Source of the DNA: Stenotrophomonas oahuensis
GTDB lineage: Bacteria; Pseudomonadota; Gammaproteobacteria; Xanthomonadales; Xanthomonadaceae
Direction: 5' to 3'
Assembly: GCF_031834595.1 (NCBI RefSeq)
Contig: NZ_CP115541.1
Span: 3,094,501-3,158,500 of the forward strand
Length of the DNA: 64,000 nt
Shown: positions 1-64,000 of the stretch, piece after piece
Layout: each line of letters begins with the position of its first letter
How positions within the stretch are numbered: the first letter of the stretch is position 1
Program-made: the position numbers and the translations under genes
The notes under the pieces: model-generated
Seen by the model: the letters and a program-made list of their open reading frames with translations, nothing else
Databases searched by the model: none
What the model was told of the DNA's origin: nothing

Positions 1-62
1 AGGTCGCTGATCGCGCGGGCGTCGTCTTCAGTGCCGGTGATTCTGAGTCGCAACAAAGCCAT
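1..62 (-). CDS. 5' end of an unidentified protein, cut by the window edge
   Basis: An ATG at 60-62 on the minus strand opens a frame of 20 codons that runs off the left edge. It begins MALLRLRITGTEDDA. A purine-rich stretch (GAGAAG) lies just upstream. Too little is visible to name the family. It points the same way as the LysR gene to its right and could be the last part of that transcription unit. Confidence 0.45.
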   Translation of the reverse strand, partial: MALLRLRITGTEDDARAISD

Positions 63-132
63 GGGAACTTCTCGGGGGAGTCGGGAGTTCCAGCCTAGCC
101 AGCGGATGGACAAGAATGGGTGATGATGCAGG

Positions 133-1089
133 TCAGCCGGTAGCGCCCGACCGTGGGTCGGGTGCGATACCCATCAATTCCTCCGGCAGTGCGGGAATCG
201 GCGTGCGTTCGTCCTGGGCCTCCCGCTTGAGCCAGTCCATGAACGTAACCGCGACCGGGCTGAGCGGGCGGTGCTCGGCGTGCACGACGTAGTACGCATA
301 GCGGGCTTTCAGCGCGGGTCCGGGCAGGCGCACCAGTTCATAGCGCTGCAGGTAGGGCTGGGCAATGTGCTTGCGCGCGAGCACCGCGCCGATGCCATAC
401 ACCGCTCCTCGCATGGCGTCGGTGCTGTCGCTGAAAACATGGGGCGTGGCCAGATCCAGGCCGCGCACACCGGCGGCACGGAACCAGTCACGCCAGCCTT
501 GCGGCGACATGTCGCTGACCAGCGGTAGCTGCGCGATCTGTTCGGGTGCATGCAGTGCGGATACGCCGGGCAGGGCGGGCGAGGCGACCGGGAACAGTTC
601 GTCGTCCATCAGGTGGTGGGCCGTCAGCCCTGGCCACTGACCCAGGCCGTAGCGGATGCCCAGTTCCGGACCATTCTCGTCGAAGCGGGTGAGTTCGCTG
701 CTGGTCTGCAGTTCGATGCGCAGGCGCGGATGCAGCCGGGTGAAACGCGGCAGCCGCGGAATCAGCCAGCAGTAGGACAGCGAGCGAATCGTGGTGACCC
801 GAAGCGGCACGATGTCGGCCTGAGGATGCAGGTTGGCGGCGACCGCATTGAGGTCACTGAGCGCGGCCGCGGCCGCATCGGCCAGCTGTCGGCCTTCGGC
901 GGTAAGACGCACGCCGCGTGCCTGGCGCTGGAACAGCACGGTGCCGAGCAGGGCTTCCAGCCGGCGGACATGGTGGCTGACCGCGCTGGCAGTGAGGTGA
1001 AGTTCCTCGGCGGCGTGGGCGAAATTCTGGTGGCGGGCGGCGACCGCGAACACCCCCAGGGCGGGCAGCAGGGCAGGGCGCAGAATCAT
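133..1089 (-). CDS. LysR-family transcriptional regulator
   Basis: The 318-residue protein has the classic LysR layout. A winged helix-turn-helix lies at about residues 5-62 (HLTASAVSHHVRRLEALLG is the recognition region), followed by a periplasmic-binding-protein-like effector domain. The N-terminus most resembles GcvA/AmpR-type regulators. I prefer the ATG at 1089 over the in-frame TTG at 1095. It is divergent from an EamA-family exporter gene about 100 bp away, the usual arrangement for a LysR regulator and its target, so it probably controls that gene and itself. The last codons (IAPDPRSGATG) are encoded by a SMAG palindrome. The effector is not predictable from sequence. Confidence 0.9.
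   Translation of the reverse strand: MILRPALLPALGVFAVAARHQNFAHAAEELHLTASAVSHHVRRLEALLGTVLFQRQARGVRLTAEGRQLADAAAAALSDLNAVAANLHPQADIVPLRVTTIRSLSYCWLIPRLPRFTRLHPRLRIELQTSSELTRFDENGPELGIRYGLGQWPGLTAHHLMDDELFPVASPALPGVSALHAPEQIAQLPLVSDMSPQGWRDWFRAAGVRGLDLATPHVFSDSTDAMRGAVYGIGAVLARKHIAQPYLQRYELVRLPGPALKARYAYYVVHAEHRPLSPVAVTFMDWLKREAQDERTPIPALPEELMGIAPDPRSGATG
140..164. repeat. SMAG palindrome overlapping the LysR 3' end
   Basis: GTAG followed by a CGCCCGACCGTGGGTCGGGTG hairpin. It is a member of the GTAG-headed REP family and lies inside the final codons of the LysR gene. Confidence 0.75.
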
Positions 1090-1099
1090 CGGCAAGACC

Positions 1100-1112
1100 C
1101 AAATCTGATTTG
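1100..1112. promoter_or_regulatory. Dyad CAAATC-T-GATTTG, candidate LysR operator
   Basis: A perfect 6-1-6 palindrome lies in the 100-bp gap between the divergent LysR and EamA genes. Position and symmetry fit a LysR-type site. It has not been compared with known sites. Confidence 0.45.
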
Positions 1113-1191
1113 TGGCTGGCAGCGATACTACGCGCTTGCAAGGGGTTGAGCGCGGGCGGATGCTGTGTCACCCCCTTTCGGAGCCTGCGTC

Positions 1192-2070
1192 ATGAGTGCG
1201 GACCTTGCAGCCACCCAGAGCCGCGACTGGCGCACCCCGCTGGAGCTGACCCTGCTGGGCGCGATCTGGGGTTGCTCGTTCCTGTTCATGCGGGTGGCGG
1301 TGCCGTCCTTCGGCCCCTACGCGCTGGTGGAGGTACGCCTGGTGCTGGGTGCGCTGGTGCTGCTGCCGTTCCTGTGGAAGGCGCGCGCGCTGTTCCCGGC
1401 ACGGCGCTGGCTGTGGCTGGCTCCCATTGGTCTGATCAACTCGGCGTTGCCGTTTGTGCTGTTCGCTTACGCGGCCGAGCGCGCGCCGGCGGCGATCGGC
1501 GCGATCTGCAACGCGATGACGGTGCTGTTCGCGGCGCTGATCGCGTTCCTGTTCTTTGGCGAGAAAATCGGCATGCGTCGGGCGATCGCGCTGCTGGTGG
1601 GTTTTGCCGGCGTGGTGGTATTGGCCACGGCCAAGGTGAGCGGGTTGAGCATTGGCGCGGCGGTGATCGCAGGCGCAGCGGCGTCGCTGCTGTACGGCTT
1701 GGGCGTAAACCTGGTGAAGCGCCACATGACCGGCCTGCCGTCGGCGGCGGCCGCTGCTGCAACGCTGGGCTGTGCCTCGCTGTGGATGCTGCCGATGGCG
1801 ATCACGCACTGGCCGCAGACAGCGGTGCCGTTCAACGCCTGGGCCTGCGCGGTCGCGCTGGGCGTACTCTGCACCGGGCTGGCCTTCCTGATGTTCTACC
1901 GCCTGATCGGCCGCATAGGCCCGGCCCGTGCCTCCACGGTGACGTACCTGATTCCGTTGTTCGGCGCAGCCTTCGCCTGGCTGTTCCTCGGCGAACCGGT
2001 CACCCTCGCCATGCTGATCGCCGGTGCCTTGATCCTCGGCAGCGTCGCGGTCTCGCAGCGCTCCGCGTAG
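1192..2070 (+). CDS. EamA/DMT-family membrane transporter
   Basis: A 292-residue inner-membrane protein with about ten hydrophobic segments arranged as two EamA repeats. The first repeat starts at LTLLGAIWGCSFLFMRVA and the second near IGAAVIAGAAASLLYGLG. FGEKIG and LGEPVT, ending repeats one and two, are typical. The family exports small metabolites such as amino acids, and the substrate is unknown. I chose ATG 1192 because GGAG lies 8 nt upstream; an in-frame GTG at 1165 is the alternative. The TAG stop is supplied by the GTAG head of a SMAG repeat. Probably controlled by the divergent LysR gene. Confidence 0.9.
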   Translation: MSADLAATQSRDWRTPLELTLLGAIWGCSFLFMRVAVPSFGPYALVEVRLVLGALVLLPFLWKARALFPARRWLWLAPIGLINSALPFVLFAYAAERAPAAIGAICNAMTVLFAALIAFLFFGEKIGMRRAIALLVGFAGVVVLATAKVSGLSIGAAVIAGAAASLLYGLGVNLVKRHMTGLPSAAAAAATLGCASLWMLPMAITHWPQTAVPFNAWACAVALGVLCTGLAFLMFYRLIGRIGPARASTVTYLIPLFGAAFAWLFLGEPVTLAMLIAGALILGSVAVSQRSA

Positions 2071-2585
2071 AGCCGGGCTTGCCCGGCTGCTGTTGGATCT
2101 GTGCGAACAGCCGGCGGTCATCGGTTCCCGTGTTTGGGCGTGCCGGGATGGGTTTGCGGGACACGCCGTGAATACATCCCTGTAGGCTCGTCAAAAACAT
2201 CCATGTTTTTGACGGTCCCGCAAACCCACCCCGGCACGCCCCAGACAGATGGCCGGTGGCCATGGGAAATGCCGAATCAACGGCGATGTTGATCCGGGCT
2301 CATGCGTTACCGGATGTTGGGGGCTTCACGGCGATCGTCTGTCGACCGATCCCACCGGGACTGCGAACGGGTCTTGATCTTCGTTGGCCACCGATGGCCT
2401 GTCGATGGCGGGTCGGGATGGGCTGGAGGGGGCATGAGCCGCATGGATGCGGCGACTGAGCTTACAGGGACGTACTTGCAGCGTCCCCCGGAACGCCCGT
2501 CCCGATCCGCCAACACAGAGAACCGATGACCGCCGGCTGTTCGCCCAAAACAAACGGCAGCCGGGCAACGCCCGGCGACACGTAG
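2067..2585. repeat. Composite repeat cluster 1 (SMAG - hairpin A - unit C - hairpin B - SMAG-like)
   Basis: This fills the 530-bp gap after the EamA gene. A SMAG palindrome (2067-2094) is followed by long hairpin A. Its 27-nt arms lie at 2136-2162 and 2215-2241, with an inner palindrome at 2190-2213 built of 11-bp arms around CC. Unit C lies at 2301-2359. Hairpin B has arms at 2407-2423 and 2495-2511 and inner palindrome 2438-2453. An inverted SMAG-like palindrome closes the cluster at about 2551-2585. Short outer segments also pair (GAACAGCCGGCGGTCATCGG near 2104 against its inverse near 2523). No gene is seen. Confidence 0.85.
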
Positions 2586-2602
2586 ACCGTGCAATCAGAG
2601 AA

Positions 2603-3502
2603 TCACCGCACCGGCACCGGAATGTTGCAAAGGTCGATATGCCCGGCCGCGCGCTTGTAGAAATCGTCCACGCGATTGCGCCGTGCTTCCACTGTGTCCA
2701 TGAAGGTCTTCGAATCGGTGCGCAACACCTGCAGCGTCGGACGCTGTGACTCCGGCAGGTCGCTTACGCGCTGGATCGAGACAATCGGTGTGCGCTGTGA
2801 TGCGTCCGCATAGAAGCCCATCGGGGCCGGTCCGCGGGGTAGCGCGCTCAGCAGTTCCATGCCCTTCAAAACCCGGCCCACCACGGTGATGTTGCGGTCC
2901 AGCTGACGTGGCGACTGCCCCGTCACCACGTACAGCTCCGCACCGATGCTGCTGTCTTCATCATTGTTGCGGCCCGCGCCCAGCGCGCCGTAGCAATGCG
3001 CCAGCCAGGTCTTGCCGTTGGCCGTGTCCTGGCCGACCGGGAAGCCGTCCACGAAGCCGGTATGGTCGGCCCAGCCGTCCTTGTCCGGCAGCACCGTGAC
3101 CTTCAAGCCCTTGCTGTCGCGCTGGAACTCCGCCGGCAGCTTGCGCTTGGCGCTGCCCAGCGGCTTCGCCTTCGCCGCATCGTCCGCATCGGCATCTCCG
3201 AACTGCACCACGAAGTTGTCCTGCGACCGGTAGATGCTTTCGCCATCCCAGAAGTGCTCATGCGCCAGGATCTGGATGTTGGCCACGTGCTGCGGCGCGA
3301 ACGCGGGGGCCAGTTCGATCACCACCTGGCCCGAGGCTAGGTTCATCACCAGCAGGTTGGCCGGGTCCGGCGTGCGCCAGTCGCTGGCCGGCGAGGCGTC
3401 CAGGATCTGCTGCGCGCTGCGGTAGGGCGTAGCGGCGCTGGCCAGGCCGGGCAGCAGACAGGCGAGCGCGAGGGCGAGCAGGGCAGGACGACGTGGCGAC
3501 AT
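2603..3502 (-). CDS. Periplasmic cyclophilin-type peptidyl-prolyl isomerase
   Basis: 299 residues. MSPRRPALLALALACLLPG...ASA is a clear signal peptide, so ATG 3502 is taken as the start although the frame stays open upstream. After it comes a cyclophilin-like domain (VVIELAPAFAPQHVANIQILA, then SIYRSQDNFVVQFGD, then a GELYVVTGQSPRQLD-like segment), which fits the divergent periplasmic cyclophilins of this family rather than PpiA. It would catalyse proline isomerisation on exported proteins. A C-terminal extension of about 60 residues has no recognised domain. It is transcribed away from padR. Confidence 0.8.
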   Translation of the reverse strand: MSPRRPALLALALACLLPGLASAATPYRSAQQILDASPASDWRTPDPANLLVMNLASGQVVIELAPAFAPQHVANIQILAHEHFWDGESIYRSQDNFVVQFGDADADDAAKAKPLGSAKRKLPAEFQRDSKGLKVTVLPDKDGWADHTGFVDGFPVGQDTANGKTWLAHCYGALGAGRNNDEDSSIGAELYVVTGQSPRQLDRNITVVGRVLKGMELLSALPRGPAPMGFYADASQRTPIVSIQRVSDLPESQRPTLQVLRTDSKTFMDTVEARRNRVDDFYKRAAGHIDLCNIPVPVR

Positions 3503-3613
3503 GGCGGACCCTTTCAAGGAAGTGCCTCGATTCTGCGTGATCGACCGGGCGGCCCGCCAGCCACCCCTGCCCGCCGACAGGGTGACTAACGGCACGTTCG
3601 CTATAGCTGACTT

Positions 3614-3633
3614 CACACTAGTGTGGACTCCAC
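3614..3633. promoter_or_regulatory. Overlapping palindromes ahead of padR, candidate operator
   Basis: CACACTAGTGTG (3614-3625) and GTGGACTCCAC (3623-3633) overlap, 17-36 nt before the padR start and in the gap to the divergent cyclophilin gene. PadR proteins usually repress their own operon through such dyads. Confidence 0.5.
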
Positions 3634-3649
3634 GCTAGCGGAGAACGTC

Positions 3650-4015
3650 ATGAGCGAGCACGACGCCCACCTCAAGAAGTTTCAGAAGGAACTCAGCGCT
3701 GGCACCGTGTCGCTGGCCCTGCTGGCCGTGCTGGCACGGGCCGGCGAGCCGCTGTACGGCTACTTGATCGCCAAAGAGCTGGAGCGGGTCGGAGAAGGCG
3801 TGCTGAGCGGCAAGCAGAGTGCGCTGTACCCGGTGCTGCGCAACCTCGAAGGTGCCGGGCTGCTGGAGAGCCAGATCGAGCCGTCGGTGGCCGGGCCACC
3901 GCGGCGTTACTACCGCATCAATGAACGTGGTCGTGAGGTGCTGGCGGAGTGGACCGCCGCCTGGCGCGCCACCCGGGATTCCGTCGATTCTGTACTGGAG
4001 GGGGTACTGCAATGA
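3650..4015 (+). CDS. PadR-family transcriptional repressor
   Basis: A 121-residue winged-helix protein. Core features are LYGYLIAKELERV, GKQSALYPVLRNLEGAGLL and RRYYRINERGREVL, the PadR DNA-recognition helix, beta-wing and start of the dimerisation helix. ATG 3650 has GGAG 6 nt upstream. Its stop overlaps the start of the next gene in ATGA, so both are translationally coupled. The PadR plus HAAS-domain membrane-protein pair is a common two-gene module in which the repressor controls the pair. The inducer is unknown. Confidence 0.92.
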   Translation: MSEHDAHLKKFQKELSAGTVSLALLAVLARAGEPLYGYLIAKELERVGEGVLSGKQSALYPVLRNLEGAGLLESQIEPSVAGPPRRYYRINERGREVLAEWTAAWRATRDSVDSVLEGVLQ

Positions 4016-5034
4016 ACGAACAGACCACGGCGGGAACAGGCCTGCCGACCACCATTCCGCAGTACCTGGCCCAGCTGCGCGCAGCCCTGCATGACGCCGA
4101 CCCGGCGATGGTGCAGGACGCGCTGTATGACGCCGAGGAGTACCTGCGTTCGGAGCTGGCCGCACAGCCGGGCCGCAGCGAGGCCGAGGTGATTGCTGAC
4201 GTCGCCGGCAGCTATGGCGCGCCGGAGGAAGTGGCCGAGATCTACCGCGAAACCGAAATCACCGTGAACCGAGCTCTGCGCACGCCCAGCGCGAGCGTGC
4301 GCCCGATTGCACGGGTGGTGCCGGCGACGGAACCGGGCGGCGTCGCTGTCGCAGCCGCAGCAGCAGCCGGGAGCGCCAGCGTGACGTCGTCGGATGCACC
4401 GGTCCCGCACCGCTCGGCGCTGGCGCGCTTCTTCGGCGTCGCGCTGGAGCCGCGCACCTACGGCTCACTGTTCTACATGCTGCTGTCGCTGGCCACCGGC
4501 ACGTTCTTCTTCACCTGGGTGATCACCGGACTGTCGCTGTCGCTGGGATTGATGATCTTGATCATCGGTATTCCGCTGACCGTGCTTTTCTTCGGTTCCG
4601 TGCGCGGGCTGGCGCTGCTGGAGGGGCGGCTGGTGGAAGTGCTGCTGGGTGAGCGCATGCCGCGCCGGCCGCGCTATGCCGACCGCAGTCGCAGCTGGCT
4701 GCAGCGCATCGGCGACATGTTCACCGACGGCCGCACCTGGCTGACGATGCTGTACTTCGTGCTGATGCTGCCGCTGGGCATCGTCTACTTCAGCGTGGCG
4801 GTCACCCTGCTGTCGGCGTCGCTGGTCTTCATCTGGGCACCGGTGGCCTCGCTGCTGGCGCTGAATGGAAGCGGGGGAATCTACATCGACAGCGAATTGC
4901 TGCTGCTGCCGCTGTGGGCGATGCCGATGCTGGCCATCGTGGGCGTGGTGCTTCTGTTCTGCACCCTGCACCTGGCGCGCGGGGTGGGGTATCTGCATGG
5001 GCAGATGGCCAAGCATCTGCTGGTGCGCCTGTAA
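4012..5034 (+). CDS. HAAS-domain / sensor-domain membrane protein
   Basis: 340 residues. The first 90 form a HAAS-type helical domain (YLAQLRAALHDADPAMVQDA, then a DAEEYLRSEL region and VAGSYGAPEEVAEIYRE). A low-complexity linker follows, then a four-helix membrane module starting LFYMLLSLATGTFFFTWVI that resembles the 'Sensor' domain of bacterial sensory proteins. HAAS domains accompany PadR regulators and are thought to connect an envelope signal to expression. There is no kinase domain, so it is not a complete sensor kinase. Coupled to padR by ATGA. Confidence 0.82.
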   Translation: MNEQTTAGTGLPTTIPQYLAQLRAALHDADPAMVQDALYDAEEYLRSELAAQPGRSEAEVIADVAGSYGAPEEVAEIYRETEITVNRALRTPSASVRPIARVVPATEPGGVAVAAAAAAGSASVTSSDAPVPHRSALARFFGVALEPRTYGSLFYMLLSLATGTFFFTWVITGLSLSLGLMILIIGIPLTVLFFGSVRGLALLEGRLVEVLLGERMPRRPRYADRSRSWLQRIGDMFTDGRTWLTMLYFVLMLPLGIVYFSVAVTLLSASLVFIWAPVASLLALNGSGGIYIDSELLLLPLWAMPMLAIVGVVLLFCTLHLARGVGYLHGQMAKHLLVRL

Positions 5035-5037
5035 GGC

Positions 5038-5160
5038 GGTGATGACCAACGGTCATCACCTACCGGGCATGTATTGACCGTTGGTCGATACGAGCGGCGG
5101 TAGGTATCGACCGTTGGTCGATACGAGCGGCGGTAGGTATCGACCGTTGGTCGATACCCC
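5038..5160. repeat. SMAG repeat array, one inverted and three direct units
   Basis: GATGACCAACGGTCATC plus CTAC, then three units of the form (GTAG)GTATCGACCGTTGGTCGATAC. The last two are spaced exactly 33 nt apart (GTAG at 5100 and 5133) with an identical CGAGCGGCG spacer. They lie between two converging genes. Confidence 0.85.
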
Positions 5161-5162
5161 CG

Positions 5163-6455
5163 TCAGCCGGCCTTCTTGCGGATCGGCGTCACGTTCTTCG
5201 GCTTCACCGCCTTCTGCGCATGCGCGGCGAAGAAGTCGCGCACCTTCGGGTACACGGTTTCGCGCCAACGACGGCCGCTGAAGATGCCGTAGTGACCCGC
5301 GCCTTCCACGATGAAATGCTCGCGGTGCTTTTCCGCAATGCCGGTACACAGTGCCTGCGCCGCTTCGGTCTGGCCCAGGCCGGCGATATCGTCCAGCTCG
5401 CCCTCAATGCTGAGCAGTGCGGTGCCGGTGATCGCGCCCGGATCCACCCGCTCGCCGTTGACGAACCACTCGCCGCGCGGCAGCAGGAACTGCTGGAACA
5501 CCACGCGGATGGTGTCCAGGTAGTAGCGTGCCGGCATGTCCAGCACCGCGTTGTACTCGTCGTAGAAACGACGGTGCGCGTCGGCGTCTTCCATGTCGCC
5601 CTTCACCAGGTCGGCATAGAAGTCCCAGTGCGAGCTGAAGTGACGACTGGGGTTCATTGACAGGAATCCCGCGTGCTGCAGGAAGCCGGGATACACCTGG
5701 CGGCCGACACCCGGGTAACCCGGCGGCACGGTGTGGATCACGTTGTTCTCGAACCACGACAGCGGGTTCTGCGTGGCCAGGTTGTTCACTGCGGTGGGGC
5801 TGCAGCGCGCATCAATCGGGCCACCCATCATCACCAGCGTGCGCGGCGTGGTTTCGCCACGGCTGGCCATCAGTGACACCGCCGCCAGCACCGGCACGGT
5901 CGGCTGGCAGACGCTGACCACGTGCAGCTTCTCCGCACCCAGGTGGCGGATGAATTCCTGCACATAGGCGATGTAATCGTCCAGGCTGAACTCGCCTTCG
6001 CTGGCCGGCACCATGCGCGCGTCGACCCAGTCGGTCACGTACACGCGGTGGTCGCGCAGCAGGGTGCGCACGGTGTCACGCAGCAGCGTGGCGTGGTGGC
6101 CCGACAGCGGAGCCACCACCAGCACGAACGGCTGGTTGAGCATGGTGTGCAGCTGGTCGGCTTCGTTGCTGTGGCGCTTGAAGCGCAGCAGCTTGCAGAA
6201 CGGCTTGCTGACCTCTTCGTGGACCACGATCGGCACGCGCTCGCCGTCCACTTCGATTTCGTTGATGCCCCATTCGGGCTTCTCGTAATCCTTGCCGATG
6301 CGGTGGAACAGCTCGTTCACCGCCGCCAGACGATCGGCACCGGGCATCTGCGACCACCAGTGGCCCGGATTGGCGAAGAACTTGGCATTGGCCTGGGCCT
6401 GGTGCACCCACGGGGCGAGCATGTTGCGGGTCAACTCATGCAGCTGGTAGAGCAT
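5163..6455 (-). CDS. phaZ: Intracellular polyhydroxyalkanoate depolymerase
   Basis: A 430-residue alpha/beta hydrolase of the intracellular PHA depolymerase family. The nucleophile elbow reads VVSVCQPTVPVL with Cys183 in place of Ser, as in the Cys-type intracellular PhaZ group. The later Asp (GELDD) and His (GAGHYGIFSG) complete a triad. It would release hydroxyacids from stored or short PHA in the cytoplasm. The C-terminus is Lys-rich (KPKNVTPIRKKAG). No synthase or phasin lies nearby. The start ATG at 6455 gives the family's full length. Confidence 0.88.
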   Translation of the reverse strand: MLYQLHELTRNMLAPWVHQAQANAKFFANPGHWWSQMPGADRLAAVNELFHRIGKDYEKPEWGINEIEVDGERVPIVVHEEVSKPFCKLLRFKRHSNEADQLHTMLNQPFVLVVAPLSGHHATLLRDTVRTLLRDHRVYVTDWVDARMVPASEGEFSLDDYIAYVQEFIRHLGAEKLHVVSVCQPTVPVLAAVSLMASRGETTPRTLVMMGGPIDARCSPTAVNNLATQNPLSWFENNVIHTVPPGYPGVGRQVYPGFLQHAGFLSMNPSRHFSSHWDFYADLVKGDMEDADAHRRFYDEYNAVLDMPARYYLDTIRVVFQQFLLPRGEWFVNGERVDPGAITGTALLSIEGELDDIAGLGQTEAAQALCTGIAEKHREHFIVEGAGHYGIFSGRRWRETVYPKVRDFFAAHAQKAVKPKNVTPIRKKAG

Positions 6456-6531
6456 GGCGTCCGAATATGTATGGTCATATGTTGCCGCGCAGCATACCGC
6501 AAAGCAGAGGCTGCCACCTTAATGCGCCACC

Positions 6532-6556
6532 GTAGAGCGGGGCTTGCCCCGCTGAA
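6532..6556. repeat. SMAG palindrome
   Basis: GTAG followed by the AGCGGGGCTTGCCCCGCT hairpin, between the depolymerase start and the methyltransferase end. Confidence 0.7.
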
Positions 6557-6573
6557 CGGCTGCCATTGCCCGT

Positions 6574-7167
6574 TCAGCCCCCGCGTTCCAATGCCGCTGC
6601 GTGGCCGGCCAACGCCGGCGACAGCCAGCAATGCGAGCCCAGCGAGGTAAAACCTTCCGCCTTCAGGTGCCGATGATACCAACCGGCGGGCCGCGCCTGG
6701 AAGCCTTCATGGTCACCCTCAAACTCGTCCTCGGCGGTGAACGCCTCCAGGAAGGCCACCCCGGCCGTGAGTTCGGCAAAGCCGGCCAGGGCCGGGCGCA
6801 GCTCGCGGCTGGGCACGTAGTGCATCACATCGGCGCAGACCAGCAGGTCCACCGGCGGGCAGGGGCGCAGCCAGGCAAAGTCGCCCACCCGCGCCGGGTG
6901 CAGGTTGCGGCTGCGCCCGAAGCGCTGCACCGCGTATTCGCTGCTGTCGAACCCCATGTACTGCACCCGCGGGCGCAGCTTGAGCAGGGGCGCACGCCAC
7001 GCCGCCTCGCCGGCCCCGATGTCCAGCACGGTGCGGATCGGGCGTTCCAGGTAGTACTCGGCCGTGGCCACCGCCAGCGCCACCTTGCGTGCCAGCCGCG
7101 CGGCCCCGCCGGTCTGGTCAGGCTGGTACCAGCGCTGGAAGTAGGCGTGGTCGTAGGTCTTGGTCAT
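6574..7167 (-). CDS. Class I SAM-dependent methyltransferase
   Basis: About 197 residues from MTKTYDHAYF. Motif I is VLDIGAGEAAW, followed by FDSSEYAVQRFG and VDLLVCADVMHYVP, the SAM-binding glycine loop, acidic strand 2 and motif IV. The substrate cannot be told. In-frame starts at 7200 and 7299 exist, but homology-like sequence begins at 7167. The gene is divergent from hemJ with a short gap, so the two may share a control region. Confidence 0.82.
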   Translation of the reverse strand: MTKTYDHAYFQRWYQPDQTGGAARLARKVALAVATAEYYLERPIRTVLDIGAGEAAWRAPLLKLRPRVQYMGFDSSEYAVQRFGRSRNLHPARVGDFAWLRPCPPVDLLVCADVMHYVPSRELRPALAGFAELTAGVAFLEAFTAEDEFEGDHEGFQARPAGWYHRHLKAEGFTSLGSHCWLSPALAGHAAALERGG

Positions 7168-7297
7168 GCGTGCAGGGGAATGGCCGGAAACGGACGCCAT
7201 GGTAGCGGAGCGGCGTGCGTCAAAGCGTCGCGCATGCGCGGATCGGGGGAATGGGTGAAAATGAACGACATTCCACGCCAGCCGCCGGAGCAAGCGC

Positions 7298-7753
7298 ATG
7301 CAGTCCTATTACTGGGTCAAGACCTTTCACCTGGTGTTCGTGGTGGCGTGGATGGCATCGGTGTTTTACCTTCCGCGCATCCTGGTCAACCTGAGCGAGA
7401 CCGCCGGGCAACTGCCGGTGGTGGAGCGGCTGCAGCTGATGGGCCTGCGCCTGTATCGGTTTGGCCACATGATGTTCGGCATCGCGCTGGTGCTGGGCCT
7501 GGTGCTGTGGCTGGGTTACCGGGTGTTCCCGGATTTCCCGACCATGGTGGCACCGGGGGCGGCCGGCTGGCTGCATGCCAAGCTGGGGCTGGTGGTACTG
7601 CTGCTGGTGTACTTCACCTGGACCGGGCGCTTGTTGAAGGGTGCAGTGAAGGGAAAAACGCTGCCATCTTCGCGCGCGCTGCGCTGGTTCAATGAGCTGC
7701 CGCTGGTGCTGTTCATCGGGGTGGTGTGGCTGGTGCTGGCCAAGCCGTTCTGA
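7298..7753 (+). CDS. hemJ: HemJ/CopD-like membrane protein, probable protoporphyrinogen IX oxidase
   Basis: A 151-residue protein with four predicted membrane helices. It has the family's two hallmarks: a His in helix one (VKTFHLVFVVAWMA, His11) and WLHAKLGLVV in the third helix. HemJ proteins oxidise protoporphyrinogen IX to protoporphyrin IX in bacteria lacking HemG or HemY, and the conserved His and Lys are needed for haem binding and activity. Length agrees with the family. The older label 'CopD family' is the other reading, so activity in this organism remains inferred. Confidence 0.8.
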   Translation: MQSYYWVKTFHLVFVVAWMASVFYLPRILVNLSETAGQLPVVERLQLMGLRLYRFGHMMFGIALVLGLVLWLGYRVFPDFPTMVAPGAAGWLHAKLGLVVLLLVYFTWTGRLLKGAVKGKTLPSSRALRWFNELPLVLFIGVVWLVLAKPF

Positions 7754-7810
7754 TCAATCCGGAGCCGCGCGGACACGCATGGCTGGTCTACGTGCGCAGG
7801 ATCATGGCTT

Positions 7811-7877
7811 TGACACGCATGGCGTGTCACTACGATCCTTGGTCGCGCGACCTGTAGGGACACGCCATGCGTGTCCC
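7811..7877. repeat. Pair of SMAG palindromes in inverted orientation
   Basis: GACACGCATGGCGTGTC-CTAC at about 7812-7832 and GTAG-GGACACGCCATGCGTGTCC at 7853-7877 face each other in the gap between converging hemJ and accA. Confidence 0.75.
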
Positions 7878-7902
7878 CGGGATGTCGGCCAATCACGTAA
7901 AC

Positions 7903-7930
7903 AAAAACCGGGCGCTTGGCCCGGTTTTTT
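7903..7930. terminator. Bidirectional intrinsic terminator between hemJ and accA
   Basis: A-rich run, ACCGGGC stem, short loop, GCCCGGT stem and a run of T. The flanks are symmetric, so it can stop transcription from both converging genes. Confidence 0.85.
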
Positions 7931-7950
7931 ATTGCCGCAAACACCGCCAA

Positions 7951-8910
7951 TCAGGCGGTTTCGTAGGCACCATAGCTGCGCAGGCGCTCGTAGCGCTTCT
8001 GCAGCAAGTCCTCGGTGGACAGCTTCTCCAGAGCATCCAGCTCGTTGAGCAGCACGGCCTTCAGGCGTTTGCCCATCGCGGTCGGGTTGCGGTGTGCGCC
8101 GCCGGTGGGTTCACGCACCACCTTGTCGACCAGGCCCAGGCCCTTCAGGCGCGGCGCGGTCAGGCCCAGCTGCTCGGCCGCTTCCTTGGCCTTGCCCGCG
8201 TCCTTCCACAGAATCGAGGCGCAGCCTTCCGGGCTGATGGTCGAGTACACGCTGTACTCCAGCATGATGGTGCGGTCGCCCACGCCCAGCGCCAGTGCGC
8301 CGCCGGAGCCGCCTTCGCCGATCACGGTGCAGATCACCGGCACCTTCAACTCGGCCATTTCCATCAGGTTGCGTGCAATCGCTTCGGACTGGCCGCGCGA
8401 TTCGGCGTCGATGCCCGGCCAGGCACCGGCGGTGTCGATCAGGGTCAGCACCGGCAGGCCGAAGCGCTCGGCCATCTTCATCAGGCGCAGTGCCTTGCGG
8501 TAACCCTCCGGCTTGGGCATGCCGAAGTTGCGTTTGATCTTTTCCTTGGTGTCGCGGCCCTTCTGGTGGCCGATCAGCATCACCGGGCGGCCGCCAATGC
8601 GGGCCAGACCACCGACAATCGCCTTGTCGTCGGCGAAAGCGCGGTCGCCCGCCAGCTCCTGAAACTCGTCACAGAAGATGCGGATGTAGTCCTGGGTGTA
8701 CGGGCGCTGCGGATGGCGCGCCAGCTGCAGCACCTGCCACGAGGTCAGGTTGCGGAAGATCTGCGCGGTGCGCACCCGCAGCTTGTCCTGCAGGGCGTGT
8801 ACTTCGGCCTCGACATTGACCGCCGGGCCGGCGCTGGCGCTGCGCAGCTCCTGGATCTTGGCTTCCAGATCAGCGATGGGTTGCTCGAAGTCGAGATAGT
8901 TCGGATTCAT
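7951..8910 (-). CDS. accA: Acetyl-CoA carboxylase carboxyltransferase subunit alpha
   Basis: 319 residues, the normal AccA length. Together with AccD it transfers CO2 from biotin-BCCP to acetyl-CoA, making malonyl-CoA for fatty acid synthesis. The N-terminal helical region starts [19 protein letters not shown]. The crotonase-like core contains [35 protein letters not shown] and [15 protein letters not shown]. It follows dnaE by 76 bp on the same strand, the usual gammaproteobacterial arrangement, and ends at a strong terminator. Confidence 0.98.
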
Positions 8911-8986
8911 CGGAAGCCGTCGTGAAGTAAAGAGGGAAAGTGTAGCCGAATGCGTCGAAATACCCCGTACGCAGTCGTCTGGTGGG

Positions 8987-12568
<3,582 letters not shown>

Positions 12569-12692
12569 GCCGGGCCAATGTAATGCGCGGTCAGGGTATC
12601 CGCGCGGGCGCACCCGGACAAGGTCTTGACAGTCAGGTTGCAGCCAGAAGCCAGAGCCAGAGCACAGCCGTGGGCTGCGGGTCTACGTGCTT

Positions 12693-13139
12693 GGGGCCAT
12701 CGGATGGGGGGTACGGGACACGCCGTGAACCCATCCATGGGGGCTCGTCAAAAACATCCATGTTTTTGACGGTCCCGTACCCCCCATCCGATGGCCCTTC
12801 GACACATGGCCGGCGGCCATGGGAAATGCCACGTCAACGGCGGTGCCGATTCGGGGTCATGCGTTACCGGATGTTGCCCGTTTCACGGCGATCGTCTGTC
12901 GACCGATCCCACCGGGGCAGCGCGGATGGGTTTTGAACTTCTTTGGCCACCGACCCTCTGTCTGGGGCGTGCCGGGGTGGGTTTGCGGGACCGTAGAAAA
13001 CATGGATGTTTTCTACGAGCCCCCATGGACGGGTTTACGGCGTGTCCCGCAAACCCACCCCGGTGCGCCCAAACTCTGAAACCGATGACCACAGGCTGTT
13101 CGCCTGAATCCAACAGCAGCCGGGCAAGCCCGGCTCTAC
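12693..13139. repeat. Composite repeat cluster 2 (hairpin A variant - unit C - hairpin A - SMAG)
   Basis: It fills most of the 590-bp gap between rnhB and dnaE. The first hairpin has perfectly complementary 26-bp arms (12694-12719 / 12772-12797) whose sequence (GGCCATCGGATGGGG...) differs from every other copy. Its inner palindrome is at 12747-12770. Unit C lies at 12858-12916. A second hairpin A lies in inverted orientation (arms 12964-12991 / 13044-13070, inner 12993-13016), then an inverted SMAG ending at 13139. No gene is seen in the gap. Confidence 0.85.
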
Positions 13140-13159
13140 GTATGCGGGCTGCGGAGGTT

Positions 13160-13816
13160 TTAGGCGAGCGCGGGCGACGGAGCCAGGCAGTCGCGGACCG
13201 GGGCGAAGCTGCGGCGGTGGGCAGGGCAGGGGCCGTGCTGGCGCAGGGCGGCCAGGTGGGCGGGGGTGCCGTAGCCTTTGTGCTGGTCGAAACCGTAATG
13301 GGGGTGCTGCTCATGCAGTTGCTGCATGTAGCGGTCACGGCTGACCTTGGCCAGGATCGAGGCGGCCATGATCGCGCGGTCCAGGGCGTCGCCGCCGACC
13401 AGCGCTTCGGCCGGGCAGGGCAGGCCCTTGGGGATCTTGTTGCCGTCGATGCGGGCGAACTGGGCCACGTGCGCCACGCCTTCCACTGCGCGGCGCATGC
13501 CCGCCATCGTGGCCTGGAAGATGTTCAGCGTATCGATCTCATCCACGTCCACCAGCACGATGTGGAAGGCCAACGCGCGCTGCTGGATCTTGTCGAACAG
13601 CGCGTCGCGGCGCAGCGCGGTCAGCTGCTTCGAATCATCCAGCCCGTTCAGGCGTGGGCGATCCGGGCAGAACACCACGGCGGCCACCGCCACCGGGCCC
13701 GCCAGCGGACCTCGACCGGCTTCGTCCACCCCCGCGATGTAACGCGGGGCCACGGTCGCCAACGCCGCGCTGTCGAACAGCGCCAACGATGCTTCGGCTG
13801 CGTGCCGACGGCTCAT
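13160..13816 (-). CDS. rnhB: Ribonuclease HII
   Basis: 218 residues. It cleaves the RNA strand of RNA-DNA hybrids and removes misincorporated ribonucleotides. The metal-binding motif is [32 protein letters not shown] and the downstream acidic residues are also conserved, as is the C-terminal [11 protein letters not shown]. The start overlaps the lpxB stop by 4 bp (ATGA). The lpxB-rnhB-dnaE order is the usual one. Confidence 0.97.
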
Positions 13817-15000
13817 GCCGCTGCGCCACCCTGCGCCGGGCGGTTCAGCAACTCAGCCACCGCATCAGCTGCGCGTGCTGATGCGTCCTGGCGCAACTGG
13901 TGATGCAGCTTCTGGTAGGTCGGCTGGATGTCCAGGCCGCGTTGCGGGTGGTCGAACCATTGCAGGATCGCCGCTGCCAGTTGGTCCGGAACACAGTCGT
14001 GCTGGATCAGTTCCGGCGCAAGATCCTTGCCGGCCAGAATGTTCGGCAGCGCGAAGCGGTCCACCTTGATCAGGCCCAGCGCCTTCACGATCCGGTAAGT
14101 CAGCTCCGCCACGCGATAGCCCACTACCATCGGACGCTTCACCAGCATCGCCTCGAGCGTCGCGGTGCCGGAGGCCAGCACCACCACGTCTGCGGCGATC
14201 ATCGCGGTGCGCGCCTCACCATCCAGCACGTGCGAGTACGCCACCGGCAACGCCGAGCGCGACAGCTGTTCGGTGATCAGACGTCGGCAGGCCGGGTTGG
14301 CCGCCGGCACCACCACGTGCAGGCCGGGGATGCGTTCGGAAACCTGCCAGGCCGCCTCGAAGAACGCCTGGCCCAGCTTGCTGATCTCGCCCAGGCGGCT
14401 GCCTGGCAGCACCGCCAGCACCTTGGCATTGGATGGCAGGCCCAACGCCACACGCGCGGCCTCGCGGTCGCTGTGCAGCGGGATGTCGTCGGCCATCGGG
14501 TGGCCGACAAAGCGTGCATCGATGCCATGCTTGGCATAGATCGGCGGTTCCATCGGGAACAGGCACAGCACCATGTCCGCGCTGGCCCCGATCTTCTCCG
14601 CGCGTTTCTCGCGCCACGCCCACACCGACGGGCTCACGTAGTGCACGGTGCGGATGCCGCGTTCCTTCAACCAGCGCTCCACGCCCAGGTTGAAGTCCGG
14701 CGCGTCGATGCCGATGAACACGTCTGGCTGCCAGTCCAGCACACGAGTGCGGAACTCCTTGCGCAGCTTCAGCAGCCGCGGCAGGTGGCGCAGCACTTCG
14801 GTCAGGCCCATCACCGCCAGTTCGCTGGCATCGAACCAGGTCAGGCAGCCGGCGTTGCGCATGGCATCACCGCCGATGCCGGCAAACTCGGCATCGGGGA
14901 ATCGCTGTGCCAGTTCACGGATCAGCCCGGCACCGAGCAGGTCACCGGAGGCTTCACCGGCCACCAGCGCGATCCGCAGCGGCCTGCCCGTACCCGTCAT
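13813..15000 (-). CDS. lpxB: Lipid-A-disaccharide synthase
   Basis: A 395-residue glycosyltransferase that joins UDP-2,3-diacylglucosamine and lipid X to make the lipid A disaccharide. Family motifs seen are [16 protein letters not shown] at the N-terminus, [33 protein letters not shown] and LPGSRLGEI. It works at the inner face of the cytoplasmic membrane. It overlaps lpxA upstream and rnhB downstream by 4 bp each, so translation is coupled through this stretch. Confidence 0.98.
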
Positions 15001-15788
15001 CGCAGCAGCGGCCGTTCGGCCTGCTCGATGAAGTCCAGCAGGTCCTTGACGTCGCTGCTGGTCTTGGCCTGTTCGGCCAGCTGCACTTTCGCGTCAGCCA
15101 GCGGCAGGCCGGCCACGTACAGCGTGCGGTAGGCGCGCTTGATGCTGGCAATGCGCTCGGCATCGAAGCCACGGCGCTTGAGGCCTTCGCTGTTGATGCC
15201 GCGCGGACGGCCGAGCGAGTCGCTGCCGACCATGGTGAACGGCGGTACGTCGCCGTTGGTCAGCGCGCCCATGCCCAGGAAGGCGTGCGCGCCGATCCGG
15301 CAGAACTGGTGCGCGCCAGCGAAGCCGCTGATGATCACGTAGTCGCCCACGGTGACATGGCCGGCCAGGGTGGTGTTGTTGGAGAACACGCAGTTGTTGC
15401 CGACATGGCAGTCATGCGCCACATGCGTGTAGGCCAGCATCCAGTTGCCGTTGCCGATGGTGGTGATGCCGCCACCGCCGCCGGTACCGCGGTTGAGGGT
15501 GACGAACTCGCGGAACACGTTGTCGTCGCCGATCACCAGTTCGGTACGCTCGCCGGCGTATTTCTTGTCCTGCGGCTCGCCACCGACGGCAACATGGCCG
15601 ATGAAGCGGTTGTTGCGGCCGATCCGGGTCGGGCCGTGGATCGAGCAGTGCGGTCCGATCTCGGTGCCTTCGCCAATGACGACGTCGGCACCGATCAGGC
15701 AGAACGCACCGACGCGCACATCCGCAGCCAAGCTCGCCGACGGGTCGATGACCGCGGTGGGGTGGATGAGAGGAGCGTTGTCGGTCAT
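14997..15788 (-). CDS. lpxA: UDP-N-acetylglucosamine acyltransferase
   Basis: 263 residues. It performs the first step of lipid A synthesis, 3-O-acylation of UDP-GlcNAc from acyl-ACP. The body is a left-handed parallel beta-helix of hexapeptide repeats, with the catalytic His region [17 protein letters not shown]. The C-terminal helical part ends [12 protein letters not shown]. It lies 19 bp downstream of fabZ, whose product competes for the same hydroxyacyl-ACP pool. Confidence 0.98.
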
Positions 15789-15807
15789 TGCAGGTCTCCT
15801 GCCTGGA

Positions 15808-16263
15808 TCATTCTCGGGTGCCGGCGCACAGCACTTCGGCGCAGGCGACCACTTCGCCGTCGACCTTGGCCACGCAGTCGTACACCGCCATGTTGCGGAT
15901 CACGCGCTTGATTTCCACGTGCATTTCCAGCACATCGCCCGGCACCACCTGGCGGCTGAAGCGCGCCTTGTCGACCTTGACCATGTAGAACAGCTTGGAC
16001 TGTGCATCGCGGCCCAGGGTGAGCTGGGTCAGCACGCCACCGGCCTGGGCCATGGCTTCGATGATCAGCACGCCGGGCATGATCGGCTGGCTCGGGAAAT
16101 GACCCTGGAAGAACGGTTCATTGATGCTGACGTTCTTGGTGGCAACGATGGTGCGCTTCTCGTAGTCAATCGAGAGCACCTTGTCGACCAGCAGGAACGG
16201 GTAGCGATGCGGGATCAATGCCTGGATCTGGGTGATGTCCGGCAGCTTCTGTTCGTGGCTCAT
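15808..16263 (-). CDS. fabZ: 3-hydroxyacyl-ACP dehydratase
   Basis: A 151-residue hot-dog-fold enzyme that removes water from 3-hydroxyacyl-ACP in the fatty acid cycle. The active site is [19 protein letters not shown] (catalytic His and Glu). [14 protein letters not shown] is the standard N-terminus ([13 protein letters not shown] here). It overlaps the end of lpxD by 4 bp, so lipid A acylation and chain growth are co-expressed. Confidence 0.98.
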
Positions 16264-17282
16264 TCCTTCTCCTTGCTCACAGACAGGATGCGACGGGCCA
16301 GGGCATCAAGCTGCTTGAAGCGCGCGGCGTTCTTGCGCCACGTGCGGTTGTCGGTCAGTGGGGTGCCGGAGGAATACTCGCCCGGCTCGGTAATGGAGTT
16401 GCGCACCACCGATTTGCCGGTGATGACGACCTTGTCGCAGATTTCGAGGTGGCCGACGACGCCGACCGCGCCGCCGAGCAGGCAGTAACGGCCGATCTTG
16501 GCGCTGCCGGCAATGCCGGTGCAGCCGGCGATGGCCGAGTGCGCGCCGATCTGGACGTTGTGCGCGATCTGGACCAGGTTGTCCAGGCGCACGTCGTTGT
16601 CGAGCACGGTGTCTTCCAGCGCACCGCGGTCGACGCAGGTGTTGGCTCCGATCTCGCAGTCGTCGCCAATGCGCACGCCACCGAGCTGGGGCACCTTGAT
16701 CCAGCTGCCAGCATCCATGGCCAGGCCGAAGCCGTCTGCACCGAGCACGGCACCGGGGTGTACGCGCACGCGCTTGCCGAGCTTGACCCGGGTGACCAGG
16801 GTGACCCGGGCGATCAGTTCGCAGCCGGTATCGAGGCTGCAGTCCTCACCGATGACGCTGCCGGGGCCGACGATGCAGTTCTCACCGACCACGCTGCGCG
16901 CACCGATGGTGACGAACGGACCGATATGGGCGCTGGCGGCGACCTGGGCGGCCGGGTCGATGATGGCACTGGGGTGGATGCCGGGTTCGCGCAGCGGCGC
17001 GATGTCGAACAGCGCGGCGATCTTGGCGAAGGTGGTGTAGGGGTCCTTGGCGATCAGCGCGGTACCGGGGGCGGCATCGGCGTCGTCGGCGCGCAGCACC
17101 ACGATGCCGGCCTGGCTGTCGGCCAGCTGGCTGCGGTAGCGCGGGTTGGCCAGGAAGGTCAGCTGGCCGGGTCCGGCATGGGCAAGCGTGGCCACGCCCT
17201 GAATGGCGGTGGCACCGTCGCCATGGACCTGCAGGCCAAACTGCTCGGCGAGTTGCTGGGCGGTATAGGTAGGAGTATTCAC
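16260..17282 (-). CDS. lpxD: UDP-3-O-acylglucosamine N-acyltransferase
   Basis: 340 residues. It adds the N-linked acyl chain in the third step of lipid A synthesis. An N-terminal uridine-binding domain (residues 1-100) is followed by hexapeptide repeats and the catalytic region NLVQIAHNVQIGAHSAIAGC. The start is GTG at 17282 and no strong Shine-Dalgarno is visible. Upstream, where many gammaproteobacteria have skp between bamA and lpxD, there is only repeat DNA and the bamA terminator. Confidence 0.97.
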   Translation of the reverse strand: MNTPTYTAQQLAEQFGLQVHGDGATAIQGVATLAHAGPGQLTFLANPRYRSQLADSQAGIVVLRADDADAAPGTALIAKDPYTTFAKIAALFDIAPLREPGIHPSAIIDPAAQVAASAHIGPFVTIGARSVVGENCIVGPGSVIGEDCSLDTGCELIARVTLVTRVKLGKRVRVHPGAVLGADGFGLAMDAGSWIKVPQLGGVRIGDDCEIGANTCVDRGALEDTVLDNDVRLDNLVQIAHNVQIGAHSAIAGCTGIAGSAKIGRYCLLGGAVGVVGHLEICDKVVITGKSVVRNSITEPGEYSSGTPLTDNRTWRKNAARFKQLDALARRILSVSKEKE

Positions 17283-17347
17283 GCCGGAAGTTTACCGTGT
17301 GCCGTGACTTCGGTCATGTTGGCCTCCCGGTCAATGCAACTTTCCCG

Positions 17348-17765
17348 CGAACAGCCCTCGGTTCAAGGGTTCGCTGGCTTGGCGGGTCGGGGCGGGCGTT
17401 CCGGGGGACGCTGCAAGTACGTCCCTGTAAGCTCGGTCGCCGCATCCATGCGGCTCACGCCCCCTCCAGCCCACCCCGACCCGCCCCGACAGGCGATCGG
17501 TGGCCACCGGAAATCAAAACCCGTGCACAGAGCCTGGTAGCGTCGGTCGACAGACGACGGCCCTGAAACGTTCAACACGCGGTGACGCATGACAATGAGC
17601 CAACGCACGCTTTTGCCGTTGCTCTCCGGTCCGCATTGCGACCATCCGTCAGGGGCGGGGGCCGGGTACCCTCCGTAGGGACACTCCACGGCATGGATGC
17701 CGTGGAGTAGCCTACATGGACGTACTTGCGGCGTGTCCCGGAGCGAGGGTGCCCGCCCCCGCCCC
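17348..17765. repeat. Composite repeat cluster 3 (hairpin B - unit C - hairpin D)
   Basis: It occupies the bamA-lpxD gap. Hairpin B is inverted (arms 17381-17397 / 17469-17485, inner palindrome 17439-17454). A degenerate inverted unit C lies at about 17541-17590. Hairpin D has GC-rich arms of a third sequence class (about 17652-17674 / 17740-17765) with a 24-nt inner palindrome, CTCCACGGCAT arms around GG, at 17684-17707. No gene is seen. Confidence 0.8.
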
Positions 17766-17799
17766 AGCACGTACGAATCGAAACGCCGGCCGTACGCGC

Positions 17800-17830
17800 A
17801 AAAACAAAAACGCCGGGACAAGCCCGGCGT
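17800..17830 (-). terminator. Intrinsic terminator after bamA
   Basis: On the minus strand: ACGCCGGGCTTGTCCCGGCGT stem-loop followed by TTTTGTTTTTG, 20 nt past the bamA stop. Confidence 0.85.
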
Positions 17831-17849
17831 CTCTGCTGTTTGCGGGGTG

Positions 17850-20216
17850 TTAGAACTGCCCGCCGAACGTGAACTGGAGACGCTCGATCTCGTCGCCATC
17901 TTCCTTCTTCAACGGGAAGGCATAGCTGATCGAGATCGGGCCGACCGGGGCGCGCCACAGCAGGGCGACACCGGTGGAGACGCGCAGTTCGTTGGCCTTG
18001 AAGTTGTCCACGCCGGTGTACACGTTACCGAAGTCGACGAAGGCCGAGACGCGCGCCGACGGGCTGTCGAACAGGCGCGGGAAGTAGGCTTCGACCGATC
18101 CCACGGTCTTCAGCGAACCACCCAGCGGCTGGCCGCGGCTGTAGGAAAGCGTCGGTTCCGAACGCGGGCCCAGGGTGTTGTCTTCGAAACCGCGCACCGA
18201 GTTGGTACCGCCGGCGTAGAAGTTCTCGTAGAACGGCAGGCCCGACGCGGTAACGGTGCGGGTGGTGCCGTCCGGATTGGTGATTACCCGGGTGGTGTCA
18301 TTGCCGTAGGAATCGCCGTAGCCCACTTCGGCGCGGGTGTTGATGACCAGCGACGGAATGATCGGCCAGTACTTGGAGATCTGGTAGTTGAGCTTGTAGT
18401 ACTCGACCGTCGAACCCGGCAGCGTGGTTTCCAGGCCAACACGCTGGTAGGTACCGCGGGTCGGCATGAAGTAGTCGTTGCGGGTGTCGCGCGCCCAGCC
18501 CAGCTCCGTGCGCCAGGAATGGAAGGTGCGCTGACCGATCGCATCGATGTAGTCGATGATCGACTGCGGGGTGGAGCCCGGGTACGTGGTGATCTGGTTG
18601 CTGTCGATGCCCACCATCAGCGAGACGGTGTCGTTCTCGGTGATCGGCACGCCGAACACCACCTGCGCGGCACCGTTGGTGCTGTTGTACTGCGCGGTGT
18701 TGAAGTCGGAGTAATCCAGTTCGCGCCACGACAGGTTGTAGCCCAGCGACACGCCGTCATCGGTGAAGTACGGGTTGGTGTAGCTGAAGCCGTAACGCTG
18801 CAGGTAGCTGCTGCGCGAGGCTTCCACCGACACGCGGTTACCGCCGCCGAGGAAGTTGTTCTGCGACAGCTGCACCGAGGTGGTCATGCCGTAGGACTGC
18901 GAATAGCCCAGGCCGAACACGAAGCTGCCCGACGTGGTTTCCTTCACGTTGTAGACCACGTCGACCTGGTCGTTGCTGCCGGTGACGGCAGGCGTTTCCA
19001 CGTCCACCGATTCGAAGTAGCCCAGGCGCTGCAGACGGATCTTCGAGCGGTCGATCGCGGCCTGCGAGTACCAGCTGTTCTCGAACTGGCGCATTTCACG
19101 ACGCAACACTTCGTCGGAGGTGCGGGTGTTGCCCTTGAAGATGATGCGACGCACGCCCACGCGCGGACCCGGCACGACCTGCATGTTGATCGCCACGGTC
19201 TGCTCGGCGCGGTTGCTGGTCGGAATCGGGTTCACCTTGGCGAACGCGTAACCGATGTTGGACAGCGAATTGGTGATGGTGTCCGAGCTGAACTCCAGCA
19301 GCGCACGCGAGAAGGTGTCGCCCGGCTTCTGGATGACCATGCGCTCCACGTCTTCCTGCGGAAGAATGGTGTCGCCGGTGACCTTGATCTCGGAAATCTT
19401 GTACTGCTCACCCTCGGTCACGCCGGCGGTGATGAACATGTCGCGCTTGTCGGGGCTGATCGACACCTGGGTGGAGTCGATGCTGAAGTCCACGTAGCCG
19501 CGGTCCAGGTACCAGGAGTTCAGCTTTTCCAGGTCGCCGGAGAGCTTTTCCTTGGAGTACTGGTCGTCACGGCGGTACCACGACGCCCAGTTGTGCTCCT
19601 TGGATTCCCAGGTTTCCAGGATGTCTTCGGAGGCGAACTTTTCCGTGCCGACCAGGTTCACGTGCTGGATCTTGGCGGCCTTGCCTTCCTTGATCGCAAT
19701 GGTGATGTCCACGCGGTTGCGGTCCAGCGGGCTCACGGTCGGGGTGATCTCGACGTTGTACTTGCCACGGTCGTTGTACTGGCGGCGCAGTTCCTGGGTC
19801 ACGCGGTCCAGGCTGAGGCGGTCGAAGGTGCCGCCTTCGCTCAGGCCGATGTCGCTCAGTCCCTTGAGCAGCTGGTCGCTCTTGATGTCCTTGTTGCCGG
19901 TGACGGTCAGCTTGTTGATCGCCGGGCGTTCCTTGACCGTGACTACCAGGATGTCGCCCTGGCGCTGCAGCTGCACGTCCTCGAAGAAGCCGGTCTTGTA
20001 CAGGGCACGGATCGATTCGCCGACCTTGCTGTCGGTCACGGTGTCGCCACGGTTCACCGGCAGGTAGGTGAACACGGTACCGGAGGTGATGCGCTGCAGA
20101 CCATCGACACGGATGTCGCTGACGGTGAAGGGCTCGGCTGCCTGGGCCAGGGCCGGCACGCCGAAACCGGCGGCAAGTGCAAGGGCAAGCAGGCGGCGGT
20201 TGGGGAGTCGCGTCAT
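17850..20216 (-). CDS. bamA: Outer membrane protein assembly factor BamA
   Basis: 788 residues. A signal peptide (MTRLPNRRLLALALAAGFGV...AQA) is followed by five POTRA domains (first: FTVSDIRVDGLQRITSGTVF). A 16-strand beta-barrel of the Omp85 family comes next, with GGTNSVRGFEDNTLGPR (the VRGF motif of loop 6) and a C-terminal strand ending in aromatic QFTFGGQF. It folds and inserts outer-membrane barrels. ATG 20216 is chosen for the signal peptide; a longer in-frame start exists at 20264. It follows rseP by 72 bp. Confidence 0.98.
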   Translation of the reverse strand: MTRLPNRRLLALALAAGFGVPALAQAAEPFTVSDIRVDGLQRITSGTVFTYLPVNRGDTVTDSKVGESIRALYKTGFFEDVQLQRQGDILVVTVKERPAINKLTVTGNKDIKSDQLLKGLSDIGLSEGGTFDRLSLDRVTQELRRQYNDRGKYNVEITPTVSPLDRNRVDITIAIKEGKAAKIQHVNLVGTEKFASEDILETWESKEHNWASWYRRDDQYSKEKLSGDLEKLNSWYLDRGYVDFSIDSTQVSISPDKRDMFITAGVTEGEQYKISEIKVTGDTILPQEDVERMVIQKPGDTFSRALLEFSSDTITNSLSNIGYAFAKVNPIPTSNRAEQTVAINMQVVPGPRVGVRRIIFKGNTRTSDEVLRREMRQFENSWYSQAAIDRSKIRLQRLGYFESVDVETPAVTGSNDQVDVVYNVKETTSGSFVFGLGYSQSYGMTTSVQLSQNNFLGGGNRVSVEASRSSYLQRYGFSYTNPYFTDDGVSLGYNLSWRELDYSDFNTAQYNSTNGAAQVVFGVPITENDTVSLMVGIDSNQITTYPGSTPQSIIDYIDAIGQRTFHSWRTELGWARDTRNDYFMPTRGTYQRVGLETTLPGSTVEYYKLNYQISKYWPIIPSLVINTRAEVGYGDSYGNDTTRVITNPDGTTRTVTASGLPFYENFYAGGTNSVRGFEDNTLGPRSEPTLSYSRGQPLGGSLKTVGSVEAYFPRLFDSPSARVSAFVDFGNVYTGVDNFKANELRVSTGVALLWRAPVGPISISYAFPLKKEDGDEIERLQFTFGGQF

Positions 20217-20288
20217 GTCACGTCCGGTTGGAGTCGAATGCAATGTTGCGGGATGCCGGCGCATAAGACGACGACAAAAGGAAAAAGT

Positions 20289-21647
20289 TCATCGCGAGGC
20301 CAGCCCGAGGATGTCGTTGTAGAACGCCAATCCCATCAGGCCGGCCAGCAATGCCAGGCCGATGTACTGACCTGCTGCCATGGCGCGCTCGCTCAGCGGG
20401 CTGCCCTTGACCAACTCAATAAGGTAATACAGCAGGTGCCCGCCGTCCAAGATCGGGATCGGCAGCAGGTTGATGATGCACAGGCTGAGCGACATCACCG
20501 CCAGGAACCACAGGAACCAGTCCAGCCCGCGCTGGGCCGAAACATTGGCCACGCGGGCGATGGTGACCGGCCCGGATACGTTCTGCAGCGAAGCCGCGCC
20601 GGTGATCATGCGGCGCATCATGCCCAGCGAATCGCTGGTGGCGCGGGCGGTTTCGCGCAAGGCGGCGGGCAGGGCGGCCAACGGACCGTACTGCAGCGTG
20701 GTGTCGTAGACCGGGGCGCTGCTCTGCGGGAAGCCCACGCCGATCTGCCAGGTCGGCTGGCCACGCGCGTCCTTGCCCTGTTGCGGGGTGATTTCCAGCG
20801 CCATCCGGTCCGCGCCGCGCTGGACCTCGATCATGCCGGGGCCGCCGCGCTCGCCCAGCGCCCGTACCTGGGCCGGCACCTGTTCGGCTGAATCAATGCG
20901 CACGCCGTCTACGGCCAGCAGCAGGTCGCCGGGCATCAGTACACCCTCGGCGGGGTGGCCGGGCTCAATGCGTTCCACCAGGGCCGGCTGCATGCGGAAC
21001 TGCCAGGTCAGCCCGGCCAGGGCCGGCACCCAGCGTTCATCGAAGCCGGCCGGCAGCTGCGACAGCGGCAGGGTCCGGGTGCGGACCTGCTGCTGCGCGT
21101 CCAGAACGGTCAGGGTGGCGTCGCGGCGGTCCATGGCGGCGGTGGTCAAGGCCATGCTGGCCTGGCCGGCGGTGACCACGTCACGGTCATCCACGCCGAG
21201 TACGCGGTCGCCGGTCTGCAGACCGGCGGTCAGTGCCATGCCGGTAGCGCGGCCAATGGTGGCCGAGTAGTCCTGCTTGCCGATGACGAACATTGCCCAC
21301 AGCAGCGCCACGCACAGCACCAGGTTGGCCAGCGGGCCGGCGGCCACGATCGCAATGCGCTGCCAGACGCTCTTGTGGTTGAAGGCCTGGCCGCGTTCGG
21401 CCGGGTGTACTTCGACCTCGCGCTCATCGAGCATCTTCACGTAGCCGCCCAGCGGAATGGCAGCAATGGCGAACTCGGTGCCGGCGCGGTTGCGGCGCAT
21501 CCACAGCGGCTTGCCGAAGCCGACCGAGAAGCGCAGCACCTTCACCCCGCAGCGGCGGGCCACCCAGTAATGACCAAACTCATGGAAGGTCACCAGCACA
21601 CCAAGGCTGACGATCATCCACCAGACAGAACCGATGAATTCACCCAT
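20289..21647 (-). CDS. rseP: Sigma-E regulator, site-2 intramembrane protease
   Basis: 452 residues. The zinc motif HEFGH sits in the first membrane helix (VTFHEFGHYWVARRCGVKV). PDZ domains fill the periplasmic middle, and the second metal-binding segment is PIPILDGGHLLYYLIE near the C-terminus. RseP cuts the anti-sigma factor RseA after DegS and so releases the envelope-stress sigma factor. The dxr-rseP-bamA order is the standard one. Confidence 0.97.
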   Translation of the reverse strand: MGEFIGSVWWMIVSLGVLVTFHEFGHYWVARRCGVKVLRFSVGFGKPLWMRRNRAGTEFAIAAIPLGGYVKMLDEREVEVHPAERGQAFNHKSVWQRIAIVAAGPLANLVLCVALLWAMFVIGKQDYSATIGRATGMALTAGLQTGDRVLGVDDRDVVTAGQASMALTTAAMDRRDATLTVLDAQQQVRTRTLPLSQLPAGFDERWVPALAGLTWQFRMQPALVERIEPGHPAEGVLMPGDLLLAVDGVRIDSAEQVPAQVRALGERGGPGMIEVQRGADRMALEITPQQGKDARGQPTWQIGVGFPQSSAPVYDTTLQYGPLAALPAALRETARATSDSLGMMRRMITGAASLQNVSGPVTIARVANVSAQRGLDWFLWFLAVMSLSLCIINLLPIPILDGGHLLYYLIELVKGSPLSERAMAAGQYIGLALLAGLMGLAFYNDILGLASR

Positions 21648-21681
21648 GTTGGACGTCGCGGTTAAGAGGCGGGAAGGGCAT

Positions 21682-22872
21682 TCAGTGCGTGTCGATGGCG
21701 GTCTGGGTGATCTGGCGGGCGCGCTGGTCGGCGGCCAGCAGGCCCTCCAGTGTATCGGCCGGGCCCGCCGGGAGTGTTGAGAGGGCGTTAGCGACCAGTG
21801 CCGGGATGTTCAGGAAAGCGATTCGCCCCTGAAGAAACGCTGAAACAGCCACTTCATTGGCAGCGTTCAGGATGGCGGGCGCGGTGCCACCAGCCGCCAT
21901 CGCCTGCCAGGCCAACCGCAGGCACGGGAACGCGTCGGTGTCGGGAGCCTCGAAATCGAGGCGGCCCTGAGTCAGCAGATCCAGTCCGGCCACGCCGGAT
22001 TCGATCCGCTGCGGCCAGCCCAGCCCCACCGCGAGGGTGGTGCGCATGTCCGGCAGGCCCAGCTGGGCCAGGGTGGAACCGTCGATGAACTCCACCAGCG
22101 AATGCACCAGGCTCTGCGGGTGCACCAGCACCTCGATGCGTTCGCCTGGCACGTTGAACAGATGGTGGGCCTCGATCACTTCGAGCCCTTTGTTCATCAG
22201 CGTGGCTGAGTCGACCGAGATCTTCGGGCCCATGCTCCACTTCGGGTGGGCCACGGCCTGGGCCGGGGTGACCTGCTCCAGTTCGGCGCGCGAACGGCCG
22301 CGGAACGGGCCGCCAGAGGCGGTCAGCAGGATACGGCGCACGCCGGCCTGGTCCAGGCTGGCATCGCGCGAGCGCAGGCACTGGAAGATGGCGCTGTGCT
22401 CGCTGTCGATCGGAATGATCTCGGCACCGGCGGCGGTGGCGCGCTGCATCAGCAGCTCGCCAGCCAGCACCAGGGACTCCTTGTTGGCCAGCAGGATGCG
22501 CTTGCCGGCGCTGGCGGCGGCCAGGGTCGAGGACAGCCCGGCCGCGCCGACAATCGCCGCCACCACGGTGTCGCAGATGTCGCTGGCGGCAAGCTGATCC
22601 AGCGCATCAGGTCCGGCGTGGGCCTGGGTCGACAGGCCGGCGGCGCGCAGCCCGTCGCGCAGGGCCGCGAAGCCCGCTGCATCGGCAATGACCGCGTGAT
22701 CCGGCCGGTGCGCCACGCACAGTGCCAGCAACGCCTGCACCTGGGTGCCGGCGGCGAGCACGGCGGCGCGGTAGCGGTCGGGATGGCGTGCGATCACATC
22801 CAGTGCAGACGCACCGATCGAGCCGGTGGCACCGAACACGGCGACCTGGCGAAGGGCAGGAGGGCTGTGCAT
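21682..22872 (-). CDS. dxr: 1-deoxy-D-xylulose 5-phosphate reductoisomerase
   Basis: 396 residues, committed step of the MEP isoprenoid pathway, using NADPH. The nucleotide motif is [33 protein letters not shown] and [16 protein letters not shown] are substrate and metal-binding segments, and [20 protein letters not shown] is the flexible-loop region. It feeds isoprenoid units to the neighbouring uppS product. It begins 3 bp after the cdsA stop on the same strand's reverse order, so the genes form one unit. Confidence 0.98.
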
Positions 22873-22874
22873 GC

Positions 22875-23699
22875 TCAGAACCCGAAGATTTCCTTGCCCA
22901 GCGCGAACACCGGCAGAGCGGCGAGGACGCCGTCGATGCGGTCCAGCACGCCGCCGTGACCGGGAATGATGTGGCCCGAGTCCTTGGCACCGGCGTGGCG
23001 CTTGATCAGGCTCTCGTACAGGTCGCCCAGCACTGACGCGAACACCGCCACCACGGTGGTGACGACCAGTCCGAGCAGATGGTCGGAGGTGGCCCCGGCC
23101 ATCCAGCCGAACACCAGCGCGACCAGCAGGCCAGCCAGCAGGCCGCCGACCAGACCTTCCCAGGTTTTGTTCGGGCTGATCCGCGGAGCCAGCTTGGTGC
23201 GCCCGAAGGTGCGCCCGGCGAAGTACGCCCCGGAGTCAGCCGCCCAGACGATGGCCAGGGCGGTCAGCAGCCACAGGTGGCCGTTGTCGCTGCTGGCATG
23301 GATGAGCACCAGCGCCGCCCAGGCCGGCACGATCGCCAGCGAGCCGGCCAGTAGCTTCAGGGTGCGCGCATGGCTGCCCGGTTCCGCCCCGAAGGTGAAG
23401 AAACGCAGCCATAGCAGGGCCAGCAGCCACCAGCCGATGCCGGCCAGGGTGGCAATCTGGTACAGCACTAGGGTGCCGGCGTCGGCCCATACGATGAGCA
23501 CCATCAGCACCAGGTTCAGCACCAGCAGCACGGTGCGGGCCAGGGTGTCTTCGACCTGGGCCAGCTTCAGCCATTCCCACAGGCCGATCAGGAACACGGC
23601 GGCGGCGGAGGCGGCCAGCCACTGGGTCGGCAGCAGCAGGATGGCCGCAATGGCAACCGGCGCCATGATCAGCGCGGCGATGACTCGGGTTTTGGTCAT
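22875..23699 (-). CDS. cdsA: Phosphatidate cytidylyltransferase
   Basis: A 274-residue integral membrane protein with about eight hydrophobic segments that makes CDP-diacylglycerol, precursor of all phospholipids. The family signature is complete: an acidic [18 protein letters not shown] segment leads into [14 protein letters not shown]. The start overlaps the uppS stop (ATGA). Confidence 0.97.
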
Positions 23700-24460
23700 G
23701 GGTGGGACGTCTCGGTGGCCAGGGCGGCGATCTGGGCGCTGGTCAGGCCGAAGCGGCGTTCACGCGAGGCATAGGCGTCCAGCGCCTGCTGCAGGTGGGT
23801 GGCATCGAACTCGGGCCACAGCACATCGGTGAACCACAGTTCGGTATACGCCAGCTGCCACAGCAGGAAGTTGCTGATGCGGGTGTCGCCGCCGGTACGG
23901 ATGAACAGGTCGGGTGCGGGCAGGTCGGCCAGCGCGACCCGGCTGCCCAGCAGGGCCTCGTCGATCTGCTCGGGGAGCAGGCGGCCGGCCGCCACCTCAA
24001 TTGCCAGTTCGCGTGCGGCGCGGGCGATGTCCTGGCGGCCACCATAACTGGCGGCAATGCTCAGGGTCATCGCGGTATTGTCGGCGGTGCGCTGTTCGGC
24101 CAGCTGCATGCGGCTGACCAGCCCGGCACCGAAGCGCTCGCGCTCGCCAATGAAGCGCACGCGCACGCCACGCCGATGCAGCTCATCCACCTCGCGCTCG
24201 AGCGCGTTGAGGAACAGCTTCATCAGCGCGTCGACTTCTTCCGTCGGCCGGCCCCAGTTCTCACTGGAGAAGGCAAACAGGGTCAGCGCGGCAATGCCAC
24301 GCTCCAGACAGAAGTCGATGGTGCGGTTGACCGCACGCGCGCCGGCACGATGGCCGATCACGCGTGGACGGCGACGCTTCTGCGCCCAGCGCCCGTTGCC
24401 ATCCATGATGATGGCCAGGTGGCGGGGCACGCCGGCAGCAGGGATCGGGGCCTGGGACAT
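23696..24460 (-). CDS. uppS: Undecaprenyl pyrophosphate synthase
   Basis: A 254-residue cis-prenyltransferase that builds the C55 lipid carrier for peptidoglycan and O-antigen. Motifs seen are HLAIIMDGNGRWAQKRR (catalytic Asp, substrate binding) and DLFIRTGGDTRISNFLLWQ with WPEFD in the C-terminal half. It lies between frr and cdsA with 4-bp spacing or overlap. Confidence 0.98.
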   Translation of the reverse strand: MSQAPIPAAGVPRHLAIIMDGNGRWAQKRRRPRVIGHRAGARAVNRTIDFCLERGIAALTLFAFSSENWGRPTEEVDALMKLFLNALEREVDELHRRGVRVRFIGERERFGAGLVSRMQLAEQRTADNTAMTLSIAASYGGRQDIARAARELAIEVAAGRLLPEQIDEALLGSRVALADLPAPDLFIRTGGDTRISNFLLWQLAYTELWFTDVLWPEFDATHLQQALDAYASRERRFGLTSAQIAALATETSHP

Positions 24461-24464
24461 GGGC

Positions 24465-25016
24465 TCAGACCTGCATCAGTTCCTTTTCTTTATCGGCCAC
24501 GACACTGTCGACGTCCTTGATGGCCTTGTCGGTCAGCTTCTGGATGTCGTCTTCGCCGCGCTTCTTTTCGTCTTCGCTGATCGCCTTGTCCTTCAGCAGT
24601 GCAGCGATCGCCTTGTTGGCGTCCTGGCGGATGTTGCGGATAGCGACCTTGCTGCCTTCGCCTTCGCCCTTGACCTGCTTGGCCAGTTCCTTGCGGCGCT
24701 CCTCGGTCGGCGGCGGCATGTTGATGCGGATCGAGGTGCCCAGCGTGTTCGGGGTGAACTCGGCGTTGTACAGCCCCTTCTCGATCTCCTTGACCATGCT
24801 CTTGTCGAAGGGCGTGACCAGCAACGAGTGGGCGTCGGCGTTGGTGATGGTCGCGACCTGGTTCAGCGGCGTGGAGGCACCGTAGGCGTTGACGACGACA
24901 CGTTCCAGCAGGGCCGGCGAAGCGCGGCCGGTACGGATGGAGGTGAGGGTGTGCTTAAGAGCGTCAATGCTCTTGGCCATGCGCTCTTGCGCGTCTTTCT
25001 TGATGTCGTTGAGCAT
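24465..25016 (-). CDS. frr: Ribosome recycling factor
   Basis: 183 residues, close to the usual 185. It splits post-termination ribosomes with EF-G. MLNDIKKDAQERMAKSIDAL begins the long three-helix domain. IRTGRASPALLERVVVNAYG and LNQVATITNADAHSLLVTPF form the conserved middle, and the C-terminus is rich in Lys and Glu. ATG 25016 matches the family start; the frame stays open 20 codons upstream. Confidence 0.98.
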   Translation of the reverse strand: MLNDIKKDAQERMAKSIDALKHTLTSIRTGRASPALLERVVVNAYGASTPLNQVATITNADAHSLLVTPFDKSMVKEIEKGLYNAEFTPNTLGTSIRINMPPPTEERRKELAKQVKGEGEGSKVAIRNIRQDANKAIAALLKDKAISEDEKKRGEDDIQKLTDKAIKDVDSVVADKEKELMQV

Positions 25017-25099
25017 CGCCCGAATCCTGGATGTCACAGAGAATCGGGCGATTATAGGCGAAATCCGGTGAACCAAGACCGGTGCCGGGTGGCAGGGGC

Positions 25100-25172
25100 C
25101 GCGACGACCAACGGTCGTCGCCTACCGGGGTATTGCATCCGCCGGTAGGTACCGACCGTTGGTCGGTACCCG
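25100..25172. repeat. SMAG pair between frr and pyrH
   Basis: GCGACGACCAACGGTCGTCGC-CTAC, spacer of about 20 nt, then GTAG-GTACCGACCGTTGGTCGGTAC. The two units are inverted relative to each other. Confidence 0.8.
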
Positions 25173-25182
25173 GAAGCGCCGA

Positions 25183-25911
25183 TCAGGCGTTGTTGCGGCC
25201 GCGCACCAGGGTGCCGATGTTCGCGCCGTGCAGGATCTTCAGCAGTTCGCCCGGCTGGCCCATGTCGAACACGCGCAGCGGCAGGTCGCTGTCGCGGGCC
25301 AGGGCGAAGGCGGCGGTGTCCATCACTTCCAGGCCACGGGTGATGACATCGTCGTAGGTCAGGCTGTCAAAGCGGACCGCATCGCTGTACTTGTTCGGGT
25401 CCTTGTCGTACACGCCGTCGACCTTGGTGGCCTTGAGCAGGAGGTCGGCCCCGATTTCGATGGCGCGCAGCGCGGCACCCGAGTCGGTGGTGAAGAACGG
25501 GCTGCCGACGCCGGCGGCGAAGATCACCAGGCGGCCCTTTTCCAGATGACGGATGGCGCGGCGGCGGATGTAGTCTTCGCACACGTCGTTGATCTTGATC
25601 GCGCTCATCACGCGGGCCTTGGCCCCGAGCTTTTCCAGCGCGTCCTGCATGGCCAGTGCGTTGATCACGGTGGCCAGCATGCCCATCTGGTCACCGGTGA
25701 CGCGGTCCATGCCGCCCGCAGCCAGGCCGGCTCCGCGGAAGATGTTGCCGCCGCCGATCACCAGGGCCACTTCGGCACCGGCCTGTTGGGCTTCAATCAC
25801 TTCCCGGGCCAGGCGGTTGATGACCTTGGGGTCGATGCCATAGTCCTCGTCTCCCATCAGCGCCTCCCCGGAAAGTTTCAGCAGGATGCGGCGATAGGTG
25901 AGATTGGACAT
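25183..25911 (-). CDS. pyrH: UMP kinase
   Basis: A 242-residue kinase of the amino-acid-kinase fold that phosphorylates UMP to UDP. Conserved segments are [32 protein letters not shown] and [17 protein letters not shown] ([14 protein letters not shown] here). Usually directly downstream of tsf. Here an AIM24 gene and a GGDEF gene lie between. A SMAG pair separates it from frr. Confidence 0.98.
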
Positions 25912-25982
25912 GACGGCCTCTGGATGCGTGGAAAACGCGGAAATTCTACTGGATGCGGCGTCAACCGGCGTAGAAATTTTGT

Positions 25983-26009
25983 TGCGTCGCGGCAGCGTTC
26001 GCCGCGACG
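25983..26009. terminator. Stable hairpin after the HDOD-GGDEF gene, possible terminator
   Basis: GCGTCGCGG and CCGCGACGC form a 9-bp stem. On the minus strand it is followed only by AACAAAATTT, so it is at best a weak terminator. It lies 15 nt past the GGDEF gene stop and just before pyrH. Confidence 0.4.
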
Positions 26010-26023
26010 CCTTCCAGGCCTGT

Positions 26024-27523
26024 TCAGGCGGGCGCGGTATCCGGGGACCGGGCGATGACCCGGTTGCGGCCCAGGCTCTTGGATCGATAAAGGACGTCGT
26101 CAGCTGCCTTCAGCAGGTCCTGGACCTCGGCAAAGCGCTCATAGCCGCCCTGGGTGGCGACCCCGGCCGAGAAGGTGATGTACAGCGGACTGCCGCCGAC
26201 GTCGGCCATCGGGGTGTTGACGATGTTGGCCAGCACCCGGCGGATCACCTCCAGCGCCACTGCTTCGGTGGTGTTGGGCAGCAGCGCGATGAACTCCTCG
26301 CCGCCGAAGCGCGCCACGGTGTCGCTGCTGCGCAGCTGTTCCTGCAGCTTGGAGGCGAAGGCGCGCAGCACTTCATCGCCCAGCAGGTGACCGTGGGCGT
26401 CGTTGACCTTCTTGAAGTCGTCCAGATCGATGAAGGCCACCGACAGCGGCCAGCCGTGCCGGGTGGCGCGGTTGAATTCCTGCTCAAGCACCGCTTCGAG
26501 CTGGCGGCGGTTGAGTACGCCGGTGAGGGCATCGCGGTGGGCCTGCTCGGCCAGCCGGTTGGCGCGGGCTTCGAACTCGTCGGCACGCTGCCGGGCCATG
26601 GCCGCGTCCTGCATTTCACGCAGGTTGCGCAGGGTGGCCAGCTCCTGGGCGTGGTCGATCAGCTGCTGCACGCGCAGCGGTGAGGTCAGGGTGGTTTCGA
26701 ACAGGGCTCCGATATCGGGCAGGGCCTCGCTGATCCGGGCCAGCACCTGGTCGAACTGGGCGCTGTCCAGCTGCAGGGTGTCGTGGACACGCTGCAGGGC
26801 CTGTTCACGCGCCGTGTCGGCGTCGGTGCCCAGCCAGATGTCGGCGACCGCGCCGGAAACGGCCACGCAGGCCTGGAACTTGTCCTCGGTGGCCTCGGGC
26901 GATTCGCTGCGGGCGATGGCGTCGACCAGATAGCGCGGCAGGTCCCACTGCTCGGCCATCCAGGCACCGACCTCGGCGTGGGTGCAGTCCAGCTGCTCAC
27001 GCTCCAGGGCCAGCAGCTGGTCGTTGTCGGCCGCGGCGCGCAGCACCGGCAGGTAGCGGTCCGGTTCGCTCTGGGCCAGGACCAGGATGCCGATGTCCTG
27101 CAGCAGGCCCGCCAGCATCAGCTCCTCGGCCTTGCGCAGACCGCGGGCCTGGCCGAGCAGGCTGGCCGCCAGCGCGCTGAGGATGCTGCGTCGCCAGGCG
27201 CGCTCGCGCACGTCCTGGCCTTGGCCGGGGGCGGTCAGGTCGCGGGTGACGGTGAAGCCCAGGGCCAGGCTGACAGTGGCGTTGAGGCCGAGCATGGTCA
27301 GCGCCTGGCCGAGGTTTTCAATCCGGCGGCGGCTGGCGTACAGCGGCGAATTGGCGATGCGCAGCATGCGCGCGCTCAACGCCATGTCGATGCCGATGAT
27401 ATCGGCAGCGGTGGTGATGTCCGCTTCCGGGTTCTGGGCCAGCTCGATGATGCGCAGGGCAATTCCGGGCGGCGAAGGCAGGTTGCGGCAGAGCGCCAGG
27501 GCGGCAGTCAGCTCGGGAGACAT
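26024..27523 (-). CDS. HDOD-GGDEF protein, probable diguanylate cyclase
   Basis: About 499 residues from [11 protein letters not shown]. An HDOD domain (residues about 10-210: [20 protein letters not shown], then [18 protein letters not shown]) is followed by a coiled linker and a GGDEF domain. The active site GGEEF is intact ([14 protein letters not shown]). RSSD five residues before it is a proper inhibitory I-site, so it should make cyclic di-GMP with product control. HDOD domains resemble HD phosphohydrolases without the metal His-Asp pair and serve as signalling modules. The start is uncertain: in-frame ATGs at 27595 and 27691 exist and no strong ribosome site marks any of them. Confidence 0.85.
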
Positions 27524-27715
27524 GGCAGGAACACTGAAATGATGTGGCAAGAATACATGGAGTACGTCACAGATTTGAGCTGTAGTGCTTGCCATGTCCG
27601 AAAACGTGAGGTTCGTCACCCTGGTTTGAGGGCAGGCTGGCCTCCTGATCTCTTTGTTAACACATCCGCCCAACCTGTACCATGCGCGCACTCACTTAAA
27701 AGGAAGTTGCTGTCC

Positions 27716-28411
27716 ATGGCTGTGAAGTCGCTCAAGGAATTCCTGGCTGCCACGCAGGAAAAGGATCTCAGTTCGGATGCCTTCGAGCTGGAGAGCCCCT
27801 ACATGCTGGAGGTCCGGGTGGATGGCCGGGTCTGGGCCAAGTCGGGCGCGATGGTGGCACGCAAGGGTGCGGTCAAGTTCACCCGCGAAGGGGTGCTGGA
27901 GCGCGGCGTGGGCAACCTGCTGAAGAAGCTGGCCACGGGCGAGGGCCTGCGCCTGATGAAGGCTGAAGGGCAGGGCCGGGTCTACCTGGCCGACATGGGC
28001 AAGAAGATCACCCTGCTGCGCCTGGAAGGCGACTCGGTGTTCGTCAACGGCAATGATGTGCTGGCCTTCGAAGACGGCATCGATTCGCAGATCACGATGA
28101 TGCGCAAGGTGGCGGGGATGATGGCAGGCGGTCTGTTCAACATCCGCCTCAGCGGCCAAGGCATCGTGGCAATCACCTCGCACTACGAGCCGATGACCCT
28201 GCCGGTGAGCGCGCAGACCGGCCCGATCTTCACCGACCCGAATTCGACCGTGGCCTGGTCGGGCACGCTGACCCCCGAGGTCGTCACCGACATTTCGCTG
28301 GGCACCCTGCTGGGCCGCGGCTCGGGCGAAAGCCTGCAGCTGAAGTTCGCCGGCGAAGGCTGGGTGGTCGTGCAGCCCTACGAAGAAGTCACTTTCCAGA
28401 CCAAGCCCTGA
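27716..28411 (+). CDS. AIM24-family protein
   Basis: 231 residues, one AIM24 domain (beta-helix-like, Gly and hydrophobic repeats such as GQGRVYLADMGKKITLLRL and GGLFNIRLSGQGIVAITSHY). The family's role in bacteria is unsettled. AAAAGGAAG precedes ATG 27716 by about 9 nt. It is divergent from the HDOD-GGDEF gene and is inserted, with it, between tsf and pyrH. A composite repeat cluster follows immediately. Confidence 0.85.
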   Translation: MAVKSLKEFLAATQEKDLSSDAFELESPYMLEVRVDGRVWAKSGAMVARKGAVKFTREGVLERGVGNLLKKLATGEGLRLMKAEGQGRVYLADMGKKITLLRLEGDSVFVNGNDVLAFEDGIDSQITMMRKVAGMMAGGLFNIRLSGQGIVAITSHYEPMTLPVSAQTGPIFTDPNSTVAWSGTLTPEVVTDISLGTLLGRGSGESLQLKFAGEGWVVVQPYEEVTFQTKP

Positions 28412-28438
28412 TTTGATTGCTGGCATTCGACGCGGTAC

Positions 28439-28949
28439 GTAGAGCCGGGCTTGCCCGGCTGCTGTTGGCTTTTGGCGAACAGCCGGTGGTCATCGGCTAC
28501 CTGGTTTGGCGGGGCGGGATGGGCGTTCCGGGGGAAGCTGCAAGTACGTCCATGTAAGCTCGATCGCCGCATCCATGCGGCTCACGCCCCCTCCAGCCCA
28601 TCCCGACCCGCCATCGACAGTAGGTCGGTGGCCATGGGAGATCAAAATCAACGGCGGCCCCGGTCCATTGTCATGCGTTACCGGATGTTGTCCGTTTCAC
28701 GGCGATCGTCTGTCGACCGATCCCACCGGGGCTACGTGCTGTTGATTTCCCATGGCCACCGACCATCTGTCTGGGGCGTGCCGGGGTGGGTTTGCGGGAC
28801 CGTCAAAAACATGGATGTTTTTGACGAGCCCCCATGGATGGGTTTACGGCGTGTCCCGCAAACCCACCCCGGTACGACCAAACACGGAAACCGTTGAATC
28901 GTCGGCTGTTCGCCAAAAACCAACAGCAGCCGGGCAAGCCCGGCTCTAC
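28439..28949. repeat. Composite repeat cluster 4 (SMAG - hairpin B - unit C - hairpin A - SMAG)
   Basis: The most complete copy, filling the AIM24-tsf gap. SMAG at 28439. Hairpin B inverted (arms 28508-28524 / 28596-28612, inner 28566-28581). Unit C at 28672-28729. Hairpin A inverted (arms 28773-28800 / 28853-28879, inner 28802-28825). SMAG inverted ending 28949. Segments next to the two SMAGs also pair (GCGAACAGCCGGTGGTCATCGG against its near inverse around 28890). Confidence 0.87.
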
Positions 28950-28962
28950 AAATGCAGGCCAC

Positions 28963-28991
28963 AAAAAAACCCGGCCGAGGCCGGGTTTTTT
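28963..28991. terminator. Intrinsic terminator after tsf
   Basis: Symmetric A-run, CCCGGCC stem, GA loop, GGCCGGG stem and T-run, 22 nt beyond the tsf stop. It can work in both directions. Confidence 0.88.
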
Positions 28992-29013
28992 CGCTATCGC
29001 GTGAAGGCGAGAA

Positions 29014-29895
29014 TCAGGCCAGGCCGGCCTGCTTCATCACTTCGGCGGCGTAGTCTTCCACCACCTTCTCGATGCCTTCGCCCACGATCAGCAGCTGGAA
29101 GCCGGTGACGTCGGCCTTGGCGGCGGTCACAACCTGCTCGACGGTCTTGTCGCCGTCCAGCACGTACGACTGACCGTAGAGGGTGACGTCGTTGACGATC
29201 TTGTTGATCTTGCCGCTGATGATCTTTTCCAGGATCTCGGCCGGCTTGGACTTGTCCTTCTCGGACATCTTGGCCAGTTCGATTTCCTTTTCCTTTGCCA
29301 CGAACTCGGCCGGCACGTCAGCCGCCTTGTTGTGCGGCGGCTTCATGGCAGCCACGTGCATGGCCAGGCCACGGGCCAGCTCGACGTCGCCGCCGATCAG
29401 TTCGACCAGCACGCCGACCTTGCCGTTGGTGTGCACGTAAGCACCGATGTTGCCGGTGGTGTCGGCCTTGACCAGACGACGGATCTGGATGTTTTCACCC
29501 AGGGTCTGGATCGCGGTGGCGCGGGCTTCTTCCACGGTCTGGCCCGAAGCCAGGGTGGCGCTCTTCAGGGCTTCCACGTCGGCAGCGCCCGAGGCCAGCG
29601 CAGCGGCGGCGACGGCGTCGACGAAGTTCTTGAAGTTGGCATCGTTGGCGACGAAGTCGGTTTCCGAGTTGACTTCGACCAGCACGGCCTTGCCGCCGTC
29701 CTGGGCCAGACCCAGACGGCCTTCGGCGGCCACGCGGTCAGCCTTCTTGTCGGCCTTGGCGGCGCCGGACTTGCGCAGGGCTTCAGCAGCGGCGTTGATG
29801 TCGCCGTTGTTTTCAGTCAGCGCCTTCTTGCACTCCATCATGCCGGCGCCAGTGCGCTCGCGCAGTTCCTTGACCAGGGAAGCAGTGATTTCCAC
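29014..29895 (-). CDS. tsf: Elongation factor Ts
   Basis: 293 residues. The guanine-nucleotide exchange factor for EF-Tu. The N-terminal UBA-like domain holds [20 protein letters not shown], and the core has [20 protein letters not shown], the TDFVA exchange motif. The start is GTG with GAGGAATT just before it. It forms the usual operon with rpsB, separated by 124 bp that hold two hairpins. Confidence 0.98.
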
Positions 29896-29956
29896 GGGAA
29901 TTCCTCACATAAGAAAGGGGTTGGGCCGGCATGGTGGCCGGCCCGTGTGACAAAGA

Positions 29957-30010
29957 CCCTGTCGCGCCTGCGGCAGCAGACAGGGCGCGGTGGGTGCGCG
30001 CACCCACCGC
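29957..30010. promoter_or_regulatory. Two hairpins between rpsB and tsf
   Basis: CCCTGTC/GACAGGG (29957-29963 / 29979-29985) is followed at once by a perfect 24-nt palindrome with arms GCGGTGGGTGCG and CGCACCCACCGC (29987-30010). No T-run follows on the minus strand. They may attenuate, or protect an RNA end, between the two genes. Confidence 0.55.
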
Positions 30011-30019
30011 AGGCCGATA

Positions 30020-30820
30020 TCAGGCCTCGGTGCCCTTGTCGGCAGCGGCCTTCTTGGCCGGAGCGCGACGGGCCGGCTTGGCTTCTTCAGCGGCGGCTTC
30101 GGCGAACTCTTCTTCACGGACGCTGGCGGCGTGCGGAGCAGCAGCCTTGCCTTCCAGCACGGCGTCAGCAGCAGCACGGGCGTACAGCTGCACGGCGCGG
30201 ATGGCGTCGTCGTTGCCCGGGATCGCGTAGTCGACCAGTTCCGGGTTGTAGTTGGTGTCAACCACGGCGATCACCGGGATGCCGAGCTTCTTGGCTTCCT
30301 TGATGGCGATGTCTTCGTGGCCGATGTCGATGACGAAGATGGCGTCCGGCAGACGGTTCATGTCCTTGATGCCGCCCAGCGAGGCTTCCAGCTTGTCACG
30401 CTCGCGACGCAGGCCCAGCACTTCGTGCTTGACCAGCTTGTCGAAGGTGCCGTCGGTTTCGCCGGCTTCCAGTTCCTTCAGGCGGGCAACCGACTGCTTG
30501 ACGGTACGGAAGTTGGTCAGGGTGCCGCCCAGCCAACGCTGGTTCATGTACGGCATGCCGCAACGCTCGGCTTCTTCGCGGATCGATTCGCGGGCGCTGC
30601 GCTTGGTGCCCAGGAACAGGATGGTGCCGCGCTTCTGGGCAACGCTGGAAATGAAGTTCATCGCATCATTGAAGAGCGGAACGGTCTTTTCCAGGTTGAT
30701 GATGTGGATCTTGCCGCGGGCGCCGAAGATGTACTGGCCCATCTTCGGGTTCCAGTAACGGGTCTGGTGGCCGAAGTGGACGCCGGCTTCCAGCATCTGA
30801 CGCATGGTGACCTGGGGCAT
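30020..30820 (-). CDS. rpsB: 30S ribosomal protein S2
   Basis: 266 residues. The N-terminus [20 protein letters not shown], the segment [15 protein letters not shown] and the C-terminal part [18 protein letters not shown] are standard S2. A Lys/Ala-rich tail ([15 protein letters not shown]) extends past the core. AGGAG lies 6-7 nt before ATG. The operon continues to tsf. Expression probably starts at the promoter at 31034-31063 and passes a leader of about 207 nt. Confidence 0.98.
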
Positions 30821-31063
30821 TGCAAAACTCCTGATGGGGAACCGGCCGCCACGGGAAAGGGAATGGGCGGTCCGCCGCGAGGCGGGAGGTTCCGGGGTTG
30901 GGCTTCCCTGCTGCTTCCGTGACCGAACTCCTTGCGGAGCACCCCGGCACGAATGGCAGTAGCAGGTGTGTATTCACCGGTGACGCCCGGTGTTGGCGGG
31001 CTCCTGCACACGAAGGCGCGGGAAATCCAGTCGATTATAGCCCGCTGCCGGTGCCGGGTGCAA
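30821..31063 (-). promoter_or_regulatory. rpsB promoter and long 5' leader
   Basis: On the minus strand TTGCAC (31058-31063) and TATAAT (31034-31039) are separated by 18 nt, a near-consensus sigma-70 promoter that overlaps the stop and last codons of the preceding fimbrial chaperone gene. About 207 nt of untranslated leader follow. S2 represses its own mRNA through such leaders in other gammaproteobacteria. I have not folded this one. Confidence 0.65.
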
Positions 31064-31751
31064 TTGCGGGGTCCAGCGGGGCCAGCAAGGCCGGGTCGTC
31101 CTGGCCCAGACGGGCGCTGAAACGCCCGTCTGCGTAGGCGCTGGCAGCCCCGGGCAGAGGCCATTGCCGGGTCTGGCCGGCCAGTACGTAGCCTGCCAAC
31201 CCAGGCAGCAGCGGCTGTGTCGTACCGTGTCCGGGAATGAAGGACAGGTCGGACAGGCGGGCGTGGCGAGGGCTGCCATTGTACAACTCGAGCACTGCCG
31301 GACCGGGGCCAGGCAGAACCCTCACCGCCAGCGCCGGACCCGCCCGGTGATCGGCACCAGCGACGAATACGGGCAGAGAGATCTGCACGGCCGGACTGTC
31401 CTGTCCGGCCCGCAGCACCAGCCGGTAGCTCTGCTCGGTGGTGGGGCTGGCGGCGGACCAGACCAGCCGAACCCGCTGACGGCCATGCGCGGGCAGCTCC
31501 AGCTCGGAAGGGCTGACGGCCAGCACAACGGCCGGTTCCAGTCGCTCGTGGTCCGGGCCCTGTGCCCAGTGGTACAGGCGGGCCTGGCCGTGCCAAGGCT
31601 GGTCGCTGTCGTTGTACAGCCACACGCTGTCATCGCGCTGGCCGGGTGCCAGGGTGACCGACAGCGGGGATACCTCCAGCGCCTGTGAGGCGCTGCTGGC
31701 GGTCAGCATCAGCCCGGCGGCCAGCCGTTTCAGAAGGTCAGCGTGTGCCAT
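31035..31751 (-). CDS. Second PapD-like fimbrial chaperone
   Basis: 238 residues from MAHADLLKRLAAG, a signal peptide ending near SASQA. A two-domain Ig-like PapD fold follows: LEVSPLSVTLAPGQRDDSVW, RLYHWAQGPDHERLEPA, RQRVRLVWSAASPTTEQSYR, then LPGLAGYVLAGQTRQWPLPG. The last segment mirrors the first chaperone (GLVGYVLSGQTMRWPLEI), so the two are paralogues. It overlaps the small gene upstream by 22 bp and is the last gene of the Csu-type operon. It probably serves a pilin of the same system. Confidence 0.82.
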   Translation of the reverse strand: MAHADLLKRLAAGLMLTASSASQALEVSPLSVTLAPGQRDDSVWLYNDSDQPWHGQARLYHWAQGPDHERLEPAVVLAVSPSELELPAHGRQRVRLVWSAASPTTEQSYRLVLRAGQDSPAVQISLPVFVAGADHRAGPALAVRVLPGPGPAVLELYNGSPRHARLSDLSFIPGHGTTQPLLPGLAGYVLAGQTRQWPLPGAASAYADGRFSARLGQDDPALLAPLDPAIAPGTGSGL

Positions 31752-32017
31752 GCGCGTTGTGCATCGGGGCCTGCGTCCACGGGCGGTGTCAACGCCTGTA
31801 CCTGCGGCGGGGCGGGGGTGTCGGGAGTGCTGCGCTGGTGCGCGGTTGCGCACGCGCCTGCCCCGGAGCCCGGTTCCAGGCGGCAGGCATCCACGACTTT
31901 CAGCTGGATGCGCAACGGCACCGGGGCCGGCGCAGATTCGGCCGACCGTGCAGCGGCCAGCGCGGGCAGGGCGGCGGCCAGCAGGGCGACGCACGGCAGG
32001 AACGGGCGAAAGGACAT
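31730..32017 (-). CDS. Small secreted protein of the fimbrial operon
   Basis: 95 residues. MSFRPFLPCVALLAAALPAL is a signal peptide. The mature part has one strand-like LRIQLKVVDACRLEPG stretch that recalls the first strand and cysteine of spore-coat-U pilins, then a Pro/Ala-rich tail. It is too short for a complete pilin fold. It sits between the tip-protein gene and the second chaperone and overlaps the latter. It could be a degenerate pilin or an accessory factor; no function is assigned. Confidence 0.6.
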   Translation of the reverse strand: MSFRPFLPCVALLAAALPALAAARSAESAPAPVPLRIQLKVVDACRLEPGSGAGACATAHQRSTPDTPAPPQVQALTPPVDAGPDAQRAWHTLTF

Positions 32018-32081
32018 GGGCACCGGCGGGCAGGCGAGGGGACGCCCACGGTATCGGCCTGCGCCGGGTGCGCTTGAGCGC

Positions 32082-33122
32082 TCAGTAGGTGATGGTCACC
32101 TTGATCTGGTCGCTGTAGCTGCCGGCGGCAACCGCCCCGCTGGTGGGAGGGGCGCGCCCGTAAACGGTCAGCGTCTGGGCGCTGCCGGTGCCGGTGCCGG
32201 TGACGCGGTCCACGTTGGCAGTGCTGCCCCAGCGTTGGGTGCGGGTGCTGTCACGGTACAGCTCGTATGGAATGAAGTACGCGCTGTTGGTGGTATGGCG
32301 CATGCGCCTGACCGTGCCGTTGGCATACAGGCCGTTGTCCAGCGCGATGTTGTAGGCGGTGCGGTTCAGGCACGTCAGGCCGATGGTCGAGGTGCGATCG
32401 ATATTGCCGGTGATGGCCCCGGCATTGCTGCCGAAGTCCATGTCAGTGGTGACATAGGCGCTGCACTGGGGCAGGACGGTCGCGGTGACCGTGAACGGGA
32501 AGCCGCCGGTGGCGGTCTTGTTGCCGGCCACGCCTGCGGTGGTGGTGCAGGCGGCCGGCGCGGTGGCGGTGCCCAGCAGTACTTCGTTGAACGCGTACTG
32601 CAGGCGCACGTCGGCACCGCTGAAGCTTGTGGTGTAGCTGCCGGCGGCCAGCGTCTGGCTGGCGGGGATACGGCCGTAGATGGTTACCGTCACCGCGCCG
32701 CTGCCGCCGGTCAGCAGCGGCACCGAGTAGTTGAGGTCCACCACCAGCGGACCGGGCGTGGTGCCGGGGGTCAGCCCCCAGATGGTGCTGTAGGTGGCGT
32801 TGGTGAACAGCTGGAACGACATTGGGTCGCCATTGGCATTGGTCATCCGCCGTAAGGGCGAGATGGCCACGCCGGTCGTGCCCACGCCGATGCCGATGCA
32901 GGCCCGCACCGACGCGGTGGCCAGCAGGCTGAGCGCGGCGGTGTTGCAGGTGATGGTGAAGCTGGTGGAGGTCACGGTCGGGCTGCCCGCCGCATTGGCC
33001 ACGTTGCCAAATGCAGCAGTCACCGGCGTAGTGGTCGTGCAGGTGGTGTCGGCGCGCGCAGTGCCGGCCAGCAGTCCGCCGGCCAGCATCAGCAGCAGTC
33101 CCAGCAGCGCCTTCAGATTCAT
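32082..33122 (-). CDS. Spore-coat-U tip protein of a Csu-type fimbria
   Basis: 346 residues with a signal peptide (LLGLLLMLAGGLLAGTARA). Two spore coat protein U domains in tandem follow, the first from TTCTTTTPVTAAFGNVANAA and the second from VLPQCSAYVTTDMDFGSNAG, ending SYSDQIKVTITY. Two-domain SCPU proteins form the adhesive tip in the Csu system (CsuE role). It overlaps the usher stop by 4 bp. Confidence 0.85.
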   Translation of the reverse strand: MNLKALLGLLLMLAGGLLAGTARADTTCTTTTPVTAAFGNVANAAGSPTVTSTSFTITCNTAALSLLATASVRACIGIGVGTTGVAISPLRRMTNANGDPMSFQLFTNATYSTIWGLTPGTTPGPLVVDLNYSVPLLTGGSGAVTVTIYGRIPASQTLAAGSYTTSFSGADVRLQYAFNEVLLGTATAPAACTTTAGVAGNKTATGGFPFTVTATVLPQCSAYVTTDMDFGSNAGAITGNIDRTSTIGLTCLNRTAYNIALDNGLYANGTVRRMRHTTNSAYFIPYELYRDSTRTQRWGSTANVDRVTGTGTGSAQTLTVYGRAPPTSGAVAAGSYSDQIKVTITY

Positions 33123-35505
33123 GGTGATGCACCGGGCTGACAGCGCAGCGGGCCAAGTCGCAATGGCGTGCTGCCGGCTGCATCAGCCAGCGGCACCGTC
33201 ACGATGCACCGGCCCTCGGCGGTGTCCACCTCCAGCCGCGCCCGCGTGGGCAGATCTTCCAGATACACCTCGCCGTCGTAACCCACCGTGGCGCTGCGCT
33301 GGTCGGGCAGGCGCACCTGACTGCCGGCAGGCAGCGGCTGGTCCTGCAGGTCGTGCAGCACCAGGGTGATGGCACGCGTACGGCGCAACCCGAAGCTGAC
33401 CCCCAATCCCGCGCTCTGCCGCGGCGTGACCTGCGTGTCCACGCGCTCGGCACGCATGTCGGCCGGCAGGTCCAGGGTGTCGATCGACAGCCGGTTGCGC
33501 TGCCACGACAGCAGCGGGGTGACCAGCAGCAGGCCGTTGCGGTCGGTCACGCCGATGGGCCGGTTCTCCAGGCGCACCGGCACGCCGGCGACGCCGTCAG
33601 TGGAGACCACCGCGAAGGCATCGGGCACTTCGCGCGCGGCGAACACATGGCCCCCCATCCAGACCAGGCTGCCACTCGCATTGGCGTAGGCAAAGGTGCT
33701 GTCGACCTGACGCGCGGCACCGGCCGAATAGCGGCCGACCCGGTTCAACCAGCCCACTTCGGCCAGTCCGCCGGTGCCATCGTCGCCGTGTCGTGCCTGC
33801 ACCCGCCAGCCATAGCCGCCCTGGCTGCCGTCGCCGGGCACCGGTTGCGAGACATCCACCGTGTACAGGTTGCGGTCGCCATTACGCTGCAGGGCCAGGT
33901 TGCTCTGGCGGTTGCGGCCCAGGCTGGCCGACACTGACAGATAGATGCTGCGGTCGGCGCTCTCGTCCAGATTTTGATTGAACGAGGCATAGGCCGACCA
34001 GCGCTCGGAGAACGTGCGGTTCCAGAACACGCTGGCGTAGCGGCGGTCGTCGCCGTCCGGGTACGACAGGCGCAGGTAGCTGGCGCTCAATGACCCCAAC
34101 CGTCCCAGGCTGGCCCCGGCGGTGGCCTGGTCGGTCACGTCCGGTGGGCGTGCGCCCTGCAGGCTGCCCAGGTCCTGGAAATCGCCGTGGGTACGCAGGG
34201 TGGATGCGTTGACGTTGAACACCCGATTGTTCCAGCTGTATCCCAGCGACCACTGGCCGCCGTCGCGGCCGTCGCTGCGGCTGCGCGCGTAGGAGGCGTT
34301 GAGCACTCCAGCCAGGCCCAGCTGCCACCAGCCACCGGCCCCGGCGCTGGCCACCCCGCCCCCGCCTTCGGCGTGCAGTTCGGCGGTGAACCGGTTGCTT
34401 ACCCCGCGCCGCCAGGTCGCGCTGCCAACGGTGGCATCGTCATAGGAGAACGAGCGGATCCCGTAATCGCGGCGTATTCGGCCGATGCCGGCCGACCAGT
34501 CGGACAGGCCTTCGGCGAGCAGCTGCTGTGTGCCATAGAAGGAAAAATCCAGGGTCTGCATGCGGCCGTAGGCATCGGTGATCACCACCTGTGCGTTGCC
34601 GGTGCCGCTGATGCCGGGTTGCGCGCCCAGCTGAAAGGGGCCGACCGGCACTTCGCCGTTGTACTGGCGCAGGCCATCCACATACAGCTCAACCGTGGAC
34701 GGCACCACCGCCTCGCCGAGAAAGCTGGGCGTCGGGGTCAGCACCCGGTAGGGCTGCAGGCCGTAGTTGCGGCCGATCTGGATGCCGCCCATCCGCACCG
34801 GCCGGCTCCAGTCGACAAAGCCGCTGAAGAAATCGCCGACCGAAAGGGTCAGTGCCTGATCCGGAAAATCCATCTCCCAGCGGCTGTCCAGGCGCACGCT
34901 CTCGCCGCGCCAGCCGCCGCCATCACCCTCCTGGTAGGTACGCAGCAACTGGCTGCTGCGCAGCACGCCGCGGCCCACGCCGAACACGCGGGCCTCGGCG
35001 GTCAGGGCAACATTGCCGGCATCCTCGTTCTGGCTGGCATACAGGTCGTAGTTGAGCAGCGCGCCCGGTGACGCACTGGCCACCGGGTGGTTTCGCGCGC
35101 CTGGCCGAGCTCGGTGGTGGGCAGATCCAGCTGTTCGAGTGGCACTTCCAGTGCCAGCGTCTGCATCGCCGCGTCATAGCGCACCACCACGCCGCTGATC
35201 TGTTCCAGCGGCACCGGCGCGTCGCCACGTGCGCCAAACCCCAGCTGGCGCAGCACCGCCGGGTCGGCGCGCAGCTGGCCGGCCGATTCGGTGAACGGCA
35301 GCAGGCCGCGCGGGGTGCCGTTGAGGGTGACGTCCAGGTACAGGGTCTGCGGCGCGGTCAGCGGGGTTGGCGCGGGCAGCATCACGTCATCGGCCGCCCC
35401 CAGGCCTCCGATCTCTGCGCCACTGTCGGCCGGTGCCGTGGCCGCAGCCGCCGGTCCGGCCAGCATCCCGGGCGAGACCGCAGCAGCAGCCAGGGCGACG
35501 CGCAT
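33119..35505 (-). pseudogene. Fimbrial outer-membrane usher, broken by a one-base frameshift
   Basis: Two frames together make a complete usher. The first, from ATG 35505 (GAGG ribosome site, signal peptide MRVALAAAAVSPGMLAG), carries the N-terminal domain up to LDLPTTELGQARETT and then runs into unrelated codons. The second, open from 35083 to 33119, resumes with ASASPGALLNYDLYASQNED and holds the barrel, plug and C-terminal domains (654 residues). Adding one base to the GGG at 35085-35087 would restore ETTPVASASPGALL. CsuD role: secretion pore for chaperone-pilin complexes. Either a real loss of function or a sequence error. Confidence 0.82.
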
Positions 35506-35512
35506 GCAGGCC

Positions 35513-36268
35513 TCAGCGAGCCGGTGGCGTCGCAGGCAGTGGCGTGGCTTGCGAAGCGCCATTGATCTTTGCCGAAAGGGTCGCGCCATTGAGACGCGCC
35601 GCGGTGATCTCCAAGGGCCAGCGCATGGTCTGGCCACTCAGGACGTAGCCGACCAGGCCGGGCTTGAACACCTGGGGGCGCTCGGGCGTGCCCATGCCCA
35701 GGTCCGCCAACTGAGCGTAGCTCGCACCGAGGTTGCGCACTTCCAGCGTCAGGGTGCCGTCGGGCTGGGTCAGCAGGGAGGCCTGCAGGTCCGGCTTATC
35801 GGACGCGTTGCCGTCAGGTTGCACGAACACAGGCAGCGAGTAGCGCAGCACGAACTGCATGCCCTCGCGGTTCGGGTCAAGCGGGGGGACCTCGTCGACG
35901 ATGATCCGGTAGGCCTGTTGGCCGGTCGGAGGTTGCGGGTGCGCCCGGACCACGCGGATCAACTGCTGTTGCCCTGCCGCCAGTGCCTGCATCGGCGGGC
36001 TGATCACCAGGTCGGTGGTGGGTTCCAGTTCGTCGCGGCCGTCGCGCTGGGTCCAGCGGAACACCCGCGCCTGCACATCCACCGGCGCGGTGCCGCTGTT
36101 GCTGATCCACAGCGCCTCCGCATTCTGCCGGGCGGTCAGCTGCAGCGAGGTTGGCGCGACCTGCAGGCTGGCGGCGTGGGTGCTGCCGACCATCAGTATC
36201 GCCACCAGTGCGCAGGCACAGCCCGGCCCACCGGAGCGCCGCGCACGGCTCCGTTCGAGATCCGACAT
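35513..36268 (-). CDS. Fimbrial assembly chaperone, PapD/CsuC type
   Basis: 251 residues, signal peptide with hydrophobic core ACALVAILMVG ending STHAA. A PapD fold follows: LQVAPTSLQLTARQNAEALW, VFRWTQRDGRDELEPTTDLV, QQQLIRVVRAHPQP and the late GLVGYVLSGQTMRWPLEITA. It holds pilin subunits in the periplasm for the usher. It lies 7 bp after the pilin gene and 7 bp before the usher start, in an operon. Confidence 0.9.
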   Translation of the reverse strand: MSDLERSRARRSGGPGCACALVAILMVGSTHAASLQVAPTSLQLTARQNAEALWISNSGTAPVDVQARVFRWTQRDGRDELEPTTDLVISPPMQALAAGQQQLIRVVRAHPQPPTGQQAYRIIVDEVPPLDPNREGMQFVLRYSLPVFVQPDGNASDKPDLQASLLTQPDGTLTLEVRNLGASYAQLADLGMGTPERPQVFKPGLVGYVLSGQTMRWPLEITAARLNGATLSAKINGASQATPLPATPPAR

Positions 36269-36275
36269 GGCACCC

Positions 36276-36800
36276 TCAATAGGTGATGGTGGCGGTGACG
36301 GTGTCCTGGTAGTTACCGGTCGCGGCGTTGTTCACGCTGGGATTGGCCACCTGACCGTAGATCGGATACGCCTGGGCCAGGCCATTGCCGGTGCCGGCCA
36401 CGGTGTTGGTGCCGGCGGTCGCGCCCCATACGGTTGTGCGGGTGGCATTGGAATACAGCTGGTAGCCAACGTAGTTGTTGGTGGTGACCGCCGCATCGGT
36501 GTTGATCATGCGCCGGGTGGTGACGTCATTGGCGGTACCCGCGTTCGCGCCGGCATTCAGCGCGATGGTGTAGGGCGTCAGCGCCGAACACTGGGCGGTG
36601 ACCGAGCCCTGTGCGTTGGACGGGGTGGTGGCCGTGGACAGCGCCGAGCCGAAATCGACGTCGGTGGCCGCCGCAGCGGTGATCGTGCACGCCTTGGTAA
36701 TGATGATGCGCACGTTGAAGGTGGTGGTGTCCGCGGCCAGGGCCGGGGAGGCCAGGGCCAGGAGGGTGAAGCTGAACAGCACAGGTCGCAGGGATCGCAT
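36276..36800 (-). CDS. Spore-coat-U major pilin of a Csu-type fimbria
   Basis: 174 residues with signal peptide (MRSLRPVLFSFTLLALASPA...LA). The single SCPU domain begins TTTFNVRIIITKACTITAAA and ends GNYQDTVTATITY, the donor/acceptor strand pattern of CsuA/B-type subunits. First gene of the operon; AAGGAG lies 8 nt before ATG. The promoter should lie in the 200-bp gap to map. Confidence 0.88.
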   Translation of the reverse strand: MRSLRPVLFSFTLLALASPALAADTTTFNVRIIITKACTITAAAATDVDFGSALSTATTPSNAQGSVTAQCSALTPYTIALNAGANAGTANDVTTRRMINTDAAVTTNNYVGYQLYSNATRTTVWGATAGTNTVAGTGNGLAQAYPIYGQVANPSVNNAATGNYQDTVTATITY

Positions 36801-36910
36801 GGGTCTTCTCCTTGGACGGGGGTCCTGGATGAACGAGTCGATACCGCCGTGGGGCCGGGGGAGGCGCGTCGCAGGGACGCGGTTTCCTTATAAATGCGCG
36901 GTCGTGGGCG

Positions 36911-36943
36911 AAATGTGAGGAAAACTGGCCGCTTTTCACATTT
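36911..36943. promoter_or_regulatory. Inverted repeat AAATGTGA-N17-TCACATTT upstream of the fimbrial operon and map
   Basis: Perfect 8-bp arms in the intergenic region between the divergent pilin and map genes. The half-sites look like CRP/Clp half-sites, but the 17-nt spacing is not that of one CRP dimer. Candidate operator for the fimbrial operon. Confidence 0.4.
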
Positions 36944-37000
36944 TCTACGTTCATGCCCGGCCCGTTCAGTCTGGAGCCCGGATCGGCGATAATGGTGGCC

Positions 37001-37774
37001 ATGAGCGTGAATCTGAAAACCCCCCAGGAAATCGAACAGATGCGCATCGCCGGCCGGCTGGCCAGCGAAGTGCTCGACATCGTTGCCCCGCATGTGAAGC
37101 CGGGCGTGACCACTGAAGAGCTCGACCGCATCTGCCACGACCACATCATCAACGTGCAGAAGGCCATTCCGGCCAACGTCGGCTACCGGGGCTTCCCGAA
37201 GACGGTGTGCACGTCGGTCAACAACGTCATCTGTCATGGCATCCCGAGCGAAGGCAAGGTGCTCAAGGACGGCGACATCGTCAATATCGACGTGACTGTC
37301 ATCAAGGACGGCTGGCACGGTGACACCAGCCGCATGTATTTCGTCGGTACCCCGTCGGTGATGGCGCGGCGTCTGGTCGATGTGACCTACCAGGCCATGT
37401 GGGCCGGCATCCGCGCGGTCAAGCCGGGCGCAACCTTGGGCGACATTGGCCACGCCATCCAGAGCCTGGCCGAAGGCGAGCGCTTCAGCGTGGTCCGCGA
37501 GTATTGCGGCCATGGCATCGGCAAGGTCTATCACGATGAACCGCAGGTGGTGCATTACGGCCGCCCGGGGCAGGGCCTGGTGCTGCAGCCGGGCATGACC
37601 TTCACCATCGAACCGATGATCAATGAAGGCACCCGCTACAACAAGGTGCTGCCGGATGGCTGGACCGTGGTCACCAAGGACCGCAAGCTGTCGGCGCAGT
37701 GGGAGCACATGATCGCGGTCACCGAGACCGGCGTCGACGTGCTGACCCTCGCGCCCGGCGAATCGCAGGTCTGA
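37001..37774 (+). CDS. map: Methionine aminopeptidase, type I
   Basis: 257 residues. It removes the initiator Met from nascent proteins. The metal ligands are in GDIVNIDVTVIKDGWHGDTSR (two Asp), GHGIGKVYHDEP, TIEPMINEG and the C-terminal WEHMIAV. I choose MSVNLKTP at 37001; an in-frame ATG nine bases earlier is possible. It is followed after 2 bp by glnD. map normally neighbours rpsB, here divergently with the fimbrial operon in between. Confidence 0.97.
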   Translation: MSVNLKTPQEIEQMRIAGRLASEVLDIVAPHVKPGVTTEELDRICHDHIINVQKAIPANVGYRGFPKTVCTSVNNVICHGIPSEGKVLKDGDIVNIDVTVIKDGWHGDTSRMYFVGTPSVMARRLVDVTYQAMWAGIRAVKPGATLGDIGHAIQSLAEGERFSVVREYCGHGIGKVYHDEPQVVHYGRPGQGLVLQPGMTFTIEPMINEGTRYNKVLPDGWTVVTKDRKLSAQWEHMIAVTETGVDVLTLAPGESQV

Positions 37775-37776
37775 GC

Positions 37777-40415
37777 ATGTTGCCGGCGAGCCCTGAACTG
37801 GACGCGCCGGCCGATGCCGTCGCCGACCCCGAGTGGGCGGCGCTGGCCCGGCAGAGCCTGCAGCAGGCCGATGCCCGTCTGTACCGTCGCTTTGACCAGG
37901 GCGACAACATCGAGCGCCTGCTGGCGCTGCGGGCGCGTGCCGCCGATCATCTGATCCGGCTGGCCTGGCAGCGCTGCCTGCCGAATGCCGCCGGTCTGGC
38001 CCTGTTCGCGGTGGGCGGCTACGGGCGTGGCGAGCTGTTCCCGCGTTCGGACATCGACGTGCTGGTGCTGGGCGAGGTGTCCGCGCAGCACATGCATGAG
38101 GCGGCGCTGGCGCGCCTGTTTGCGCTGCTGTGGGACTGTGGTCTGCCGGTCAGCCACGCGGTGCGCTCGGCGCAGGACTGCGTGACCGCCAGTGCCGACC
38201 AGACCGTCTTCACCGCCTTGCTGGAATCGCGCCCGCTGGTGGCCGACGAGGCCGCACGGCAGTCGTTGAAGCGTGCCATCAACGACGAGGCGCTGTGGGC
38301 GCCGCGCGAATTCTTCGTCGCCAAGCGCGACGAACTGCTGGCCCGCCATCAGCGGTTTGGCGACACCGCCGACAATCTCGAGCCGGACATCAAGGACGGC
38401 CCGGGCGGGTTGCGCGATCTCAATACCCTGGGCTGGATGGCGCTGCGTGCATTTGGCGTGCGCGAGCTGGAAGCGCTGGTCGGGCTGGGGCACCTGGGAC
38501 TGGACGAAGCCGCGGCCCTGCGCCGCGAGCGCTGCGCCTTGGCGCAGCTGCGCTTTGGCCTGCACCTGGTCGCCAACCGGCCGGAAGAGCGTCTGCGCTT
38601 TGATTACCAGAAGACCCTGGCCGCGCGCTTGGGCTTCCACGACGACGTGGAAAGCCTGGCGGTGGAAAAGATGATGCAGGGCTTCTACCGCAGCGCCACC
38701 GTGGTGCGGCGGATCAGCGACCGCCTGCTGCAGCGCTTTGAGGAGCAGTTCGACGGTGAAGCGGTGCCCGAACCGGTCAGCGTCGGTTTCTCGCTGCGCC
38801 GTGGCTACCTGGCCGCCAATGATCCGCAGTGGCCGCAGGGGGATATCCAGCAGGTGTTCGCACTGTTCGCCAGTTGGGCGTACAACCCGGACGTGCGTGG
38901 CCTTCATTCGCTGACCGCGCGCGCGCTGGCCGAATCGCTGGCGGTGCTGCCGGCCTACACCGAAGCCAGCGTCGACGCCCGTGGGCAGTTCATGGCCCTC
39001 ATGCGCAGCCCGCGCGCGGTGGACACGCTGGCGCGGATGGCGCGGCTGGGCGTGCTCGGCCAGTGGATTCCGGCGTTCGCGCAGGTCTCCGGGCGCATGC
39101 AGTTCGACCTGTTCCATGTGTACACCGTGGACCAGCACACGCTGATGGTCCTGCGCAACATCGGCCTGTTTGCCAGCAGCCGTGCGGACGAGCGCTTCTC
39201 GATCGCGCATGAAGTGTGGCCGCGCCTGCGCAAGCCGGAACTGCTGCTGCTTGCGGGCCTGTTCCACGACATCGCCAAAGGCCGCGGCGGCGACCATTCC
39301 GAACTGGGCGCGGTGGATGCGCGCGAATTCTGCCAGGCGCACGCGCTGAGCACGTCGGATACCGAACTGGTCGCCTGGCTGGTCGAGCAGCACCTGCGCA
39401 TGTCGGTGACCGCGCAGAAGCAGGACATTTCCGACCCGGACGTGATCCATCGCTTCGCGACGCTGGTGGCCAGCCGTGACCGCCTGGACTATCTGTACCT
39501 GTTGACCTGTGCCGATATTGCCGGGACCAGTCCCAAGCTCTGGAATGCGTGGAAGGACCGCCTGCTGGCCGACCTGTATTTCGCCGCGCGCCGCGCACTG
39601 CGCGATGGGCTGGAAAACCAGATGCCGGCCGCCGAGCGCGTGCAGGAAGCCCGTGATTCGGTGCGCGCCCTGGTGCGCGAGCGCGGCTACGACGATGCCA
39701 CCATTGATCGCCAGTTCACTGTGATGCCGGACGAAAGCTTCATCCGTCTTCGCCCCGAGCAGCTGGCCTGGCAGGCCGCTGCGCTGGTGCCGGTCAAGCA
39801 GGGGCAGACCCTGGTCAAGGTGCGCCGGCTGACCCCGGACGACGATGCACTGGAAGTGTTCGTGCATTCGCCGGACCGGGATGGCCTGTTCGCCGCGATC
39901 GTGATGACCCTCGACCGCAAGGGCTATGGCATCCATCGCGCACGCGTGCTCGATGGCCCGATGGATACCATCTTCGATACGTTTGAAGTGACCCCCGCCG
40001 ACAGCTTCGCCGACGGCGACGCACCGCGCCTGGAAGCGGCGCTGCGCGAAGCGCTGTCCGGCGATTTGACCCGGTTACGCCCGTCGCGACGCGTCATTCC
40101 GCGTCAGCTGCGGCACTTCCGCTTTGCCCCGCGCATCGAGTTCCGCGATGCCAGCGACAATGAAGCCGGCAGCACCCGCTTCAGCCTGGTGGCCCCGGAT
40201 CGTCCCGGGCTGCTGGCCGACGTGGCGTTCGTGCTGCGCAACCAGGGCCTGCGTGTGCATGATGCACGCATTGCCACCTTCGGCGAACGCGCCGAAGACA
40301 TGTTCGTGATCAGTGACGAGCACGACCAACCCTTGACTGAAACCGCCCGGCAGCAGCTGCATGACGCGATGCTGACCTGCCTGGATCCTGATCGAAAAGC
40401 CGGAGATACCCCCTG

Positions 40416-40416
<1 letters not shown>
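37777..40416 (+). CDS. glnD: PII uridylyltransferase / uridylyl-removing enzyme
   Basis: 879 residues. Senses glutamine and modifies PII proteins, thus setting glutamine synthetase activity and NtrC signalling. The nucleotidyltransferase motif is [21 protein letters not shown] GlnD helical domain, an HD domain ([18 protein letters not shown]) and two C-terminal ACT domains ([20 protein letters not shown], then [20 protein letters not shown]) follow. It starts 2 bp after map, and its stop overlaps the dapD start (TGATG). Confidence 0.98.
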
Positions 40417-41465
<1,049 letters not shown>

Positions 41466-41470
41466 TTGTC

Positions 41471-41551
41471 GCAGGCACCTCGTTTTTTGCGTGGTGCCTG
41501 CTCGACCGCTACAACAGGTAAGACCTTCGCAACGCCGCCTTCGGGCGGCGT
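41471..41551 (+). promoter_or_regulatory. Two hairpins after dapD
   Basis: GCAGGCACC/GGTGCCTGC (41471-41479 / 41493-41501) and ACGCCGCC-TTCG-GGCGGCGT (41532-41551, a stable UUCG tetraloop). Neither is followed by a T-run, so they are more likely RNA-stabilising or pausing structures than terminators. Confidence 0.45.
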
Positions 41552-41614
41552 CGCTATGCTCGGAGTGCGTCGACCTGCGACGCCTGTTCTGAACTCCCTG
41601 CAAGAAGGACATTC

Positions 41615-41917
41615 ATGCTATTTGACGTTCCGCGTCTGTCTTCGTCTCCGCCGCCGACCACGCTGCGCGCTTCCCGCCGCCCCGTTCCACCGTTCACGCC
41701 TTCCCGCCAAGACAGTGTGGAGCTCCGGCTTCTGCTGGCGTTGTTCAATACATCCATGCCGACCCGCGCGCACGCGCGCACCGATCCTCCGCCCGGTGCC
41801 ATGATCGCCGCCCTGCATTCGCGCATCGTCAAGGCAGGCGATGCCAGTGCGCTGGACGCAGACCAGGACACCCTGCTGCAGGCCCTGCGCGCATGTTCCA
41901 CCTTGGCGAGTTGCTGA
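41615..41917 (+). CDS. Unrecognised ORF, possible N-terminal part of the next one
   Basis: 100 codons starting MLFDVPRLSSSPPP, with GAAGGA before the ATG. The Pro/Arg-rich first 35 residues are followed by helical sequence (SVELRLLLALFN, AMIAALHSRIVKAGDA, DTLLQALRA). It overlaps the next ORF by 25 bp, and LLQALRA joined to MFHLGELLTHSKL would read as one continuous helix. I do not recognise it. It may be a separate coupled gene or the front half of a frameshifted one. Confidence 0.5.
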   Translation: MLFDVPRLSSSPPPTTLRASRRPVPPFTPSRQDSVELRLLLALFNTSMPTRAHARTDPPPGAMIAALHSRIVKAGDASALDADQDTLLQALRACSTLASC

Positions 41918-42792
41918 CGCACTCGAAGCTGAGCGCACTGTGTGAAGTGTTGATCCGCAGAACGCTTGTGCCGAAGTTCCGCGCCGGAATCGCGCTGATC
42001 CAGGACGACCCGGTAGCTGCGGGGGACGTCATGTTCGGCCTGAGCAGCACCCTGCGCGCGTCGGAACACTGGTTGAAGACGCCGGCTGGAGCGGGGGCGG
42101 CGCGCACCGCGGCAGACGCCCTTGTTCCCGTCGTGCATCAGCTGTTGGAGCGACTGCCGGATATGTTGCGACAGTGCGAATCCGCCAAGCTGGCGTTGGT
42201 GGCACGGCACGGGTCGCTTTACCTGCGTCAGCTGGCGGCGGTGCAGTCCGTTGCTGAAGATGATGCTGCGCCGGAGCGTCAGCTGAGCGTAGCGCGGCTG
42301 CTCAAAGCGTGGATGGACGAGGTCAATCGCCGTAATGCACAGAGCGCTTCTGAGCCCACCGACCATCTGCGCTATGCGCCGCATTACTACGCCGAGTGGC
42401 TGAGTCAGCAGTCCTATGATGATCAGCGGCAATTGCGATTGCGGTCATTCGATGTGCCGACGTCGGCCGCCGACGCCACCGTCGACCGGTGGCCGTTGAT
42501 CGCCCGCGCCGATCGCCTGATGTCCCGTGTTCAGTCCGGGGGCATCCGTCTGGACATGGGCGCGCGTGCGCGGATGCTGCTCGACATGGACAGCCTGTAC
42601 CAGCAACTGCATCTGCACAGCCCGTCGAATGCAGCCGATGACACCGCCCTGGACGATATCCGTGCGTTCATGGAGCGTCAGGCCGCGCAGCTGCTGGATC
42701 CCACGGGTAAACCGTTGCTGGGCCCCACAGTGCCCCTGCTGGCAGGTCTGCACTCCTGGCAGCGCCTGCTGCTGACCCAGCTGGTGAGCTGA
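41893..42792 (+). CDS. Unrecognised helical protein between dapD and the YffB-type gene
   Basis: 299 residues, mostly alpha-helical by eye, without signal peptide or membrane segment. Segments such as HWLKTPAGAGAARTAADALV, HQLLERLPDMLRQCESAKLA and LRYAPHYYAEWLSQQS match no family I know. Codon use is less GC-rich at third positions than in dapD or dapE. It interrupts what is otherwise a close dapD-yffB-dapE run, so it may be a later insertion. No strong ribosome site; an AGG lies about 11 nt before ATG. Confidence 0.6.
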   Translation: MFHLGELLTHSKLSALCEVLIRRTLVPKFRAGIALIQDDPVAAGDVMFGLSSTLRASEHWLKTPAGAGAARTAADALVPVVHQLLERLPDMLRQCESAKLALVARHGSLYLRQLAAVQSVAEDDAAPERQLSVARLLKAWMDEVNRRNAQSASEPTDHLRYAPHYYAEWLSQQSYDDQRQLRLRSFDVPTSAADATVDRWPLIARADRLMSRVQSGGIRLDMGARARMLLDMDSLYQQLHLHSPSNAADDTALDDIRAFMERQAAQLLDPTGKPLLGPTVPLLAGLHSWQRLLLTQLVS

Positions 42793-42822
42793 GCGGACAA
42801 GGCCTTGCGGTATCATCCGGGC

Positions 42823-43188
42823 ATGAGCGAAACCATCATTTACGGGCTGAAGAACTGCGACACCTGCAAGAAGGCCACCAAGTGGCTGGACCGCTTCGGT
42901 GTGGCGTATTCCTTTGTGGATTACCGCGACAACAAGCCGTCGCCGGAGACGCTGCTGGAATGGGCAGCGCAGCTGGGCGGGCTGGGCGCGATGGTCAACA
43001 AGTCGTCTACCACCTGGCGGCAGCTGCCGGACAACCGCAAGGCGGCCGCGTCTGACGCGGAGTGGAAGCTGCTGCTGCGCGAGTACCCGCAGCTGATCAA
43101 GCGGCCGGTGGTGGTCACCCCTGACGGCAAGATAAGCCAGGGTTTCAGCGACAACGGTTTCAAGCAGCGTTTCGGGGTAGGGGCATGA
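42823..43188 (+). CDS. ArsC/Spx-family reductase, YffB type
   Basis: 121 residues. Thioredoxin-like fold with CDTC near the N-terminus ([16 protein letters not shown]), [11 protein letters not shown], and the conserved [15 protein letters not shown] where ArsC has its anion-binding Arg. YffB/YfgD-like proteins are glutathione-dependent reductases or have unknown roles; arsenate reduction is not proven. Immediately upstream of dapE with ATGA overlap, a conserved pairing in proteobacteria. Confidence 0.88.
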
Positions 43189-44312
43189 ACGATGTCGTCG
43201 CGCTGACCTGCGATCTGATCGCGCGGCCGTCCGTTACGCCGGACGATGCCGGCTGCCAGGCGCTGCTGGCCGATCGTCTGCAGGCGGTGGGTTTCCACTG
43301 CGAGCACCTGCGCCTGGGCGAGGTCGACAACCTGTGGGCGACCCACGGTAGCGGCGCGCCGGTGCTGGTGCTGCTGGGTCACACCGACGTGGTGCCGCCG
43401 GGCCCGCGCGAGGCCTGGGCCAGCGATCCGTTCAAGCCCGAGGTACGCGAGGGTGTGCTGTACGGCCGCGGCGCAGCAGACATGAAGGGCAGTGTGGCGG
43501 CGTTCGTGGTGGCGGCCGAGCAGTTCGTGGCGGCGCATCCGGATCATCCGGGCACACTGGCAGTGCTGTTGACCAGTGACGAGGAAGGCGACGCCATTGA
43601 CGGCGTACGCCGGGTGGCGGATCTGTTCCGCGAACGCGGGCAAGGCATCGACTGGTGCATCACCGGTGAGCCCTCCTCGACGGCGGTGCTGGGCGACCTG
43701 TTGCGGGTGGGGCGTCGCGGCAGTCTGTCGGGCACGTTGACGGTGAAGGGCGTGCAGGGGCACGTGGCGTATCCCCACAAGGCGCGCAATCCGATTCATC
43801 TGGCCGCCCCGGCGCTGGCAGCGCTGACCGCACGGCACTGGGACGACGGTTTCGAGAGCTTCCCGCCGACCAGCCTGCAGGTCTCCAACATCCATGCAGG
43901 CACGGGCGCGAACAACGTCATTCCAGGCGAACTGCAGGTGCTGTTCAACCTGCGCTACAACCCGCACTGGAACGCACCAAAGCTGGAAGCGGCCATCACC
44001 GCGATGCTGGACGCGCACGCACTGGACTACACGCTGAAATGGCACCGCAGCGGCGAGCCGTTCTACACCCCGGAAGGCACGTTGCGCAGCGTGGCCCGGC
44101 AGGTGCTGGGCGAATTCGCCGGCGCGGCCCCGGAAGAAAGCACCGGCGGCGGCACCTCCGACGCCCGCTTCATCGCCCCGCTGGGCGCGCAGTGCATCGA
44201 AGTGGGCCCGGTCAACGCCTCCATCCACCAGGTCAACGAAAACGTCTCCGTCGCCGACCTCGAAGCCCTGCCAGCCCTCTACCAGCGCCTGATCGAGCGC
44301 CTGCTGGCCTGA
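43185..44312 (+). CDS. dapE: Succinyl-diaminopimelate desuccinylase
   Basis: 375 residues, M20 metallopeptidase fold. It hydrolyses N-succinyl-LL-DAP to LL-DAP. Zinc ligands lie in [28 protein letters not shown] and [12 protein letters not shown]. The dimerisation domain starts near [20 protein letters not shown]. The C-terminus has [14 protein letters not shown] and [14 protein letters not shown]. Works two steps after DapD, which lies 2 kb upstream on the same strand. Confidence 0.98.
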
Positions 44313-44322
44313 CGCGATCTCC

Positions 44323-44859
44323 GTAGAGCCGGGCTTGCCCGGCTGCTGTTGGATTCAGGCGAACAGCTGATGGTCACGTGAATCCGTGCTTGGGCGCACC
44401 GGGGTGGGTTTGCGGGACACGCCGTAAACCCGTCCATGGGGGCTCGTAGAAAACATCCATGTTTTCTACGGTCCCTCAAACCCACCCCGGCACGCCCCAG
44501 ACAGTTGGCTGGTGGCCACGGGAGATCGCAAGCCATTCGCGCTGCCCCGGTGGAATCGGAAATGCCCCGGTGGGATCGGTCGACAGACGATCGCCGTGAA
44601 ATCCCCAACAATCGGTAACGCATGACCCCAGATCAACGTTGCCGTTGATCTGGGGCTTCCCATGGCCACCGACCCCCTGTCGATGGCGGGTCGGGATGGG
44701 CTGGAGGGGGCATGAGCCGCATGGATGCGGCGACTGAGCTTACAAGGACGTACTTGCAGCGTCCCCCGGAACGCCCGTCCCGACCTGCCAAGCCAGGGAT
44801 TCCGTGAACAGAGGGCTGTTCGCCTGAATCCCACAGCAGCCGGGCAAGCCCGGCTCTAC
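44323..44859. repeat. Composite repeat cluster 5 (SMAG - hairpin A - unit C inverted - hairpin B - SMAG)
   Basis: It fills the gap from dapE to the asnB leader. SMAG at 44323. Hairpin A has arms 44392-44418 / 44471-44497 and inner palindrome 44446-44469. Inverted unit C lies at 44567-44624, preceded by a partial tandem copy of its GCCCCGGTGG(A/G)ATCGG end. Hairpin B has arms 44685-44701 / 44773-44789 and inner 44716-44731. Inverted SMAG ends 44859. Confidence 0.87.
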
Positions 44860-44907
44860 GGGAGCTGCGCTACCAAGGAAGACCGGCGGCCACGGAATCC
44901 AGGTAAG

Positions 44908-44951
44908 TTGCGACAGCAACAGTTGCACGCCCGAAAATTTCCGGGTACGTT
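44908..44951 (+). promoter_or_regulatory. Candidate promoter of the asnB leader transcript
   Basis: TTGCAC (44923-44928) and TACGTT (44946-44951) are 17 nt apart. An alternative is TTGCGA (44908-44913) with GAAAAT (44933-44938). The first would start the RNA at or next to the leader ATG, making it leaderless. Neither is consensus in the -10 box. Confidence 0.4.
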
Positions 44952-44957
44952 CGATCC

Positions 44958-45053
44958 ATGGCCTCGTCCCTGACCACCGTCGTCAATAACAACCGCAATA
45001 ATCTGCGCGCGAATAATCGTGCGCGGCCGATGCGGGACTGCGACCAGGGCTAG
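44958..45053 (+). CDS. Asn-codon-rich leader peptide of asnB
   Basis: 31 codons from ATG to TAG. Residues 10-20 read NNNRNNLRANN: seven asparagine codons in eleven, against a usual frequency near three percent. Both AAT and AAC are used. The peptide ends just before a terminator and 143 bp before asparagine synthetase, the exact layout of his, trp or leu leader peptides. No clear Shine-Dalgarno precedes the ATG, so it may be translated leaderless. It would act in cis as a sensor of charged tRNA-Asn; the peptide itself need have no function. Confidence 0.85.
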   Translation: MASSLTTVVNNNRNNLRANNRARPMRDCDQG

Positions 45054-45094
45054 AACCAGAAACACGCCCGGATACCAGAAAACCCGCATCGGTC
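45025..45094 (+). promoter_or_regulatory. Antiterminator pairing in the asnB leader
   Basis: GGCCGATGCGGG at 45025-45036 (codons 23-26 of the leader peptide) is complementary over 12 positions, one of them G-U, to CCCGCATCGGTC at 45083-45094. That segment contains eight bases of the terminator's 5' arm and its whole loop. The two structures exclude each other. A ribosome stalled at the Asn codons (44985-45017) would favour the antiterminator; one that reaches the stop at 45053 would favour the terminator. Confidence 0.8.
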
Positions 45095-45110
45095 GATGCG
45101 GGTTTTTTTA
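45081..45110 (+). terminator. Attenuator (intrinsic terminator) of asnB
   Basis: AACCCGCATC, loop GGTC, GATGCGGGTT and a T-run to 45109. A 10-bp stem lying 27 nt beyond the leader-peptide stop and 86 nt before asnB. Confidence 0.9.
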
Positions 45111-45195
45111 TGGTCCGGGTTTTTCACATCCGGGCCTGGGTGGCCGGTCGAATGCCTGCAACACGTGTATTCCCCCATCATCAGGAGCTGTTCCC

Positions 45196-46887
45196 ATGTG
45201 TTCGATCTTCGGAATGTTCGGCCTGCAGGCCGGCGATGATCTTCCCGCCCTGCGCCGTCGCGCGCTGGATCTTTCGCAACGCCAGCGCCACCGCGGGCCC
45301 GACTGGAGCGGCGTGTACGTCGACACCGGTGCCGTGCTGGTGCACGAGCGTCTGGCTATCGTCGACCCGGCCGGTGGCTCGCAGCCGCTGCTGTCCGAGG
45401 ATGGCGGTCTTGCCTTGGCCGTCAACGGCGAGATCTACAACCACCGCGAACTCAAGGCCGAACTCGCCCAGCCGTATGCATTCCAGACTGGTTCTGACTG
45501 CGAGGTCATCAACGCGCTGTATCGCGAAGACGAACCCGCATCGTTCCTCAACCGCCTCAACGGCATTTTCGCCTTCGCCCTGTGGGACCGCGACCAGCAG
45601 CGCGTGCTGATCGCACGTGATCCGATCGGCGTGGTGCCGCTGTACTGGGGCCATGACCAGGACGGTCGCCTGGTGGTGGCCTCTGAACTGAAATCGCTGG
45701 TCGACATCTGCGCCGATGCGGCGCAGTTCCCGCCCGGCCACTGGTATGACAGCGCCACCGACACGCTCACCCGCTACTACGAACGTCCCTGGCGCGACTA
45801 TGACGCCGTGGAAGGTGTCGAAGCCGACCGCGTCGCCTTGCGTGAGGCCTTTGAGCGCGCCGTGCACCGCCAGCTGATGACCGACGTGCCCTACGGCGTG
45901 TTGCTGTCCGGTGGCCTGGATTCTTCGCTGGTGGCCGCTGTGGCCGCACGCTATGCGCGCCATCGCATCGAGGACGGCGACAAGAGCGAAGCCTGGTGGC
46001 CGCGGCTGCACTCGTTCGCGATCGGCCTGAAAGGCTCGCCCGATCTCGCCGCCGCCGCCATTGCCGCCGAGGCGTTGGGCACGGTGCATCACGGGTTCGA
46101 GTACACCTTCGAGGAAGGCCTGGATGCGCTGCCCGAAGTCATCCGCCACGTGGAAACCTACGACGTCACCACCATCCGCGCTTCCACGCCGATGTTCCTG
46201 CTGGCGCGGCGGATCAAGGCCATGGGCGTGAAGATGGTGCTGTCCGGCGAAGGCAGCGACGAGATCTTCGGTGGTTATCTGTACTTCCACAAAGCGCCCA
46301 ACGCGCGTGAATTCCATGAGGAACTGGTGCGCAAGCTGGATGCGCTGAACAACTACGATTGCCTGCGCGCCAACAAGTCGATGATGGCCTGGGGTGTGGA
46401 GCCGCGGGTGCCGTTCCTGGACCGTGAGTTCCTTGATGTGGCCATGCGCATCGACGCGCAGCACAAGATGGTCGGGAAGGGCGGTGACGGCGCTCGCCGG
46501 ATCGAGAAAGCGGTACTGCGCGAAGCGTTCGAGGGCTACCTGCCTGAGTCGATCCTGTGGCGGCAGAAAGAGCAGTTCAGTGACGGGGTGGGGTACGGCT
46601 GGATCGACGGTCTGAAGGCACACGCCGAAGCCCAGGTCAGCGACCGGGTCATGGCCGCGGCCGACAAGCGCTTCGTGCACAACCCGCCGCAGACCAAAGA
46701 GGCGTACTACTACCGCCACCTGTTCGAGCAGTTCTTCCCGACCCAGGCCGCGGCGGAAACCGTGCCCGGCGGCAAGTCCATCGCCTGCTCGTCGCCGGCG
46801 GCGATTGCCTGGGATGCGAGCTTTGCCGCCATGGCCGACCCGTCCGGCCGTGCGGTCGCCGGGGTGCACGAACAGGCCCTGGTGTAG
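45196..46887 (+). CDS. asnB: Asparagine synthetase B, glutamine-hydrolysing
   Basis: 563 residues. Met is followed by Cys2, the glutaminase nucleophile (MCSIFGMFGLQ), so ATG 45196 with CAGGAG upstream is the real start even though the frame is open further up. The class II amidotransferase domain has RHRGPDWSGVY and LAVNGEIYNHRELK. The synthetase domain has the PP-loop LLSGGLDSSLVAAV and VLSGEGSDEIFGGYLYFHKA. It makes Asn from Asp, Gln and ATP in the cytosol. Expression should be governed by the attenuator directly upstream. Confidence 0.98.
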   Translation: MCSIFGMFGLQAGDDLPALRRRALDLSQRQRHRGPDWSGVYVDTGAVLVHERLAIVDPAGGSQPLLSEDGGLALAVNGEIYNHRELKAELAQPYAFQTGSDCEVINALYREDEPASFLNRLNGIFAFALWDRDQQRVLIARDPIGVVPLYWGHDQDGRLVVASELKSLVDICADAAQFPPGHWYDSATDTLTRYYERPWRDYDAVEGVEADRVALREAFERAVHRQLMTDVPYGVLLSGGLDSSLVAAVAARYARHRIEDGDKSEAWWPRLHSFAIGLKGSPDLAAAAIAAEALGTVHHGFEYTFEEGLDALPEVIRHVETYDVTTIRASTPMFLLARRIKAMGVKMVLSGEGSDEIFGGYLYFHKAPNAREFHEELVRKLDALNNYDCLRANKSMMAWGVEPRVPFLDREFLDVAMRIDAQHKMVGKGGDGARRIEKAVLREAFEGYLPESILWRQKEQFSDGVGYGWIDGLKAHAEAQVSDRVMAAADKRFVHNPPQTKEAYYYRHLFEQFFPTQAAAETVPGGKSIACSSPAAIAWDASFAAMADPSGRAVAGVHEQALV

Positions 46888-46958
46888 GTAGTGCCGGCCG
46901 CTGGCCGGCAACCGCACGATGCTGGATTGCGTGGTTGCCGGCCAGCGGCCGGCACTAC
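46888..46958. repeat. SMAG pair forming a long hairpin after asnB
   Basis: GTAGTGCCGGCCGCTGGCCG...ACC (46888-46913) and its exact inverse (46933-46958). Each half is also a palindrome. It starts 1 nt after the asnB stop and could act as an RNA 3' end. Confidence 0.85.
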
Positions 46959-46996
46959 CGACGCGCTATGATCCCCGCTCACGCAGGGGAACGTAC

Positions 46997-48382
46997 ATGG
47001 ACGCACAGACCGGGGGCGAGTCACGGCCGATGAAATGGGGTTGGCACTACCTGGCCTGGGCCGGGATTCCACTGGCCATCGGCCTGGCGCTGGCGCGCTA
47101 TGCCGGTCCGGGCATGCCCACGGTCGCTGCCAAGGCCGAAAAGGTCGTCGGCAGCGACTGGGCCCAGCACCTGGCTTCGCCGCTGGGCCTGTTCCTGCTG
47201 CAGCTGCTGGTGCTGCTGGTGGTCGCCAAAGGCGCCGGCGCGCTGCTCAAGCGGCTCGGTCAGCCGGCGGTGATCGGCGAAATGGCCGCCGGCCTGATGA
47301 TGGGCCCGCTGGTGCTGGGCAGCCTGTTGCCCGGCCTGCACGGCGCGCTGTTCCCGGCCAGTTCGCTGGGGCCGCTGGGCATGCTCAGCCAGCTCGGCGT
47401 GCTGATGTTCCTGCTGGTAGCCGGTGCCGAACTCGACCTGGGCGCGCTGCGCGGCCGCCGCCGCTTTGCCTTCACCGTCAGCCACGCCGGCATCGCGGTG
47501 CCGTTTGTGCTCGGCGTGCTGCTCGCGATCTGGCTGTACCCCGACCATGGACCGCAGGGCGTAGGCTTCACCGCCTTTGCGCTGTTCGTTGGCATCTCCA
47601 TGAGCATCACCGCGTTCCCGGTGCTGCTGCGCATCCTCGCGGACCGCGGCATCACCCACACTCCGTTGGGACAGACCGCCATCGCCTGCGCTGCACTCGG
47701 CGACGCCACCGCGTGGTGCCTGCTGGCGCTGATCGTGGCCGCCGCGCAGGCCACCGCGTGGCTCACCGCCAGCGTCAACCTGTTGTGTGTGGTGGCCTTC
47801 ATCGCGCTGATGCTGGGTGCGGTGAAGCCGTGGTTCGCGCGGCAGACGGTGCAAGCCGGCAGCGAAGGTCGCTGGCTGTTGGGCGTCCTGTTGCTGGCGC
47901 TGGCCAGTGCGCTGGTCACCGAAGTGCTGGGCATCCATGCCTTGTTTGGCGCGTTTGCCGCCGGTGTGGCGGTGTCGGCCAATAGCCAGTTGCGTACGCT
48001 GCTGATCGCCAAGGTCGAGCCCTTCGCGGTCACGCTGCTGCTGCCGTTGTTCTTCGCCATGACCGGCCTGCGCATGCGTGCCGATGCGCTGCAGGCCAGC
48101 GATCTGGTGCTGTGTCTGCTGGTGATCGCGGTGGCCACGGTGGGCAAGCTGCTGGGCACCTTCAGTGCCGCGCGCAGTGCCGGGCTGGAAACGCGTGAAG
48201 CGTGGCGGCTGGGTGCGTTGATGAACACCCGGGGCCTGATGGAACTGATTGTGCTCAACCTCGGTTACGAACTCGGCCTGCTGGGCGATCGTCTGTTTGC
48301 CGTGCTGGTGATCATGGCGCTGGTGACCACCGCCATGACCGGGCCGTTGTTGAACCTGATCGAGCGTCGCAAGGCGGCGTGA
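46997..48382 (+). CDS. CPA2-family cation:proton antiporter
   Basis: 461 residues with about 13 hydrophobic segments of the Na+/H+ exchanger fold. Typical features are RLGQPAVIGEMAAGLMMGP, FLLVAGAELDLGALRGRRRF, AIACAALGDATAWCLLAL and MNTRGLMELIVLNLGYELGL. There is no C-terminal TrkA domain. It exchanges Na+ or K+ for H+ across the inner membrane. ATG 46997 has AGGGGA about 6 nt upstream. Monocistronic between two SMAG pairs. Confidence 0.9.
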   Translation: MDAQTGGESRPMKWGWHYLAWAGIPLAIGLALARYAGPGMPTVAAKAEKVVGSDWAQHLASPLGLFLLQLLVLLVVAKGAGALLKRLGQPAVIGEMAAGLMMGPLVLGSLLPGLHGALFPASSLGPLGMLSQLGVLMFLLVAGAELDLGALRGRRRFAFTVSHAGIAVPFVLGVLLAIWLYPDHGPQGVGFTAFALFVGISMSITAFPVLLRILADRGITHTPLGQTAIACAALGDATAWCLLALIVAAAQATAWLTASVNLLCVVAFIALMLGAVKPWFARQTVQAGSEGRWLLGVLLLALASALVTEVLGIHALFGAFAAGVAVSANSQLRTLLIAKVEPFAVTLLLPLFFAMTGLRMRADALQASDLVLCLLVIAVATVGKLLGTFSAARSAGLETREAWRLGALMNTRGLMELIVLNLGYELGLLGDRLFAVLVIMALVTTAMTGPLLNLIERRKAA

Positions 48383-48393
48383 TCGTTGGTTCG

Positions 48394-48466
48394 CGGTCAC
48401 GACCAACGGTCGTGACCTACCCGGGATGCCGGATGATCCGGTGGGTCACGACCGTTGGTCGTGACG
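48394..48466. repeat. SMAG pair between converging genes
   Basis: GGTCACGACCAACGGTCGTGACC-TAC and GTGGGTCACGACCGTTGGTCGTGAC in inverted orientation, between the antiporter and the penicillin acylase gene. Confidence 0.8.
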
Positions 48467-48487
48467 TCTGTCCGGCGACGCGATTCA

Positions 48488-50839
48488 TTACGGCTTCAAC
48501 GTCATCGTATGCACGGCCTTTCCCGGCAAAAACGGCGTCGGCTTGCCCTGCACCCAATCCTCATGCCCGGCACCCCAGAACGGTGACAGCGGATGCCCGC
48601 TCTGTCCGCCCGGCATATGAATGATGCCGTCAGCCTCATGGCCGGGTGACACCACCATACGTTCCGAGGCACCAAACGCGGGCCCCTGCACGCGTGGCAT
48701 GTTGTTGTCGCCGGGCAGCGGGTCGGCCGGCATGCACAGCCAGCGCTTGGCGAAAGCGGGCAGGGCGGCGCTCACGGGATGACAGATCGCCGCGGTGTTG
48801 AGTTCGCCGTACGTTCGCTTGTCCAGTTCCGGGCCGGTTTCGACCAGCGAGCCTTCCAACCCACGTGCGGCGTCGGCCACCAGCGCATCCCAGCTGGCGT
48901 GCGCAGGCGGCAGCAGATGCGCCGGACGCTCGCTCACCAGCGGCCACAGCACGCCTTCCAGCTGCGCCAGGTGGGGTTCCAGGTAGTCGTCGCCCAGCTT
49001 TGCCTTGGCCGGAGCCAACAGCCCCTCCGAGACCGCCTTCAGCACCCGGCCGCGGAAGCCACGGGTGATCCGGTAGCTCACCGAATCGACTGACGCATGT
49101 CCCTCCCATGTGCGCGTGGCCGCTTCCAACCGCTTCAGCGCCGGGTCGTCGCTGTGCGTCACCACCTGCCGCAGCAGCGTGTACCAGCGTTCCAGGAACA
49201 GCGCACGGTCGTCGAGTTGGATCGCCAGCAGGTCCCGTTCGGTGAAGCGTTCCTTTGCGAACAGGTCGTCGCGGATCTGCTTGCCGCGCGCGCCCAGGTC
49301 GTAGCCGGCATTGCCTGCCACGCCCAGCGCCTCGCCATCGAGCACGCGGCCATTGGCGGTCCACAGCCGGTAGGTGGGCGGGTCGATCAGCGACGGGGAT
49401 GCATCGCTGCGGATTGGCCACGGTGCGCAGTCGGCCGCGGCCGTCGAACCGAAGCCAGTGGGCGGGCAGGACGGTGCGCGGTCCGGGCGCGCGCCGATCA
49501 GTCGCCACGCGATGCGGCCGGCGCTGTCCGCGATCACCAGGTTCTGGGTGGGAATGCCGGCGCGGTCGGCGACGGCCAGCGCCTGGTCCAGGTCACCCGC
49601 GCGCGCCATCTCGGCAAAGTCCAGGCGCACCGCGCCCGGCTGCTGCGCGGTCCAGCGCAGGGCCTGCCCACTGCCGTCCGGACGTTCGTGCAGGATCGGC
49701 CCCCAGTCGGTTTCACGCACGCGGAACATCACGTCGGGCTGTCCCGCCACGCGGATGCGCTCGTTGTGGATGCGGATACCCGGCGCATGCGCCACAACCG
49801 GTTGAAAGTCGGCGTTGTCGATGTAGCTGTTGGTGAAGCCCCAGGCGACGTGCCCGTTGCTGCCCACCACGATTGCCGGCAGGCCCGGCAGCGAGAAACC
49901 GCTGACGTCGACCTTGCCGCCGGGCGCGGCCGGGTCGGGGTAGCGCAGCCGCACCCGGAACCACAGGCTGGGTGCACGCAGGCCCAGGTGCATGTCATCG
50001 GCAACAATGGCGCGGCCATCTGCAGTCAGTGCGCCAGCTACCGCGAAATTGTTGCTGCCTTTCACGTCCGCGTCCTGCACCGCTGCGCTGGCCGCGGAAC
50101 CGGAACCGATAGGTAACGACCGTTGGTCGTTACGCAAATCAATCTCTTCCGGTGCAGGCAACACCGCATTACCCCGCGCCTCCCCGAACAGCGGTGCGTC
50201 CCACTCGCTGCCGTCATGCGCCAGCAGCGCATACAGCGCCGGCGGCACCACCTCGCGGATCCGGGTCATGGCCAGTTCGGTCTGGTTGCCCGGGTCCTGC
50301 AGGTCGGCGTACATGGCCAGCCCGGTCAGCACCGAATCGCTGGCGCTCCAGCGTGCCGGTTCCTGGCGCAGCAGCAGGTACGGCCAGGGCCGCACGCGCA
50401 GCTCGCCAACGCCGGCATTGACGCCGTCCACATAGGCCTGCAGTTCGACGGCCTGGCTGCCCATCGCCGCATCCAGATGGGCGTCGGTGCGTGCGCGCAG
50501 CCGATGCACGCGCATGCGCTTGTCCACGTCGACGGCCGCTGGCCCGAACAGCTCGGCCAGCTCGCCTGCGGCGGCACGGCGCATCAGGTCCATTTCGAAG
50601 TAGCGTTCCTGCGCATGTACCTGACCCAAGGCGCGCATGGCATCGGCGGGGGAGGCAGCATCGATGGTGACCACCCCCAGCGCATCGCGCTGCACGGTCA
50701 CCGGGGCCTGCAGGCCGGCCAGCTTGTGTTCCCCGTCCAGCGGAGCCAGGCTGCCGCGCAGCAGCCACCAGACCAGGGCAATCCCGACAACCGCAACCAG
50801 CAGCACAAAACCCAGCACCCGCTTCAGCCAACGACGCAT
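48488..50839 (-). CDS. Penicillin acylase family N-terminal-nucleophile hydrolase
   Basis: 783 residues. A membrane anchor or signal (VLGFVLLVAVVGIALVWWLL) is followed by the alpha-subunit region (MRALGQVHAQERYFEMDLMR). After a spacer comes the self-processing site with the catalytic Ser262 (GSNNFAVAG) and the beta-subunit region (LPGLPAIVVGSNGHVAWGFT). Such enzymes cleave amide bonds of acylated compounds; many process acyl-homoserine lactones or beta-lactam side chains. The substrate is unknown here. A SMAG palindrome encodes residues about 236-243, in the spacer just before the cleavage site. Confidence 0.9.
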   Translation of the reverse strand: MRRWLKRVLGFVLLVAVVGIALVWWLLRGSLAPLDGEHKLAGLQAPVTVQRDALGVVTIDAASPADAMRALGQVHAQERYFEMDLMRRAAAGELAELFGPAAVDVDKRMRVHRLRARTDAHLDAAMGSQAVELQAYVDGVNAGVGELRVRPWPYLLLRQEPARWSASDSVLTGLAMYADLQDPGNQTELAMTRIREVVPPALYALLAHDGSEWDAPLFGEARGNAVLPAPEEIDLRNDQRSLPIGSGSAASAAVQDADVKGSNNFAVAGALTADGRAIVADDMHLGLRAPSLWFRVRLRYPDPAAPGGKVDVSGFSLPGLPAIVVGSNGHVAWGFTNSYIDNADFQPVVAHAPGIRIHNERIRVAGQPDVMFRVRETDWGPILHERPDGSGQALRWTAQQPGAVRLDFAEMARAGDLDQALAVADRAGIPTQNLVIADSAGRIAWRLIGARPDRAPSCPPTGFGSTAAADCAPWPIRSDASPSLIDPPTYRLWTANGRVLDGEALGVAGNAGYDLGARGKQIRDDLFAKERFTERDLLAIQLDDRALFLERWYTLLRQVVTHSDDPALKRLEAATRTWEGHASVDSVSYRITRGFRGRVLKAVSEGLLAPAKAKLGDDYLEPHLAQLEGVLWPLVSERPAHLLPPAHASWDALVADAARGLEGSLVETGPELDKRTYGELNTAAICHPVSAALPAFAKRWLCMPADPLPGDNNMPRVQGPAFGASERMVVSPGHEADGIIHMPGGQSGHPLSPFWGAGHEDWVQGKPTPFLPGKAVHTMTLKP
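50111..50133. repeat. SMAG-type palindrome inside the penicillin acylase coding sequence
   Basis: GTAACGACCGTTGGTCGTTAC, the same stem as the intergenic units at 5100, 25150 and 48450, is read in frame as NDQRS within LRNDQRSLPIGSGS. Confidence 0.8.
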
Positions 50840-50990
50840 CCCGCGACCTCCCCTCCGGTGGAAGGTCGATTGTAGGGCCTGTGGATGACGCGTGAATGCG
50901 GGCTGCGAGCGCAACTGCGACTGATTCTGATTAGATCACCGCCGCGAAAGATAGGGCACCATGCGCGCATCGATTCACAAGGAGCCCCCC

Positions 50991-51479
50991 ATGAAAGGTC
51001 ACCCGGACGTCATCGCCTGCCTGAAGGAACTGCTGCGCGGCGAGCTTGCAGCACGCGATCAGTACTTCATCCATTCGCGCCGCTACGAGGACCAGGGCCT
51101 GTTCGCGCTGTACGAACGCCTGAACCATGAGATGGAAGAGGAAACCCAGCACGCCGACGCGCTGCTGCGCCGCATCCTGTTCCTGGGCGGCAACCCGGAC
51201 ATGCGTCCGCATGCGTTCGAACCGGGTGAAACCGTGGAAGAAATGCTGCGCAAGGACCTGGACACCGAGTACAGCGTGCGCAACAACCTCGCCGCCGGCA
51301 TGAAGCTGTGCGAACAGCATCAGGATTACGTGAGCCGCGACATGCTGCTGGTGCAGCTGAAGGACACCGAGGAAGACCACGCCTGGTGGCTGGAACAGCA
51401 GCTGAGCCTGATCAAGCGGATTGGTCTTGCCCTGTACCAGACCAGCAAGATCGAAGCCAAGGGCACCGCGGCGCATTGA
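50991..51479 (+). CDS. bfr: Bacterioferritin without the usual haem Met
   Basis: 162 residues, four-helix ferritin fold. Ferroxidase ligands are in place: Glu18, Glu51, His54, Glu93, Glu127 and His130. Position 52, Met in E. coli Bfr and the axial haem ligand, is Thr (EEETQHAD). The protein should store iron but bind haem poorly as a homomer. In species with two Bfr subunits, one often lacks this Met. AAGGAG lies 6 nt before ATG 50991. Divergent from the penicillin acylase gene. Confidence 0.93.
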
Positions 51480-51487
51480 TCGTGCCC

Positions 51488-51563
51488 CGTGCCGACCAAC
51501 GGTCGGCACCTACCGGTGATGCATTGCTTCACCGTCGGTAGCGCCCGACCGTTGGTCGGGCGA
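51488..51563. repeat. SMAG pair after bfr
   Basis: GTGCCGACCAACGGTCGGCAC-CTAC and GTAG-CGCCCGACCGTTGGTCGGGCG, inverted relative to each other. Confidence 0.8.
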
Positions 51564-51611
51564 ATTCCGGAAGATCCATCCGGTCGCCAGCCAGCCAACG
51601 CCAGCCAGCAA

Positions 51612-51650
51612 CCCACAAAAAAACCGGGGAAACCCCGGTTTTTTTGTGGG
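51612..51650. terminator. Bidirectional terminator between bfr and parC
   Basis: CCCACAAAAAAACCGGGG and its complement CCCCGGTTTTTTTGTGGG flank an AAA loop. Long symmetric stem with A- and T-runs, serving both converging genes. Confidence 0.9.
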
Positions 51651-51654
51651 TGCA

Positions 51655-51678
51655 TGCCGGGCAAGCCCGGCACTACGT
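51655..51678. repeat. SMAG palindrome
   Basis: GCCGGGCAAGCCCGGC-ACTAC, inverted orientation, just after the parC stop. Confidence 0.65.
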
Positions 51679-51681
51679 GGG

Positions 51682-53925
<2,244 letters not shown>

Positions 53926-54069
53926 GCGGGATTGTTACCTGTGGCAAAGGACGGCGACGGCTGTCGCCTTCGCAGGCGGTCGATTATCCGGATGCGGCCG
54001 GGGATGCCAAGCCATGTGAAGAAATTGACCCCCGTCATCACGCTCCTGAATGCAGTCACAGTTGAATTG

Positions 54070-54113
54070 CTTCCAACTTAAATATTTCCATTGAGAAATA
54101 TATTGGATGGAAG
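54070..54113. promoter_or_regulatory. 44-bp dyad upstream of emrR, candidate EmrR operator
   Basis: Outer arms CTTCCA (54070-54075) and TGGAAG (54108-54113) and inner arms ATATTTC (54082-54088) and GAAATAT (54095-54101) share one exact centre. The segment is AT-rich in otherwise GC-rich DNA and overlaps the expected promoter, as MarR-family operators do. Confidence 0.65.
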
Positions 54114-54127
54114 TAAAGTGCGCACCC

Positions 54128-54574
54128 ATGATGATCTGCCCCGAAACCACCCCGCCCAGCCTGGGTCTGCTGCTGCGTCAGGTCCGCGACGGCCTGATGC
54201 GCCAGCTCGACATCTCGATGGCCGAGGAAAACCTGGACATCGGCTTCACCCACTACCTGGGGCTGAAGGTGCTGTCGTTCCGCGCGCCGTGCACGGCCAA
54301 CGAGCTGGCCCAGGCGCTGGACCAGGTGCCGAGCGCGGTGACCCGGCTGCTGGACAAGCTGGAAGCGTTGGGCTGCGTGCGCCGTGAGCCGCACGCCCAG
54401 GACCGCCGCGCGCTGCAGATCGTGCTGACCGACGAGGGCCGTGCGCTGTGGGCCCGGCTCAAGCTGCGCGGCGAGGCCACCATCAACGACGCCATGCGTG
54501 ACCTGAGCGCCGATGAGCGTGCCCAGCTGCTTTCCCTGTTGACCCGTGTTCGCGATTCCCTGACGACGCCATGA
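54128..54574 (+). CDS. emrR: MarR-family repressor of the emr operon
   Basis: 148 residues. The winged helix is near TANELAQALDQVPSAVTRLLDK, followed by LGCVRREPHAQDRRALQIVL, the typical MarR wing (DRRA). In S. maltophilia EmrR represses the emrRCAB pump operon and is released by hydrophobic toxicants. ATG 54128 or 54131 is preferred, because the in-frame ATG 54107 lies inside the palindromic operator. The stop overlaps the emrC start. Confidence 0.9.
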   Translation: MMICPETTPPSLGLLLRQVRDGLMRQLDISMAEENLDIGFTHYLGLKVLSFRAPCTANELAQALDQVPSAVTRLLDKLEALGCVRREPHAQDRRALQIVLTDEGRALWARLKLRGEATINDAMRDLSADERAQLLSLLTRVRDSLTTP

Positions 54575-56055
54575 CCACTTCTACTTTCCGCACCTTCCGG
54601 CTGCAGCCACTGCTGCCGGCCGCACTGGCGTTGGCGCTGTCCGCCTGCGCCAGCACCGGCGGCCTGCAACCGCAGGGCCAGCTGCTTGATCCCGACCACC
54701 TGCAGAGCCAGCGCACGCTGGCCGGACAGGACCTGAGCCAGCCCGGCTGGCCGGCCACCGATTGGTGGCGCGCGCTGGGTGACCCCCAGCTCGACGCGCT
54801 GATCGCCGAAGGCCTGCAGCACAACCCGGGCCTGGATGCGGCTGACGCGCGCCTGCGCCAGGCGCGTTCGCAGATCGGCACCGCGCGTGCCGACCGCCTG
54901 CCCAGCGTGAACGCCTCGGCCGGCTACACCGGCGTGCGCCTGCCCGAATCGATGGTCGGCGACGAAATGGGCGGAAGCTACGCCGGCAGCGTGCAGGGCT
55001 ACCTGAGCTTCAGCTACGGCATCGACCTGTGGGGCGGCAAGCGCGCCGCCTGGGAAGCCGCCGTGGACAGCGGCCATGCCGCCCAGGTGGATGCACAGGC
55101 CGCACGCCTGGACCTGTCGGCCGCCATTGCCGAAGCCTATGCGCAGCTCGGCTACGCCTGGCAGCTGCATGACGTGGCCAATGGCGAGCTGGAGCGCGCG
55201 CAGAAGACGCTGAAGCTGACCCAACAGCGCCGCAGTGCCGGCATCGACAGCGACCTGCAGGTGCGCCAGGCCGAAACCCGCATTCCGGCCGCGCAGCAGC
55301 AGCTGCAGGCCGCCCAGCAGCAGATCGACGAGGCCCGCACCGCGCTGGCCGCGCTGGTCGGGCAGGGCCCGGACCGCGGCCTGCAGATCGAACGTCCGCA
55401 GGTGCTCAACCCGCTGGCGCTGCAACTGCCGGGCGTGCTGCCCAGTGAACTGCTCGGCCGTCGCCCGGACATCGTCGCCGCGCGCTGGCGCGTGGAAGCG
55501 GCCGGCAAGGAGATCCATGCGGCCAAGGCCAAGTTCTACCCCAGCCTCAACCTCACCGCGCTCGGCGGCGTGGTCAACAGTGAAGTGGATCAGCTGCTCA
55601 AGAGCAGCTCCACCTTCGCCTTCCTTGGCCCGGCGCTGAGCCTGCCGATCTTCGATAGCGGCCGCCTGCGTGCCGGCCTGGACAAGACCGATGCGCAGTA
55701 CGACCTGGCCGTGGCCGACTACAACCAGTCGGTGGTGGGGGCACTGCGCGACGTGGCCGATCAGGTCAACGCGGTGCGCTCGCTGGCCGACCAGGCCGCC
55801 GCCCAGCAGCAGGCGCTGAACACCGCGGAGGCCGCACAGGACCTGGCCCAGCAGCGCTACCGCGCCGGCATTGGCAGCTACCTCGATGTGCTGGTGGTGG
55901 AAGAACAGCTGCTGGTCGCGCAGAAGCGCCTGGCCGAGCTGCAGTCCCGCCAGATTCTTGTTTCGGTGAAGTTGAGCCAGGCGCTGGGCGGTGGATTCAC
56001 CCCGTCCAGCGACACCGCCACGCTCGCCGCCCCCACTGATTCCACGCATTCCTGA
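54571..56055 (+). CDS. emrC: Outer-membrane efflux lipoprotein of the Emr pump
   Basis: 494 residues. TolC/NodT-type outer-membrane factor. The lipobox LALSACAS puts the lipidated Cys at residue 26. Two repeats of the OEP fold are visible, with YGIDLWGGKRAAWEAAVDSG and LPIFDSGRLRAGLDKTDAQY. It forms the channel through the outer membrane. Presence of its own outer-membrane factor in the operon is a trait of the S. maltophilia emrCAB system and not of E. coli emrAB. Confidence 0.93.
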   Translation: MTTSTFRTFRLQPLLPAALALALSACASTGGLQPQGQLLDPDHLQSQRTLAGQDLSQPGWPATDWWRALGDPQLDALIAEGLQHNPGLDAADARLRQARSQIGTARADRLPSVNASAGYTGVRLPESMVGDEMGGSYAGSVQGYLSFSYGIDLWGGKRAAWEAAVDSGHAAQVDAQAARLDLSAAIAEAYAQLGYAWQLHDVANGELERAQKTLKLTQQRRSAGIDSDLQVRQAETRIPAAQQQLQAAQQQIDEARTALAALVGQGPDRGLQIERPQVLNPLALQLPGVLPSELLGRRPDIVAARWRVEAAGKEIHAAKAKFYPSLNLTALGGVVNSEVDQLLKSSSTFAFLGPALSLPIFDSGRLRAGLDKTDAQYDLAVADYNQSVVGALRDVADQVNAVRSLADQAAAQQQALNTAEAAQDLAQQRYRAGIGSYLDVLVVEEQLLVAQKRLAELQSRQILVSVKLSQALGGGFTPSSDTATLAAPTDSTHS

Positions 56056-56065
56056 GACAACGTTC

Positions 56066-57247
56066 ATGAGCCAGACTTCTGCTCCCGCTGCCGCGCCGGC
56101 AGCTCCGTCCCGCCGCGGCAAGCTGCTGCGCGGCCTTGTGGTCATCGTGGTCCTGCTGCTGGCCGCGTTCGCCCTGTGGTACTTCATGTTCGGCCGCTGG
56201 TTCGAAGAAACCGACGACGCCTACGTGCAGGGCAACCAGGTGCAGATCACCCCGCTGGTGAGCGGCACCGTGGTGGCGATCAACGCCGACGATGGCATGC
56301 GCGTGGAGCGCGGCCAGTTGCTGGTGCAGCTGGACCCGGCCGACACCGAAGTAGCACTGCAGCAGGCCGAGGCCACCCTGGCCAAGACCGTGCGTGAAGT
56401 GCGCGGCCTGTACCGCAGCGTGGAAGGTGCGCAGGCCGAATTGAATGCCCGCAACGTCGCCCTCAAGCGCGTGCGCGACGACTTCGCCCGCCGCAAGGAC
56501 CTGGCCGCCACCGGTGCGATCTCCAACGAAGAGCTGGCCCACGCCCGTGACGAGCTGGCCGCCGCCGAAGCTGCTGTTGCAGGTTCGCGCGAAACCTTTG
56601 AGCGCAGCCGCGCGCTGGTCGACGACACCGTGATCGCAACCCAGCCGGACGTGCAGGCTGCTGCCGCGCAGCTGCGCCAGGCGTACCTCAACAACGCACG
56701 TGCCGGCATCGTCGCACCGGTCACCGGTTACGTGGCACGTCGTTCGGTGCAGGTCGGCCAGCGCGTGCAGCCGGGCAATGCCCTGATGGCGGTGGTGCCG
56801 ACCGAGCAGATGTGGGTGGAAGCCAATTTCAAGGAAACCCAGCTGCGCCACATGCGCCTGGGCCAGGAAGTGGAGCTGAAGTCGGACCTGTACGGCGGTG
56901 AGGTGCATTACACCGGCCGCATCGACAGCCTGGGCCTGGGCACCGGTTCGGCGTTCTCGCTGCTGCCGGCGCAGAACGCCAGCGGCAACTGGATCAAGAT
57001 CGTGCAGCGCGTGCCGGTGCGCATCGCCATCGATCCGAAGCAGCTGGCCGAACATCCGCTGCGCATTGGTCTGTCGATGAAGGCGGAAGTGAGCCTGCGC
57101 GACCAGAAGGGCACGGTGCTGCCGACTGAAGCGGCCAAGGGCCAGGTGTTCGACACCGACGTGTACGCCAAGCAGCTGCACAGCGCGGACGACAAGATCC
57201 ACACCATCATCCAGGCCAACCTGCCGCAGCAGGCCAAGGCGAGCTGA
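56066..57247 (+). CDS. emrA: EmrA-type membrane fusion protein
   Basis: 393 residues. One N-terminal membrane helix (GLVVIVVLLLAAFALWYFMF) is followed by the barrel-sandwich half GNQVQITPLVSGTVVAINAD, a coiled-coil hairpin (about residues 95-195), and VTGYVARRSVQVGQRVQPGN. Bridges EmrB and EmrC across the periplasm. Starts 10 bp after emrC. Confidence 0.95.
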   Translation: MSQTSAPAAAPAAPSRRGKLLRGLVVIVVLLLAAFALWYFMFGRWFEETDDAYVQGNQVQITPLVSGTVVAINADDGMRVERGQLLVQLDPADTEVALQQAEATLAKTVREVRGLYRSVEGAQAELNARNVALKRVRDDFARRKDLAATGAISNEELAHARDELAAAEAAVAGSRETFERSRALVDDTVIATQPDVQAAAAQLRQAYLNNARAGIVAPVTGYVARRSVQVGQRVQPGNALMAVVPTEQMWVEANFKETQLRHMRLGQEVELKSDLYGGEVHYTGRIDSLGLGTGSAFSLLPAQNASGNWIKIVQRVPVRIAIDPKQLAEHPLRIGLSMKAEVSLRDQKGTVLPTEAAKGQVFDTDVYAKQLHSADDKIHTIIQANLPQQAKAS

Positions 57248-57257
57248 GACCGAAACG

Positions 57258-58835
57258 ATGTCCGCACAAGCTCCTACCGCGCCCGGTAACCCGGGCGCGC
57301 CGTCGGCGGCCGGTGCCTTCCGGCCAGCCAATGTCGCGCTGTGTACTGCTGGCCTGGCGATGGCCTCGTTCATGCAGGTGCTCGACACCACCATTGCCAA
57401 CGTGTCGCTGCCGACCATCGCCGGCAACCTGGGGGCCAGCTCGCAGCAGGCCACCTGGGTGATCACCTCGTTCGCGGTGAGCACGGCGATCGCGCTGCCG
57501 CTGACCGGTTGGCTGAGCCGTCGCTTCGGGGAAACCAAGCTGTTCATCTGGGCGACGCTGTCGTTCGTGGTGGCGTCGCTGCTGTGTGGCCTGGCGCAGA
57601 GCATGGGCATGCTGGTGGTGTCGCGCGCGCTGCAGGGTTTCGTGGCGGGGCCGATGTACCCGATCACGCAGTCGCTGCTGGTGTCGATCTATCCAAGGGA
57701 AAAACGCGGGCAGGCATTGGCACTGCTGGCGATGATCACGGTGGTGGCGCCGATCTGTGGCCCGATCCTGGGCGGCTGGATCACCGACAACTACAGCTGG
57801 GAATGGATCTTCCTGATCAACGTGCCGCTGGGCATCTTCGCGGCGCTGGTGGTGGGTAATCAGCTGAAGGGTCGGCCGGAGCACATTGAAAAGCCGAAAA
57901 TGGATTACGTTGGTCTGATCACGCTGGTGATCGGCGTGGGTGCGCTGCAGCTGGTGCTGGACCTGGGCAACGACGAAGACTGGTTTGCCTCGGCGAAGAT
58001 CGTGGTGCTGGCCTGCGTGGCGGTGGTGGCGTTGGCGGTGTTCCTGATCTGGGAACTGACCGACAAGGATCCGATCGTGGACCTGCGCCTGTTCCGGCAC
58101 CGCAACTTCCGTGCGGGCACGCTGGCGATGGTGGTGGCGTATGCGGCGTTCTTCAGTGTGTCGCTGCTGATTCCGCAGTGGCTGCAGCGTGACATGGGCT
58201 ACACGGCGATCTGGGCAGGTCTGGCGACAGCACCAATCGGCATTCTGCCGGTGATCATGACGCCGTTCGTGGGCAAGTACGCGTCGCGTTTCGACATGCG
58301 GATGATCGCGTCGTTCGCGTTCGTGTTCCTGTCATTCACGAGCTTCCTGCGTTCAAACTTCAACCTGCAGGTGGATTTCACCCACGTGGCGGGGGTGCAG
58401 TTGATCATGGGTGTGGGCGTGGCACTGTTCTTCATGCCGGTGCTGCAGATCCTGCTGTCGGACCTGGACGGTCGCGAGATCGCGGCGGGCTCGGGCCTGG
58501 CCACATTCCTGCGTACGCTGGGCGGCAGCTTCGCGGCATCGCTGACCACGTGGCTGTGGGCGCACCGCACGCAGGAGCACCACGCGCACCTGACCGAACA
58601 CATCTCGGTGTATCAGCCGGGCATGCAGGAGCAGGTAGCGGCGATGGGGCAGGGCGATCTGCAACATGGCGCGGCAGCGTTGAACAACATCATCAACCAC
58701 CAGGCATCGCAGATGGGCTTCAACGACATCTTTTTCCTGCTGGGCTGGGTGTTCCTGGCGATCATCGCGTTCCTGTGGCTGGCCAAGCCTCCGTTCGGCG
58801 CAGGCGCGGGCGCTGCTTCCGCGGGCGGCCACTGA
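57258..58835 (+). CDS. emrB: EmrB-type MFS drug exporter, DHA2 family
   Basis: 525 residues with 14 predicted membrane helices. Motifs are MQVLDTTIANVSLPTIAGNL (helix 1, DTTIANV), GWLSRRFGETKLF (motif A region) and GGWITDNYSWEWIFLINVPL. Proton-driven export of hydrophobic compounds, quinolone-like and ionophore-type substrates being typical for the family. Last gene of the operon, 10 bp after emrA. A repeat cluster follows. Confidence 0.95.
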   Translation: MSAQAPTAPGNPGAPSAAGAFRPANVALCTAGLAMASFMQVLDTTIANVSLPTIAGNLGASSQQATWVITSFAVSTAIALPLTGWLSRRFGETKLFIWATLSFVVASLLCGLAQSMGMLVVSRALQGFVAGPMYPITQSLLVSIYPREKRGQALALLAMITVVAPICGPILGGWITDNYSWEWIFLINVPLGIFAALVVGNQLKGRPEHIEKPKMDYVGLITLVIGVGALQLVLDLGNDEDWFASAKIVVLACVAVVALAVFLIWELTDKDPIVDLRLFRHRNFRAGTLAMVVAYAAFFSVSLLIPQWLQRDMGYTAIWAGLATAPIGILPVIMTPFVGKYASRFDMRMIASFAFVFLSFTSFLRSNFNLQVDFTHVAGVQLIMGVGVALFFMPVLQILLSDLDGREIAAGSGLATFLRTLGGSFAASLTTWLWAHRTQEHHAHLTEHISVYQPGMQEQVAAMGQGDLQHGAAALNNIINHQASQMGFNDIFFLLGWVFLAIIAFLWLAKPPFGAGAGAASAGGH

Positions 58836-58854
58836 TCGGCATTCGACGGTCTAC

Positions 58855-59215
58855 GTAGAGCCGGGCTTGCCCGGCTGCTGTTGGATTCGTGCGAACAGCC
58901 CCCGGTTCACTACATCCCTGGCTTGGCGGATCGGGATGGGCGTTCCGGGGGACGCTGCAAGTACATCCATGTAAGCTCGATCGCCGCATCCATGCGGCTC
59001 ACGCCCCCTCCAGCCCACCCCGACCCGCCACGACAAATGGTCGGTGGCCATGGGAAATCAACGGCAACGGCAACGGCAGGCATCACTGCGATGCTGGCCA
59101 CCACCAGCGGTGCTGAACATCACCGGGGTGCTGGGCCTGATGCAAATGGTTGAAGAAATGGTGGGATCGGTCGACAGACGATCGCCGTGAAATGACCAAC
59201 GTTCTTTAACGCATG
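58855..59215. repeat. Composite repeat cluster 6 (SMAG - hairpin B - unit C inverted)
   Basis: SMAG at 58855. Hairpin B inverted (arms 58925-58941 / 59013-59029, inner 58983-58998). Inverted unit C at 59161-59215. There is no second hairpin. The sequence from 59216 to about 59450 is of lower GC than its surroundings and shows no recognisable gene. Confidence 0.8.
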
Positions 59216-59412
59216 AACCCCTGATCGAAACGAGCTCCAAGCATGACCCGAAGTGACGCATGCGACGCGAACTCCACTCCGCGTTCTTCATTGCATGCCC
59301 GATAAACGCGCACGCACGTCACACATTGAAGCATCCACCAACGCGCAACCCCTGCACCACCTTCGCGCGCACCGCACTACTCCCCCAAGCCTCCCGCAAA
59401 CCAACCGCGCCA

Positions 59413-59468
59413 ATTGCGTCGCACCATTTGCCCGTGCGCCAAAAACCCGCCACGATTGCGTCGCAAAT
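59413..59468. promoter_or_regulatory. Two ATTGCGTCGCA direct repeats, 42 nt apart
   Basis: ATTGCGTCGCA occurs at 59413-59423 and 59455-59465. TGCG-N-CGCA is palindromic, and the second copy extends to TTGCG-N-CGCAA. The repeats lie about 70 to 110 nt before the leader of the small ribbon-helix-helix-like gene and could be operator sites for it. Confidence 0.4.
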
Positions 59469-59647
59469 GCCTATTTTTATCGGCATCTGTTTCCTGCAGG
59501 GTAGGCCCCGGAGCGTAGAATCTCCGAATTCATCGAGATGGTTGTCCTGCGTGGGAAGTGTGCGTCCTGCGTCGGGAGGGTGGCTAATACAACACCTCCG
59601 CAAGGGGGAAATATGCCCGCCGTTTTCTCCTCGGTGATTCGCGGTTC

Positions 59648-59700
59648 TAACCTCCCGACCCCTCGCCATTCCGGCGGGGGTCGCACTCTGCAGGAGGTTT
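59648..59700 (+). promoter_or_regulatory. Hairpin that hides a ribosome-binding site
   Basis: AACCTCC-CGACCCC on the left arm (59648-59661 region) pairs with GGGGTCG and then GGAGGTT (59694-59700) on the right. The right arm contains AGGAGG, the ribosome site of the 19-codon ORF at 59704. Translation would need the hairpin to open. Confidence 0.55.
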
Positions 59701-59703
59701 GCC

Positions 59704-59763
59704 ATGCAAACACAACGTTCGTACATGCATCACCCGCAGTTCCGGCGGAGGGCACGCCGATGA
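59704..59763 (+). CDS. 19-codon basic leader ORF coupled to the next gene
   Basis: ATG with AGGAGG six bases upstream, the strongest ribosome site in this region. The peptide begins MQTQRSYMHH and ends RRRARR. Its TGA overlaps the ATG at 59760 (ATGA). The short length and coupling suggest a leader peptide that delivers ribosomes to the following ORF. Its own function is unknown. Confidence 0.45.
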   Translation: MQTQRSYMHHPQFRRRARR

Positions 59764-60023
59764 AGAAGCCGGTCTGGCTACGTGCACGAGTGGAAGACGA
59801 GTTGCGCCGCGACTTCAAGGGCGTGACGAAAAGCCTGGATTATGCGCCGGCGGAGGCGGTCCGGTTGTTCATGGCGCGGCTGGTGGAGCTTGCACAGGCG
59901 TCGCGTGCGAAGGATGCGAAGTTGCGGCGCAATGCGATCCGCAAAGCAAGCGACGACGCGGCCGGTGTAATGGGTGTCGGTGTTGAAGAGCCAACCAGCG
60001 GCGAATCCCCGCGATCGCGGTGA
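59760..60023 (+). CDS. Small ribbon-helix-helix-like protein
   Basis: 87 residues. MKKPVWLRARVEDELRRDFK, then YAPAEAVRLFMARLVELAQ, resembles the strand-helix-helix of RelB/DinJ-type DNA-binding proteins (basic strand, then SxSEAIRLF-like helix). A basic C-terminal tail follows. No toxin gene is adjacent, so an antitoxin role is not supported. The frame is open upstream to an ATG at 59538, giving an alternative 161-residue product with a Gly/Pro-rich front. It lies on the 3' side of a tRNA-Leu gene and could be a remnant of an integrated element. Confidence 0.55.
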   Translation: MKKPVWLRARVEDELRRDFKGVTKSLDYAPAEAVRLFMARLVELAQASRAKDAKLRRNAIRKASDDAAGVMGVGVEEPTSGESPRSR

Positions 60024-60041
60024 TGTACTTGCATCCGGCAC

Positions 60042-60125
60042 TGCCGATGTCAATGTCACCGGCAATGCCGTGCGCAATGCAATCCGCAATGTCACCGGCA
60101 ATGCCATCGGCAATGCCGCCGGTAG
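60042..60125. repeat. 12-bp degenerate tandem repeat
   Basis: About six units of the pattern (CAC/CGT/ATC)CGGCAATGC-like, for example CACCGGCAATGC and CATCGGCAATGC. In one frame they read as GNAVRNAIRNVTGNAIGNAA. No gene is assigned to the frame. Confidence 0.6.
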
Positions 60126-60211
60126 GGTCGCACGACAGTCGACCGCCGATAACGGTGATCGGCGCGGTAGGGCATGAACCGAAACGAAGAAGCGCGTCAC
60201 CGTTCGGAGGT

Positions 60212-60382
60212 CATGCGTTACCGGGCGTGGATGATTTCACGGCCGTCGTCTGTCGACCGACGCTACAGGGACGTACTTGCGCCGTCCCCCGGAACGCCCA
60301 TCCCGATCCGCCAAGCCAGGGATTCCGTAAACCGAGGGTTGTTCGCACGAATCCAACAGCAGCCGGGCAAGCCCGGCTCTAC
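60212..60382. repeat. Composite repeat cluster 7, truncated (unit C - half of hairpin B - SMAG)
   Basis: Unit C at 60212-60262 runs directly into the right half of hairpin B (60265-60313). The left arm and inner palindrome are missing. An inverted SMAG ends at 60382. It looks like a deletion product. Confidence 0.75.
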
Positions 60383-60412
60383 GTAGATCCCGCAATCCAA
60401 ACGCCAGAAACG

Positions 60413-60433
60413 AAAAAACCCGCTTTCGCGGGT
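60413..60433 (-). terminator. Terminator of the first tRNA-Leu
   Basis: On the minus strand AAACCCGCGAAAGCGGGTTTTTT, about 20 nt beyond the tRNA 3' end. Confidence 0.85.
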
Positions 60434-60452
60434 TTGATCATTTACTGAGTCA

Positions 60453-60539
60453 TGGTGCCCAGGAGAGGACTCGAACCTCCACGAAGTTGCCCCCGCTAGC
60501 ACCTGAAGCTAGTGCGTCTACCAATTCCGCCACCTGGGC
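60453..60539 (-). tRNA. tRNA-Leu (CAG)
   Basis: 87 nt including encoded CCA. Acceptor GCCCAGG/CCTGGGC, D-arm GTGGCGGAATTGGTAGACGC, anticodon loop TTCAGGT (anticodon CAG), long variable arm GGGGGCAACTTCGT, and T-arm with GGTTCGAGTCC. Reads CTG, by far the most used Leu codon here. Confidence 0.96.
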
Positions 60540-60631
60540 GACTCAGGAGACGAATTGTGCGGGAGAACCTCGAATGTGTCAACAACATTTCGCAATCAAC
60601 ACCCACATCGATTGAGCGTTGCGCAGAAACG

Positions 60632-60653
60632 AAAAAACCCGCTTGCGCGGGTT
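60632..60653 (-). terminator. Terminator of the second tRNA-Leu
   Basis: AAACCCGCGCAAGCGGGTTTTTT on the minus strand, differing by one base from that of the first copy. Confidence 0.85.
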
Positions 60654-60671
60654 TGATCATTTACTGAGTCA

Positions 60672-60758
60672 TGGTGCCCAGGAGAGGACTCGAACCTCCA
60701 CGAAGTTGCCCCCGCTAGCACCTGAAGCTAGTGCGTCTACCAATTCCGCCACCTGGGC
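60672..60758 (-). tRNA. tRNA-Leu (CAG), second copy
   Basis: Identical in sequence to the tRNA at 60453-60539 and displaced by exactly 219 nt. The downstream flank, including the terminator and TTTACTGAGTCA, is also copied, so this is a recent tandem duplication. Confidence 0.96.
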
Positions 60759-60845
60759 GACTCAGGCCGCGAATTATGCGGAAGCATTCGGGGGCTGTCA
60801 ACGGATTCTGCAATACTCAGTTCACCACGACTGCTTGGATCTCCG

Positions 60846-61532
60846 ATGACCACGCCCGTCCTGCACGTCCACCCGCTGTCGTCCTGCTGCCAGAAAGTGC
60901 TGATCGCTGCCCGAGTACTTGGGGCAACGCTGGAAGAGCGCTTCCTGAACCTCGGTGACCCGGCCGTCCGCGCCGCCTTCGCCGAACTCTCCCCAATGGG
61001 CAAGATGCCGCTGCTGGAAGACGGCGATCGGCGCGTGGCTGAAACCAGCATCATCATCGAGTACCTGCAGTTGCATCATGCCGGCAGCGACGCGCGGTTG
61101 ATTCCGGAAGGTGCAGATGCGTCTCTCGACGTGCGCTTCTGGGACCGGTTCTCAGACTTCTACGTCATGACTCCGATGCAGGCGCTTACCGCCGAACGCC
61201 TGAAACCGGCCGGGCAGGGCAGTGATGCCGCAGTCGACGATGCCCGGCAGATGCTGTTGAAGAGTTATGCCGTGCTGGATCGTCAGCTGCAGGCCGGCGG
61301 CTGGATGGCGGGTACCGACTTCTCGATGGCCGATTGTGCGGTGGCACCGGCGCTGTTCTATGCCGTGGCTTATGTGCCGCTGCCGAAGGAGCTGACGCAC
61401 CTGCGGGCGTACTTCGAGCGGCTGATGGCGCACCCGTCGGTGGCGGCCGTGGTGGATGGCGCGCGACCCTGGTTCAAGTATTTCCCGGGGCGCGAAGGGC
61501 TGGCGCGGCGGTTCTACGATCCGGATGCGTGA
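60846..61532 (+). CDS. Glutathione S-transferase family protein
   Basis: 228 residues. N-terminal thioredoxin-like domain with a catalytic-position Ser/Cys stretch (HPLSSCCQKVLIAARVLGA), MGKMPLLEDGD and VAETSIIIEYLQ (glutathione gamma-Glu site). All-helical C-terminal domain with GGWMAGTDFSMADCAVAP, the N-capping motif. Probably conjugates or reduces electrophiles; substrate unknown. Flanked by tRNA-Leu genes on the other strand. Confidence 0.9.
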   Translation: MTTPVLHVHPLSSCCQKVLIAARVLGATLEERFLNLGDPAVRAAFAELSPMGKMPLLEDGDRRVAETSIIIEYLQLHHAGSDARLIPEGADASLDVRFWDRFSDFYVMTPMQALTAERLKPAGQGSDAAVDDARQMLLKSYAVLDRQLQAGGWMAGTDFSMADCAVAPALFYAVAYVPLPKELTHLRAYFERLMAHPSVAAVVDGARPWFKYFPGREGLARRFYDPDA

Positions 61533-61542
61533 GGCCGGAAAC

Positions 61543-61568
61543 GAAAAAACCCGCTTGCGCGGGTTTTT
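61543..61568. terminator. Bidirectional terminator between the GST gene and the third tRNA-Leu
   Basis: AAAAAACCCGC-TTGC-GCGGGTTTTT. It follows the GST stop by about 12 nt and also ends the tRNA transcript from the opposite strand. Confidence 0.87.
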
Positions 61569-61573
61569 AACGT

Positions 61574-61658
<85 letters not shown>

Positions 61659-61786
61659 GTTCCAGAGCCGGCAATTCTGGGCATGTCCGGGACGCTTGTC
61701 AACGTCTTTTTCACTTTCTTCACAAAGCTGCATACGTGTCATCGATGACCCGCCATGCACACCGTCAGCGGTTACCATAAAGGTCA

Positions 61787-64000
61787 ATGAAAACAAAGAA
61801 ACCGACCCGGGGCGCGAAAGCCCCCAAGTCTCCGGCCCCCAAGAAGGGTGCTGGTCCGTCGGGCAAGTCCCGCGCCGCTGCCAAGCCTGGCAAGCTGCCG
61901 CCCTGGATGCCCGAGTCCCTGCAGAATCCCGCCCCGCCGCGCAGCGGCAAGCGTGCCGGCCCCAAGCCGGGCACCGGGGCCCCCGTGCCGACCCGCCGCA
62001 ACCCGCATCCGCAGGCCACCAGCCGCAGCTATGACGACCCCTTCGCCGCGCGCGAGGCCGAGCGCTACGCCCAGCCCATCGCCAGCCGCGAAGCCATCCT
62101 GCAGTTGCTGGACCGCTGCGACGGCCCCCAGACCGCCGAGGAAATCGGCGCGCAGCTCGGCCTGACCGAACCCGACCGTGCCGACGCGCTGGGCAAGCGC
62201 CTGGGCGCGATGGTGCGTGACGGCCAGCTGGTGCAGAACCGCCGCGGCGGCTTCGCCCCGGTGCAGGCCACCAACCTGATCACTGGCGTGGTCATCGCCA
62301 ACCCGGAAGGGTTCGGCTTCCTGCGCCCGGTGGAGGGCGGCGACGACCTGTTCCTGGCCCCGTATGAAATGCGCAAGGTGCTGCACGGCGACCGTGTGCT
62401 GGCCAACGTGACCGGCATCGACCGCCGTGGCCGCCGCGAGGGCAGCATCGCCCGCGTGCTCGAGCGTGGCATGACCCGTCTGATCGGGCGCTTCAGCGTC
62501 GAGTTCGGCATCAGCTACGTGGTGCCGGATGACAAGCGCATCCAGCGCAACGTACAGATTCCGCCCGACCAGACCGGCGACGCCCGCGATGGCCAGCTGG
62601 TGGTGTGCGAACTGACCCAGGCCCCGGACACGCGTCGGCCGCCGATCGGCCGCATCATCGCGGTGCTCGGCGACAAGCTGACCGCCTCGCTGGTGGTGGA
62701 AACCGCCATTCACGGCCATGAGCTGCCGTTCGAGTTCCCGCAGGAAGTGCTGGACGAAGCCGCGGCGGTGCCGTTGACGGTGGAGCCGGGCATGATCGGC
62801 GGTCGCGTCGATCTGCGCAGCACGCCGCTGGTGACCATCGACGGCGAGGACGCCAAGGACTTCGACGACGCGGTCTACTGCGAGCCGAACGAAGATGGTT
62901 TCCGTCTGATCGTGGCCATTGCCGACGTCTCCAACTATGTCCGCCCCGGCACCCCGCTGGACGAGGAAGCGCAGAAGCGCGCCACCTCGGTGTACTTCCC
63001 GGGCTTCGTGGTGCCGATGCTGCCGGAGACGCTGTCCAACGGCATCTGCTCGCTGATGCCGAAGGTCGACCGCATGTGCTTCGTCTGCGACATGCAGGTG
63101 GGGCGCGATGGCGAAGTGGCACACTCGCGCTTCTACGAAGCGGTGATGAATTCGCATGCACGCCTGACCTACACCCAGGTCTGGCAGGCGGTGGGCGAGA
63201 ACGATCCGGCCGCGCGTGCGGCCATCGGCCCGCTGCTGCCGCAGGTGGAACGCCTGCACCAGCTGTACAAGGTGTTTGCCAAGGCCCGGACCAAGCGCGG
63301 CGCGATCGAATTTGAAAGCTCGGAAGTGCGCTTCATTCTCGACAACACCGGTCAGGTCACCCAGGCCGGCATGCTGGTGCGCAACGACGCGCACAAGCTG
63401 ATCGAGGAATGCATGATCGCCGCCAACGTGCAGGCGGCGCGCTACCTGATCAGCAAGCATGTGCCGGCTCCGTACCGTGACCATGAGAAGCCGCCGGAAT
63501 CGAAGTTTGAAGACCTGCAGGAGTTCCTGAAGGAATTCAAGCTGAGCCTGCCGCCGTATGCCAAGGTGCAGCCGGGCGACTACACCAAGCTGCTGAAGAA
63601 GGTGCGCGAGCGCCCGGATGCGGCGCTGCTGGAATCGGTGCTGCTGCGCAGCCAGAGCCTGGCGGTGTATTCGGCCGAGAACCTGGGCCACTTCGGCCTG
63701 GCGCTGGACGCCTACGCCCACTTCACCTCGCCGATCCGCCGCTACCCGGACCTGCTGGTGCATCGCGCGATCAAGTACGCGCTGACCGGCAAGCCGGTCG
63801 ACAAGTATCTGTACACCCAGCGCGAAATGGCCAAGCTGACCCTGCTGTGCTCCGAACGCGAGCGCCGTGCGGACGAGGCCGAGCGCGAGGTCGACGAGCG
63901 CTACCGCGCGGCGTGGATGGAAAAGCACGTCGGCGGCAAGTTCGACGGCGTGATCAGCGGCGTGACCAGCTTCGGGCTGTTCGTGGAGCTGGACGAGTCC
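61787..64000 (+). CDS. rnr: Ribonuclease R, 5' part
   Basis: 738 codons are visible and the frame is open at the window edge. ATG 61787 has AAGG about 5 nt upstream. The first 90 residues are disordered and very rich in Lys, Pro, Gly and Ala (KTKKPTRGAKAPKSP...). Then come a winged-helix/cold-shock region (REAILQLLDRCDGPQTAEEI; GFGFLRPVEGGDDLFLAP), the RNB catalytic core (TIDGEDAKDFDDAVYCE, metal-binding Asp residues) and the start of the S1 domain (FDGVISGVTSFGLFVELDES). It degrades structured RNA 3' to 5'. Confidence 0.95.
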   Translation, partial: MKTKKPTRGAKAPKSPAPKKGAGPSGKSRAAAKPGKLPPWMPESLQNPAPPRSGKRAGPKPGTGAPVPTRRNPHPQATSRSYDDPFAAREAERYAQPIASREAILQLLDRCDGPQTAEEIGAQLGLTEPDRADALGKRLGAMVRDGQLVQNRRGGFAPVQATNLITGVVIANPEGFGFLRPVEGGDDLFLAPYEMRKVLHGDRVLANVTGIDRRGRREGSIARVLERGMTRLIGRFSVEFGISYVVPDDKRIQRNVQIPPDQTGDARDGQLVVCELTQAPDTRRPPIGRIIAVLGDKLTASLVVETAIHGHELPFEFPQEVLDEAAAVPLTVEPGMIGGRVDLRSTPLVTIDGEDAKDFDDAVYCEPNEDGFRLIVAIADVSNYVRPGTPLDEEAQKRATSVYFPGFVVPMLPETLSNGICSLMPKVDRMCFVCDMQVGRDGEVAHSRFYEAVMNSHARLTYTQVWQAVGENDPAARAAIGPLLPQVERLHQLYKVFAKARTKRGAIEFESSEVRFILDNTGQVTQAGMLVRNDAHKLIEECMIAANVQAARYLISKHVPAPYRDHEKPPESKFEDLQEFLKEFKLSLPPYAKVQPGDYTKLLKKVRERPDAALLESVLLRSQSLAVYSAENLGHFGLALDAYAHFTSPIRRYPDLLVHRAIKYALTGKPVDKYLYTQREMAKLTLLCSERERRADEAEREVDERYRAAWMEKHVGGKFDGVISGVTSFGLFVELDES

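Follow-up and report, generated by a model that had tools for sequence, protein, structure and literature searches.

The region preceding asnB in the analysed DNA of Stenotrophomonas oahuensis (the window, a stretch of 64,000 nucleotides) very probably carries a ribosome-mediated transcription attenuator specific for asparagine, as judged from sequence comparison and predicted folds. An attenuator of this kind had been proposed in an earlier note, and the proposal was supported by a leader ORF whose Asn run and hairpins are conserved, by an intrinsic terminator, by the complementarity of two RNA segments (2 and 3) with coordinated changes and by the promoter position. The features of the locus are given below.

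43185-44312, dapE, upstream neighbour of the leader
44907-44920, plus strand, inverted repeat GTTGC-N4-GCAAC immediately before the -35 element, a candidate regulator site
44923-44951, plus strand, promoter recognised by comparison of loci: TTGCAC (44923-44928), 17-nt spacer, TACGTT (44946-44951)
44958-45053, plus strand, leader peptide ORF of 31 codons with seven Asn, from ATG 44958 to TAG 45051-45053, conserved in relatives
44985-45017, plus strand, run of Asn codons (residues 10-20), the proposed sensor, unique in the window
44993-45026, plus strand, segment 1 (CCGCA, 44993-44997) and hairpin P1 (45003-45012/45017-45026), both predicted folds
45024-45036, plus strand, segment 2, the 5' arm of the antiterminator, inside the ORF
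45077-45109, plus strand, intrinsic terminator, hairpin 45077-45108 with a U-run at 45103-45109
45083-45095, plus strand, segment 3, common to the antiterminator (with segment 2) and the terminator
45183-45187, plus strand, AGGAG, the likely ribosome-binding site of asnB by its sequence
45196-46887, plus strand, asnB, glutamine-hydrolysing asparagine synthetase, the gene proposed to be regulated

In the proposed mechanism, the A of the leader ATG would be the first transcribed nucleotide, and the 5' end itself would be the loading site for ribosomes. With ample Asn-tRNA, the ribosome would reach the stop codon and sit over or beside segment 2, leaving segment 3 free to pair with segment 4 into the terminator, and a transcript of about 150 nt would be released. 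When Asn-tRNA is short, the ribosome would stall in the Asn run and segment 2 would stay free; it would pair with segment 3 as the latter emerges, and with such timing RNA polymerase would pass before the terminator forms and asnB would be expressed. If no ribosome is present, the upstream half of the leader probably sequesters segment 2, and termination is the likely default.

The leader peptide, MASSLTTVVNNNRNNLRANNRARPMRDCDQG, has Asn at residues 10, 11, 12, 14, 15, 19 and 20, which confirms both the coordinates and the codon count of the 31-codon ORF described earlier with seven Asn codons within residues 10-20. A density of seven Asn in 11 codons was found in one of the 1,590 frames of the window (stop-to-stop, at least 12 codons), all others having at most 4, and the maximum in simulated windows of 64 kb (n = 40, first-order Markov) was likewise 4. 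The product of the downstream gene matched NCBIfam asparagine synthase B with 867.9 bits against a cut-off of 499, its best solved relative was 1ct9 (asparagine synthetase B), and it is 98% identical to AsnB of Stenotrophomonas sp. 278. Its start at 45196 lies 86 nt after 45109, the same distance past the terminator as the earlier note had given. A leader-peptide attenuator is expected to have a short upstream ORF with clustered codons for the product, and the seven Asn among 31 codons before asnB, conserved in relatives, correspond to this. About 640 nt without an obvious gene separate dapE from the leader ORF. Two palindromic intergenic repeats (44446-44469 and 44631-44650) lie in this interval and resemble repeat elements known from Stenotrophomonas. 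On the minus strand of the window there are also three tRNA genes of 82-84 nt (60456-60539, 60675-60758 and 61577-61658), two of them with equal scores, and their length suggests a long variable arm.

The charging of tRNA-Asn in the window genome, which is 4.68 Mb in size, was analysed by profile searches. Asparaginyl-tRNA synthetase (asnS) was found with 623.6 bits (cut-off 342.6), and gatB had no match in this genome, the control search for gatB being positive in 12 of 14 named genomes. With AsnRS present and gatB not found, tRNA-Asn is probably charged directly from free asparagine, and a codon sensor therefore makes sense; the charging of the sensed tRNA would depend on the free amino acid, as expected for an attenuator. 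No Asn leader was seen upstream of the asnS locus of the same genome.

The conservation of the leader was analysed in 222 asnB loci, which gave 184 distinct upstream stretches. Of 513 named genome stretches the best 80 supplied loci, as did 30 of 87 same-genus genomes with asnB and an order-wide set, in which 307 of 398 genomes have asnB, of 30 loci plus 60 stretches and 30 genomes; the sample was thus chosen, not random, and is weighted to close relatives. An automatic test, which asked for four or more Asn within 12 codons of an ORF and for a downstream hairpin with a T-rich tail, was passed by 158 of the 184 stretches; 25 fell below the Asn threshold, and L080 was left out of the automatic count owing to a run of N inside its leader. 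The hairpin was found in all 158 with the looser criterion of at least 4 T in 8 nt, the first criterion of 5 T in 8 nt having missed L175, L189, L193, L204 and L208 and having chosen poor hairpins in a few loci such as L144, L179, L194 and L195. Inspection by eye added eight leaders, namely five with a terminator and a density of 3 Asn per 12 codons (L157, L159, L162, L164 and L206), two with 4 Asn that sit further upstream behind an insert (L174 and L199) and L080, in which the leader end is visible. The leader was consequently present in 166 of the 169 distinct stretches with an asnB identity of about 70% or more. The alignment of asnB upstream regions proposed in the earlier note thus gave a conserved Asn run and conserved hairpins.

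The leader was absent from three of these 169 stretches (L043, L044 and L202). The contigs of L043 and L044 are labelled Tardiphaga and Rhodopseudomonas (alphaproteobacteria) and have asnB genes of 93% and 91% identity without the leader, directly behind an open frame read by eye as acyl-CoA dehydrogenase; these genes were apparently transferred without the attenuator. A contig labelled Bacillus subtilis strain SK7B5 (L036) has a Stenotrophomonas-type asnB (96%) together with the leader and is probably a mislabelled or contaminated assembly. In L174 and L199, about 280-350 nt of partly repeat-like sequence separate the terminator from asnB, and this insert may uncouple the switch from the gene. 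No leader was seen in any of the 15 loci of the order with divergent asnB of 60-67% identity (L210-L224), and no convincing one in 24 loci from beyond the order, where asnB identity is about 58-63% (L233-L256, from 24 of 26 such genomes). Two candidates among the latter were rejected: LNNNN in an A/T-rich stretch of L254, with no terminator seen between it and asnB, and a low-GC ORF of L234 with 5 Asn in 12 codons, judged to be chance.

Over the 158 loci, the distance from the stop codon to the hairpin was 19-36 nt (median 25) and that from the hairpin to asnB was 26 to 167 nt. These distances bear on the alternative that the upstream ORF acts on the translation of asnB, by re-initiation or coupling, rather than on transcription termination. 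Such an arrangement is suggested by the ORF preceding asnB, for which a separate ribosome-binding site is likely, yet it is hardly credible here, because a hairpin with a T-rich stretch lies between the ORF and asnB in all 158 scored loci (five of them failing the stricter T-run criterion) and the variable hairpin-asnB distance is unsuited to coupling.

A sequence-only model of the leader was searched in 25 same-genus genomes, that of the window included, and in 16 genomes of other families. Each of the 25 genomes gave one strong match (54 to 115 bits), always at asnB. The best of the weaker same-genus matches listed had 32 bits (the same hairpin on the opposite strand), followed by matches of at most 25 bits; some of those listed span the terminator and some most of the model (G064, positions 15-154, E 4.5e-5). 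In the window genome a second, partial match to model positions 72-154 was seen at C1:791896-791975 (E 4.9e-4), and partial matches resembling it occur in several other same-genus genomes. In the 16 genomes of other families the best E value was 2e-4, the model missing families in which leaders are visible as ORFs and hence being uninformative about them. This distribution was considered together with the peptide sequences, in which the tails vary by clade (RARPMRDCDQG / RARPMRVCD, ASLPRAGD, TRIDGWAGV, NRWRARA), the Asn run persists, and tail, segment 3 and terminator change together between clades. Were the leader to encode a small peptide with a function of its own or an RNA acting in trans, with the terminator being simply the 3' end of that gene and no attenuator present, the product would be an RNA of about 150 nt ending in a hairpin and carrying a leaderless ORF, as described for rnTrpL/peTrpL of Sinorhizobium meliloti in the available part of PMC7298713, and the good conservation of NNRARPMR in one clade would find an explanation. 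This explanation is very unlikely: NNRARPMR overlaps the antiterminator arm, other clades have unrelated tails with the Asn content kept, and the sole strong match in all 25 same-genus genomes is at asnB. A role as peptide or trans-acting RNA need not, in any case, exclude attenuation.

Codon usage in the Asn run was compared with that of the genes. The 155 leaders contain 509 AAU and 520 AAC codons; in the window, asnB uses AAC 10 times and AAU never, and the totals for four genes including asnB are 31 AAC and 2 AAU. Positions could be compared in 110 anchored leaders, the other 45 of the 155 having no anchor. A conserved CGC was found in 100 of the 110, the codon just before it being AAC in 86 and AAU in 6, and the codons of the P1 loop were AAU in 83 and 95. 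Both Asn codons occurred at all eight positions where at least 40% of the anchored leaders have Asn. By these counts the Asn codons also carry RNA constraints, which is expected if segment 1 (CCGCA) lies in the Asn run. It could be supposed that the terminator and antiterminator are controlled by the general translation rate or by a leader-binding protein, the Asn codons merely keeping the RNA A-rich and unstructured. Asn codons are A-rich, the frequency of AAU in leaders against its rarity in the four window genes indicates selection on the RNA as well, and unstructured RNA would help leaderless loading. A-richness alone would, however, equally permit Lys or Gln, and over the 155 leaders, which stand before an asparagine synthetase, Asn is the commonest residue with 21%, against 0.2% for Lys and 1.6% for Gln; the occurrence of both Asn codons at each of the eight positions likewise speaks for the amino acid. 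Control of this general kind is therefore improbable, and the asparagine-specific attenuator is the preferred reading.

The RNA elements of the window leader were then compared with those of an attenuator, in which an intrinsic terminator lies between the leader ORF and the first gene and an exclusive antiterminator, sharing the 5' arm of the terminator, begins at or after the regulatory codons. The terminator was found at 45077-45109, its stem consisting of 45077-45090 paired with 45095-45108 (14 bp counting A-U pairs) around the loop GGUC (45091-45094). The 10-bp terminator placed earlier at 45081-45109 is hence present, with a stem longer than stated. It is not included in the three terminator-like matches of a simple scan. 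The pairing of 45025-45036, inside the ORF, with 45083-45094, also proposed in the earlier note, was confirmed; it comprises 12 pairs, one of them G-U, and is lengthened by 45024-45095 to an antiterminator of 13 bp. Pairing of CCGCA with UGCGG and the hairpin P1 were predicted in the upstream half, and segment 1 with P1 is proposed as the partner of segment 2 when no ribosome is present. The regions 44940-45120 and 44980-45112 each folded better than 200 of 200 dinucleotide shuffles (z -3.9 and -4.9, respectively). A fold beginning at 45024 gave the antiterminator with -35.3 kcal/mol, and one beginning at 45037, by which segment 2 is removed, gave the terminator with -28.3 kcal/mol.

Compensatory changes in the two alternative stems, which the earlier note had suggested looking for, were found for the terminator; for the antiterminator they were seen between clades, its covariation within an alignment of 22 leaders not being significant. 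In this alignment 98.6% of the terminator cells were paired, two-sided changes occurred in 3 of 10 counted pairs (as many in 4 of 500 shuffles) and in 7 cells (0 of 500 shuffles), and the covariation score was reached by 0 of 500 shuffles. For the antiterminator in the same 22 leaders 88.4% were paired (15 of 500 shuffles) with one pair showing two-sided changes, and the covariation score was not significant, being reached by 52 of 500 shuffles. Segment 1 and P1 showed 86.7% pairing with one two-sided pair and covariation not above the shuffles (320 of 500). Between clades, one column of the antiterminator was U-A in 58 loci, C-G in 42, U-G in 6 and unpaired in 51, taking segments 2 and 3 of 157 of the 158 loci (L060 dropped, and a less favourable pairing register used in some GWAGV-clade rows); it is the most variable column on the core side. 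In one clade, A in segment 2 was accompanied by U in segment 3 in 7 of 7 loci and G by C in 12 of 12 (Fisher p 2e-5, the loci not being independent). These 19 loci are those of the 222 that fit a pattern for the clade with the ending GAY-TAG or CGT-TAG, L162 with a similar tail being excluded. Four of the seven A-U loci keep G in segment 4, by which the terminator is left with a G-U pair and the antiterminator is Watson-Crick, and the sequence changes in these four loci are hard to explain by the terminator alone.

The strength of the segment 2:3 duplex was also compared with shuffles and with other loci. Its energy was -15.4 kcal/mol compared with -9.8 kcal/mol for shuffles, being better at p<=0.05 in 126 of the 158 loci and no better in 32, and, set against the average for 30 arms taken from other loci, the own segment 2 arm of a locus was better in 129 cases and not in 29. 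With G-U pairs included, all four nucleotides of the terminator loop were complementary to the 5' flank of segment 2 in 56 of 93 loci, 62 of the 155 leaders being left out as having no loop pattern; 45 of these 56 matches are GGCC with GGCC. Against shuffles the second position stood out (0 of 1,000), the third was weak (p 0.036) and the first and fourth were not distinct. In leaders with GNRA-like loops this complementarity is lost.

The switch was further analysed with folding models. Switching at equilibrium was defined as a terminator probability below 0.3 with a ribosome stalled at one of the first three Asn codons and above 0.7 with the ribosome at the stop codon. Only 63 of the 155 leaders switched in this manner, and 91 of 155 continued to favour the terminator when the ribosome was stalled at the first Asn. 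A purely thermodynamic switch for all leaders was thus discarded. Without a ribosome the terminator was favoured (P>0.7) in 132 leaders and not formed (P<0.3) in 18 of the 155. By these counts the switch must be kinetic. As a stand-in for kinetics, chosen after the equilibrium result was known, the pairing before segment 4 exists was calculated: segment 3 paired with the distal part of the ORF (P>0.5) in 153 of 155 leaders, compared with 19 of 155 when this part was shuffled, and the pairing probability exceeded all 20 shuffles in 89 of 155. In 152 of 154 leaders (one of the 155 being lost) segment 2 had an upstream pairing partner with P>0.5, and in 48 of the 154 it paired with the Asn run. 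The position of the stop codon is a weak point of the attenuator reading for the window leader. Xanthomonas-type leaders have 8 nt from segment 2 to the stop codon and the clade examples, taken by eye, have 6-8 nt; with the footprint size generally known for the ribosome, a terminating ribosome would cover segment 2 in these examples because the stop is so near. The window leader has 14 nt in this place, so the cover of segment 2 by its terminating ribosome would be limited to the end of the segment.

The promoter position was derived by comparing the loci, the simple consensus scan having reported no sigma-70 site. In 155 of the 158 loci an in-frame start codon (ATG in 151, GTG in 4) follows TTGC at a distance of 28-43 nt, and in 152 of 158 TTGC is 35-37 nt upstream of the leader start codon; the start codon was picked among in-frame candidates by the TTGC spacing, which favours this result where several candidates exist. 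L177, L178 and L185 had no TTGC in the searched range and showed TTGT 36 nt before an in-frame ATG instead. A -10-like hexamer (TACGGT, TAGCGT, CAGGAT, TCTAGT and others) was seen at -12 to -7 or -13 to -8, and position -1 was C in 97% of the 155 leaders. As background, 24 of the 1,757 ATGs of the window have TTGC within -38 to -30. The distances of TTGC and the hexamer are the canonical spacings of -35 and -10 elements from +1, so the first nucleotide of the ATG, or one about a base away, would be the transcription start, and the leader mRNA is probably leaderless, starting at the leader ATG 44958. The earlier note had regarded a start past 45110 as contrary to attenuation; the conserved promoter-like element places it upstream, at the ATG. 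The GTTGC-N4-GCAAC repeat was perfect in 51, near-perfect in 51 and absent in 53 of the 155 leaders, and it may be the operator of a putative asnB regulator.

Classical leader-peptide attenuators are known from the trp, his, leu, ilv, thr and pheA operons of E. coli and its relatives. The asnB leader is similar to them in having a short ORF rich in codons for the product, an intrinsic terminator, an antiterminator with a shared arm and a biosynthetic gene downstream. It differs in that asparagine would be sensed, the ORF contains segment 2 a short distance ahead of its stop codon, and the mRNA is apparently leaderless. T-box riboswitches specific for tRNA-Asn sense the uncharged tRNA before asparagine genes; there the RNA binds the tRNA directly without translation, whereas the sensor proposed for the asnB leader is the translated Asn codons. 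No T-box was among the 13 Rfam matches at E<=5 in the leader region and no Rfam family reached its gathering score there, the best sub-threshold matches to leader families being Thr_leader (21.9 bits on the minus strand and 21.5 on the plus strand, cut-off 55), Leu_leader (20.7, cut-off 50) and rnk_leader (17.3, cut-off 50). E. coli asnA is controlled by AsnC, which is also an asparagine-responsive control of a synthetase, but by a DNA-binding protein at the promoter and of a different synthetase.

No described asparagine attenuator was found in full-text literature searches of partial coverage, the likeliest comparative attenuation surveys lying outside it. Asparagine is unmentioned in the available parts of PMC2965389, PMC4833913 and PMC1262725; that of PMC3771888 names it once, where a table lists AsnB2 of a Xanthomonas strain, with no regulation by asparagine, and none of the searched terms occurs in the available part of PMC3744752. 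The mechanism is of a known kind, and the asparagine specificity, and its combination with a leaderless start in this order, appear to be new. If the reading is true, asparagine is added to the amino acids sensed by translation-coupled attenuation, and one element, present in 166 of the 169 stretches with close asnB, explains asnB control in the Xanthomonas/Stenotrophomonas group. The leaders form a natural comparative set in which the RNA arms of a ribosome switch drift and the codon sensor, the Asn run, is kept, and the leaderless start, as deduced here, would give a clean system for 70S loading on a bare 5' end coupled to RNA polymerase.

A broader proposal, which we regard as doubtful, is that this is the first asparagine-specific ribosome-mediated attenuator, leaderless and inherited from an ancestor shared by three or more families in the order (f1, f2 and f12, with f1 comprising by our reading Stenotrophomonas, Xanthomonas, Pseudoxanthomonas and Luteimonas), and that the RNA of about 150 nt and the Asn-rich peptide, made when asparagine is plentiful, may act in trans. 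The nearest parallel is the trpL leader RNA (rnTrpL) of Sinorhizobium meliloti, which according to the available part of PMC7298713 begins at the ATG of the leader ORF and for which, with the peptide peTrpL, trans roles are reported. The asnB leader RNA would resemble it in beginning at the ATG and in the attenuation, here predicted, of a biosynthetic gene. In that source the S. meliloti system concerns tryptophan, trpE(G) and an alphaproteobacterium, and trans roles are reported for it only; a possible trans action of the asnB leader RNA or peptide would parallel these reports on rnTrpL and peTrpL.
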